Of a stretch of 36,286 nt of DNA, positions 1 through 36,286 are shown in pieces (position 1 is the first letter of the stretch; each line of letters opens with the position of its first letter). The DNA lies in IMG/VR virus record IMGVR_UViG_3300044613_000659, positions 1 through 36,286 of that record; one strand, given 5' to 3'. The stretch comes from a virus. Under the pieces are notes generated by a model that worked only from the letters and a program-made list of their open reading frames with translations, searched no databases and was not told the origin of the DNA. The translations under genes and the position numbers were made by a program.

Positions 1-316
1 CTAAAATAAGTTCATCATTAAATAAACCTAGGTCGCTTGTTCGGTTGTCCGCTAAGACAATTTTCTTTGCCGCCTTTTCATCACACTCAACAAAAGAGAC
101 TGCAATCTCAGTCCAACCTAAACTCTTTGCGGCTTGCCAAGTGTGGTTGCCTGCCAAAATAAAACTTGTGCTTTGTTGGACAACTATTGGTCGGTACTGT
201 CCATTTATTTTTAAAGATTCTTGAATTGCTTTTAGGTTCCCTCGGCGAGGATTAAGTGGGTACGCCTTTAAAGAGTCGATAGGAACGACTTCAGAACGAA
301 CTTGTATTGGGGTCAC
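1..316 (-). CDS. ParB-like nuclease-domain protein (3' truncated by window edge)
   Basis: The visible 105 codons begin at a GTG preceded by AGGA. They read as the N-terminal ParB/sulfiredoxin-type domain: an IDSLKAYPLNPR opening, then LKINGQYRPIVVQ, then AGNHTWQAAKSLGW, which is the usual G-N-H/R-x-x-A-A motif of ParB-like proteins. An in-frame TAG lies four codons upstream of the GTG, so the start is well fixed. Phage members of this family are often nuclease-like or DNA-binding proteins, sometimes beside methyltransferases, but the C-terminal part that would decide this is outside the window. It is the last gene of the leftward gene string. The family call is firm; the role (partitioning, nuclease or regulation) is open. 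Confidence 0.8.
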   Translation of the reverse strand, partial: MTPIQVRSEVVPIDSLKAYPLNPRRGNLKAIQESLKINGQYRPIVVQQSTSFILAGNHTWQAAKSLGWTEIAVSFVECDEKAAKKIVLADNRTSDLGLFNDELIL

Positions 317-330
317 TCTTGAATCCTAAA

Positions 331-350
331 CCATAGTTAATAAACTATGG
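331..350. other. Perfect 8-bp stem, 4-base loop hairpin
   Basis: CCATAGTT and AACTATGG pair perfectly around AATA. The hairpin contains the stop codon of the upstream 84-residue gene and ends 15 bases before the GTG of the ParB-like gene. There is no U-tract on either side, so it is not a standard intrinsic terminator. It could be an RNA-stability or translation-control hairpin, or a protein-binding palindrome. Confidence 0.5.
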
Positions 351-591
351 GTGTTTTGACCTCTAATAAATCCGCATCACTTAAAAGAATTAGGAAATCA
401 TAATCATCTAAATCGGGGTCTATCCAGCCACCTGTGAGTTCGTGTAAGCGAAGAAGTATGTTTTCTTTATCGTTCAGTTCGGGTTTGTAATGCCAATGCT
501 GAGAGGCGATTTTATGAAGAAGTCCGCTCGCTGATTGGCTCTCTGTTAAAGTGCCATCAGCAAAGCGGACTCTCCATGTCGTCTGACTCAC
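337..591 (-). CDS. Hypothetical protein, 84 aa
   Basis: I do not recognise this small acidic protein. It starts at GTG seven bases after the stop of the amidotransferase gene and has no clear Shine-Dalgarno sequence. An ATG two bases upstream is followed at once by TGA, so it is not the start. The sequence has a beta-like opening (TTWRVRFADGTL), a helical middle and an acidic tail (DPDLDDYDFLILLSDADL). No signal peptide or membrane segment is visible. Its close spacing to the amidotransferase suggests co-transcription, but nothing ties it to that enzyme's function. Confidence 0.6.
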   Translation of the reverse strand: MSQTTWRVRFADGTLTESQSASGLLHKIASQHWHYKPELNDKENILLRLHELTGGWIDPDLDDYDFLILLSDADLLEVKTPIVY

Positions 592-598
592 ATGGTTA

Positions 599-1420
599 TT
601 ACATCACAGACTGCATCCATCCACCGTGTTCCTTACCCAAGTCGGTGTCGTCCCAGTCCCATGTGTACTTGCCAGCCTTCTTCTCGGATTCATATTTCTC
701 CAAGTCCTTAACCCACTCAGGCTTGAAGTCGGTGTATTCGACAATCGCACCACTACGAACCTTCATGTATTCGTATTCATTCATCTCAGCAATCCACTCA
801 ATCTTAAGCGAAGCCTTCTTCATCGCCTTCTCAAGAATGGGCTTAGTAGAAGCGAACACAGTCGAGCCTAGAGGTGTCTGAGCCACACAAAGAGGCGAAC
901 CACTAACTCGAGCCAAGTTCAATTCACGACCTCTATCGCCATCAATCCAAGCAAGAGCGGCACGACCTTGAATCTCAGTAAAAGCGGTCAAAGGATTCTC
1001 GTCATACTTCGCCATTACAAAAGCCGCCTCTGAATCCACTTCGCCAATTCGCTTATGGTTTGGATACGCCTTAAGGATTTCCTTATCGTTAGAAATATGT
1101 CCGTTATGAACGCCAACTAAGTTCTCTACAACAATCGGGTGGTTGTTGTGTTCGTTCTTAGGTGAGCCTTGAGTAGCAAAGCGAGTATGAAGAATTACAT
1201 TCTTTACACCGCTTGGCATCAGAGGTAAGCGAGTCTGAACAAAAGTCTTGGCGCTGTATGGCGCTTTGGTATAACGAACTTCATTCTGCTTTGCGTTATA
1301 CCAAGCCGCACCAGTTGCATCACGACCACGCTCAATGATTCCTTCCAAGAGCGCCGCTGATAAAACCTTTGCATCAATATGGTCTTCTGCCTTTACACAA
1401 AATCCTGCGATTCCACACAT
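599..1420 (-). CDS. Class II (Ntn-type) glutamine amidotransferase, 273 aa
   Basis: The protein starts MCGIAGF, so removal of Met exposes Cys2 as the N-terminal nucleophile of class II glutamine amidotransferases (GlmS, AsnB and PurF type). Other family landmarks are in order: ERGRDATGAAW (30-40), HTRFAT (78-83), NNHPI (92-96), NGHISN (106-111) and EVDSEA (127-132). These form the glutamine-binding and oxyanion site that releases ammonia. There is no synthetase, phosphoribosyltransferase or isomerase domain after it, so the ammonia acceptor must be supplied by another protein. The obvious candidate is the amidoligase ending 29 bases upstream in the same operon. The start has a good ribosome site (AAGGAG before ATG). 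Family assignment is firm; the substrate is unknown. Confidence 0.92.
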   Translation of the reverse strand: MCGIAGFCVKAEDHIDAKVLSAALLEGIIERGRDATGAAWYNAKQNEVRYTKAPYSAKTFVQTRLPLMPSGVKNVILHTRFATQGSPKNEHNNHPIVVENLVGVHNGHISNDKEILKAYPNHKRIGEVDSEAAFVMAKYDENPLTAFTEIQGRAALAWIDGDRGRELNLARVSGSPLCVAQTPLGSTVFASTKPILEKAMKKASLKIEWIAEMNEYEYMKVRSGAIVEYTDFKPEWVKDLEKYESEKKAGKYTWDWDDTDLGKEHGGWMQSVM

Positions 1421-1449
1421 AATAGTTCTCCTTTGGGTAGTTGGGTTAA

Positions 1450-2382
1450 TTAAGCGGCTACTGACTGACGATTAAGTTGAGCCTCACGACGAAGTAGAAA
1501 TGCTTTGGTAGTTGCATCTACGCCATGAGCATCTAGGAATTCAGCAACTGTTGAGTAAGTCTGAAGTCCTTCTGCTTCTAGAGTTGAAACAGAAGCGGTC
1601 TTTGCAATTGCTAGAAGCATCTGAACCCAAGCAACAACTTTCTTTCCGTTAAGAGTTCCTTGGTGTTGGCGGAACTCAAGAGTTCCATACTTTGGAAGTG
1701 AGCAAGTATTAACTGTGAAGTAGCGAGAAGAACCACCACGACCGCTAGCGGCGTATTCAGCATAAGCATCAACATTCTGAGTTGAGTAACGCATTGTGTA
1801 GTTACGGTTGTGGCGGCGTGATTGTGAAACCAAGCGGTCCATTAAATCTTGATTACGAACATAAGAGTTGAAGAAGTTCTTGCGTTGCACATCATTCATA
1901 CCAGCGGTATCAACATGAACATGAAGTCCACAAGTTGTATTAACTTTTGCACCAGCGGCATCAAGAGCGTTCAAAGCCTTCTCAAGTTCACGAAGTCCTT
2001 CTTCGCCTTTAAGGATTGGAGAAACTAATTCAAGTCCTGTTCCTTGTCCTGTGTTGCGACCAGTTACTGAACCATCTGTAACAATTTTCCAATCTGAAGT
2101 TACAGCGTGTGTGTAACCTTCAAATGAAACTCGAATACCAACTTGAGTTAGAGCGGCGACTGCTTGTGAAGGTGTGATGTTATAAAACTCTGCTTCGATT
2201 CCGAACTGACGAACTTCAACAGTCGATGTTGAAACTTGATTACGAAGAGCCGCCATAACTGCGTAACGAGCGGCTGAAGGATAATTTCCATAACCGAGTT
2301 GGCGAGCGATTGCTCCATAAGACATTCCTTGATTGCGAAGTGCTAATGCTTCTTCGTGTCTTGCGTTTGTGCTTTGTGTCAT
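1450..2382 (-). CDS. Amidoligase (COOH-NH2 ligase, Amidoligase_2 type) with N-terminal HTH, 310 aa
   Basis: Residues about 5-48 look like a helix-turn-helix (ALRNQGMSYGAIARQLGYG). The rest is an amidoligase of the glutamine synthetase-like COOH-NH2 ligase superfamily. Visible motifs are GIEAEF (61-66), WKIVTDGSV (98-106), ELVSP (118-122), GLHVHVD (152-158), YFTVN (221-225) and GTLEFRQHQGTLN (233-245). The Glu, His and Arg residues in these motifs are the expected metal and ATP ligands. Such enzymes are predicted to make amide or peptide bonds on small molecules, peptidoglycan peptides or proteins. The neighbouring glutamine amidotransferase and GGCT-fold protein match the phage operons described for this family in comparative genomics. 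The start has AAGGAG six bases before ATG. The fused HTH suggests DNA or operator contact. Substrate unknown. Confidence 0.88.
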   Translation of the reverse strand: MTQSTNARHEEALALRNQGMSYGAIARQLGYGNYPSAARYAVMAALRNQVSTSTVEVRQFGIEAEFYNITPSQAVAALTQVGIRVSFEGYTHAVTSDWKIVTDGSVTGRNTGQGTGLELVSPILKGEEGLRELEKALNALDAAGAKVNTTCGLHVHVDTAGMNDVQRKNFFNSYVRNQDLMDRLVSQSRRHNRNYTMRYSTQNVDAYAEYAASGRGGSSRYFTVNTCSLPKYGTLEFRQHQGTLNGKKVVAWVQMLLAIAKTASVSTLEAEGLQTYSTVAEFLDAHGVDATTKAFLLRREAQLNRQSVAA

Positions 2383-2403
2383 TTTCTACTCCTTGGGTTG
2401 AGT

Positions 2404-2418
2404 ATCGCTTTCTGCGAT
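2404..2418. other. Small hairpin in the 5' leader of the amidoligase gene
   Basis: ATCGC and GCGAT pair around a five-base loop. It lies between the putative -10 element and the start codon of the amidoligase gene, about 20 bases before the ATG. It could affect translation of the amidoligase mRNA. The stem is short, so chance is possible. Confidence 0.3.
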
Positions 2419-2424
2419 GACGCC

Positions 2425-2454
2425 ATTATCCAATTTTTCTTTGTACGCAGACAA
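2425..2454 (-). promoter_or_regulatory. Candidate sigma70-type promoter for the amidoligase operon
   Basis: On the minus strand TTGTCT (2454-2449) and GATAAT (2430-2425) are 18 bases apart, and the ATG of the amidoligase follows about 40 bases later. This lies in the only sizeable gap (2383-2537) of the left-hand gene string, so an internal promoter here is plausible. The -35 matches consensus at 4 of 6 positions and the -10 at 5 of 6. No experimental support. Confidence 0.4.
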
Positions 2455-2468
2455 CTACATCCGCCTGA

Positions 2469-2506
2469 AATCCCTGCGGGGCTAAAACTTTTTTTACGCA
2501 GGGATT
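2469..2506. terminator. 10-bp stem hairpin between the GGCT and amidoligase genes
   Basis: AATCCCTGCG (2469-2478) pairs perfectly with CGCAGGGATT (2497-2506) around an 18-base loop that includes a run of seven T on the plus strand. On the minus strand the hairpin sits 31 bases after the stop of the GGCT-fold gene and just upstream of the candidate amidoligase promoter. Only a short TTTC follows it, so it would be a weak terminator or a transcript-end stabiliser. It separates the helicase/GGCT transcript from the amidoligase transcript. Confidence 0.45.
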
Positions 2507-2537
2507 CAGATTTTGGATGAGATTTTGGTGTTTTGGC

Positions 2538-2942
2538 TCAGATTTGCAAGTTGAACGCCAAAGATTTTTCGTATTCAAGCCAATCGCCTGATTCAATCAA
2601 AAATCCTTTTGGAATATCTTTTGCAACAAAAGTTAAAGCATTAATTAATAATCCGTGTCGAGTTCTAACTTCTAACACTTCCGCATTGTAACCAGCAAAG
2701 ACTTCCATCATTAAAACTTCTAAGAAGTCTTCAGTATTAGTTTGAACATCCATCAAAGTTCCTTTAACGGTTCGATTAAGGTCTTTGGTTATTTCAGGAT
2801 ACAAACCAAGTGGGTGTTTGTATAAAGCATAATTATTTAAAGTTGCTGGTTCATAATTTTCAGCAACTGTTCGAATCATTGAGTGGAGAGAACCTTTTGG
2901 TTGCAAAGTTCCATATACAAAAACTTTAGCCATTCGTTTCAT
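2538..2942 (-). CDS. Gamma-glutamylcyclotransferase-fold (GGCT/AIG2-like) protein, 134 aa
   Basis: The protein opens with the family signature VFVYGTLQPKGSLH (7-20), the substrate-binding YGTL loop of GGCT/AIG2 proteins. It continues with YPEITKD, the GTLMDV strand and LMMEVFAGYNAEVLEV, where Glu80 is the likely catalytic acid. I place the start at 2942 because AGGAGAGG lies 6 bases before that ATG; a longer form from 2960 would ignore it. It overlaps the helicase gene by 17 bases. Known members cleave gamma-glutamyl-amine bonds by cyclising the glutamyl group to 5-oxoproline. Next to an amidoligase and an amidotransferase, it could reverse or trim gamma-glutamyl conjugates; that role is inferred. 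Confidence 0.85.
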   Translation of the reverse strand: MKRMAKVFVYGTLQPKGSLHSMIRTVAENYEPATLNNYALYKHPLGLYPEITKDLNRTVKGTLMDVQTNTEDFLEVLMMEVFAGYNAEVLEVRTRHGLLINALTFVAKDIPKGFLIESGDWLEYEKSLAFNLQI

Positions 2943-4629
2943 TTGCACCTCTCCTAGCAAGTCGTATTAATAAGTCCGTAAGGATATTTTGTTTATCTTC
3001 TAAAACTTTACCATCGGTGGAAGCATCTACGAGTTCTCTCTTATATGCAATTAGTTCTTTTATATCTTCATCAATAGTTCCTTCAGCAATCAAAGTCCAA
3101 GCCGTTACTGAATCTTGTTGTCCAATTCGGTGAGCACGGTCGGCGGCTTGGTCCATATCGGCTGGAGTCCAACCTTGTTCAAGAAATAAAACATCACTAG
3201 AGGCGGTCAAAGTAATTCCAACTCCACCAGCCTTAAGAGTGCTTACAAAAACTTTACACTTTGGGTCGGTTTGAAAAGTATCAACCGAGCGTGCTCTTTC
3301 TTCTATTGTTGAATCACCAGTTAGTTTTACTGCGCCATAATGTTCGGCGATGCGGTTTGCTAACTCTTTATGCCATGTGAAGACTATTAACTTACTCTCT
3401 GAAGTAAGGAAGTTATCTATCCATTCAACTGCTGATGAGTATTTGGCTTCACTTGCTAATCGTTTCAAAGTATTTACGGCTACTAATTGTTCAGCGGCTT
3501 GTGCTTTCATTGTTGCAACTAACGCGGCTTCTCTTGCTTCGTGAGTACTGGCGCCGGACTTTTCAGCGGACTCGTGCGCTCGCCTTGCTAGATAGGAGAT
3601 TAAATCTGATTCAGCCTCTCTATATTTCTTCATTTGTTCAAAGGCAGGTTCAACAATTACATCACTCCACCGCTTTGGAGGTAGTTCGGTAAGAACATCT
3701 ATCTTTCTTCTTCGAACATACATACTTTGACGAAGGCGGCGATTAAGTTCAGGTAAGTGTCTTGTTCCTGAATAAGCATCACGAAACTTTGAAGCCCCAC
3801 CAAACTCTTTTAATCGCCCAAGGATTCTTAATTGTGCAGTTAGTTCGGTTGGATTATTGAGAACAGGCGTACCAGTTAAACATAAAATTGGCTCTTGAAT
3901 TCTATCTGCGAGCGCTATTGCGGCTTTTGTTCTCTTGGCTTTTGGATTCTTACAGTAATGGCTTTCATCAAAGACAGCGGATTTAAAACCAAGTAATAGT
4001 GGAGACCAGTAATCTAAAATGTCATAATTAACAATTACTACATCTGCGTTAGGAACATTACCTTTTCTACCTCTTAAAACTTGAACAGAAGTATTGGGCA
4101 ACCATTTACGAGTTTCTCTTTGCCAATTTATCTTAAGGCTTGCAGGACAAACAATGACCGCTGGATAGGCTTTCATTTTATGAATTGTTGCTAATGCTTG
4201 AACAGTTTTACCTAATCCCATTTCATCAGCAATAAATAATCTTTTAGCGTTTATTGCATACTCAACTCCTGCTTTTTGAAAAGGCATTAGTTCGCCACCT
4301 AAACCTTCAATTACTAAATCTGAAGTAGTGGCACGAGAAGCGGCGACTCGTTCGTGCATCTTTCTTGCTTCTATAAAAGGTTCAGTACAACTTTCATGCA
4401 CTTGTGCTTTTGTATCGGTTGCAAATTCTAAAACTTCTAAAGCAGATTCTAAAGGTGCGCTCCACGCTCGCAAGATAGATGAATAACGAGCCCTTGGTAT
4501 CTCTCGAGCCTTTTCAATTAATTTTATGTCGTAATCAAAATACAAATAGAACCAATAACTATCATATTTAATAACTATTTTTTCTTCCGAAAGAATATCT
4601 TCTATCTCTTGGAGTAAAAATGAAGTCAT
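2926..4629 (-). CDS. SNF2-family helicase, HARP/SMARCAL1-like annealing helicase, 567 aa
   Basis: Residues 1-75 resemble the HARP-type N-terminal module (VIKYDSYWFYLYFDYD, then RARYSSILRAWSAP). The two RecA-like lobes follow: FQKAGVEYA (Q motif region), ADEMGLGKT Walker A (134-142), DESH motif II (221-224), LTGTP motif III (251-255). In the C-terminal lobe near residue 500 are VFVSTLKAGGVGITLT and DQAADRAHRIGQ (motifs V and VI). All catalytic motifs are intact. Proteins of this kind rewind or remodel forked DNA; phage relatives act in recombination-dependent replication and repair, which fits the nearby Bet and Gam genes. Its ATG overlaps the stop of the 65-residue HTH gene by four bases. Confidence 0.92.
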   Translation of the reverse strand: MTSFLLQEIEDILSEEKIVIKYDSYWFYLYFDYDIKLIEKAREIPRARYSSILRAWSAPLESALEVLEFATDTKAQVHESCTEPFIEARKMHERVAASRATTSDLVIEGLGGELMPFQKAGVEYAINAKRLFIADEMGLGKTVQALATIHKMKAYPAVIVCPASLKINWQRETRKWLPNTSVQVLRGRKGNVPNADVVIVNYDILDYWSPLLLGFKSAVFDESHYCKNPKAKRTKAAIALADRIQEPILCLTGTPVLNNPTELTAQLRILGRLKEFGGASKFRDAYSGTRHLPELNRRLRQSMYVRRRKIDVLTELPPKRWSDVIVEPAFEQMKKYREAESDLISYLARRAHESAEKSGASTHEAREAALVATMKAQAAEQLVAVNTLKRLASEAKYSSAVEWIDNFLTSESKLIVFTWHKELANRIAEHYGAVKLTGDSTIEERARSVDTFQTDPKCKVFVSTLKAGGVGITLTASSDVLFLEQGWTPADMDQAADRAHRIGQQDSVTAWTLIAEGTIDEDIKELIAYKRELVDASTDGKVLEDKQNILTDLLIRLARRGANETNG

Positions 4630-4823
4630 TTACCTTTTACAATCTTGTGAACATTTTGTTCCGACATACCTAATAAGTCAGAAAGTCTGCGAGCGGTAAT
4701 CTTATTTTCTCTTAATTTAATCATCAATAATTTGCGGTCTTCTCGAAGAGAGGAAAGTTCTGTTTCGATTCTATTTATCGCATCTGTTATTTCAACAACT
4801 GCATCTAGTTCATCTTCCATCAC
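4626..4823 (-). CDS. Small HTH protein with N-terminal coiled coil, 65 aa
   Basis: Residues 5-35 are heptad-like (VVEITDAINRIETELSSL), suggesting a coiled-coil dimer. Residues 38-62 form a helix-turn-helix (ITARRLSDLLGMSEQNVHKI), very like the recognition segment of small phage and plasmid regulators. The gene starts GTGATG and overlaps the HNH gene's stop codon, and its own stop overlaps the helicase start, so all three are translationally coupled. It is probably a DNA-binding accessory or regulatory protein of the replication module. Target unknown. Confidence 0.7.
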   Translation of the reverse strand: MMEDELDAVVEITDAINRIETELSSLREDRKLLMIKLRENKITARRLSDLLGMSEQNVHKIVKGK

Positions 4824-5212
4824 TTTCCCCCCTTTAGAGGTTCAAGTGTAGTGGTAAGCGAGCCGTCATCATTAAGTAAGACCCAACCTTGTAGATAAGT
4901 CTTAACTGGAACATTATTTGGCGTCTCATATTGCGGAACAATAAATCCATAATCCATTGCTTCATTACGATTGCTTTCTAAATATCCATGGCAACCTGTT
5001 GTTCCTGAACCGCATAACGCCATTAAGTTTGAAGGGTAATTAGTTTCCACTCTATGAGTTCCACCCATCGCTCTTGGTCGGCGATGATGAATAGACATAG
5101 GAATAGATTGAATTGAAACTCCACAACGCTCACATCTGAAGCCAGCCCGAACCATTACACTCATTCGCACCTCAGTAGTTGCTCCAGTCTTACGCCTCGA
5201 TTTCTTTGGCAC
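4820..5212 (-). CDS. HNH endonuclease, 130 aa
   Basis: The start is a GTG with GAGGG just upstream, and it overlaps the previous gene by 23 bases. The protein has a zinc-binding CERC (27-30) followed by SIHHRRPRAMGG (His42-His43, the catalytic HH of the beta-beta-alpha-Me fold), then Asn62 in SNLMALC and Cys67/Cys74-His75 as the second metal and nuclease half. This is the standard HNH layout. A lysine/arginine-rich N-terminus (KKSRRK) suits DNA binding. It lies between the helicase-loader-like gene and a small HTH gene rather than beside a terminase, so a replication or recombination nuclease, or a free-standing homing-type nuclease, are both possible. Confidence 0.85.
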   Translation of the reverse strand: MPKKSRRKTGATTEVRMSVMVRAGFRCERCGVSIQSIPMSIHHRRPRAMGGTHRVETNYPSNLMALCGSGTTGCHGYLESNRNEAMDYGFIVPQYETPNNVPVKTYLQGWVLLNDDGSLTTTLEPLKGGK

Positions 5213-5684
5213 TACTACCCTCTAACTCCCGATTGAAACTTATTGAAGATAATTGTTCTTCTAAATGTTTCTGTGCTTGTTCTTCATATAATTTAAAGAA
5301 TTGTGAACGGATAGTATCGGTATTTGTAGTCATGCAGAGTTCTCGATAGCCAATGGCGTGAACAACTTGTGCAACGGTTTTATCTTCAAAAGTAGGTCGT
5401 TCATAAATCCCATACCTTCGAACTTGAGACATAACTAATTCCCAAGCCTCGTTTTTAGTAAGCGGTAATCCGTCCATCTGTTCTAGAACTTTTTTTCTAA
5501 TAGCGGCTACCGAGGGAGGAAATTCTGACGCCATTAGAAGCCTTCTAACAGCCATCTGAGCCTCGTTCTTATCTAAGTCGGCTAAGAGTTCTACATAGAC
5601 CGCCACCGTCTCTTGAGTCGGCTTCCATGAGGGATAAGCACTCGCAATCATTCCTACTAAGACAGCACATTCTTGTTTAGTCAT
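5190..5684 (-). CDS. Helicase loader/inhibitor-like protein (G39P type), 164 aa
   Basis: The N-terminal 70 residues (MTKQECAVLVGMIASAYP, then VAVYVELLADLD, then ASEFPPSVAAIRK) match the small helical N-domain of phage SPP1 G39P-like helicase loader/inhibitor proteins. The rest is helical and charged (FFKLYEEQAQKHLEEQL), as in this family, where a flexible C-terminus contacts the helicase. It follows the putative replication initiator directly (shared base at 5684), the same order as initiator then loader in other phages. No phage replicative helicase is visible in the window, so it may act on a helicase encoded elsewhere or on the host's. The family call is from motif memory only. Confidence 0.68.
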   Translation of the reverse strand: MTKQECAVLVGMIASAYPSWKPTQETVAVYVELLADLDKNEAQMAVRRLLMASEFPPSVAAIRKKVLEQMDGLPLTKNEAWELVMSQVRRYGIYERPTFEDKTVAQVVHAIGYRELCMTTNTDTIRSQFFKLYEEQAQKHLEEQLSSISFNRELEGSSAKEIEA

Positions 5685-6430
5685 TACGCCTCCAAGTTGT
5701 TTATGTAATCCCTAACAACATCAACTCCTTTTGAAGTTTTGTTCCTTTGGGCTTGTAATCTCATCTTTTCGTACTGCTTCCGTAGAGCGGCTGGCGAATG
5801 GATATTTGAAGACCAAAAAGAGTCTGCTTGTGACCATCGTATTGCCGCTTCAACTTGCTCGACAGTCTTTTCATCTATTCGAATCAACTTATCAATATCA
5901 GCAACCCACTTACCACTAATGGTTGGTCGTTTAACTCCATTTGCAACCATTAAATCAGCAAGTAAATTACAAAGATAAAGATATTGTTTCGGGACTTCCT
6001 TATCTTGGCTCTCCTTTAAAGTGGCTTTCCTTATTTGGGAGGATTCAGTCGCCACCGTGGCTTCCTTTCGGCTACTACCGTGAGGACCGAAAAGAGGCGA
6101 GGTAGAGAGTTTTTCGTCCCCACCTATAGGAGAAGAAAGAACCGTATAGAGATTAGATTGAAGGTCGCCTTGTTCTGTATGTCGATGAGCAATAGTTATC
6201 GCACCGATTGAAACAAGTTCTTTTAATGCCCTATCAACTGGCTTTGTAGATTCCATACGCAAATCCGAGGCGAGTCGCTTCCTTGAAGGAAAGCACGACC
6301 CATCTCGGTCTGCGTATCGTCTTAAGACTCCATAGAGTCGAACGGCTTGTGGGCTTATTTCTGAAAATAAAACCCATTCAGGAATGATTGCAAAGAAGTT
6401 GTCGGCAATAACTTTGTCTTGGGATTCCAT
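5684..6430 (-). CDS. Phage replication initiator, winged-helix type, 248 aa
   Basis: Residues about 8-95 form a winged-helix domain: FFAIIPEWVLFSEISPQAVRLYGVL, then SCFPSRKRLASDLRM, then VDRALKELVSIGAITIAHR, ending in a beta-wing with NLYTVL. A variable linker follows, then a C-terminal helical domain (about 150-235) with FWSSNIHSPAALRKQYEKM, the ending common to phage replisome organisers of the DnaD or O-protein kind. It lies between the Bet gene and the helicase-loader-like gene, the usual place for an origin-binding protein. The replication origin is often inside such genes, but I see no clear iterons here. Confidence 0.78.
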   Translation of the reverse strand: MESQDKVIADNFFAIIPEWVLFSEISPQAVRLYGVLRRYADRDGSCFPSRKRLASDLRMESTKPVDRALKELVSIGAITIAHRHTEQGDLQSNLYTVLSSPIGGDEKLSTSPLFGPHGSSRKEATVATESSQIRKATLKESQDKEVPKQYLYLCNLLADLMVANGVKRPTISGKWVADIDKLIRIDEKTVEQVEAAIRWSQADSFWSSNIHSPAALRKQYEKMRLQAQRNKTSKGVDVVRDYINNLEA

Positions 6431-6443
6431 TATTGCCTACTCC

Positions 6444-7244
6444 TTATTCCATAGAAACCTGTTCGACTCTTTTCTTATAAGCCTGAACGAGCGTATTGAG
6501 GGAAGCGGAGTCTAGCGCCTTTTTTGCTTCCGACAAAGTAGGTTTCAAAGCCTCTAATTCGATTTCATTATTTGCTTTCTCAATGGCTTCGAGAAAAACT
6601 TTCACATCTTGAACTGGTACAACATCTTGTACCACTTCTTCAGTTATCTCTTTTACTTCTTTAATTGGTTGTAAAGGAGAAGCAGTTACTTCCATCTGTT
6701 CCATTTCTTCAGCAGAATAGATACCTGAAAGGTCTTGAGGGAAGGCTTTACGAAGTGCTAACGCTTCAGCACATTTAGCAATCATAAGGTCAGGCATCTT
6801 TGCCCAAAGTCCTGAAAGTTTTCCATTATATTGAACCGCATAAGAATCAAACTTTGCAGTCGCCCATAATGGCTCTCGCCAATCTTGGTGATAGATTCCA
6901 ACTTTAGCGGCGGCAGGTGGTGTCTTTTCTAACCACACATCTACCCACACTCCATCTTCTCCACACCAATAAGTTGGAGTTTGACCTCCATACTTTCCTG
7001 AGCGTTGAGCAACTAAACGAAGTCCATCAATCGAGGCTTGAATAGTAAAACGACCAGCACGACCAATCATATAAATCTGTCGAGCGAATGGGTCTAATCC
7101 TGTTCGTTGGCAGAAGTGTAGAAAGACTCCTAAATCACCAGCACTTGCTTCTTGAAGTCCTAATTGTTTTAGAGCAGAGAGTTGTTTCTCATCCCAATTC
7201 TTTTGCTCTTGTGTTACTACTAATACGCCACCTTGGTTACTCAT
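6444..7244 (-). CDS. bet: Bet/RecT-family single-strand annealing recombinase, 266 aa
   Basis: This is a lambda Bet-type annealase. The family core is plain: FCQRTGLDPFARQIYMI, FTIQASIDGLRLVAQRSG, then WATAKFDSYAVQ and MIAKCAEALALRKAFP, followed by GIYSAEEM. The protein pairs complementary single strands during phage recombination and repair. The C-terminal third (residues 190-266) is acidic and helical and probably contacts single-strand binding or nuclease partners. The gene overlaps the Gam-like gene by four bases. Oddly, no partner 5'-3' exonuclease (lambda Exo, RecE or Cas4-like) is found in this window. Confidence 0.93.
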   Translation of the reverse strand: MSNQGGVLVVTQEQKNWDEKQLSALKQLGLQEASAGDLGVFLHFCQRTGLDPFARQIYMIGRAGRFTIQASIDGLRLVAQRSGKYGGQTPTYWCGEDGVWVDVWLEKTPPAAAKVGIYHQDWREPLWATAKFDSYAVQYNGKLSGLWAKMPDLMIAKCAEALALRKAFPQDLSGIYSAEEMEQMEVTASPLQPIKEVKEITEEVVQDVVPVQDVKVFLEAIEKANNEIELEALKPTLSEAKKALDSASLNTLVQAYKKRVEQVSME

Positions 7245-7777
7245 AGTTCAACCTCCACCTTGTATGAAATGTCGCTTGGGGTAATTTGGATATAAGGAAC
7301 AACTTCACCAGTCTTAGGGTCAATCACTTGAACGCCTTCAACCTTGTAAGTCTTTTTCAACTCAGCCTTATCGACTTCGTATTTGATTCTGATTAATGAG
7401 TCATTATGATTCATTAACCAATCTGTTAATAGTTCTTCTGTTTCCCATTTTGGTTGTGTTACTCGAGAAGTAATTTTTCCATAAGGAGTAGAGATAGATT
7501 TTTTATCGGGGTCTGCTTCACGCTCTTTACGAAGATAGGCGGTTAAGTGGTTCTCAAAGAACTCTCTTTCTTGCAATAGTGGCTTATTTACTTCCTCTAA
7601 CCACATAGCAATTCGTTCTTGTTCTGCTTTTGCAATAGCGACATTTGCCTCTAATCCAGCAATTACGCTTCTTACTTTTCTCATAGCCCATGTTGCCTTT
7701 TGCAAGTCATCAACAACAAAGACTTCTCTTTCGGGGGTTTCTTGAGTTTCAAACTCATCTATGGTTGCGAGTTCCAT
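7241..7777 (-). CDS. gam: Gam-like host-nuclease inhibitor / DNA-end binding protein, 178 aa
   Basis: I place the start at 7777 (AAGGAT upstream of ATG); an upstream in-frame start at 7837 would add 20 Cys- and Trp-rich residues that look non-coding. The core has the long antiparallel coiled coil of the Mu Gam family (WAMRKVRSVIAGLEANVAIAKAEQERIAMW, spread over residues 30-60) and then the KSISTPYGKITSRVTQPKW beta segment. Gam proteins bind DNA ends and block RecBCD/AddAB-type nucleases. Being first in the operon with Bet directly after supports a recombination module. The family assignment is from sequence pattern. Confidence 0.72.
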   Translation of the reverse strand: MELATIDEFETQETPEREVFVVDDLQKATWAMRKVRSVIAGLEANVAIAKAEQERIAMWLEEVNKPLLQEREFFENHLTAYLRKEREADPDKKSISTPYGKITSRVTQPKWETEELLTDWLMNHNDSLIRIKYEVDKAELKKTYKVEGVQVIDPKTGEVVPYIQITPSDISYKVEVEL

Positions 7778-7803
7778 AAATATCCTTTCGCTTGGGATTA
7801 GAC

Positions 7804-7831
7804 ACCATACATGGCACCACCGACAAGACAA
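7804..7831 (-). promoter_or_regulatory. Candidate promoter for the gam-bet-replication operon
   Basis: TTGTCT (7831-7826) and TATGGT (7809-7804) lie 16 bases apart on the minus strand, and the gam ATG follows 27 bases after. The site is between a strong terminator and the first gene of a new functional module, where a promoter is expected. The -35 hexamer is the same TTGTCT seen upstream of the amidoligase gene. The -10 is only a 4 of 6 match. Confidence 0.35.
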
Positions 7832-7865
7832 GGACATTGTTTAAGGTTATGTAATAATAACCAAA

Positions 7866-7906
7866 GAAGGTAAGGCTCTCTAACTTGGGGTGAGAGCCTT
7901 ACCTTC
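7866..7906. terminator. Strong intrinsic terminator after the endolysin gene
   Basis: GAAGGTAAGGCTCTC (7866-7880) pairs perfectly with GAGAGCCTTACCTTC (7892-7906): a 15-bp stem and 11-base loop. It begins 20 bases past the endolysin stop. On the minus strand it is followed only by TTTGG, and on the plus strand by CTTTTTA, so it may work in both directions. It separates the late (lysis) genes from the early recombination and replication genes. Confidence 0.8.
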
Positions 7907-7925
7907 CTTTTTAGTTTAGTACTAT

Positions 7926-8399
7926 TTAAGCCTTTGGTCGAGCAATTGCCATAATGGTTTTGTAATCACGCTTCTTCAAATAAAATCCATCACCATTGGA
8001 CTGAGAGCCAGCCTTACCTGAAGAAGTATTTCCTTCATAAACTTGAACATACTTTAGAGCGGTGTTATGCCATTTAACAATACCTACATGGTCAGGTTGA
8101 GCGTCTTCATCGAACTGGAAGAAAACTATGTCGCCGGCCTGAGCCTGTCCGATTGGTACGAGTTGGTTATTCTTAGTCAAATACTTTAACCAAGCATCGC
8201 AAGAGGCAAATCCTTTTTTAGTATTAGCAACTGCTGTAATCCCACCAGCATCAAAATACATCTTTGAGGCAGACATCGCGCACCAAGGTTGATTATTAAG
8301 TCCATACCACTTACCAAAAATGGTGTCGTTGTTAGGTCCTTCTGTATAACCAATAGAAGCCTTACACAACTCCATTAACTTCTTAATATCTAGAGCCAT
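7926..8399 (-). CDS. CHAP-domain endolysin, 157 aa
   Basis: A single CHAP (cysteine-histidine amidohydrolase/peptidase) domain fills the protein. The nucleophile is Cys40 in NQPWCAMSAS, the base His104 in PDHVGIVKW, and the third polar residue lies in YEGNTS (Glu122 or Asn124). These enzymes cut peptidoglycan stem peptides or amide bonds for lysis. There is no separate wall-binding domain and no signal peptide, so release should depend on the holin. The ATG overlaps the holin stop by one base, and a strong terminator follows. Confidence 0.88.
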   Translation of the reverse strand: MALDIKKLMELCKASIGYTEGPNNDTIFGKWYGLNNQPWCAMSASKMYFDAGGITAVANTKKGFASCDAWLKYLTKNNQLVPIGQAQAGDIVFFQFDEDAQPDHVGIVKWHNTALKYVQVYEGNTSSGKAGSQSNGDGFYLKKRDYKTIMAIARPKA

Positions 8400-8641
8400 T
8401 ACTTTTCCTTTCGTTTATCAACCTTTGCAAACGCATCGTTGATTTCATCACGAGTCAATCTACCATCTTGAAGGAAGGAACGCGATAAGGCTTCTACAAC
8501 AGTCGATACTCCTAGAAGTCCAGCCATAAAAACAGCCGAGAGAGTATCAATTCCAAAGACAGCACCAGCGCCGATTACTGATAAACCTGAAGCCGCAAAG
8601 ACGGCTAGGATTCTTAAAAGTATGTTTCCAAGATTATTCAT
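8399..8641 (-). CDS. Holin, two membrane segments, about 80 aa
   Basis: There are two hydrophobic stretches (NILLRILAVFAASGLSVIGAGAVF and LSAVFMAGLLGVSTVVEAL, each partly quoted) followed by a short charged tail with DGRLTRDEINDAFAKVDKRKEK-type sequence. This size, topology and ending match r1t-like phage holins, and the gene sits directly before the endolysin. An in-frame GTG at 8647 would add two residues and is an equal alternative start; the two starts six bases apart resemble dual-start holins, though this is speculative. Confidence 0.8.
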   Translation of the reverse strand: MNNLGNILLRILAVFAASGLSVIGAGAVFGIDTLSAVFMAGLLGVSTVVEALSRSFLQDGRLTRDEINDAFAKVDKRKEK

Positions 8642-8810
8642 TTTCACTTCTTTCTTTTCGTATTGGGTAAGTAATAATCCATACCACTATCGAAAACATA
8701 ATTGCGTACCCAACAATGCCTTTGGCTGTTCCATCAAGAACAATCCAAGCAATAAACATTCCAAGAAGGGTGAATAACTGACCAATCAAATCTACAAAAA
8801 ACGCTCTCAT
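8634..8810 (-). CDS. Small two-segment membrane protein of the lysis cassette, 58 aa
   Basis: This short gene reads [19 protein letters not shown] at its N-terminus, then [18 protein letters not shown] as a second hydrophobic segment, and ends with [13 protein letters not shown] lies six bases before its ATG. Its start overlaps the stop of the lectin protein gene (ATGA) and its end overlaps the holin start, so it is coupled to both. Position and topology suggest a holin partner (second holin, antiholin or membrane accessory). No named family recognised. Confidence 0.75.
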
Positions 8811-11080
8811 GCATTTCTCCTATAACCTACGGCTCCAACTGCGCTTGCGGCGACAGTCGTTGCGGCGATGTTTCCAACAATGGTGGCGGCTACAACTGTT
8901 TTAGTCGCTTCTTCTCGTTCCTCGTCAGACATATCGGCTCCAAGATTTCCAAGAGCAAAAATAAGTTGAGCAGGACTTTCAAAGAGAGCGGATAACATCT
9001 CGGCTGGGGACTCGAGTAGTTCAAGGGCATCTGCAACTACTGCTGTAATTATAACTTCATTTCCATTTTCGTCCGTTCTTACCTCGACTGGTTGCGTGTC
9101 GGGTAAGTCTGAATAATCAAGACCAGCCTCGGCTATTGCTTCTGATGTGACTGCTTGACCTTCAGCGGCTTGGATAAGAACTTCAGCAACAAGTTCTTTT
9201 TCGGCTTGTGTGAACTTACCATCGGATGAAAGAGTCTCGGAAAGATTATTTACTTCTTTTTGAGTAATTTCTCCATCACTATTTAAAGAATCTACTATTG
9301 CTTCAACATCAGCCTCAGTAATTTTTCCATCTTCTAAAGCATCCGTTAATACTTCAGCAGGTGCCAGTTCGACAGGAGTTGGCGGCGCTTCTTCCTCTAT
9401 TGGTGGTTCAATTTCTTCGACAGGAGGTTCAACTGGAATTGGCTCAGGGTCAGGAATCGCAATCGGCGGTTCTTCTTCTATTGGTGGCTCAACAGGAATA
9501 GGATTTGGTTCTTCAACAACAGGAGGTTCAGGAGTTGTTTCTTCTACAGGTGGCGTTGGCTCTGGCTCTATTGGCTCTAATGGGACTGGCTCTACTGTCG
9601 GCGGTACTGGCTCGGGATTCGGAGTTGGTTCAACAGGAGTTGAAGGAATTGGAGTTGGAATTGGTTCAGGTTCGACAGCAGAAGGTGGAGTTGGAGTCGG
9701 CGTTGGTGTTGGCTCAGGCTCGTTTGGCTGTTGTGGTACGGAAGGAGTAGGAGATGGTTCAGGCGACACAGGAGTATTACTTGGCTCGGGTTGCGGAGTT
9801 GGAGAAACAGTTGGACTTGGTTCAGAAGGAGTTGGTGTTGGGGATGGAGTCACTTGAGGCGAAGGTTCGGGAGTTGGAGCAGGAGTTGAAGTGGAAGTCG
9901 GCTCGGGTGATGGCGTTGGAGTTGGACTTGGAACGGGCTCGGGAGAAATTGATGTGGAAGGAGTAGGTGCGTCTCCGTAACCTAAACTAACAGCCAAAGA
10001 TTTATAAGTCCCACCACAAGGGTCACCAAATACATCGTTAATTGCCATAATGGTTGCAATTGCTTTTCCTAAAAACATTTCAGCAATTTTTTCAATTGAG
10101 TTTGGTGCGTGGCATTGACCAATTGAATATCCGTTAGGCGTTCCGTAACTTGCAAATATAACTGAAGTAAAAATCTTCCCAATAGGAGCAGAAAGAGTTA
10201 ATTGCCCTCCTTCGTTTACACTACCATTAACACTATTAGTCAAAGAGGAAGGAGTAGGTGATGGAGATGGTGTGGGTGTCGCTGTTGTTGTTTCTGTCGG
10301 TGTCGGTGTGGGCGTTGGTGAAGGTTCTACAGTTGGCGATGGCGTGGAAGACGATTCAGGAGTTGGAGAAGTCGAGGGAGCGGTTGGAGTTGGAGATGAT
10401 GAAGGGGATGGACTCTGAGTTGGCTCAGTTGTTGGAGAAGTGGAAGGCTCAGGAGTAGGCGATGAAGAAGATTCTTGTGTTGGTGTTGGTGATGGCGATG
10501 GGGACGCTTGGGGCGTTGTTGTTTCTGAAGGAGATGGTGAAGGTTCTAGAGATGGAGTCGGATTTGGACTTGGAGTCGGAGTAGTTACTGAAACAGTAAA
10601 GACTGGTCCATACCAACCAGCCCAAAATCCATTATCAATTCCTGAAGCAGTAATAGTTACTTGCCCTGAAGCCGTAACACTTACACTTGTTTGTTCTATT
10701 GCGTTACCACTATAACTTTGACCATTAATTGAAAGACTCCAATTATCTGCAATTGGAGAGCAACTACCAATGCAGTTAGCAATTGTGTTATTGATAGAAA
10801 CAGTTACAGTAGAACCGTCTGAAACTGTTGTGCTGTATGTAGCAGTTCCACCTTGATAATCAAATTGAACAGAACTACCACTTACATTTGCGTTTGTTCC
10901 AACCCAAGTATCTTCGGCATACGCCATTGAACTCATAGCAAGATTAAATGAGAAGCCTAAAAATAAAGAGCAAAGAAAAACCCCCCACTTGCTTATGCTT
11001 GGGGGGGTTTTTGTTTTGAATAACTTTGGTATTTTGCTTACCTCTTTCGAGTTAGGCTTGAGCCTCGGTCCATGAAACAC
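8807..11080 (-). CDS. Exported, membrane-anchored Pro/Ser/Thr-rich protein with SUEL-type lectin domain, 757 aa
   Basis: The start is uncertain: GTG at 11080 overlaps the previous gene by 29 bases. Residues 31-55 are a signal peptide ([14 protein letters not shown], cleavage after AYA before EDTW). A beta-rich domain (56-165) follows. Low-complexity Pro/Ser/Thr/Glu linkers span 167-279 and 371-575. Between them, 284-367 match a galactose/rhamnose-binding lectin (SUEL) domain: [15 protein letters not shown] and [17 protein letters not shown]. The C-terminal region has three DG-K/E-I/F-T repeats (583, 602, 620) in helices, then a membrane segment (about 727-752) ending YRRNA. Sec export and anchoring in the host envelope are inferred. 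Lying between tail and lysis genes, it may be an adhesin, a surface decoy or an envelope-linked lysis/exclusion factor. An intrinsic terminator lies inside its 5' end. Confidence 0.75.
9370..10580 (-). repeat. Low-complexity coding repeats (Pro/Ser/Thr/Glu linkers)
   Basis: Two tracts of short degenerate codon repeats (about 9370-9970 and 10245-10580) encode alternating Pro with Ser, Thr, Glu or Val in the lectin protein. They flank the lectin domain symmetrically. The distal tract shifts from SPTP-type to EPxPVEPP-type repeats towards the C-terminus. Such DNA can expand or contract by slippage, so length may vary between related phages. Confidence 0.7.
10976..11012 (-). terminator. Intrinsic terminator inside the 5' end of the lectin gene
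   Basis: On the minus strand AAAAACCCCCC is followed after about 15 bases by GGGGGGTTTTT, giving an 11-bp stem whose 3' arm ends in a U-tract: a textbook Rho-independent terminator. It lies 40 bases past the stop of the 1000-residue tail protein, so it probably ends much of the structural transcript. It also lies inside the codons for residues about 23-35 of the lectin protein if that starts at 11080. Confidence 0.75.
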
Positions 11081-14054
11081 GGCCTGCTACCTGAATGGCT
11101 GAAGGAGTTAGATTTGTTACAAGAATAGTAAGAACATCGGGTCCATCAGGATAAATCTGTTGGTTAGCCAAAGTTGAACCGCCACCCATAATAGAGTTAC
11201 CAAGGTCGCGCAAAGTTGTGAGAGAGATACGGTCTGTTCCTTGAGATAAGAAACCACCAGTTACTTCTCCACCGCTTACTGTTGTCGAACCACCAGCGTA
11301 GTCAGCAATTTGAGCAAGAGATGAATTAACTGCTGTTAAAGAGTTACCTGTTGGGCTTGTCCATGAAGTAGCCGAAGAAGGCAATCCATTAAGTACTGCG
11401 GTCACAAGATAGTTTGAAGATGGAGATGCTGTCGTCACACCAACAGATTCCATTTTCAACTGCATACGATTAACAAGTTCACGAACACCAAAGGCGGCAC
11501 CAATACCATTATCAACAGTAGGTGCTACACGAATAGACATAAGTGCCTTTGTTTGAAGACCTGTAAAGGTAAGCGTTACGCCTGCATTTGTTGCTGTTGC
11601 TGGAAGACTCAAAGTTAAAGTTGTTCCTGAGATTGCTTGGACAAGAGTTCCTGCTTGAATACCTGTTCCTGAAACAGATAAACCAACAATAATGTTTGCG
11701 TTAGCGGCACCCAAAGTAACGGTTGCACTTGTATTAGTTGTGCTACCTGATGAGGTAGTTCCAGTTGAAGAACCGAGAGCAGTTAGTGTGCTCTGTCCAT
11801 AAGTAAAGATAAGTGACTTATCCTCATCAAATCGACCATCCATAATTACTGAGGTTCCCCAGTGAGAAATAGTTGGAGCGTAAGTTGGTTGAGATAGTTC
11901 AACTAAAATAGGTGAGGCGGTTAGAGAAGTAAATGTAAAGACTTGAGGTGAGCCAATATCCATTGGAGGAATAGTTAGAGTTGGATTAGCACCAGTAACG
12001 GCAACACTTAAAGTAAAGGTTGTTGCAGAGTTAATTGCTTGAATGTATCCACCTTCAGGCACATATCCATTTACTAAATCATAAACTTTTTGACCAACTT
12101 GTAGATTTGTTGTTGAGGCAACCGTTACTAAGTTTGAGCCTGAAGTAACTGTTGAAGATACGCCAGCAGGGATACCTGCCTTAGAGCGAGTAAGACCAGT
12201 AAATTGAGTTGCAGTCTTGCCTGTGTAATTAACAAATTCAATTTGTGTGTTATTACGGACAAGTAAAGTTCCCGCTGAAGGGAAGTCGGCAGTTGATACA
12301 ACAGTCATTACACCATCGCCTGCCTGAAGCGTTGCGCCTAACTTTGTGTAAGGAGGCTCCATACGAGTTTCGTATCTTGCAGGAAGGTTACCTGAACGCA
12401 TATAGGCTTCGGCATTAACATTGTTATTAACCATTTTGTGGCAATAAGTAACTGTTCCATCAGTTGCTCTAAAGCCCCAACGGATTGCTCCAGCACCATA
12501 CCAAGTGTAATCAATATAAAACATTTGCATCTTGCTTAAGTCAATGTTGTAACCGCTTGTTCCAGTTCCATCCATCTTGTCGAGATTCCATTGTGATTGA
12601 GGAATCCGAGTATCAACTGTCTTTGTTATTTGAACCATTGAAGCAGTTGCGCCTCGATAAGCAGGAGTAATTGTGAAAGTATTATCATCAGCAATACCAA
12701 TTACTCGGTAGGATTGACCTCTTGCAACAATAAAGTTACCAATTTCTAATTGAGTTAAACTTTGAGTTGGAAATGAAGAAGATGTTCTTGTTACTTGGTC
12801 TGAGCCATTAGTAAGCGTGTATCGACCAGGAAGTTGGAAAGTAGAGGTTCGGCGAACGACTTCTAGATTCTGGCCATCGAACTCAAAGAACACTCCGTTT
12901 TGGTCATCGAATAAACCTAGACGATTAACGGCTCCGTACCAACTATTAACAGCAACAATGAAAGGTCCTGTTGCAGTAGCAATAGGTGGAGTAGTGGCAG
13001 TATTAAAAGTAAAACGATTGTAAGAAATAATAGAAGCAACTGTAAATGTGCCGTTGTAAGTAGAGTCGTTAGATACACCTGAAACTGTAACGGTCGCACC
13101 AGTCCATAAGTTGTGGCGTTCTTTAACTTGTACAGTAACTACAGTTCCTGATGAAGTCATTGAATCTACTTGTAAAGTTGGCTTTAAAATTGTTCCTGAA
13201 GAAATCTGTAAGCCTTTACCAGACTGGTATCGGAAGTAACGACGAGTTTGGCGAATAGCGGCTTCGTAATTTGAATTACCATTAGAAGAAAAAATAACTC
13301 CGCCGTCAAACGGACGGTGCTGGAATTGAGCAGAAGGTCGAACATAAAGGTTCATGCTTCCAACGCTTAAAGATGAAGGCGTTCCACTTGCATTGTCCAC
13401 ATAGTAAGTAAAAGTTGTAGGCGAACCTAAAGTTGCTACTTCCCATGCTCCGTTTGGTGGGTTTGTTCCTGTAATACCAGTTACATTTATTTCGTTACCA
13501 ATAGCAAGACCGTGTGGAGTTGGAGTTGTTACCGTTACTGCTTTACCACTTGTATTAACAATGTAGGAACCTGTTGGGTTAATTTGAGCGTTAGTAAAAA
13601 AGGTCGCTGTGTGGATTGTGGTTTTACTTGCATCAAAGATTGCTGTAAAGGCGCTGTTGTTTGTTGCGCGAGCCTTATAAGTCCAGACAGTTGTTCCGCC
13701 ACCTGACTCAATTATGAAGTTTCCATTAGCAGGTGTTAATAATGTATCGCTAACAAAAATTGGAGTTCCGTTTGCTGGTGCTACTCCCGAACCAAGGGTA
13801 ACGATTACTTGTCGGGAGTTAGCAACATACTGCATTGATACAATGTTCGGAATAGAGTTAGGACTTGCAAAAGCAAAAGGCATATTATTTACAACCGCTA
13901 AGTTTTCCCACTTGGTTGTCTGCTGACCATACTCAAAGTCGGTATCGATAAGAGATTCAGGTTGAGCAACACGAAGTTTATTTGTTGGGTCGTACAAGAT
14001 TTCAGTTGGAGTGAAAGTCGTTGTAGTCCCTACGGTAGAGGTTGTAATTGGCAT
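11052..14054 (-). CDS. Large virion structural / tail protein, 1000 aa
   Basis: This is a long Thr/Ser/Gly-rich beta protein without signal peptide. It resembles virion structural proteins found in marine and freshwater tailed phages, with [31 protein letters not shown] and [16 protein letters not shown] segments in the middle. Two copies of a small beta module are visible ([13 protein letters not shown] followed by TTFTYYV, and [15 protein letters not shown] followed by YNRFTFNTA), and a further similar strand set occurs nearer the C-terminus. It follows the OB-fold and tail hub genes, so it is likely a tail-tip or side fibre protein. The exact place in the virion is unknown. Confidence 0.75.
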
Positions 14055-14060
14055 AATTGG

Positions 14061-14366
14061 TTAGCCCTTTGAAGTCTTTTTAGCAGGTGCCTTCTTTGAG
14101 GTTTTCTTCAAAGCGTTAGTAGTTGCTTTTTGTCCTTCTTTTAGAATTGACTCAGCGACTAAACCAAAGGCAGGGTCTTTTTTATTCACATAGCGAACGA
14201 CAACTGGGATTAGAGATGCCCATAAAACATTAGCGACATCTGCCCATTGTGAGCCAGTAAATGTTGTTGGACTTGCTCCGTTACCAACAATAACAATTGC
14301 GCCAATCAATTGACCAGCAAGGTTACGGAGGTATGAGTCAAGCATTGCTTTGTACTTAGGGTTCAT
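14061..14366 (-). CDS. Small membrane protein with Lys-rich tail, possible holin, 101 aa
   Basis: Two hydrophobic segments are visible: LRNLAGQLIGAIVIVG (about 14-29) and a second over residues 42-60 (VANVLWASLIPVVVRYV). RYVNKKDPAFG follows, a pattern I associate with small membrane proteins of actinobacteriophages annotated as holins. The C-terminus is strongly basic (KKTSKKAPAKKTSKG), like histone H1 tails. It overlaps the next upstream gene by four bases and lies six bases before the 1000-residue gene. It is a holin candidate in addition to the one beside the endolysin. Confidence 0.6.
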   Translation of the reverse strand: MNPKYKAMLDSYLRNLAGQLIGAIVIVGNGASPTTFTGSQWADVANVLWASLIPVVVRYVNKKDPAFGLVAESILKEGQKATTNALKKTSKKAPAKKTSKG

Positions 14367-14662
14367 TTGGTCTCCTTTATAGACTTAACTAAATCATATA
14401 GGTCGTCTAGGCGAGTTACTACGCTCGACTGGCGTTCTTCCAGTCTTATGATTCTATCAGCAAGGTGAGAGCCGCCATTGGTTTCTAACTGCGACACCAA
14501 TTTTAGAATTGGGTCAAGGCGGCAATCTAGTTCGCTTTTCATTTCTTCTATAAGGGCTTTTTTCACAGGCTTCCACACAAACTTAGATAGGACGACTTGG
14601 ATAGTTAAAAGACTTCCCCCAATAACGCCTACGGCGCCAGCGGCTTGAAGGAATTCATTCAT
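14363..14662 (-). CDS. Membrane-anchored coiled-coil protein, 99 aa
   Basis: One N-terminal hydrophobic segment (residues 6-26, AAGAVGVIGGSLLTIQVVLS) is followed by an extended charged helix. There, DPILKLVSQLETNGG and LADRIIRLEERQSSVV have heptad character, predicting a coiled coil. It is coupled by a four-base overlap to the following small membrane protein. Proteins of this form occur beside holins or tail genes in actinobacteriophages, sometimes annotated as membrane or holin-like proteins. It could be a lysis accessory or tail-tip membrane protein; function unknown. Confidence 0.55.
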   Translation of the reverse strand: MNEFLQAAGAVGVIGGSLLTIQVVLSKFVWKPVKKALIEEMKSELDCRLDPILKLVSQLETNGGSHLADRIIRLEERQSSVVTRLDDLYDLVKSIKETK

Positions 14663-14708
14663 AAGTCTAAGAATAACAAGGGTTCTAAATATAGGTAGAA
14701 AGAAACGC

Positions 14709-14945
14709 TTATGTGAGTTTGCCTAAAACAATTATGTCGTTATCGTAGAACAGACAGACAACTACATCATTGACGGTTGGAGTATAAGAAGCCAAATATC
14801 GAACTCCCGTGATAGGAGTTGTGGCTCCCGAAACCTGAACAGAGATACGAGTATTACCACTTGTCCGAGCCGTAACAACTCCAAAATGAATAAAAGTTCT
14901 TTGTTTATTTTCAATAATTTTGTTAAATAAGTTACCAATATCCAT
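14709..14945 (-). CDS. OB-fold-like minor tail/baseplate protein, 78 aa
   Basis: A compact beta protein: HFGVVTARTSGNTRISVQVSG, spread over residues 20-40, then GVRYLASYTPTVNDVVVCLFYDNDIIVLGKLT-like strands. The pattern V-x-G/A-x(n)-Y-x-P-x-V-x-D-V-V ending in IVLGKL is typical of the small OB-fold proteins next to the tail hub in siphoviruses of Actinobacteria. It shares one base with the tail hub gene. Likely a hub- or spike-associated minor tail protein. Confidence 0.65.
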   Translation of the reverse strand: MDIGNLFNKIIENKQRTFIHFGVVTARTSGNTRISVQVSGATTPITGVRYLASYTPTVNDVVVCLFYDNDIIVLGKLT

Positions 14946-16093
14946 TACACAGTTCCAATCTCAACGACCTCATTAGAACCAACAACACGAACGACACGAG
15001 TAGCAATACTAAGAGCAGATGTGTAGTCCAATGGAATATCCATTGAATCAATAATTACTGTTCTATCTACTTTCGCGCCAATGGATTTAACATAGATAAC
15101 ATCATTAACATCTAGCGATGGGTCCACAACGGAGTTAAAAGTAATTTGTTCCTGCTGTCCAATATAGGTATTCAAAAGCAAGGTAGCGGCTTTAATTGCT
15201 TCAGCCGCAGTTCCAATGAGGTTAGTTGTAATAAAAGTAGGAACAGAACCAAAGACTCCATACCTATAAGTTGGGCTAGTTGTATCTTCGTCCCATACTT
15301 CAACTCGTATAGGTGTGGTTACTTGACTTCCTTCAACAGTATAAATAACTCCGTTATAAGTTTCTTTAGTTGAGATGTTTCTATCCAAAGAGGTAATGGT
15401 TGTTCCATTTCCTTCTTCGTAAGTGGCTACAACAGAGGCGGCATCTAGGGTTGGAAACTGTTTCATAACACAGACACCAGTAACATCAAAGTAAAGGTCG
15501 AAGCCAACAAGTTGAGCAATCATAACGGCATCTTTCCAAGGGTCCACGCTTGAGTCTGCTCCCAAGATAACTTGGTTAATGGTCACATTTGTAGTTGGAA
15601 AGTTAATTTCAATATCGGGGTATCGGTTTTGTAGTAAGGCTGTTAGTGAGGCTTCTAGCGTTCCATTGACCATCTGATAAGTAGAAGTCCATTTATTGCG
15701 AGAAACAATAATAGATTTATCTTCACCTCTAATGGTTAGAGATACTCCATCATTTTTATCTTGTACCAATACCTCAGTAATAACAAAAACTCCTAGAGGT
15801 ATGTATTCTTGAGTCCCATCAGAAAACTCTATGCCTCGATACACTCTTAGTTGATTACCAAACGGAGCAAGAAAATCAAAGCCATCATCAGGAACTAGAT
15901 TTGCGATGGTTCTGTCTGTCGTTAAATTGACTTCACAGGTTCGGCGAATTGCATTACTTGTGCTAACAGTAACTTTGCCTTTATCGATATCTAAGTCAAT
16001 AAGTTTGCGGTCGCTAGACCATACTTCTGCTTTACCTATTACTTTGTGGTCGGCAACAACCGCTGATTTAAAAGAAGCGCTTGTTGGATACAT
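14945..16093 (-). CDS. Tail hub protein (DUF5047-like / gp27-like), 382 aa
   Basis: The opening (SASFKSAVVADHKVIGKAEV) and the following FVITEVLVQDKNDGVSLTIRGED resemble the DUF5047 family of siphovirus minor tail proteins, related to the tail hub (gp27-like) fold. A mid domain with DPWKDAVMIAQLVGFDLYFD and a C-terminal beta domain with DPSLDVNDVIYVKS complete the usual length for this family. It follows the fibronectin-type tail protein and precedes the OB-fold protein, the expected hub position between tape measure and tip fibres. Confidence 0.72.
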   Translation of the reverse strand: MYPTSASFKSAVVADHKVIGKAEVWSSDRKLIDLDIDKGKVTVSTSNAIRRTCEVNLTTDRTIANLVPDDGFDFLAPFGNQLRVYRGIEFSDGTQEYIPLGVFVITEVLVQDKNDGVSLTIRGEDKSIIVSRNKWTSTYQMVNGTLEASLTALLQNRYPDIEINFPTTNVTINQVILGADSSVDPWKDAVMIAQLVGFDLYFDVTGVCVMKQFPTLDAASVVATYEEGNGTTITSLDRNISTKETYNGVIYTVEGSQVTTPIRVEVWDEDTTSPTYRYGVFGSVPTFITTNLIGTAAEAIKAATLLLNTYIGQQEQITFNSVVDPSLDVNDVIYVKSIGAKVDRTVIIDSMDIPLDYTSALSIATRVVRVVGSNEVVEIGTV

Positions 16094-17616
16094 TACTCAG
16101 CGATTTCTACATAATTTAAAGTAATGTCTCGATACACATTTCCGCTTTGTGTTTCTGCTGTCCACTTACGGTCTGTAATACGAATATACTTTTGGTTACC
16201 AAAAGGGTCTTGGATTAACAACTTACCTTGATGAGTAATAAGAGGATAAATGGCATCCCACTCATCTTCGGTAACAGTTTTAACATTGTAAGCACCATCT
16301 TCACCCTGAAGTGGACCGGCAACGATAATAGGATAATTAGAACCTAATGGTCTAAAAACAGTATTTGGTTCATCTACTTGAACATCTAGTTCTTTCAAAA
16401 CACGAATAGAACCTTTATTCAAATCAGAATCTTCAATACATTTAAACCACCAAGAAGAATCGTTGGTGATAAGAACTTGCTGAGTGATAGACCAACCTGA
16501 AGGATATTCGATAGAGTTTGAATCTACTCCAACTGCTCGAGCACGATAGTAGGCAGTAATGCCTCTTGGTGCTTCGTAATCGTCAATAATGCCTTGGTTA
16601 GATGCGTTAAGAGTTATGTTGTCTCCATTACGAATATAATCCCAAGTAACACCCTCATCGTCAGAGCGTTGAACTTGATGATACTGACTTGTTAGCCCAC
16701 CACTTAAAGAAGAGCCTGTAATTGTGAATGAGGCTCGAGCCAAAGAAGCAGACCAAGCAACTGCCATTGTTGGCACAGGTTGAGTTGTGTAATTTACTGT
16801 GAACTCAGAATAAGACCAATCAGACCAAAAAGGTGTTCCATTAATATCTTTAGCCACTCGAACAAAACAACGATAAGTCGCTGGAGTTAAAAGAGCGCCA
16901 ACCACAGATGTTAATTCCGTTGTAGCGAGTTCACCTGAAGTCCAAGTTGGGGTTGAAGTATCTACATTCCAACCGCCAGCGCCGTATTGGCTTGAACTAA
17001 AAACTTTAATTTCAACATAATCTTGAGTTGAGTTATCTACTGAATCTACATAAGTCCAAGTTATATCAGGAGTCGTTGTACTTACTGAACCAACAGGTGC
17101 GCTTACAGTTCCAACAGTAGGTTTTGTAACAATATCAACATCAACAAAAAGTTCGTAAAACTTTCCTCTATCTGTTGATTCTTTATACTCGGTGCATTTA
17201 ACACGAAGGTTGTTTATGTTAGTTTGAGTCCATTCTGAACCATCAGGCGCAGAGGTAAAGTAAGGACCAGTGAAAGTAGTTGGCGAAGTATTTGTTCCAC
17301 GGATAGCCAAGCCTGAATAAAAATAATTTTTTCTATTGATAAGGGCACCAAGATAAACATTAAGGCGACCCACATCTGTTGGAGTTGAAACTCGAGCACG
17401 AAGGCGAACCTGTTTAACTCTTTGAGAAGAAGTTAAAGTTGCGCTTGCAAAGTCTAAAATAACATCAGCGGCACCAGTAACAGTTGAAGTCTTTTGAATA
17501 AAAGTAACATCATTACCATCACTTAAGGCGCTATGTATATTGGCTGAACCGCCTGAGATTGTGTAAAGAGAACTACCAGTTGCGGTTGCGTTAGGACTAA
17601 CTGTTGTGACTGCCAT
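16093..17616 (-). CDS. Distal tail protein with fibronectin-type/Ig-like domains, 507 aa
   Basis: The first 150 residues are a jelly-roll-like beta domain. From about residue 160 to 390 there are two fibronectin-III-like repeats, with PDITWTYVDSVDNSTQDY, YRCFVRVAKDINGTPFWSDW, then a second with YHQVQRSDDEGVTWDYI and YYRARAVGVDSN. The last 110 residues form a distinct domain rich in aromatic and acidic residues (DSSWWFKCIEDSDLN), ending in YRDITLNYVEIAE. It directly follows the tape measure gene, the usual position of the distal tail (Dit-like) or minor tail protein. The fibronectin domains probably bind host surface carbohydrate. Confidence 0.75.
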   Translation of the reverse strand: MAVTTVSPNATATGSSLYTISGGSANIHSALSDGNDVTFIQKTSTVTGAADVILDFASATLTSSQRVKQVRLRARVSTPTDVGRLNVYLGALINRKNYFYSGLAIRGTNTSPTTFTGPYFTSAPDGSEWTQTNINNLRVKCTEYKESTDRGKFYELFVDVDIVTKPTVGTVSAPVGSVSTTTPDITWTYVDSVDNSTQDYVEIKVFSSSQYGAGGWNVDTSTPTWTSGELATTELTSVVGALLTPATYRCFVRVAKDINGTPFWSDWSYSEFTVNYTTQPVPTMAVAWSASLARASFTITGSSLSGGLTSQYHQVQRSDDEGVTWDYIRNGDNITLNASNQGIIDDYEAPRGITAYYRARAVGVDSNSIEYPSGWSITQQVLITNDSSWWFKCIEDSDLNKGSIRVLKELDVQVDEPNTVFRPLGSNYPIIVAGPLQGEDGAYNVKTVTEDEWDAIYPLITHQGKLLIQDPFGNQKYIRITDRKWTAETQSGNVYRDITLNYVEIAE

Positions 17617-17618
17617 AA

Positions 17619-20600
17619 TTACCTCGCGCTCAAAGCGTTAAGTAACGCTCTTGTCATAATTGGTTCTACATCAGCGGCTGGAACATTAGAGCCAAGATTA
17701 ACAGTAACGGCTCCCTTTTCAATAGTTGTATTTTGTGCGGCTAGGCGAGCGGCGTTCTGAGAATCAGATACAAAGCCTTGTGGTAGCGGAGCACCTGCAA
17801 CTGCAACGGTAGGAATCTTTACTGTTGTTCCAGCCCAAATCATATTTCCGTTTTTATATTTAGGGTCTTCTGTGAACTTAGGATTAGCCGCAAGTATCTT
17901 TTTAACTGTTGTGTCGTTTGCTTTAGCAATTGCAGATAAAGTGTCTCCACTTTTAACGATAACTTTTTTGGCGGCATTAACAGCCGTAACTGTCGCCTTA
18001 CCCCATTCTTCAACCTTTGGATTAGGTTTTGTTTCATCAACTTTAGGTTCGTCAGTAACTTTAGGTTCATCTTTAGGCTCAGGAACAACTTCTGTCACAC
18101 TTCCTGTAATTCCAGTAACTCCAGTAACTCCGATAGCACTAGCGGCGGCGGCCATAGCGGCGGCTATTTGAGCGGCAATAGATTGTGCAAGTGCGATTAG
18201 TTCTGCCTTACGCTTTTCTAAAGCATTAATCATGTCTTGAATAATGTCGTTACCAACATTTGTACCAACATCAGCCAAAGGAGTAAAGGCGGCTTCAATT
18301 CCATCCGCAATTTTTTTCATTTGAGCCATAATGCTGTCGTATTCTGATTGAGCACCCTTAACCATTGCTTGTGCCATTGATACAGAGTTGGCGTAGAAGG
18401 TATCGGACATCTTTGTACCAAAGGCTTCAGAAGCAGTATTTATTTGAGCGTATAAATCATTAACTGTTGTTACTGTGTCATCGCCACTCTTAGCAAGTAA
18501 GGCGGCAGTTGCACCAGCGGCTTCAGGACCAGCCTCAAGTAGTTGTCTTACATACTCTTTGTTATAACCGCGAGTTAATAATGTCTGTATGTTTGTTGTA
18601 AAGTCTTTAATAGTTGCAAGACTAGATTTTAATTTATCTACAATTGTATCCACGCCTGATTTAGTCTGACCCATTTGAGTAATAACTAGACCGCTCGCAG
18701 TTTTAATTACCTTAATTGTTGTATCGCTATCAGTCTTTGATAGGTCAGCAAGAGCAGTTCCAAATGACTTCATACTGCTTACAATGCTCTTTTCAAACGA
18801 CTTCTGTTCGGAAAGAACATCTTCAAGATGCTTTTGTGCTTCTTCGAGAGCGGTAGCGGCGTTATCACGCTTCTTGGCTAGTTTAACTAATTCAGCAGTT
18901 TGGTCAGTTAGATAATTAATTAACTCGTTCTTCTTTGTGCCACCAATTTCAGTAAAGCGCTTTTCAAGAGCCTCGCGCATTCTGTCGTACATTCCGATAA
19001 TGCCATCGACAGTTGCTTCTCCGCTAGCAAGACCCTTACTTAATTCATTTGGTTCACCAAAAGGCTTACGCATTAAGTCTTCAAATGCCTTTGCGCCTTC
19101 TTTTCTAGCGGCTACTGCATCTTTTAATCTGTCGTAAGCATCATCGAGTTTGTCTGATACTTCTTCAAGTTCCTTAGCAACAGCCATCGCCTCAGCAATA
19201 CGAGAACGAACATAAGCATTAATCTTGTCCCATTCTTTTTCAACCTTAGCCATGCCAGCGGTATCTTTAGCGGCTTCGAATATCTCTTTCTGCTTATCAA
19301 ATATCTTTCGCAGGTTATCAAGACCGGACATAATCGTATCTCGAGCGTTGTCTGCACCATCTACAAAACCTTTAGCAAAGTCATTTGTAATAAAGTCGTT
19401 ATAGTCTTGTACAACAACTCTTAGTTCCCGCTTCAACTCCGCTAACTTGGCGGCTGTCTTAGCACCAGCCTCATCAGCGCCATCAAGTAAGCCTGAGGCA
19501 TCAAAATTAAACTCATCGTCAGAGATTTTAGGTCCAGTTGGTCCAGTTTCTTTTTTACTCTTAGGACCAAAGGAAGGTAGTTTGAATCTTTTCTTTTCTA
19601 GGGCATCTAACTTATCTGCAAAGTCTTGAACTTTATTTCCTGCTTTATCAAAGAAGTCGCCAATACCTTTAGACATTCCTTCGATACCCTTTAATGCTTT
19701 TCCAGCCGCATCTACTCCAAGTAATTCTAGTCCTTTAAGAAGTAACTTCAAAGGTCCTGTTACGACATTAAATAATCCTTTAAGCAAGACTCCTACAATT
19801 TTAATAATGTAGCCGATACCCATAACGCCAGCCTTGCCAACTTGAATCATTATCTTTCTAAACTTTTCAGAGTTGTTCCAAGCCAAAACAAAGCCAGCGA
19901 TAAGTGCTGTTAAAGCGGCAACAATTAATCCGATTGGATTAAATGCCATTGTTAAATTAAGTAATCTTTGAGCGGCTGTTAATTTTTTAGTAGCGGCGGT
20001 GCTGGCAGTTTGCCACCAAGTATGCAATTTAGTAGCGGCGGTTAAAAGTAATGTTTGAACACGGAAGGCGGCATAAGAAAGAGCGGCGACCCCAATTACA
20101 TTAACTAAGAACTCAACTACGCCAGCGTGCTTTCTCATAAAGTCACCAAGTTTTGCAAAGACCGCAATAACGCCAAGAATTGCTCCACCAAGTATTTTGA
20201 AAGCAGGAACTAAAAAGTTTTGGAATAAAGGTTTTACTATTGTTGCAATACCACCAAGGATTCGACCAATTTGACTTACAAGGTAGCCCATAAACTCAAT
20301 AAAGCCTTCAACCATTGGACCGACTTTGGTGAGCATTGTTTCAAAGGTTCCACTAATAGCAGGAACATATTTATTAAATCCATTTACGAATGCATTACGA
20401 ACTGTATCTTTTAATGTGGACATTAAACCAGCCATTGTCTTTGACTGTGCTTCCATCATTCCCTTGAAGCCCATAGCGTTCTTTGAGCCTTCTTCCATGC
20501 CTTTAATTAAAATACCAACACCAGCGGAAGCAGGGATTGCGCCTTCTTCAGACATCTTTAAAATCTCAGCGGTTGTTTTTCCATAAGCATCTGCTAAGTA

Positions 20601-21137
20601 TTGAAGTGCTGGAATACCTGCTTCTGCTAACTGACGAAGTTCACCACCTGATACTTTGCCCTTTGCTTGCATTTGTCCAATGGCAAGAGTTAATCGGTCA
20701 ATACCTTCAGCACCAAGAGAAAGTCCTGAAGCGGCGTTACCAATAGCAGTAAGCATTGGTAGAACTTGTGAGGCTTCGAATCCGAAAGCCATAAGTTTCT
20801 TTGCTCCTGCTTGAACTTGTGGAAGTTCAAAAGGAGTCGTAGCGGCAAAGTCTTGTAACTCTTTTACAAATTGAGTTGCTTTCTCAGCCGAACCCATCAT
20901 CTTTGTAAAAGCAATCATGGACTGTTGGTAGTCCGAAGCGGCTTTAACTCCAGCGGCGGCTAGTGCGCCAAGTCCAGCGGCGGCGGCTATTGCGCCTCGC
21001 TTCAAATACTTCATCGAAGCAGATGTTTTACCTACTGAAGTATTTAATCCGTTAAGGGAATTAGAGGCGGCGTTGGCAGAAGATATAAAGGACCCTGTAT
21101 CGAGGGTCATTTTACCTTTTACATTATAGTCAGCCAC
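17619..21137 (-). CDS. Tape measure protein with C-terminal LysM domain, 1172 aa
   Basis: Starts at GTG with GGAGG six bases before. Residues about 60-230 carry the tape measure N-domain (FTKMMGSAEKATQFVKELQ, TTPFELPQVQAGAKKLMAFG, LAEAGIPALQYLADAYGKTT). Hydrophobic segments lie around 290-420, followed by long coiled-coil helices (about 560-800). Near the C-terminus, residues about 1055-1110 form a LysM peptidoglycan-binding module (VIVKSGDTLSAIAKANDTTV, then MIWAGTTVKIP). A Lys/Pro/Glu-rich linker precedes it. The protein sets tail length and is ejected into the cell envelope; the LysM probably holds the tail tip at the wall. About 1170 residues would correspond to a tail near 175 nm by the usual 0.15 nm per residue rule. 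Confidence 0.95.
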   Translation of the reverse strand: MADYNVKGKMTLDTGSFISSANAASNSLNGLNTSVGKTSASMKYLKRGAIAAAAGLGALAAAGVKAASDYQQSMIAFTKMMGSAEKATQFVKELQDFAATTPFELPQVQAGAKKLMAFGFEASQVLPMLTAIGNAASGLSLGAEGIDRLTLAIGQMQAKGKVSGGELRQLAEAGIPALQYLADAYGKTTAEILKMSEEGAIPASAGVGILIKGMEEGSKNAMGFKGMMEAQSKTMAGLMSTLKDTVRNAFVNGFNKYVPAISGTFETMLTKVGPMVEGFIEFMGYLVSQIGRILGGIATIVKPLFQNFLVPAFKILGGAILGVIAVFAKLGDFMRKHAGVVEFLVNVIGVAALSYAAFRVQTLLLTAATKLHTWWQTASTAATKKLTAAQRLLNLTMAFNPIGLIVAALTALIAGFVLAWNNSEKFRKIMIQVGKAGVMGIGYIIKIVGVLLKGLFNVVTGPLKLLLKGLELLGVDAAGKALKGIEGMSKGIGDFFDKAGNKVQDFADKLDALEKKRFKLPSFGPKSKKETGPTGPKISDDEFNFDASGLLDGADEAGAKTAAKLAELKRELRVVVQDYNDFITNDFAKGFVDGADNARDTIMSGLDNLRKIFDKQKEIFEAAKDTAGMAKVEKEWDKINAYVRSRIAEAMAVAKELEEVSDKLDDAYDRLKDAVAARKEGAKAFEDLMRKPFGEPNELSKGLASGEATVDGIIGMYDRMREALEKRFTEIGGTKKNELINYLTDQTAELVKLAKKRDNAATALEEAQKHLEDVLSEQKSFEKSIVSSMKSFGTALADLSKTDSDTTIKVIKTASGLVITQMGQTKSGVDTIVDKLKSSLATIKDFTTNIQTLLTRGYNKEYVRQLLEAGPEAAGATAALLAKSGDDTVTTVNDLYAQINTASEAFGTKMSDTFYANSVSMAQAMVKGAQSEYDSIMAQMKKIADGIEAAFTPLADVGTNVGNDIIQDMINALEKRKAELIALAQSIAAQIAAAMAAAASAIGVTGVTGITGSVTEVVPEPKDEPKVTDEPKVDETKPNPKVEEWGKATVTAVNAAKKVIVKSGDTLSAIAKANDTTVKKILAANPKFTEDPKYKNGNMIWAGTTVKIPTVAVAGAPLPQGFVSDSQNAARLAAQNTTIEKGAVTVNLGSNVPAADVEPIMTRALLNALSAR

Positions 21138-21140
21138 ACA

Positions 21141-21661
21141 TCACCTCCGATTTGCTTTTTCTTGTTCCCAAACTCGAACTTGTTCTAACGCCTCCCACTC
21201 TGCTAATTCAATTGCAGAAATAGGGTTATGGGAAGGACTGCCGTTAAGTAACTCATCAACAGTCCGTCCCAACCTTTGTGCTAGTTCAAAGACGAATCTT
21301 CGATAACCGTTTCGGACGAATCTTTTCCCAAATCGTTTGAAGTTTCTGCTAAGAAACCTGAAAGGCGCATACCGACAGTTGCAAGACTATCTAATGCATT
21401 AGCAGACTTCGAGAGTAATGCCGCTCGGTCTTCAGGATTGAAAATCTTCTCTCCTGTTTCAGAATCGAACGCTGTTGAAATAACAATTTCAGGATAAACC
21501 ATTTGTAGGTTCATTCCCTTTTCGTCTTGGGCTAGGTCAAGGATTCGTGTACGCTCTGCGCCAGTCATTCCTCGAACTTCGATTGTGATATCCCACTCTT
21601 TAACTTTTACAAGTTCTTTAGGAATATCATTGCTATTTAGAATTTGGTCTCTTAAGGACAC
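21141..21661 (-). CDS. Tail assembly chaperone, -1 frameshift product (gpGT-like), 173 aa
   Basis: This product reads the first 113 codons of the short chaperone, slips back one base at GGGAAAA (21329-21323) and continues for 60 codons in the -1 frame to TGA at 21143-21141. The added segment (RFVRNGYRRFVFELAQRLGR, TVDELLNGSPSH, AIELAEWEALEQ, WEQEKANRR) is the classic second-ORF ending of siphovirus tail assembly chaperones, with the E-W-x-A motif. The slip site matches X-XXY-YYZ exactly in the zero frame (TTG GGA AAA). The stop lies four bases before the tape measure start. The long form is expected to load the tape measure during tail tube assembly. Confidence 0.85.
21281..21661 (-). CDS. 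Tail assembly chaperone, short form (gpG-like), 126 aa
   Basis: GTG start (AAGAGAGTAATC upstream) on a gene located between tail tube and tape measure genes, the fixed place of this chaperone. The protein is helical with WDITIEVRGMTGAERTRILD and FNPEDRAALLSKSANALDSL, typical of the N-terminal chaperone half. Without frameshifting, translation ends with DSSLN at 21281. It should be much more abundant than the frameshifted form, as in lambda G/GT. Confidence 0.85.
   Translation of the reverse strand: MSLRDQILNSNDIPKELVKVKEWDITIEVRGMTGAERTRILDLAQDEKGMNLQMVYPEIVISTAFDSETGEKIFNPEDRAALLSKSANALDSLATVGMRLSGFLAETSNDLGKDSSETVIEDSSLN
21323..21329 (-). promoter_or_regulatory. Programmed -1 ribosomal frameshift site GGGAAAA
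   Basis: The heptamer is in the correct phase (G GGA AAA) at codons 111-113 of the chaperone gene. It is a close relative of the lambda GGGAAAG site. The -1 frame stays open for 60 codons past it, while the zero frame stops 13 codons later. Confidence 0.85.
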
Positions 21662-21693
21662 GATTACTCTCTTTCGATTAGGGTCTCTAGGAC
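21646..21693 (-). repeat. Degenerate short repeats at the chaperone gene start
   Basis: GGTCTCTTAAGGACACGATTA (21646-21666, spanning the GTG start of the chaperone) and GGGTCTCTAGGAC (21681-21693) are related copies in the leader of the chaperone gene. A third copy is at 23222-23242. On the minus strand the core is GTCC-T(T)(A)AGAGACC. Its role is unknown. Confidence 0.5.
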
Positions 21694-21720
21694 TCGGTTA
21701 TTGGGGTTATTAAGTTTTTG

Positions 21721-22137
21721 TTAAGCGTAGGTACCGCGTGTTATTGCGCCAGTTACTTGGAACTCTGCTGAGAAGCCGACAATGTCGCCTACTCCACCAT
21801 TAACTTCGTATGAAGTTAGGAATGCTGTTCCTGTGTACTTGACTTGACCGTTTGTAGAACCTTCAGGTCCATAAACGAATGCGCTCGCTGTTTCATTACC
21901 AACAAGTCCTGATAGGTAACCATCGACTGTTGCATCGAAAGAACCTTCTATGGAAATTGTTGAATCTGAGAAACCAACAACATAAGACTTCGATGTTGAA
22001 CCGAAAGAAGTGGTTTCCAAAGTTTCGATAGAGCGTGGCATTGTTACTGAGTTCAGCGTGTTGCTGATGTCACGAACTACTGCTCCGCTATCTGCGATTG
22101 TGAACTGCGAGTTTTTACCGTGGCGAAATGTTGGCAT
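21721..22137 (-). CDS. Major tail tube protein, copy 2, 138 aa
   Basis: I start it at 22137 because AAGGAG lies six bases upstream and the N-terminus MPTFRHGKN then matches the upstream paralogue exactly. Shared pattern: FTIADSGAVVRDISNTLNSV, ETLETTSFGSTSKSYVVGF and STISIEGSFDATVDGYLSGL, the usual tail tube fold of siphoviruses. It lies one base after the stop of the paralogue and directly before the tail assembly chaperone. Shorter than copy 1, without the C-terminal extra domain, it is the likelier bulk tube subunit. Confidence 0.82.
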   Translation of the reverse strand: MPTFRHGKNSQFTIADSGAVVRDISNTLNSVTMPRSIETLETTSFGSTSKSYVVGFSDSTISIEGSFDATVDGYLSGLVGNETASAFVYGPEGSTNGQVKYTGTAFLTSYEVNGGVGDIVGFSAEFQVTGAITRGTYA

Positions 22138-22138
22138 T

Positions 22139-22879
22139 TTATCTCCTTGCGAATCCAACGGTGATGGTAAGTGACCCTGTTGAGCCACTTATTGCAGATA
22201 CATTCACTCGAAGGTATCTGTTTACTGTCGTTCCAGCGGCTACTTCAATTCTTTCTGAAGTAGTTGTGCTAGAAGTTGTTGCTGTAAAGACCGACAAATC
22301 AGCCCATGTTGAGTTATTTGCTGAGTGTTGAATCTTTATTGTTGCGGCGCCGTTACGAGTATTACTTGTAACATGCAAGTGACCAACACCTCCATTTGTA
22401 GTAGAGGCTGAGTTGTCCACACTTGTATTTGCAACAGTCGCTGAGACTGTCTGATTAGCGGCAAGTAATACACCACCATCGAATCCGCCTACTGTTCCGC
22501 TTGCTTGCGCTTCAGCGGAAATTGTTACCATGTCGGCAACAGCGGAACTAATTTCATAAGAAGTTTCATCGGTATTAATTAACTTTGCTCTACGACCTAA
22601 AGTCGCGCCTTCACTACCGACTGTAATAATCTTTTTTGAGTTTGAAGCAACTGCGGCAGATAGAACTTCATCTACACCATCGGTATCTCCAGCCCACAGT
22701 CCTTCAAGACTAATAGAGCCATCTTTCATTCCGATTGCGTAAGTTTTATTTGCTGAACCAAATGTTGTTGTCTCTACGGCTTCTGCCATAGCGGTTGCTG
22801 TAACTGAGTTAAAGTATTCGCTTAGATTGTACTTATCAAAAAGAACAACGGTATTTTTACCATGACGAAATGTTGGCAT
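22139..22879 (-). CDS. Tail tube protein paralogue with C-terminal beta domain, copy 1, 246 aa
   Basis: Residues 1-145 parallel the next gene: MPTFRHGKN, YFNSVTATAMAEAVETTTFG, KTYAIGMKDGSISLEGLW, and the ending MVTISAEAQASGTV. Residues about 150-246 are an extra beta-sandwich (HLHVTSNTRNGAATIKIQHS, then NNSTWADLSVFTA and NRYLRVNVSAISGS), of the kind that decorates tail tubes or binds surfaces. Its start overlaps the preceding stop by one base. It may be a decorated tube subunit present in fewer copies, or a tube-initiation variant. Confidence 0.8.
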   Translation of the reverse strand: MPTFRHGKNTVVLFDKYNLSEYFNSVTATAMAEAVETTTFGSANKTYAIGMKDGSISLEGLWAGDTDGVDEVLSAAVASNSKKIITVGSEGATLGRRAKLINTDETSYEISSAVADMVTISAEAQASGTVGGFDGGVLLAANQTVSATVANTSVDNSASTTNGGVGHLHVTSNTRNGAATIKIQHSANNSTWADLSVFTATTSSTTTSERIEVAAGTTVNRYLRVNVSAISGSTGSLTITVGFARR

Positions 22880-23157
22880 TATTTATCCTCGCCTTCGATA
22901 GTTTCGGCGGTTTCAAGAATTATTTTTTCTTCTTCTGGGCTTAAACCGTCAGAAAGGTCAATTTTTGTTAATGGTTCTTCTTCTACAACAACAGGTGCAA
23001 CTTCTTTGACTGTTGTTTTCTTATCAGGTGACTCAATAAGTCCTTGTTCAAGAAGCCATTTAATAGAATCCCCAGGCAAGTCAGAAACAATGTCGCCTGC
23101 TTCTACACGCTTGTTAGGCGGATAATCAATTCCAACTACTGCACGATACTGAGCCAT
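22879..23157 (-). CDS. Small conserved phage protein upstream of tail tube genes, 92 aa
   Basis: The start at 23157 has AAAGGAGG four bases before ATG; an upstream in-frame start at 23202 lacks such a site. The first half (AQYRAVVGIDYPPNKRVEAGD, then IKWLLEQGLIES, partly quoted) is a small domain seen in many phage head-tail region proteins. The second half is acidic (VVEEEPLTKIDLSDGL, EEEKIILETAETIEGEDK). Function unknown. It resembles the 62-residue protein at 35767 in layout (beta start plus acidic tail). Confidence 0.65.
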   Translation of the reverse strand: MAQYRAVVGIDYPPNKRVEAGDIVSDLPGDSIKWLLEQGLIESPDKKTTVKEVAPVVVEEEPLTKIDLSDGLSPEEEKIILETAETIEGEDK

Positions 23158-23221
23158 ACTGCCTCCTTTGGACAGGTAGGACCCCAGTACCGAATTGGTC
23201 ACTTGGACTCGACAACGGTTG

Positions 23222-23242
23222 GGGTCTCTAAGGACACGATTA
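23222..23242 (-). repeat. Second copy of the GTCC-AGAGACC repeat
   Basis: GGGTCTCTAAGGACACGATTA is nearly identical (one-base indel) to the sequence over the start of the chaperone gene about 1.6 kb to the left. On the minus strand it even preserves the GTGTCCTTA start context, but here it opens only a 12-codon frame (start, then SLETPTVVESK and TGA). It lies in the 96-base gap between the DUF6378 gene and the 92-residue gene. A relic of duplication or a shared regulatory element are both possible. Confidence 0.45.
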
Positions 23243-23253
23243 AGTAAAGAGTA

Positions 23254-23553
23254 TCACTCAGTTTCGTTTTTTGTTCTTTCACGCTCCGCGCGTTCTTGTT
23301 GAACCATTGTTAAAGTTAGAAAATAGCCTATGCCGTCAATGGCATTATCAATTTTCTGACGATTAACTTCTCGAGCAATTTTGACTCCAACCATACAAAG
23401 AGCCACTTGTTCGGCTGATACAGGAAAGCCTAAAATTGCCTCCCATATCTTTCCTGCTCGAGTGAAGTCGTCTAGTGGGTGTCCGTAATCGTTTTGTCTA
23501 TCGCCGCTAACTAATCGAACTGCATAGTCGGCTATGTCTTGTGGAGAGTTCAT
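23254..23553 (-). CDS. DUF6378-like protein, 99 aa
   Basis: I start at 23553 (ATGA overlap with the metallophosphatase stop); the longer open frame to 23745 runs through the metallophosphatase gene and is composition-biased. The body matches the DUF6378 pattern: LVSGDRQNDYGHPLDDFTRAG (partly quoted), then VALCMVGVKIAREVNRQKID and NAIDGIGYFLTLT. The helical fold with conserved D/H residues recalls MazG-like or HD-type nucleotide hydrolases, but no activity is established. It is common in actinobacteriophages. Confidence 0.75.
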   Translation of the reverse strand: MNSPQDIADYAVRLVSGDRQNDYGHPLDDFTRAGKIWEAILGFPVSAEQVALCMVGVKIAREVNRQKIDNAIDGIGYFLTLTMVQQERAERERTKNETE

Positions 23554-24749
23554 AGTATCTGTAGGTCTTTCACTTTCGCCTCGGGATAAGTTGCGAAGGT
23601 TAGAACTCCTGCTTGACTGTGCTCGCCTGTTGTTAGTCTGAACCATTCCGAACCTCCGTCTAGTGCTGGTGCTTGAAGCCAATGAACACTTCCCCAATCT
23701 GCTTGTCGTAGATGGTGATAGTGACCAGTTATTAAAATGTCGCACTCTCCGATTGGTTGGCGACCAAGAGCCATTTTACTTAACCAAGTTTTCAATTTCA
23801 TTTCTGCTTGACCGCTACCTCTAGCAGTATGTCCATGAGTTAATCCTAAAATCCATCCCGCCGTTTCGACCGTAAGGGATAAGTTATCAGGAGCCATAAT
23901 GACCTCAACATGACCGTACGCTTCTTGGTTGAAGGCGAGGACATCTTTAACTTGGTCAATAATCGCAAGGTCGTCATTGTCTGCAAGTGTGGTGAACGCT
24001 TTTCCATTCGCTGACCTATTCTCTCCATGGTTGCCACCTACTGCAATAATTCGAACTTTATCGAAATGAGGCGACCATAAACGGATTGCTTCGAGTAATA
24101 ATGTTCTAACTGCATTTACTTGTCCTCGTCTATCTAAGTCCACAGAGAAGGTTTGCATTTCATAATGCCCCAAACAGCCTTCTACGCTGTCTCCTGTCCA
24201 TATTATTTGGAGTGTCCCTAAAGGTCGCTTGAGTCTTTTTAACTCCGCTACACGGCTCAGAACGGCTTGTATGGCATCTAAAACACGCCTTGCTGTGGCT
24301 TCTGTTCCACCGCCTTCAGATTTACCTATCTGCCAATCTGCAAGGACCACATTGAATACGCCTTCCCCATAAGTTATTTGAGTCTTGAGGCGTTTATGTT
24401 TTTTAATTTCTTCTTTAACAATATCGAGGTTGTAGTCAATCTTGGAATCTTTTATTCGAACTACTTTGCCTTTCCATTGACGATTTAAAGCGCCAAGAGG
24501 GTCACCCCAAACATTAAATAAGACTGGCTCGACAACAGCAAAGTGTTCAGGGTCCAATCCCCACATACGAAGAACGCCCGACCAATCGGGAACAGTTTCT
24601 CCCTCCATTGGTAATGTAGTGACTTCACCTTCGTCACCTTTCCATTCAATTCCGGGAACCCATTGAGCCTTTCGGTCTCTTTTAGGAGGTTGGTGTTCTT
24701 CTTCATTTACTTGTCCAACGAGCGCCTTTAAGCGTTCATCGAAACTCAT
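23550..24749 (-). CDS. Metallophosphatase (calcineurin-like), 399 aa
   Basis: The dimetal phosphatase motifs are in order: VLADWQIGK (about 148), WTGDSVEG (about 190), VGGNHGENR (about 243), THGH (about 308) and GHYHHLRQ (about 345). The first motif has D-W-Q where many relatives have D-x-H, a known variation in actinobacteriophage members of this family. The N-terminal 110 residues are a separate domain with QWVPGIEWKGDEGEV. Substrate unknown; suggested roles are DNA or nucleotide phosphoesterase. It overlaps the DUF6378 gene and the upstream small HTH-like gene by four bases each. Confidence 0.87.
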   Translation of the reverse strand: MSFDERLKALVGQVNEEEHQPPKRDRKAQWVPGIEWKGDEGEVTTLPMEGETVPDWSGVLRMWGLDPEHFAVVEPVLFNVWGDPLGALNRQWKGKVVRIKDSKIDYNLDIVKEEIKKHKRLKTQITYGEGVFNVVLADWQIGKSEGGGTEATARRVLDAIQAVLSRVAELKRLKRPLGTLQIIWTGDSVEGCLGHYEMQTFSVDLDRRGQVNAVRTLLLEAIRLWSPHFDKVRIIAVGGNHGENRSANGKAFTTLADNDDLAIIDQVKDVLAFNQEAYGHVEVIMAPDNLSLTVETAGWILGLTHGHTARGSGQAEMKLKTWLSKMALGRQPIGECDILITGHYHHLRQADWGSVHWLQAPALDGGSEWFRLTTGEHSQAGVLTFATYPEAKVKDLQIL

Positions 24750-25090
24750 CTAGGACACCTGCACCCACCAGCGCGATGACGGCGCATTGTGGCTTCACTC
24801 ATTTTGTATCCCTCGCCTTCGCATAGTCGAACTAAATCAACATGGCGAATTCTTTTATCGGCGAGCGCAGTTTTTAAAAGTTCTGCTTCTTCAGTATTAA
24901 TGACGGCAAGCATTTGTCCAACAAAGCACTCTTGTCCTGCAAATACTTTTGGATTATTTACAAGTTGAGTTAAACCTTCTTTAAAGGTGCTGATTGACTG
25001 CTTTGCAACGCGAGCATTTAAGCGAGTACGGGACGGTGAGGTATTCGGCAAGGATTCTGCCACATCGCCAGCACTTGGGGAGTTCGTCAC
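24746..25090 (-). CDS. Small conserved protein with HTH-like C-terminus and CxC end, 114 aa
   Basis: GTG start with GGGG upstream. The C-terminal half reads IRHVDLVRLCEGEGYKMSEA (partly quoted) then TMRRHRAGGCRCPR, a helix-turn-helix-like segment with a basic, cysteine-containing end. This gene is often found just before the metallophosphatase in actinobacteriophages, and here it overlaps it by four bases. It may bind DNA or metal. The N-terminal 30 residues are Ser/Pro-rich and probably disordered. Confidence 0.65.
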   Translation of the reverse strand: MTNSPSAGDVAESLPNTSPSRTRLNARVAKQSISTFKEGLTQLVNNPKVFAGQECFVGQMLAVINTEEAELLKTALADKRIRHVDLVRLCEGEGYKMSEATMRRHRAGGCRCPR

Positions 25091-25135
25091 GATTTGAGCC
25101 CCTTCCGTATGGGTCTTTTATAGGCTCGGTCATCG

Positions 25136-25555
25136 TTATCTTTCTACATACGCTTGAAAGTTAGCGGCGATACGAGGTCTATCTTTGTCATCCAATCCTA
25201 GGGGAATAAAGGCTCCTAAGGAAGCGACACGCAAGACTTTCGTTGAAGAAATCGTTACATCCGTTAAGTCAGAAAGAAGGTCTCGAATCGTTTTAGTTTT
25301 ATCACGAGCAGTTGGGTAATCATCTCTTGCGCCCCTCACAACGACTTGGATACGAGGCATATCAACATCATAAGGATTACCGCCAAAACTTTCTCTTGGT
25401 GGCATACCTTCGTACTCGTAAATAGTTACACAAGCATCAGGAGTGGCTGGCATTTTACCTAAAAAGATATTAACTCCAAGAGTGCCTTGTGAAGCGTGAG
25501 CGCCAAAAGCACCAGCAGTATTTTGTAAGTAATCGCCTATGGATTCAATTATCAT
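25136..25555 (-). CDS. Tail terminator / minor capsid-type protein, 139 aa
   Basis: The length and pattern (MIIESIGDYLQNTAGAFG, then ACVTIYEYEGMPPRESFGG, MPRIQVVVRGARDDYPTARD, ending IAANFQAYVER) fit the siphovirus tail terminator family, also annotated as minor capsid protein. It follows the HK97 gp10-like gene by a four-base overlap, the standard order of connector genes. It should cap the tail tube and join it to the head. Confidence 0.75.
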   Translation of the reverse strand: MIIESIGDYLQNTAGAFGAHASQGTLGVNIFLGKMPATPDACVTIYEYEGMPPRESFGGNPYDVDMPRIQVVVRGARDDYPTARDKTKTIRDLLSDLTDVTISSTKVLRVASLGAFIPLGLDDKDRPRIAANFQAYVER

Positions 25556-25950
25556 CTAAGCATCCCTTTCGTTGCTCTCTCAACTTTATCAGCAATACGA
25601 CCGCTGATGCCATGAACCTGACGAGTCATTGGGTCTTCTAGGTATTTGGCTTTGCCATGAGGGTGATTGGCTTCAAGGTTTTCGTGAACATAAATTGAGT
25701 ATTCCGTAGCCGAACCTCCATAGGTAAGTTCGACATAAACTTCATTTCCTCGTTCAAACACTCCTACTTCAGGACGAATACGACCTGACTTTTTCAAAGC
25801 ACCTGTATCGACAGGGACTTCATCTTGAGAAACTGCAAAGGCTTCTTGTGCTTCATGGCGTAAGGCTCGAGCGGCAACTTTTACACCTTCGGGTCCTGAT
25901 TGAGCGAGCGCTTGCTGAAGTCTTCCAAGGTCGGGAAACCAAATCTCCAT
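25552..25950 (-). CDS. HK97 gp10-like head-tail joining protein, 132 aa
   Basis: Characteristic stretches are EVPVDTGALKKSGRIRPEV and YSIYVHENLEANHPHGKAKY followed by DPM and a C-terminal helix. VDTGxLxxS is the hallmark of the gp10-like tail completion family. It lies between a probable head-tail stopper and the tail terminator. Confidence 0.88.
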   Translation of the reverse strand: MEIWFPDLGRLQQALAQSGPEGVKVAARALRHEAQEAFAVSQDEVPVDTGALKKSGRIRPEVGVFERGNEVYVELTYGGSATEYSIYVHENLEANHPHGKAKYLEDPMTRQVHGISGRIADKVERATKGMLR

Positions 25951-26306
25951 TACATACCAAAATGAACAACGGTGTGATGAGCAGTTGAGGAAGTATCGTT
26001 AGGTGAATCTATCTTTACAATCACAGGAGTCGCACCGCTAGGTAAAGTCATTTTATGACCAAGAGTTAGGCTTGAGTAATCTCCAGCAAGATAAGCACGA
26101 CCAGCAGAAACAATGTCTTGTCCTTCGCTATCTTTTACAAGAACAACATCATCAACTATTCGACAACGCACACTTATATTTGTCGCGCTAAAAGTTTTCT
26201 TTCCATACTTATCGTTTGAAGCGGTTGCATTAAAAACAACCGTATCGGGCATCATCTCTAAAAAATTAGCAGAATCAAAACCTGTTGTTCCTGACCATTT
26301 AGCCAT
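25950..26306 (-). CDS. Head-tail stopper-like protein, 118 aa
   Basis: Small beta protein with MPDTVVFNATASNDKYGKKT, VSVRC-like strand, GQDIVSAGRAYLAGDYS and a final VVHFGM strand. Position between the head-tail adaptor and gp10-like genes, one shared base on each side, indicates the stopper/minor capsid protein that closes the portal channel. Assignment rests mainly on gene order and size. Confidence 0.7.
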   Translation of the reverse strand: MAKWSGTTGFDSANFLEMMPDTVVFNATASNDKYGKKTFSATNISVRCRIVDDVVLVKDSEGQDIVSAGRAYLAGDYSSLTLGHKMTLPSGATPVIVKIDSPNDTSSTAHHTVVHFGM

Positions 26307-26743
26307 TATTGAAGACTGCTCTCCGAAGTACTTGTACGAGGATTATCCATTTGACCTGTGTATGCATCTGTGTTGTAAGTTGTAACGGTGCGGTCTGCTG
26401 TGGACTTAAGAGCCTCAGGATTGGCAACCCACGAAACAGTAAACTTACGATGACGGTTTGCTCTGATAGTTCTCGCGAGTTCTTTAAAGCCCTGTGCTTG
26501 AGATGAGAAAGTTTCGTTTAACGATAAGTCGCCAACAGACTTTGAGTAGTCTGCTTTGTTAGCAAACTTAGCCCCAAGGATTTCAGCAGCATTGGCGGCG
26601 GCTTCATAAACATCACTCCACTCGGTTAAGAGATAGGCAATTTCCTCATCGCTAAGAAGTTGGCGAGTGGTATCCACATCCTGAATAAGGAAGCGGACTT
26701 TATCGCGGTCGGCGGTTGCAGGTCCTACATAAGTCCAAGTCAT
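26306..26743 (-). CDS. Head-tail adaptor protein, 145 aa
   Basis: The N-terminus (DRDKVRFLIQDVDTTRQLLS followed by DEEIAYLL) and the helical body AAANAAEILGAKFANKADYS with SFKELARTIRAN-like helix match siphovirus head-tail adaptors (gp6/gp15 type). It is the first gene of the connector block downstream of the accessory island. The Shine-Dalgarno AAGG is very close to the ATG. Confidence 0.8.
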   Translation of the reverse strand: MTWTYVGPATADRDKVRFLIQDVDTTRQLLSDEEIAYLLTEWSDVYEAAANAAEILGAKFANKADYSKSVGDLSLNETFSSQAQGFKELARTIRANRHRKFTVSWVANPEALKSTADRTVTTYNTDAYTGQMDNPRTSTSESSLQ

Positions 26744-26752
26744 ACCCTTATA

Positions 26753-26959
26753 TTACACTCGCCGACCCCAACTTATCTTGTTCCACGCTCTTTCGTGGAA
26801 ATAATAGATAAAGACTTTAACAACGGTTTCCCAAAAGGCTATAAGAGCCGCTAGAGAGCCTTTACCAGTAATTACATAAACCACAGCAACCGAAGATACG
26901 GTTCCCCATATTCGATAACTAAGAGATTTAACAAAAGACCGAGCCTTAGTTACTTTCAT
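26753..26959 (-). CDS. DUF2061 membrane protein, 68 aa
   Basis: The sequence SFVKSLSYRIWGTVSSVAVV, then ALIAFWETVVKVFIYYFHER and AWNKISWGR follows the DUF2061 pattern (KaxSYRxxGT ... E/DxxxKxxxYYxHERxWxxxxWG), with two membrane segments. DUF2061 genes in bacteria are often next to adenylylsulfate kinase genes, and here an APS kinase-domain gene is just upstream. A part in sulfate uptake or activation is therefore suggested by association only. AAGGAC precedes the ATG. Confidence 0.85.
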   Translation of the reverse strand: MKVTKARSFVKSLSYRIWGTVSSVAVVYVITGKGSLAALIAFWETVVKVFIYYFHERAWNKISWGRRV

Positions 26960-27056
26960 CTTTGTCCTTTTTAAAGAAGTGTTCGGCTTCTTTATCTGCC
27001 CAGTCGTTATTTAAAAAGAAATCAGAGACCCATTTCCTTGCGCTTTTGAGTAGCAC
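26946..27056 (-). CDS. Possible small charged protein, 36 aa
   Basis: A short frame from GTG (GAGG nine bases upstream) overlaps the 3' end of the kinase gene and the DUF2061 start. It encodes LLKSARKWVSDFFLNNDWAD followed by a charged tail KKDKDESN. It exactly fills the 62-base gap between the two genes, with coupling at both ends, which is the main reason to list it. It may be chance. Confidence 0.35.
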   Translation of the reverse strand: MLLKSARKWVSDFFLNNDWADKEAEHFFKKDKDESN

Positions 27057-27777
27057 TAATAGCCTCAATTTCATCTCCTAACTTAACTTGCTCAATCTTA
27101 TAGCCGACATCTCGCCCATAAACGATATTAGTAATGTTAGGAAACTTAACGACCATAGCGTTTCTCATCTTAGGGTCGGCTTCAATAAAGGTCTTTACTT
27201 CAGCAAAGGTAAGAGGGTCTTTCTCGCTTGTCTTGTAGGTGTTACGAACTCCAAGAACTACTTGGTCTGTTCGCTTCTCAGCCTCATCATAAAGAGCGTG
27301 GTGTCCTTCGTGCCAAGGTTGGTAACGACCAAGCATAAGAGTTGTTGGCTTTCGCCAATCATAAAGACCACAATGAAAGATAACTAATTCTGCTTCTTCA
27401 GCAATAGACATACCTTCGGGGATTTCGACATCAAAGTAAGTTGGGTCTTCCCACATCTTATTTGTATCTACAAAGCGACCTTCTTCAATTCGATTAACCC
27501 AAATAAGATGGTCGGGAACTCCAAAGGCATCTCGGGTTTCCATAGTTGGACAAATAAAGTCCACAATAACTATCTGACCTTGCTCGTCAAGTAATCGAGC
27601 GAGCGCACCTAAGCGCCGAGCGTTCTCGATTCTATCTTCAATACTAAAGGCTAAATCTTTATTAAGGTCGGCTCTTACTTTATCGGCATTAATATGAATA
27701 CCATTAACGCGGTCTGCTAGTTCGACGGCAAGTGAGGTTTTACCTGAACCTGCTTGACCTATAATTTGAATTATCAT
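27022..27777 (-). CDS. APS kinase-like domain fused to HxGH nucleotidyltransferase, 251 aa
   Basis: Start at 27777 has AAGGAG just upstream. Residues 1-125 are an adenylylsulfate kinase-type P-loop domain: GQAGSGKT (7-14), INADKVRADLNKDLAFS (29-45, with the D-x-x-R of APS binding) and DRIENARRLGALARLL. The lid region after RFVDTNKMW differs from standard CysC. Residues 143-251 are a nucleotidyltransferase domain with LGRYQPWHEGHHAL (HxGH at 156-159) and the ISATQKR ending, like NMN/cytidylyl/ATP-sulfurylase-type enzymes. If the second domain made APS, the protein could make PAPS from ATP and sulfate; that is inference, and NMN or cytidylyl transfer is possible. The sulfotransferase nearby gives a use for PAPS. 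Confidence 0.85.
   Translation of the reverse strand: MIIQIIGQAGSGKTSLAVELADRVNGIHINADKVRADLNKDLAFSIEDRIENARRLGALARLLDEQGQIVIVDFICPTMETRDAFGVPDHLIWVNRIEEGRFVDTNKMWEDPTYFDVEIPEGMSIAEEAELVIFHCGLYDWRKPTTLMLGRYQPWHEGHHALYDEAEKRTDQVVLGVRNTYKTSEKDPLTFAEVKTFIEADPKMRNAMVVKFPNITNIVYGRDVGYKIEQVKLGDEIEAISATQKRKEMGL
27760..27765 (+). promoter_or_regulatory. Candidate -10 element for the plus-strand gene
   Basis: A consensus TATAAT lies 24 bases before the ATG at 27790, inside the 5' end of the kinase gene on the other strand. No good -35 hexamer is present at normal spacing. It would give a leader of only about 15 bases, consistent with the missing Shine-Dalgarno sequence. Chance occurrence in AT-rich DNA is possible. 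Confidence 0.35.
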
Positions 27778-27789
27778 TAGACTCCTTCT

Positions 27790-28470
27790 ATGGGAACTCA
27801 GACTATCTATTGGGCGGCATTTAATCAAAACTCTACACCTGATTTAGAACTTAAGTCACTTGTTCGACATATTTCAACTACTCAAAGTAATCACATTGGA
27901 AGTAATCAAGTCGCCTGTCCAGCCATACGAAGTAAGCACACCAATACTTTTTATAGCACTTTTCCTTACGACCTAGAAGTTATGTTTAAAGATAAGTTAA
28001 TAACTAATAAACCTGAGGTCATTGAACAACGAACTGGGCTATATGAAAACTCGTATGCTTTTAACTGGCATTACAATCGAATCTTCTTCTCAGCGGTTCC
28101 TCAGATAATGGAAACTAGCCCAGCCTTCCTCCATCGAACTACTTATTCTCAATACGGACACGCACCAAGCGGAGCCTTTGACATAGGTAAGTGGTTTAGA
28201 CCGTCTGCCCCGACTTTTCAATTATGGTCAGGAGTTAATGAGTTTAAGGTTTCAAAGGGTGAGGCTCATTTGTATTTTAACTTTCCCTCTAAAAATACTA
28301 TTGAGTTTAAACAGTTTAAAATGACGGATTTACTTTACGAGATAAGTTCAGCCTCAGTAGGTCATAAACAATCAATTCCTAAACAGAACCTTCAAAGCCT
28401 TTATACTCGATTTAGCCAAAGCGGATTTCAAAAGAAAATTATGACCGAAGTCGAAGCCAACCTTCTGTAA
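27790..28470 (+). CDS. B-family accessory protein, inverted copy, 226 aa
   Basis: This is the only plus-strand gene in the window. It is a diverged paralogue of the protein at 29817-30533: both start with QTIYWAAF/KTIYWSPF, share an IFFSAVPQIMETSPAFLH / IFWSEEPLQMTTSPAHYH block, a G-x-FDIGKWFRP / MDIGKWFRP block, and a C-terminal region with LQSLYTRFSQSG / LQYLYDKFMKRG. No signal peptide or membrane segment. Similar proteins occur in marine and freshwater phages without known function. It lies 12 bases from the divergent kinase start and its 3' end overlaps the sulfotransferase end by 32 bases, so it was probably inverted during a rearrangement. No clear ribosome site. Confidence 0.82.
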   Translation: MGTQTIYWAAFNQNSTPDLELKSLVRHISTTQSNHIGSNQVACPAIRSKHTNTFYSTFPYDLEVMFKDKLITNKPEVIEQRTGLYENSYAFNWHYNRIFFSAVPQIMETSPAFLHRTTYSQYGHAPSGAFDIGKWFRPSAPTFQLWSGVNEFKVSKGEAHLYFNFPSKNTIEFKQFKMTDLLYEISSASVGHKQSIPKQNLQSLYTRFSQSGFQKKIMTEVEANLL

Positions 28471-29113
28471 AGACATCTAAGGCATTTGAATACTTTTGTA
28501 TTACATAATCCGATAACACTTCTTCAGGTTTAGTCGAGGACTTACTTATCTGAGGACGGATAGTATGGAGTGTTGGAATGCCAAATTCTTCTTCGTCTTC
28601 AGAGTTATCGTGTTGAGGGATGTTTTCAAAGTCGTGTTCATAGTATTCAATTTCTAAATAGTCATAAATCTCAGTAACTATTTCTTTTGGATTTGTTACT
28701 AAATCGTTATAAGTTATTAAATGGAACCATTCTTGATAAACGCCAGCGTTTTTTAACACCGAGTTTTCTAATTCAATTGCTCCCGAAGGGCGCATTAACC
28801 AGTCACATCTTGCGTCGTTAATTGGTCGATACGACAAAGAAGGGAATTTTTGTTCGAACATTAACTTATCAATAAAATTAACCTGCGGATATTGCTCTGC
28901 AAGTTTTATGAATGAAGCCAATACTTCAAGAATAGGTCTATAAGTTACAAGAATTTTTGGCTTATTCATTGTAAGCAATTCAGGTAAAGATTCGTCTGTT
29001 CCCCAATATCTTCCTTTGGTAAGGTTAGATAAATTGGGATTTTGTTTTAAGATATTAAAAAGTAATGTGCTTCCGCTTCTAGGCATACCACTAATGTAAT
29101 AGTTGTAACTCAT
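28439..29113 (-). CDS. PAPS-dependent sulfotransferase, 224 aa
   Basis: The N-terminus YYISGMPRSGSTLLFNIL contains the 5'-phosphosulfate-binding loop (residues 8-16). The 3'-phosphate-binding segment is ILVTYRPILEVLASF, with Arg59 and Ser67 in the expected positions. A downstream HLITYNDLVTNPKEIVTEIY segment is also typical of this superfamily. The acidic stretch EDEEEF is unusual but is in a loop region. The enzyme should move sulfate from PAPS to a hydroxyl or amine; the acceptor is unknown (phage fibre, glycan, lipid or small molecule). It overlaps the A-family gene upstream by four bases, and lies near an APS kinase-domain gene. Confidence 0.87.
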   Translation of the reverse strand: MSYNYYISGMPRSGSTLLFNILKQNPNLSNLTKGRYWGTDESLPELLTMNKPKILVTYRPILEVLASFIKLAEQYPQVNFIDKLMFEQKFPSLSYRPINDARCDWLMRPSGAIELENSVLKNAGVYQEWFHLITYNDLVTNPKEIVTEIYDYLEIEYYEHDFENIPQHDNSEDEEEFGIPTLHTIRPQISKSSTKPEEVLSDYVIQKYSNALDVFTEGWLRLRS

Positions 29114-29817
29114 TTATATTTTTTTTCTTGTCTAAAAAGATTTCGATACGCATTAATCCACGAACTTCTTATTCGTCTGTAATCTCGATAAATCTCCTTT
29201 CTTTCCTCTTGTCCGCCTATACGCATTTGAAAGTTATCTCGCTTGAAAGGAATAACTTGAGCGATAGGGGTTCCCGCTGGAATATCGCCTTCAAATCCTT
29301 CATCTATTAGAAATGGTAACTGGACAGAATTGTTATAAGTATCTGTATCAACATATCCTTCAAGAATTCTTATCCCTGTTTTTTCTCGATGAGTAGGTGG
29401 CATAAAATAACACGAATAACCTTTTGGAGTTTTAATGCCCCAAGGATTTCTTATTTTTGGAGCACCGACAGGTAAATCTAAACCTCTATATCCTACTAAT
29501 TGATGAGCATTGTGAAAAACGACTGTATCAGTAGTGTCGTGAGCCCAAAGTATATTCAAGGTTTTATTTTCATCATAACAAATAGTTATGTCTGTGTGGA
29601 GTAGCAATAAGTAGCCAGCCGTAAAAGCGTCATATACGGGCATACATCTTTTTATAGTTTCTGTTTCTTGTTTTTGCTTTCCGTTGTCCTTGGAGTAGTA
29701 ACTAACCATATTTTTATACCATTTAGGTATGTTTTTTTCAGCAGGTATTGGATAGAACTCTAATGGAATCGTTTCATCGCCATATTGTAAAGTAAAAATA
29801 ATTTCTTGGTTTTTCAT
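29110..29817 (-). CDS. A-family accessory protein, copy 2, 235 aa
   Basis: It shares with the protein at 30530-31267 a pattern of IPKWYKNM / LPEWYKKL near the N-terminus, RCMPVYDAFTAGYLLLLHTD / TCVPFRDAMVNGYMYLLPAD, a proline-rich W-G segment, and LPFLIDEGFEGDIPAGTPIA followed by QVIPFKRD / QIIPFERQ. The IPxGTPIxQxIPF ending recalls the last motif of dUTPase-like folds, but there is no catalytic dUTPase motif, so I do not assign that. It may be the family called DUF6065 in databases; I am not sure. It shares ends with genes on both sides. Confidence 0.75.
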   Translation of the reverse strand: MKNQEIIFTLQYGDETIPLEFYPIPAEKNIPKWYKNMVSYYSKDNGKQKQETETIKRCMPVYDAFTAGYLLLLHTDITICYDENKTLNILWAHDTTDTVVFHNAHQLVGYRGLDLPVGAPKIRNPWGIKTPKGYSCYFMPPTHREKTGIRILEGYVDTDTYNNSVQLPFLIDEGFEGDIPAGTPIAQVIPFKRDNFQMRIGGQEERKEIYRDYRRIRSSWINAYRNLFRQEKKYK

Positions 29818-30533
29818 TAATCCACCACATTTCTTTTTATCTCTTGGGTAATAACATTATGCAATCCACGCTTCATAAACTTATCATACAAGTATTGGAG
29901 TCCTCTATGTGGGTCGTGTTGTTTATATTTAATACACCCCCAACTTAATTCTTCTAATTCTTTAGTCATATAGAATCGTTTTAATTGAATCTTTTCTTGA
30001 GTGTGAAACTTTACATAAGCAATCGGGTCGTTTCGCTTAATATGTACGGTATTAGTTTCCTCATTTAATTGAATAGCGCCCTCTATTGGTCTGAACCACT
30101 TACCAATATCCATTGAACCTCCAACATAATATCCGTCAAATACTGGTTTGTGATAATGAGCAGGGCTAGTAGTCATTTGTAATGGCTCCTCTGACCAAAA
30201 TATCCAATTACCTCTTACTGCAAAAGTATAAGCATTTAATACGGAGGGTTGTTTCATCTTTACAAATTCAAGATTATTTTGATGTTGAGAGCCAATAGGA
30301 AATACACTCAACTCTCTATCCAAACCAAAAACAACCTCAAAGGGTAAGCGAAGAATAAAAGTGTTTTTTATACTATCTTGAAAAGCGTGACATTGAAACC
30401 AATTATCTCCATTTGCTTCTTTATTTCGCCTTGGGATTAAATCTGTTAATAGCGAGTCAGGCGTATTATAAAGTAATTGAACGCTTGGGTATTTTTCTGC
30501 TATTGAAAAGGGCGACCAATAAATTGTTTTCAT
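29817..30533 (-). CDS. B-family accessory protein, copy 1, 238 aa
   Basis: Paralogue of the inverted plus-strand gene. Features: KTIYWSPF start, FILRLPFEVVFGLDRELSVF, a WIFWSEEPLQMTTSPAHYHK block, MDIGKWFRPIEGAIQLN and a basic C-terminus with LYDKFMKRGLHN. High aromatic content (W, Y, F) and several conserved His/Asp/Arg suggest a binding or enzyme fold, but no known motif is present. It overlaps A-family genes by one to four bases on each side, so A and B are made together. Confidence 0.75.
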   Translation of the reverse strand: MKTIYWSPFSIAEKYPSVQLLYNTPDSLLTDLIPRRNKEANGDNWFQCHAFQDSIKNTFILRLPFEVVFGLDRELSVFPIGSQHQNNLEFVKMKQPSVLNAYTFAVRGNWIFWSEEPLQMTTSPAHYHKPVFDGYYVGGSMDIGKWFRPIEGAIQLNEETNTVHIKRNDPIAYVKFHTQEKIQLKRFYMTKELEELSWGCIKYKQHDPHRGLQYLYDKFMKRGLHNVITQEIKRNVVD

Positions 30534-31267
30534 TTATACACCTTTGGTTGTCTCATAAAGCGACTATAAAAACCACTTAGGTAGGTATCGCGTAAAGTCA
30601 TAAACAAAGAATACTCTGTAGGGTTAGAAGATATTTTTTCACTTTCCCATTCTTGTCTTTCAAAAGGAATAATTTGAGCAATAGGAGTGCCTTTAGGAAT
30701 AACTCCAGTAAATCCTTCTTTGATAAAAAAAGGAATGTTTCCTGCTACTGAAAAGTAACCACTATCAATAATTCCAGAAGTTGTTACAAAAGGTAAGTCG
30801 TGTCTATTAAGTGGGTGGGTTACTAAAATGGAGTCTTTTTTATTTGTCTTCGTACCCCACATAGCCGCCCAAGCAAACATTATTGGAGATGTTCCTAATG
30901 GTTGAGGCATCCCGTAACCTTGATTATTAGGGTTATTAATATCTCCCCTTTTTTTAACAACATTAAAAGTTAGTTGTCCATTATGGAAAATATCAATATC
31001 ACCTGTATCGCTTATGGCAACTTCGATGTCTGCTGGAAGCAAATACATGTAGCCATTAACCATTGCATCCCTAAAAGGAACGCAAGTCTTTACATCTTTT
31101 TGACCTAAGGCTTTAATAGGTTTATCTGAATTATTAATAAATCGAGGAAGTTTTTTATACCATTCAGGTAAAGAAGAAGAAGCAGTTATTGGCTCTGCCT
31201 GAGCCGCCTCTACATATTCATTTAAAGGCTGAAATTGAATTTTTTTCTTATTGTTGGGAAACCGCAT
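30530..31267 (-). CDS. A-family accessory protein, copy 1, 245 aa
   Basis: First gene of the accessory island transcript. It shares LPEWYKKLPRF, CVPFRDAMVNGYMYLLPADI and PFFIKEGFTGVIPKGTPIAQ with the copy at 29110-29817. The basic start (RFPNNKKKIQFQ) is unique to this copy. Its ATG has no Shine-Dalgarno sequence, in contrast to most genes here; a short leader from the promoter-like sequence at 31302 is possible. Function unknown. Confidence 0.75.
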   Translation of the reverse strand: MRFPNNKKKIQFQPLNEYVEAAQAEPITASSSLPEWYKKLPRFINNSDKPIKALGQKDVKTCVPFRDAMVNGYMYLLPADIEVAISDTGDIDIFHNGQLTFNVVKKRGDINNPNNQGYGMPQPLGTSPIMFAWAAMWGTKTNKKDSILVTHPLNRHDLPFVTTSGIIDSGYFSVAGNIPFFIKEGFTGVIPKGTPIAQIIPFERQEWESEKISSNPTEYSLFMTLRDTYLSGFYSRFMRQPKVYK

Positions 31268-31301
31268 AAAGTAAACTTAAGACATTAATTATCTAAAGTC
31301 A

Positions 31302-31317
31302 ATTATAACTAAAAGTG
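31302..31317 (-). promoter_or_regulatory. Candidate promoter of the accessory island
   Basis: In the 50-base AT-rich gap before the island a consensus -10 TATAAT (minus strand, 31307-31302) is found, with TTGAGG 15 bases upstream inside the end of the previous gene. A second possible -10, GATAAT, lies at 31293-31288. Spacing of the first pair is short, so the exact start is uncertain. Confidence 0.4.
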
Positions 31318-31683
31318 TTAGCCCTCAATTATTTTTATAAATGCAGGAAATTCCCAACCTTCAGGTCTGGTGTGAGCATTTTCTTCTAGTAGTTTAGAGT
31401 CGGCAGGTAAGTCGCTTTTTTTAATTTCTCTAATTTGAGGAGGAAAAAGAACTTCATCTGAAGGAACAGTAAAACCATTTTCTTCTGTATGTGTAGTCCA
31501 AATCTCTGGAGATTCGTCAAGAATAATTACTGTTTCAGAGTCCGTTTCTACATAACGAACACAGCCCCAATGAGCAAGTTGTCCAGCCATATTAGATTCA
31601 AAATTAGCATCATCTTTATCTATAACAATATGATTAACAACTTGGTCGTTCTCGTTAATCAAAGCAAAAGTTTCGTGTGACAT
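31318..31683 (-). CDS. Small phage protein after tail fibre gene, 121 aa
   Basis: The start MSHETFALINENDQVVNHIV and the following IDKDDANFESNMAGQ pattern is seen in many phages just after tail fibre genes (FAxxxENxxVxxxIVxD). The middle is acidic, and the C-terminus (HTRPEGWEFPAFIKIIEG) is conserved-looking. It may be a fibre assembly chaperone or attachment protein; this is inferred from position only. Confidence 0.6.
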   Translation of the reverse strand: MSHETFALINENDQVVNHIVIDKDDANFESNMAGQLAHWGCVRYVETDSETVIILDESPEIWTTHTEENGFTVPSDEVLFPPQIREIKKSDLPADSKLLEENAHTRPEGWEFPAFIKIIEG

Positions 31684-31692
31684 TTATTTCTC

Positions 31693-32625
31693 CTATGCCA
31701 TGTAAGTAATAATTACTGCGCCCGATGCTCCGATAGAGCCGTATCCTCCACCAGTACCCTCAACACCTGTGTGTGTGCCTAGGTCTCCTTTTTTACCACT
31801 AATACCAAAAGAACCATAAACAGGAGTTGTAGTTCCTGAACCACCAGCAAGTGCACCTAACAATGGAACGGCGCCACCAGTCGTGCCAGCAGGTTGTCCA
31901 CCTACACCTGCACCAGAGTTAGCGTTAGTAAGTGCTGGGACGGCATTGTAAGGACCAACAGCGTTAGCCGAGTTAATACCTACATCGGCAGGGAAAGCAA
32001 TTGTTGTAGTACCTAGACCCCAGTTACCAGCATTACCACCGGCTCCGCCAGTAGCACTTACCGCTCCTGCCGTTGAAGTTCCACCAGTTCCACCAGCAGC
32101 CATAACTACAGAACCACTTGCGGTTACTGGAGTAACATTGAAGTTTCTTGCTGAGGTGTTATTTGAACCGCCACGACCCCATTGGTCATTTTGCCAAAGA
32201 TTAACTGTATAAGTATTTCCTGAAGTTACTCTTGCTCCAGCCGCGCCAACAGTAATTGTAAGAGGACCAGTTAAAGACATTTGTGTTTGTGCAATACCAC
32301 CTGAACCGCCGCCAGCACCATTGAGATTAGTAGATATATCCGTTGTAGTAGTTCCAACTACTGAAGTTCCAACATTCTGAGGGAAAGTAGCGTGGGTGTC
32401 TCCAAAATAATCCACTCTGGCTATTCGAACACTTCCGCTTCCTACTGCCAGCGTGCCTATTGACCCAGTTCCAGCACCGCCACCACCGATTACTTGAATA
32501 GTAATAACAAGAGGCTTTTCCGCGCCATAACCATCAGGCAAATTAAATGTTCCTGATGAAGTGAATTTTTGATAACGAGGGGTTAAACCGCCACCACCGC
32601 TTGCTGGAATTGAGGATGTAGGCAT
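31693..32625 (-). CDS. Glycine-rich tail fibre/adhesin protein, 310 aa
   Basis: Starts with PTSSIPASGGGGL and has long Gly/Thr/Ser-rich runs with GGGGAGTGSIG, AAGGTGGTSTAGAVSATGGA and GAGVGGQPAGTTGGAVPLLG. The ending GSIGASGAVIITYMA is the typical final strand of glycine-rich phage fibres and adhesins (GAxGxVxIxY). Such glycine-rich domains often form polyglycine-II-like receptor-binding tips. Coupled by one base to the preceding small structural gene. Confidence 0.82.
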   Translation of the reverse strand: MPTSSIPASGGGGLTPRYQKFTSSGTFNLPDGYGAEKPLVITIQVIGGGGAGTGSIGTLAVGSGSVRIARVDYFGDTHATFPQNVGTSVVGTTTTDISTNLNGAGGGSGGIAQTQMSLTGPLTITVGAAGARVTSGNTYTVNLWQNDQWGRGGSNNTSARNFNVTPVTASGSVVMAAGGTGGTSTAGAVSATGGAGGNAGNWGLGTTTIAFPADVGINSANAVGPYNAVPALTNANSGAGVGGQPAGTTGGAVPLLGALAGGSGTTTPVYGSFGISGKKGDLGTHTGVEGTGGGYGSIGASGAVIITYMA

Positions 32626-32933
32626 TAGACGCTCTCCACTCCGCTAATGTGGAATGAGACAGAAGTTGCGCTCGCTCCACCTGTAATTAATTTTGTAGTT
32701 GTAAGAACTTGCTTCATATCAATTACCTGAGTTGTATTAGCCGATAGAGCAACAGCGGTTACAACTGGAATAGAGTCAAAAGAGATTGTTGCTGTTTGTG
32801 CCGAAGCAGAGTTATTAGAAATAAGAATGCTTGTAACAATTGTGGTTGTAGAAGCAGGGACGGTGTAAAGAGTTGTTCCTACTGTCGTAGTAGCGTTACC
32901 TCTAAATAAGGCTACTGGTGTATTTACTGCCAT
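32625..32933 (-). CDS. Small beta-sandwich structural protein, 102 aa
   Basis: Pattern LYTVPASTTTIVTSILISNN, then a QTATISFDSIPVV strand and ALSANTTQVIDMKQVLTTT-like strands, as in small phage tail or fibre-associated proteins. It is a relative of the 109-residue protein at 33470 (LYTVPSATYAIINSVVVCNT). It is placed between fibre genes and probably decorates or joins them. Confidence 0.65.
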   Translation of the reverse strand: MAVNTPVALFRGNATTTVGTTLYTVPASTTTIVTSILISNNSASAQTATISFDSIPVVTAVALSANTTQVIDMKQVLTTTKLITGGASATSVSFHISGVESV

Positions 32934-32983
32934 GTGCTCCTCTTTCTCTTTGGCTTATTCTGCCATAGAATTTTAGTTTTTAG

Positions 32984-33460
32984 TTATAAAGCGCCCATAA
33001 TGAATAGCATTTCAGAGTTACCAAGGTCGCTTGTGACCGCTATTGTGCCACCGCTTGTTGGTAAAGTGAGAGTTCCGCCAGCCGAAGAAGCGGCTTGAAG
33101 AACAGTCGTTCCTGAAGATGAACCATTAATGCTAATAGTGCTTGTAAAAGTCTTATTGGAGAGAGTCTCTGTTCCGCTAACTAAAGATACTGTTCCTGAA
33201 GCATTTGGAAGCGTAATTGTATTATCTGCTGTTGGGTCCACAACAGTAAGTAATGTTTCAAATGCATCATTTGTAGAACCTTCAAAGAAAAGACCAGTCG
33301 AACCGATGGTTTTATTCGTAAGTGTGTAAGTTCCTGTTGTCGTTAAAGCGTTGGTATCGATATAGGTCTGAACATCGTTAGCGAGGTTTGCTAAATCTAA
33401 AGGGATATTAATTGCGTCCGTTGAATTTGGATAACGCAACCCACCTGAAGTTGTTGGCAT
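32984..33460 (-). CDS. Tail fibre-type protein with repeated strand motif, 158 aa
   Basis: Contains the LTNKTIGSTGL / LSNKTFTSTIS repeat and NTITLPNASGTVSLVSGTET plus GGTLTLPTSGGTIAVTSD, a beta-repeat motif very common in tail fibre proteins of marine and freshwater phages. No signal peptide. It probably forms part of a fibre shaft, ending in EMLFIMGAL. Confidence 0.75.
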   Translation of the reverse strand: MPTTSGGLRYPNSTDAINIPLDLANLANDVQTYIDTNALTTTGTYTLTNKTIGSTGLFFEGSTNDAFETLLTVVDPTADNTITLPNASGTVSLVSGTETLSNKTFTSTISINGSSSGTTVLQAASSAGGTLTLPTSGGTIAVTSDLGNSEMLFIMGAL

Positions 33461-33469
33461 TTATGCCTC

Positions 33470-33799
33470 CTAAACGATTTCTACGCCAAAGGCGTTAAAC
33501 GATAATGTACCAGATGTCGAATAAACTCTAAGAATATCCGAGGCATCCATTGTGATTCCTAAAGCAAGTTCTGTGGTTGAGTTCCCATTAATTTGAACTT
33601 CACGAGCCACATATTGAGCCAAAGTATCAGCCGCGCCGTTTTGTGCTACAGATACTCGGAAAGTAGTTGCCGTCGAACCTGTATTACAAACCACCACTGA
33701 GTTAATAATGGCATAAGTAGCAGACGGAACAGTATAAAGAGCAGTAAGAGTCGCCGCAGTAGGCGCAGACTGTCCTAAGACTTTATAGGTTAATGCCAT
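33470..33799 (-). CDS. Small beta-sandwich structural protein, 109 aa
   Basis: Resembles the 102-residue neighbour: ALYTVPSATYAIINSVVVCN, then TTFRVSVAQNGAADT, then INGNSTTELALGITMDASD. AGGAG lies upstream of the ATG. It overlaps the end of the 357-residue fibre gene by 17 bases. Likely a virion accessory protein of the fibre block. Confidence 0.65.
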   Translation of the reverse strand: MALTYKVLGQSAPTAATLTALYTVPSATYAIINSVVVCNTGSTATTFRVSVAQNGAADTLAQYVAREVQINGNSTTELALGITMDASDILRVYSTSGTLSFNAFGVEIV

Positions 33800-34856
33800 A
33801 CTGGTAACTCCTAGTCAGTAATGGGTGCGGTTTATTAGCCGCAGTACGAAGTCTATCAGCCCAATCACGAACTATGTTCGAAAACGAGGCGGCGGCGAGT
33901 GCGCCGTAATTTGCATAAGCGGTGGCTCCTTGGTTTGTTAAACCTGAACGAGTAAGCGCTCCATAATCGTTACCAATAGTAGTTTTAGTAAGACTTAATA
34001 AGGCATCTGTAAGTCCAGTTAAGTCATACATATCGGTAACAGTTAATGCGTTACCAATGTTCCCAATGAGAGCACCTACCTCAGCATAAGTCCATGTAAA
34101 GGAAGCGGCGGCTAAAGCGTTGTAATTAGGATATGGAATTGCTAGCGCGGCATAAGTTCCATGTTTAGCGGCAACAGAGTTATAACCAGTTCTAGTTACT
34201 ACTCCAAGATTAGTTGTCTCTCTTAGGTCGGTTGTAGTGGCTGTGTAGGCGTTCAGACGAGTCATACGGTCATAGATTTGTTGAATACGAGCATTGGTTA
34301 AAAAGATATTTGGAGTAACGGCACTCGCATAAGTTCCCCATGTAGAAGCCATGCCAGCATAAGTATCAAAGTAAAGGTAGAGCCATTGGTAAGTGCTTGG
34401 GATTGGCAGAGTGCTAGTTGTAGGTGTTGTGGCTTGAGAATAATAATCTTCTTGGTCTTCTGTTCGAGCAACCAATGGAGGCCATACTTGGTAGGCGACA
34501 GGCTGAATATATTCAACAATGTTTTGGTCTGTTCTTAAATCTGAAATATCAACAGAAGCACCTAAGGAAGAAGGTAGTTGGATTAGAAAAGTTCTTCCAC
34601 CTTCAAAGGATTCTTCAAAGAGATAGTTGTAATTTAAAGGACTAACATCAGGGTCATTAGTTACAGGAACTTGAATACTGAAAGCACCATTAACTAAGTC
34701 TGTTGTAATAACAGAAGGAATAATAATTCTATCTGCGGCTGAGTCAATCAAAACCTGAGAAGGATAAATCTTTACCTGCCCAAGAATTGGAACTCCTTGG
34801 AAATCTAAATACTCTCCAGTTAAAGTTATAAGAGTTATGTTGCCGGGTAATGCCAT
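33783..34856 (-). CDS. Tail fibre protein with duplicated N-terminal domain, 357 aa
   Basis: Residues 1-115 share the pattern of the next upstream gene: LITLTGEYLDFQGVPILGQV and GAFSIQVPVTNDPDVSP, then FEESFEGGRTFLIQLP. This looks like a virion-attachment domain. Residues 120-357 are specific to this protein, with repeats of G-x-Y-A/Y-x-A-L and A-A-A-S-F (NYNALAAASFTW, ANYGALAAASFS) in helical segments. Starts one base after the stop of the paralogue. Confidence 0.72.
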   Translation of the reverse strand: MALPGNITLITLTGEYLDFQGVPILGQVKIYPSQVLIDSAADRIIIPSVITTDLVNGAFSIQVPVTNDPDVSPLNYNYLFEESFEGGRTFLIQLPSSLGASVDISDLRTDQNIVEYIQPVAYQVWPPLVARTEDQEDYYSQATTPTTSTLPIPSTYQWLYLYFDTYAGMASTWGTYASAVTPNIFLTNARIQQIYDRMTRLNAYTATTTDLRETTNLGVVTRTGYNSVAAKHGTYAALAIPYPNYNALAAASFTWTYAEVGALIGNIGNALTVTDMYDLTGLTDALLSLTKTTIGNDYGALTRSGLTNQGATAYANYGALAAASFSNIVRDWADRLRTAANKPHPLLTRSYQYGINL

Positions 34857-35429
34857 TTAGAACGCCCTTGAAGGATAAAGGATTCCATTATCTCCAATGT
34901 TGCCGATAGAGGTAATGTAAGAATTAACTAGGTTGCGAGCGTTATTAGAGTTAGTGATAGCAGTTGTTAAGCCTGATTGTAATGTCGCTAAGAATGTTTC
35001 TACTGCCGCCGCCTTACCTTCTACAACGGTCAATCTATTTTCGTAAGAATTAAACTCAGCGCCATCGATGTAAAGAGCGCCAGTTCCATCGTTTGCAACC
35101 GCAGGAGAAACATCTGCTAAATCTACTGTTGCAACTGCGGCTGGTAAAAGAATGTCAAATGAACGACCACCTACAAAGGCTTCTTCTACAAAATAAGTGA
35201 AATCTACTGGAGAGGCATCAGGGTCGTCTGTGGCTACAAGTTGCTGAGAGAACGCTCCGTTAGCGTCTAGCGTTACAACGATTGTGCTATTAACAAGGAT
35301 TACATTTGAGGTAACATTTCGAAGAACAGCGCGAGGGGTGAACTTAACCTGTCCAGCGATAGGCACGCCAGAGATATCAATGTAGGTTCCTGTAACAGTT
35401 ACAAGACTTAAATTAGCAGGAATTGCCAT
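34857..35429 (-). CDS. Tail fibre attachment protein, short paralogue, 190 aa
   Basis: Residues 1-110 parallel the 357-residue fibre: LVTVTGTYIDISGVPIAGQV, GAFSQQLVATDDPDASPVDF, EEAFVGGRSFDILLP. The rest is a helical, coiled-coil-like stalk (NSYENRLTVVEGKAAAVETF) ending in GILYPSRAF. It may be the base or connector of the fibre, on which the longer paralogue or others assemble. Confidence 0.7.
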   Translation of the reverse strand: MAIPANLSLVTVTGTYIDISGVPIAGQVKFTPRAVLRNVTSNVILVNSTIVVTLDANGAFSQQLVATDDPDASPVDFTYFVEEAFVGGRSFDILLPAAVATVDLADVSPAVANDGTGALYIDGAEFNSYENRLTVVEGKAAAVETFLATLQSGLTTAITNSNNARNLVNSYITSIGNIGDNGILYPSRAF

Positions 35430-35439
35430 TCGTTAGTCC

Positions 35440-35715
35440 TTATGCGCCTTGTCGTAGAACATTGAGTATCTGTGTGCCTGAGGCAGTAATTCCATACAAT
35501 GCTTCGCCTGCATCTAAATGAATATCAAAATGCTCATCAGGGTCAATAAGGTGTCCATAACTTGTTGAAGTAACTCCTGCGCCACCGATAAAGACTTCTG
35601 TTGAGTCGCCCTTAGCGGATTGAATCATTACATTCATTCCATCACGACTGCTATTGGCTTGTGCTAAAAGAGTTGCTGTTGTTCCTACTGTTACTCGTCC
35701 ATGTAGAACGGCCAT
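35440..35715 (-). CDS. Small structural protein, 91 aa
   Basis: Beta-rich: VTVGTTATLLAQANSSRDGM, then STEVFIGGAGVTSTSYGHLI and DIHLDAGEALYGITASGTQI. This pattern (TVGTTAT ... VFIGG..VT ... L.AGE.LYGI) is common for small phage virion proteins near capsid and tail fibre genes. Good AAGGAG before the ATG. Exact role unknown. Confidence 0.65.
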   Translation of the reverse strand: MAVLHGRVTVGTTATLLAQANSSRDGMNVMIQSAKGDSTEVFIGGAGVTSTSYGHLIDPDEHFDIHLDAGEALYGITASGTQILNVLRQGA

Positions 35716-35729
35716 TGTTATCTCCTTAG

Positions 35730-35766
35730 ACTAGAAAGGGCGACTATTTCTAGCCGCCCTCCTAGT
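35730..35766. terminator. Hairpin between two small structural genes
   Basis: ACTAG...CTAGT and inner AGGGCG (35737-35742) with CGCCCT (35755-35760) form an interrupted stem around a 12-base loop, ending at the stop codon at 35767. On the minus strand the 3' arm is followed by TTTCTAGT, so it has only a short T-run. It could be a weak terminator or a processing site between capsid-proximal and fibre genes. Confidence 0.5.
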
Positions 35767-35955
35767 TTATTCTGTGTCTGAGTCTTTTATGACTTTAGAC
35801 TTGGTTTCTTTTTTAATTTCTTCTTCATAAACAAAAGTAATGTAGCGTGAGCCTTCAAGTGATTTAGCATTACGCCATCCACTTACATCGACAATTGTTC
35901 CTGATAGCAATTCTTTACCGTCCACGGTAAGCGTCTTGAGGATTTTTGCTTTCAT
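35767..35955 (-). CDS. Small conserved protein of the capsid-proximal region, 62 aa
   Basis: Start at 35955, one base after the stop of the preceding gene; an in-frame start at 36009 would lie inside that gene. Sequence KAKILKTLTVDGKELLSGTI then VSGWRNAKSLEGSRYITFV is a small beta protein like those next to major capsid genes in actinobacteriophages. The C-terminus is charged (EEEIKKETKSK). Function unknown. Confidence 0.65.
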   Translation of the reverse strand: MKAKILKTLTVDGKELLSGTIVDVSGWRNAKSLEGSRYITFVYEEEIKKETKSKVIKDSDTE

Positions 35956-35956
35956 C

Positions 35957-36286
35957 TTACGCCGTTGTATCAATCCAGCAGTATGAGAAGGTCGCTGACG
36001 CTTGGTCAATTGCTTCCGCTGTTGGGTTGTAGAGGTAGATGGTTACTGTGTCTGCTGCTGTTACTGCCGCTCCTGCGAAGATTAAATCATCGTTAAGAGT
36101 TGAAGGTGGATTCACAATAATGATGTCAGTTGTAGCCGCACCAGTTAATGTAAAGGTTGTTGCACCTCTTGTTGTTGCGTTGATAGAAGCAGGGTCGATT
36201 GCTACTGTGCCGAACTCAATACCGTAAACAGTATCGTTGTCGCCAATTTGTAGTGCGCCGACTGCCGCTTCACCGCGAGTAAGTCT
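35957..36286 (-). CDS. Structural protein, C-terminal part (5' truncated by window edge)
   Basis: The minus-strand frame is open from the window edge to TAA at 35959-35957 (109 codons). It is a Thr/Ala-rich beta protein (GDNDTVYGIEFGTVAIDPAS, TTFTLTGAATTDIIIVNPPS, AADTVTIYLYNPTAEAIDQA) without Lys, as in virion surface or capsid-associated proteins. The 5' part is outside the window, so the family cannot be fixed. Confidence 0.7.
   Translation of the reverse strand, partial: RLTRGEAAVGALQIGDNDTVYGIEFGTVAIDPASINATTRGATTFTLTGAATTDIIIVNPPSTLNDDLIFAGAAVTAADTVTIYLYNPTAEAIDQASATFSYCWIDTTA

Follow-up and report, generated by a model that had tools for sequence, protein, structure and literature searches.

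A phage-encoded SUEL-lectin protein with a predicted membrane anchor, exchangeable heads and a probable AUA start

The SUEL or L-rhamnose-binding lectins (5h4s; CSL3, 2zx0; RemA, 8gl6) share their SUEL domain and motif with the protein described here, which differs in being phage-encoded, with a single SUEL domain on a stalk and a predicted membrane anchor. Its domain also has YGT where 5h4s has YGR, and only two Cys. In corynephages, LysZ is a one-TM protein of the lysis cassette, proposed to engage actinobacterial envelope glycans (PMC13056207). LysZ has 177 aa and a proposed N-in/C-out topology (PMC13056207), whereas our protein has ∼740 aa, is predicted to be N-out/C-in, carries defined lectin heads and has an obligate two-TM partner. 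Only the linkage to a cassette fits, and because topology and size differ we do not file the protein under LysZ. Wall-spanning surface proteins of Gram-positive bacteria are built along similar lines, with a signal peptide, exposed heads on a Pro-rich stalk, and a C-terminal membrane segment followed by a basic tail; here, however, the gene sits in a phage cassette, and an LPXTG sorting motif is absent from the protein sequence. Each part has known kin. Neither the cassette nor its start codons were found in the papers searched, a search leaving out most subscription papers, and a literature search on SUEL proteins in phages turned up nothing of relevance.

The gene lies in IMG/VR virus record IMGVR_UViG_3300044613_000659, of which the whole stretch analysed, 36,286 nt, is termed the window. 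Its ORF occupies 8807–11080 on the minus strand, the strand of all window features below, and has 757 codons counted from GTG. In that numbering the product begins with a signal peptide (residues 17–55; 10916..11032), with a hydrophobic core at ∼33–53 and an AxA-type end, SMAYA/ED. There follow an N-terminal beta-sandwich resembling CBMs and Fbs1 (56–168; 10577..10915), a Pro/Ser/Thr arm (169–283; 10232..10576; about 31% P, 26% T and 26% S), the SUEL domain (284–372; 9965..10231), and a Pro/Glu-rich arm (373–571; 9368..9964; about 38% P and 16% E), both arms being delimited by composition. A helical DG-repeat domain with the motif GADMSxEEREE (572–727; 8900..9367) was delineated from a 40-member family alignment and AF2; the model of the repeats with the C-terminal helix had a mean pLDDT of 79, and this domain found no PDB match at E ≤ 0.001. 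The C-terminal membrane segment (728–752; 8825..8899; best 19-residue mean hydropathy 1.66) is followed by a basic tail of YRRNA type (753–757 plus stop; 8807..8824), whose RR is kept in the family.

The signal peptide and TM calls rest on hydropathy and on conservation in relatives. The original prediction, an exported SUEL-lectin protein with a membrane anchor, is borne out by the ORF, hydropathy, profile matches and relatives; hydropathy agrees with its export signal, as does the AxA-type end, and with its C-terminal membrane segment, which relatives conserve. Its domain layout stands, but the GTG start from which it read the ORF is probably unused, and residues 56–168 form an extra folded domain. 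Fusion of the lectin gene to the upstream structural gene by frameshifting is unlikely, because the signal peptide would end up mid-protein.

The predicted SUEL-like core was confirmed by a profile match of PF02140 to residues 304–365 (E 3e-7; 31.1 bits, 0.3 bits short of the curated cut-off of 31.4) and by pairwise comparison with solved structures using phmmer, which matched 5h4s in all three of its SUEL repeats (E 4.9e-26), CSL3 (7.3e-14) and bacterial RemA (5.9e-8). The DPCxGTxK motif region is present and aligns to its 5h4s counterpart. We rejected chance low-complexity similarity on the strength of the profile, the structure matches and the 24 relatives of the domain in IMG/VR.

Residues 56–168 had no Pfam match. 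They were modeled as a beta-sandwich with a mean pLDDT of 83.7 in the best AF2 model and 64–67 in the other four. Best structural neighbours were CBMs and the sugar-binding domains of Fbs2/Fbs1 (Foldseek E 4.6e-4); against 2e33, VIA gave Z 9.2 and rmsd 3.0, with 103 aligned. A profile of the region picked the same F-box proteins via one loop, GxDxxxWAGWYGP (WAGWYGP), at E 0.1. Tyr279 and Trp280 of Fbs1 are required for its glycan binding (PMC4603797), and by inference we place them in the WAGWYGP loop region. The Tyr-Trp pair is also present in FBG3/FBXO44, which nonetheless binds no sugar (PMC4603797), so the loop is a lead, not proof. From these similarities the heads may bind galactose/rhamnose or other glycans.

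The lectin stop codon is overlapped by the ATG of a 58-aa two-TM partner (8634..8810). This small downstream gene had been missed when the lectin gene was placed between tail and lysis genes, a location that holds given the flanking structural gene, holin-like gene and endolysin. A partner of 54–62 aa with two TM segments overlaps or abuts the stop codon of the lectin-family gene in 101 of 102 loci; at the remaining locus the contig ends there, with the beginning of the same partner visible. Reverse scans led back to the family. Among 35 loci examined from a partner-only scan, 31 had the GADMS motif directly upstream, and the other four comprised two divergent loci built alike (L123, L126) and two truncated ones. 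A scan from the 82-aa protein encoded next gave 77 further loci; the partner preceded it in 76 of them and the family C-terminus in 75, and for the remaining two only 62 and 224 bases of upstream sequence were available. The cassette loci are not all independent, and their contigs vary widely in size and gene content.

That 82-aa membrane protein (8399..8647), whose homologues are preceded by the partner and a lectin-family gene, matched the phrog_443 holin at E 0.0066, a weak label. A better match was phrog_26427 (E 2.6e-23), named nuclease; we do not believe that label, because the protein is short and has two TM segments, and the phrog name is probably wrong. Its tail contains DGRLTRDE, a motif similar to the lectin protein's DG repeats. 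A CHAP/NlpC-like endolysin follows at 7926..8399 (phrog_21357, E 1.4e-56; PF05257, E 4.3e-6). A holin-like gene or endolysin homologue was close by in 89 of 101 well-flanked loci, and neither was found in the other 12 by the profiles used; some groups have their endolysin kilobases upstream. At four loci (L018, L019, L065 and L062) a small lipoprotein (LTGC-type lipobox, ...FRYPCQDPKNWE...) comes after the partner, replacing the 82-aa protein; in the first three the next gene encodes a membrane-type protein of 132–136 aa, while L062 has the lipoprotein only.

The C-terminal domain was found at 288 viral loci in one IMG/VR scan, of which 80 were fetched; the carriers are fragments of uncultured phages, mostly from freshwater. 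The domain had no match by tblastn in 50,697 named phage records. One pattern scan of 84,980 prokaryote genomes found the C-terminal domain in none, although distant copies could be missed, since the scan uses few conserved peptides; on this absence we rejected a host-derived surface gene. A second scan of the same genomes, with the partner, yielded one marine phage-like contig within a MAG, L228, with a divergent member upstream. This locus (L228 5938–8153) holds that member, which has an acidic stalk, together with the partner; the MAG is filed as Flavobacteriaceae, and the contig is probably a misbinned phage. BFVD holds three matching proteins of uncultured Caudovirales phages (A0A6J5NEV5, A0A6J5NGG5 and A0A6J5P6J9), the first two being 54% and 45% identical to the window's C-terminal domain. 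One of the trio is labeled SUEL lectin and one TerB_like, names that look automatic, and no description of them was found in the papers searched. The hosts of the family are probably Actinobacteriota, because WhiB is encoded in 34 of 49 records (the window record itself has neither WhiB nor a direct host link) and because the endolysin and helicase of the window are closest to those of actinophages. The Nanopelagicales and related groups rank among the commonest bacteria of freshwater, and little is known of the phages that infect them (PMC10202952); the Planktophila phages E7 and F5 are in culture (PMC10202952). Present with swappable heads in hundreds of such phage loci, the cassette would mark an undescribed infection step at the cell surface.

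Heads vary across the family. Among 60 diverse members, PA14 was found in 12 and SUEL in 12 at E ≤ 0.001, and fn3-like and other beta domains also serve as heads. The PA14 head was first identified with a region copied from L052, and the result was repeated on unaltered proteins. Four close relatives of the window share neighbouring genes that are mostly 65–97% identical, the exceptions being the tape measure (46–54%), one endolysin (36%) and one further gene (42%). Their C-terminal domain is 65–90%, and their partner 86–91%, identical to the window's; the SUEL domain is missing in all four and the N-terminal domain in three. Heads are thus exchanged between close relatives while anchor and partner stay constant. 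No matching swaps were seen in the structural and fibre-like genes compared between relatives, although one glycine-rich protein does differ. Head modules were not found on other ORFs, such as tail fibres, within the fetched flanks; seven matches of this kind were re-fetched or broken copies of the lectin-family gene.

To our knowledge, few natural AUU or AUA starts have been described, and those known throttle translation. They include infC, pcnB, ccpN and cvfC1, with initiation lowered in the cases tested (PMC13009471). The lectin genes resemble these in appearing to join a non-canonical start to a Shine-Dalgarno sequence; those four, however, are single regulators, whereas here a whole phage gene family is involved, its starts read from sequence. 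The window gene probably starts not at GTG 11080 but at AUA 11032 (11030..11032; codon 17 of the GTG ORF), because the ATA is kept in all four relatives, the GTG is lost in L026, and non-AUG starts are common in the family. The Shine-Dalgarno-like AAAGAGGT stands 7 bases before the ATA (11040..11047) and is intact or almost so in L026, L027 and L029.

In 54 of 115 distinct 5' regions of the family, the 30 codons ahead of the signal core contain no ATG, GTG or TTG, and an in-frame stop rules out such a codon further upstream in 49 of these 54. Among the 54, the best codon linked to a Shine-Dalgarno sequence was AUU (32), AUA (14), AUC (4) or CUG (3), with none in the last. At one homologous start site preceding a conserved LRxFAA motif, distinct contexts had ATA (10), ATG (4), TTG (2) and ATT (1), a mix that fits a start codon, not ordinary isoleucine. 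Among other large ORFs with a Shine-Dalgarno match, AUG was the codon picked in 236 of 309, versus 5 of 65 in the lectin family (Fisher p 5e-26, from a crude common rule, with a p value made optimistic by kinship of the loci). A codon-position check of the signal region adds little, since the third-position excess seen in two small groups was missing from a third, larger one. Dozens of distinct phage loci thus appear to use AUU or AUA starts within one gene family, and gene callers restricted to ATG, GTG and TTG would truncate or misplace the signal peptide of its members.

A terminator-like hairpin lies over the signal-peptide codons (10976..11012). Four loci conserve it, a compensatory pair included, with folding z scores of −3.8, −2.3, −4.2 and −2.6. 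A separate pattern scan did not list it, because the loop is too long for that scan. It may be a terminator of the structural operon or an attenuator of the lectin gene.

We favor, with a probability of roughly 40%, a reading in which the protein is a lysis-cassette accessory engaging glycans of the envelope. It would be a phage-encoded protein in the envelope of an infected cell, probably an actinobacterium; its signal peptide would export it, and the one C-terminal helix would fix it in the cell membrane (N-out, C-in), with the Pro-rich arms taking its carbohydrate-binding heads, one or two in number, across the wall and past it. It would be made together with the 54–62 aa two-TM partner and often the 82-aa holin-like protein beside the endolysin, and this co-production makes a late role in lysis the most likely one. 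The heads would hold on to glycans of the host envelope, with anchor and partner working at the membrane, so that opening of the envelope is helped or lysis is set; the weak starts (AUU, AUA, UUG, CUG) would keep the lectin protein, and perhaps the coupled partner, low in a late operon. In favor are the partner found at the stop codon in all but one locus, the partner and 82-aa scans that lead back to the family, heads of sugar-binding type (SUEL, CBM/Fbs1-like fold, PA14), and the exchange of those heads over a constant anchor and partner; LysZ, the nearest analogue in role, is a precedent for an envelope protein directed at glycans within the lysis cassette of an actinophage (PMC13056207). 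Against it are the 12 of 101 loci without lysis homologues, the endolysins that are sometimes kilobases off, and the weak holin label. Among the roles first guessed at, the lysis link gains most, from the holin-like gene and/or endolysin nearby. A family seen in hundreds of loci, with a fixed two-TM partner, exchangeable heads and weak starts, had not been foreseen.

Heads that could reach beyond the wall and that vary among near relatives are also predicted by masking or adhesion. Receptor masking, or superinfection exclusion, in which the heads occupy the host's receptor glycans so that secondary adsorption is blocked and progeny are spared from debris, follows the lysis accessory closely, though we consider it rather unlikely. 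T5 Llp serves a comparable purpose, but a lipobox of its type is lacking, there being no Cys at the SMAYA/ED cleavage site. The arms are long enough for the cell surface, and glycan-binding heads swapping over a kept anchor are what variable receptors would predict. Masking explains the variable heads but fits the weak start codons less well: it needs many copies, which they argue against. The lack of mirrored swaps in the structural and fibre-like genes compared also counts against it, the glycine-rich protein that differs notwithstanding. In T4, RI sets lysis timing by an outside signal through another route. A lysis sensor, whose head would read the outside (glycans, incoming phage, neighbours) and whose stalk, partner and holin-like protein would relay to lysis timing, could draw on the linkage of three genes, for an exposed head and two small membrane proteins, on the low-dose start codons and on the DG motif shared with the tail of the 82-aa protein; its signaling and three-protein contact are conjecture, and we regard it as improbable.

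Less probable again is an adhesin of the infected cell that would attach to other cells or to particles, so that hosts collect around the cell as it dies. Its domain plan is like that of bacterial stalked adhesins and its SUEL domain is related to that in RemA, but the obligate partner and lysis neighbourhood would go unexplained; the aggregation role guessed at originally has no support of its own. A virion fibre or other structural part is very improbable. The gene directly follows a virion structural gene, and tail fibres commonly bear sugar-binding heads; against this, a signal-type N-terminus and a C-terminal membrane segment run through the family, as the original view of a cell-surface protein more than a virion part had it, and the linkage to partner and holin-like gene and the weak starts also speak against it. 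A bolder reading, which we consider rather unlikely, sees a single virus-specific device, widespread among uncultured phages of aquatic habitats: the swappable lectin head on its membrane-anchored stalk, the coupled partner with two TM segments and the holin-like protein would together read or grip glycans at the surface of the infected cell and set lysis, at a dose fixed by otherwise very rare AUU/AUA starts.

Elsewhere in the window, a virion structural protein (11052–14054, minus strand) is ∼43% identical to proteins of T4-like cyanophages; set against the actinophage-like endolysin and helicase, this indicates a mosaic genome. Other minus-strand genes encode a kinase/nucleotidyltransferase fusion (27022–27828; phrog_10255, E 8.9e-78) and a sulfotransferase-like protein with the motif PRSGSTLLF (28439–29113); L228 also carries kinase and sulfotransferase-like genes similar in kind. 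A further minus-strand gene (599–1420) encodes a protein beginning MCGIAGF, by eye like a class II glutamine amidotransferase.
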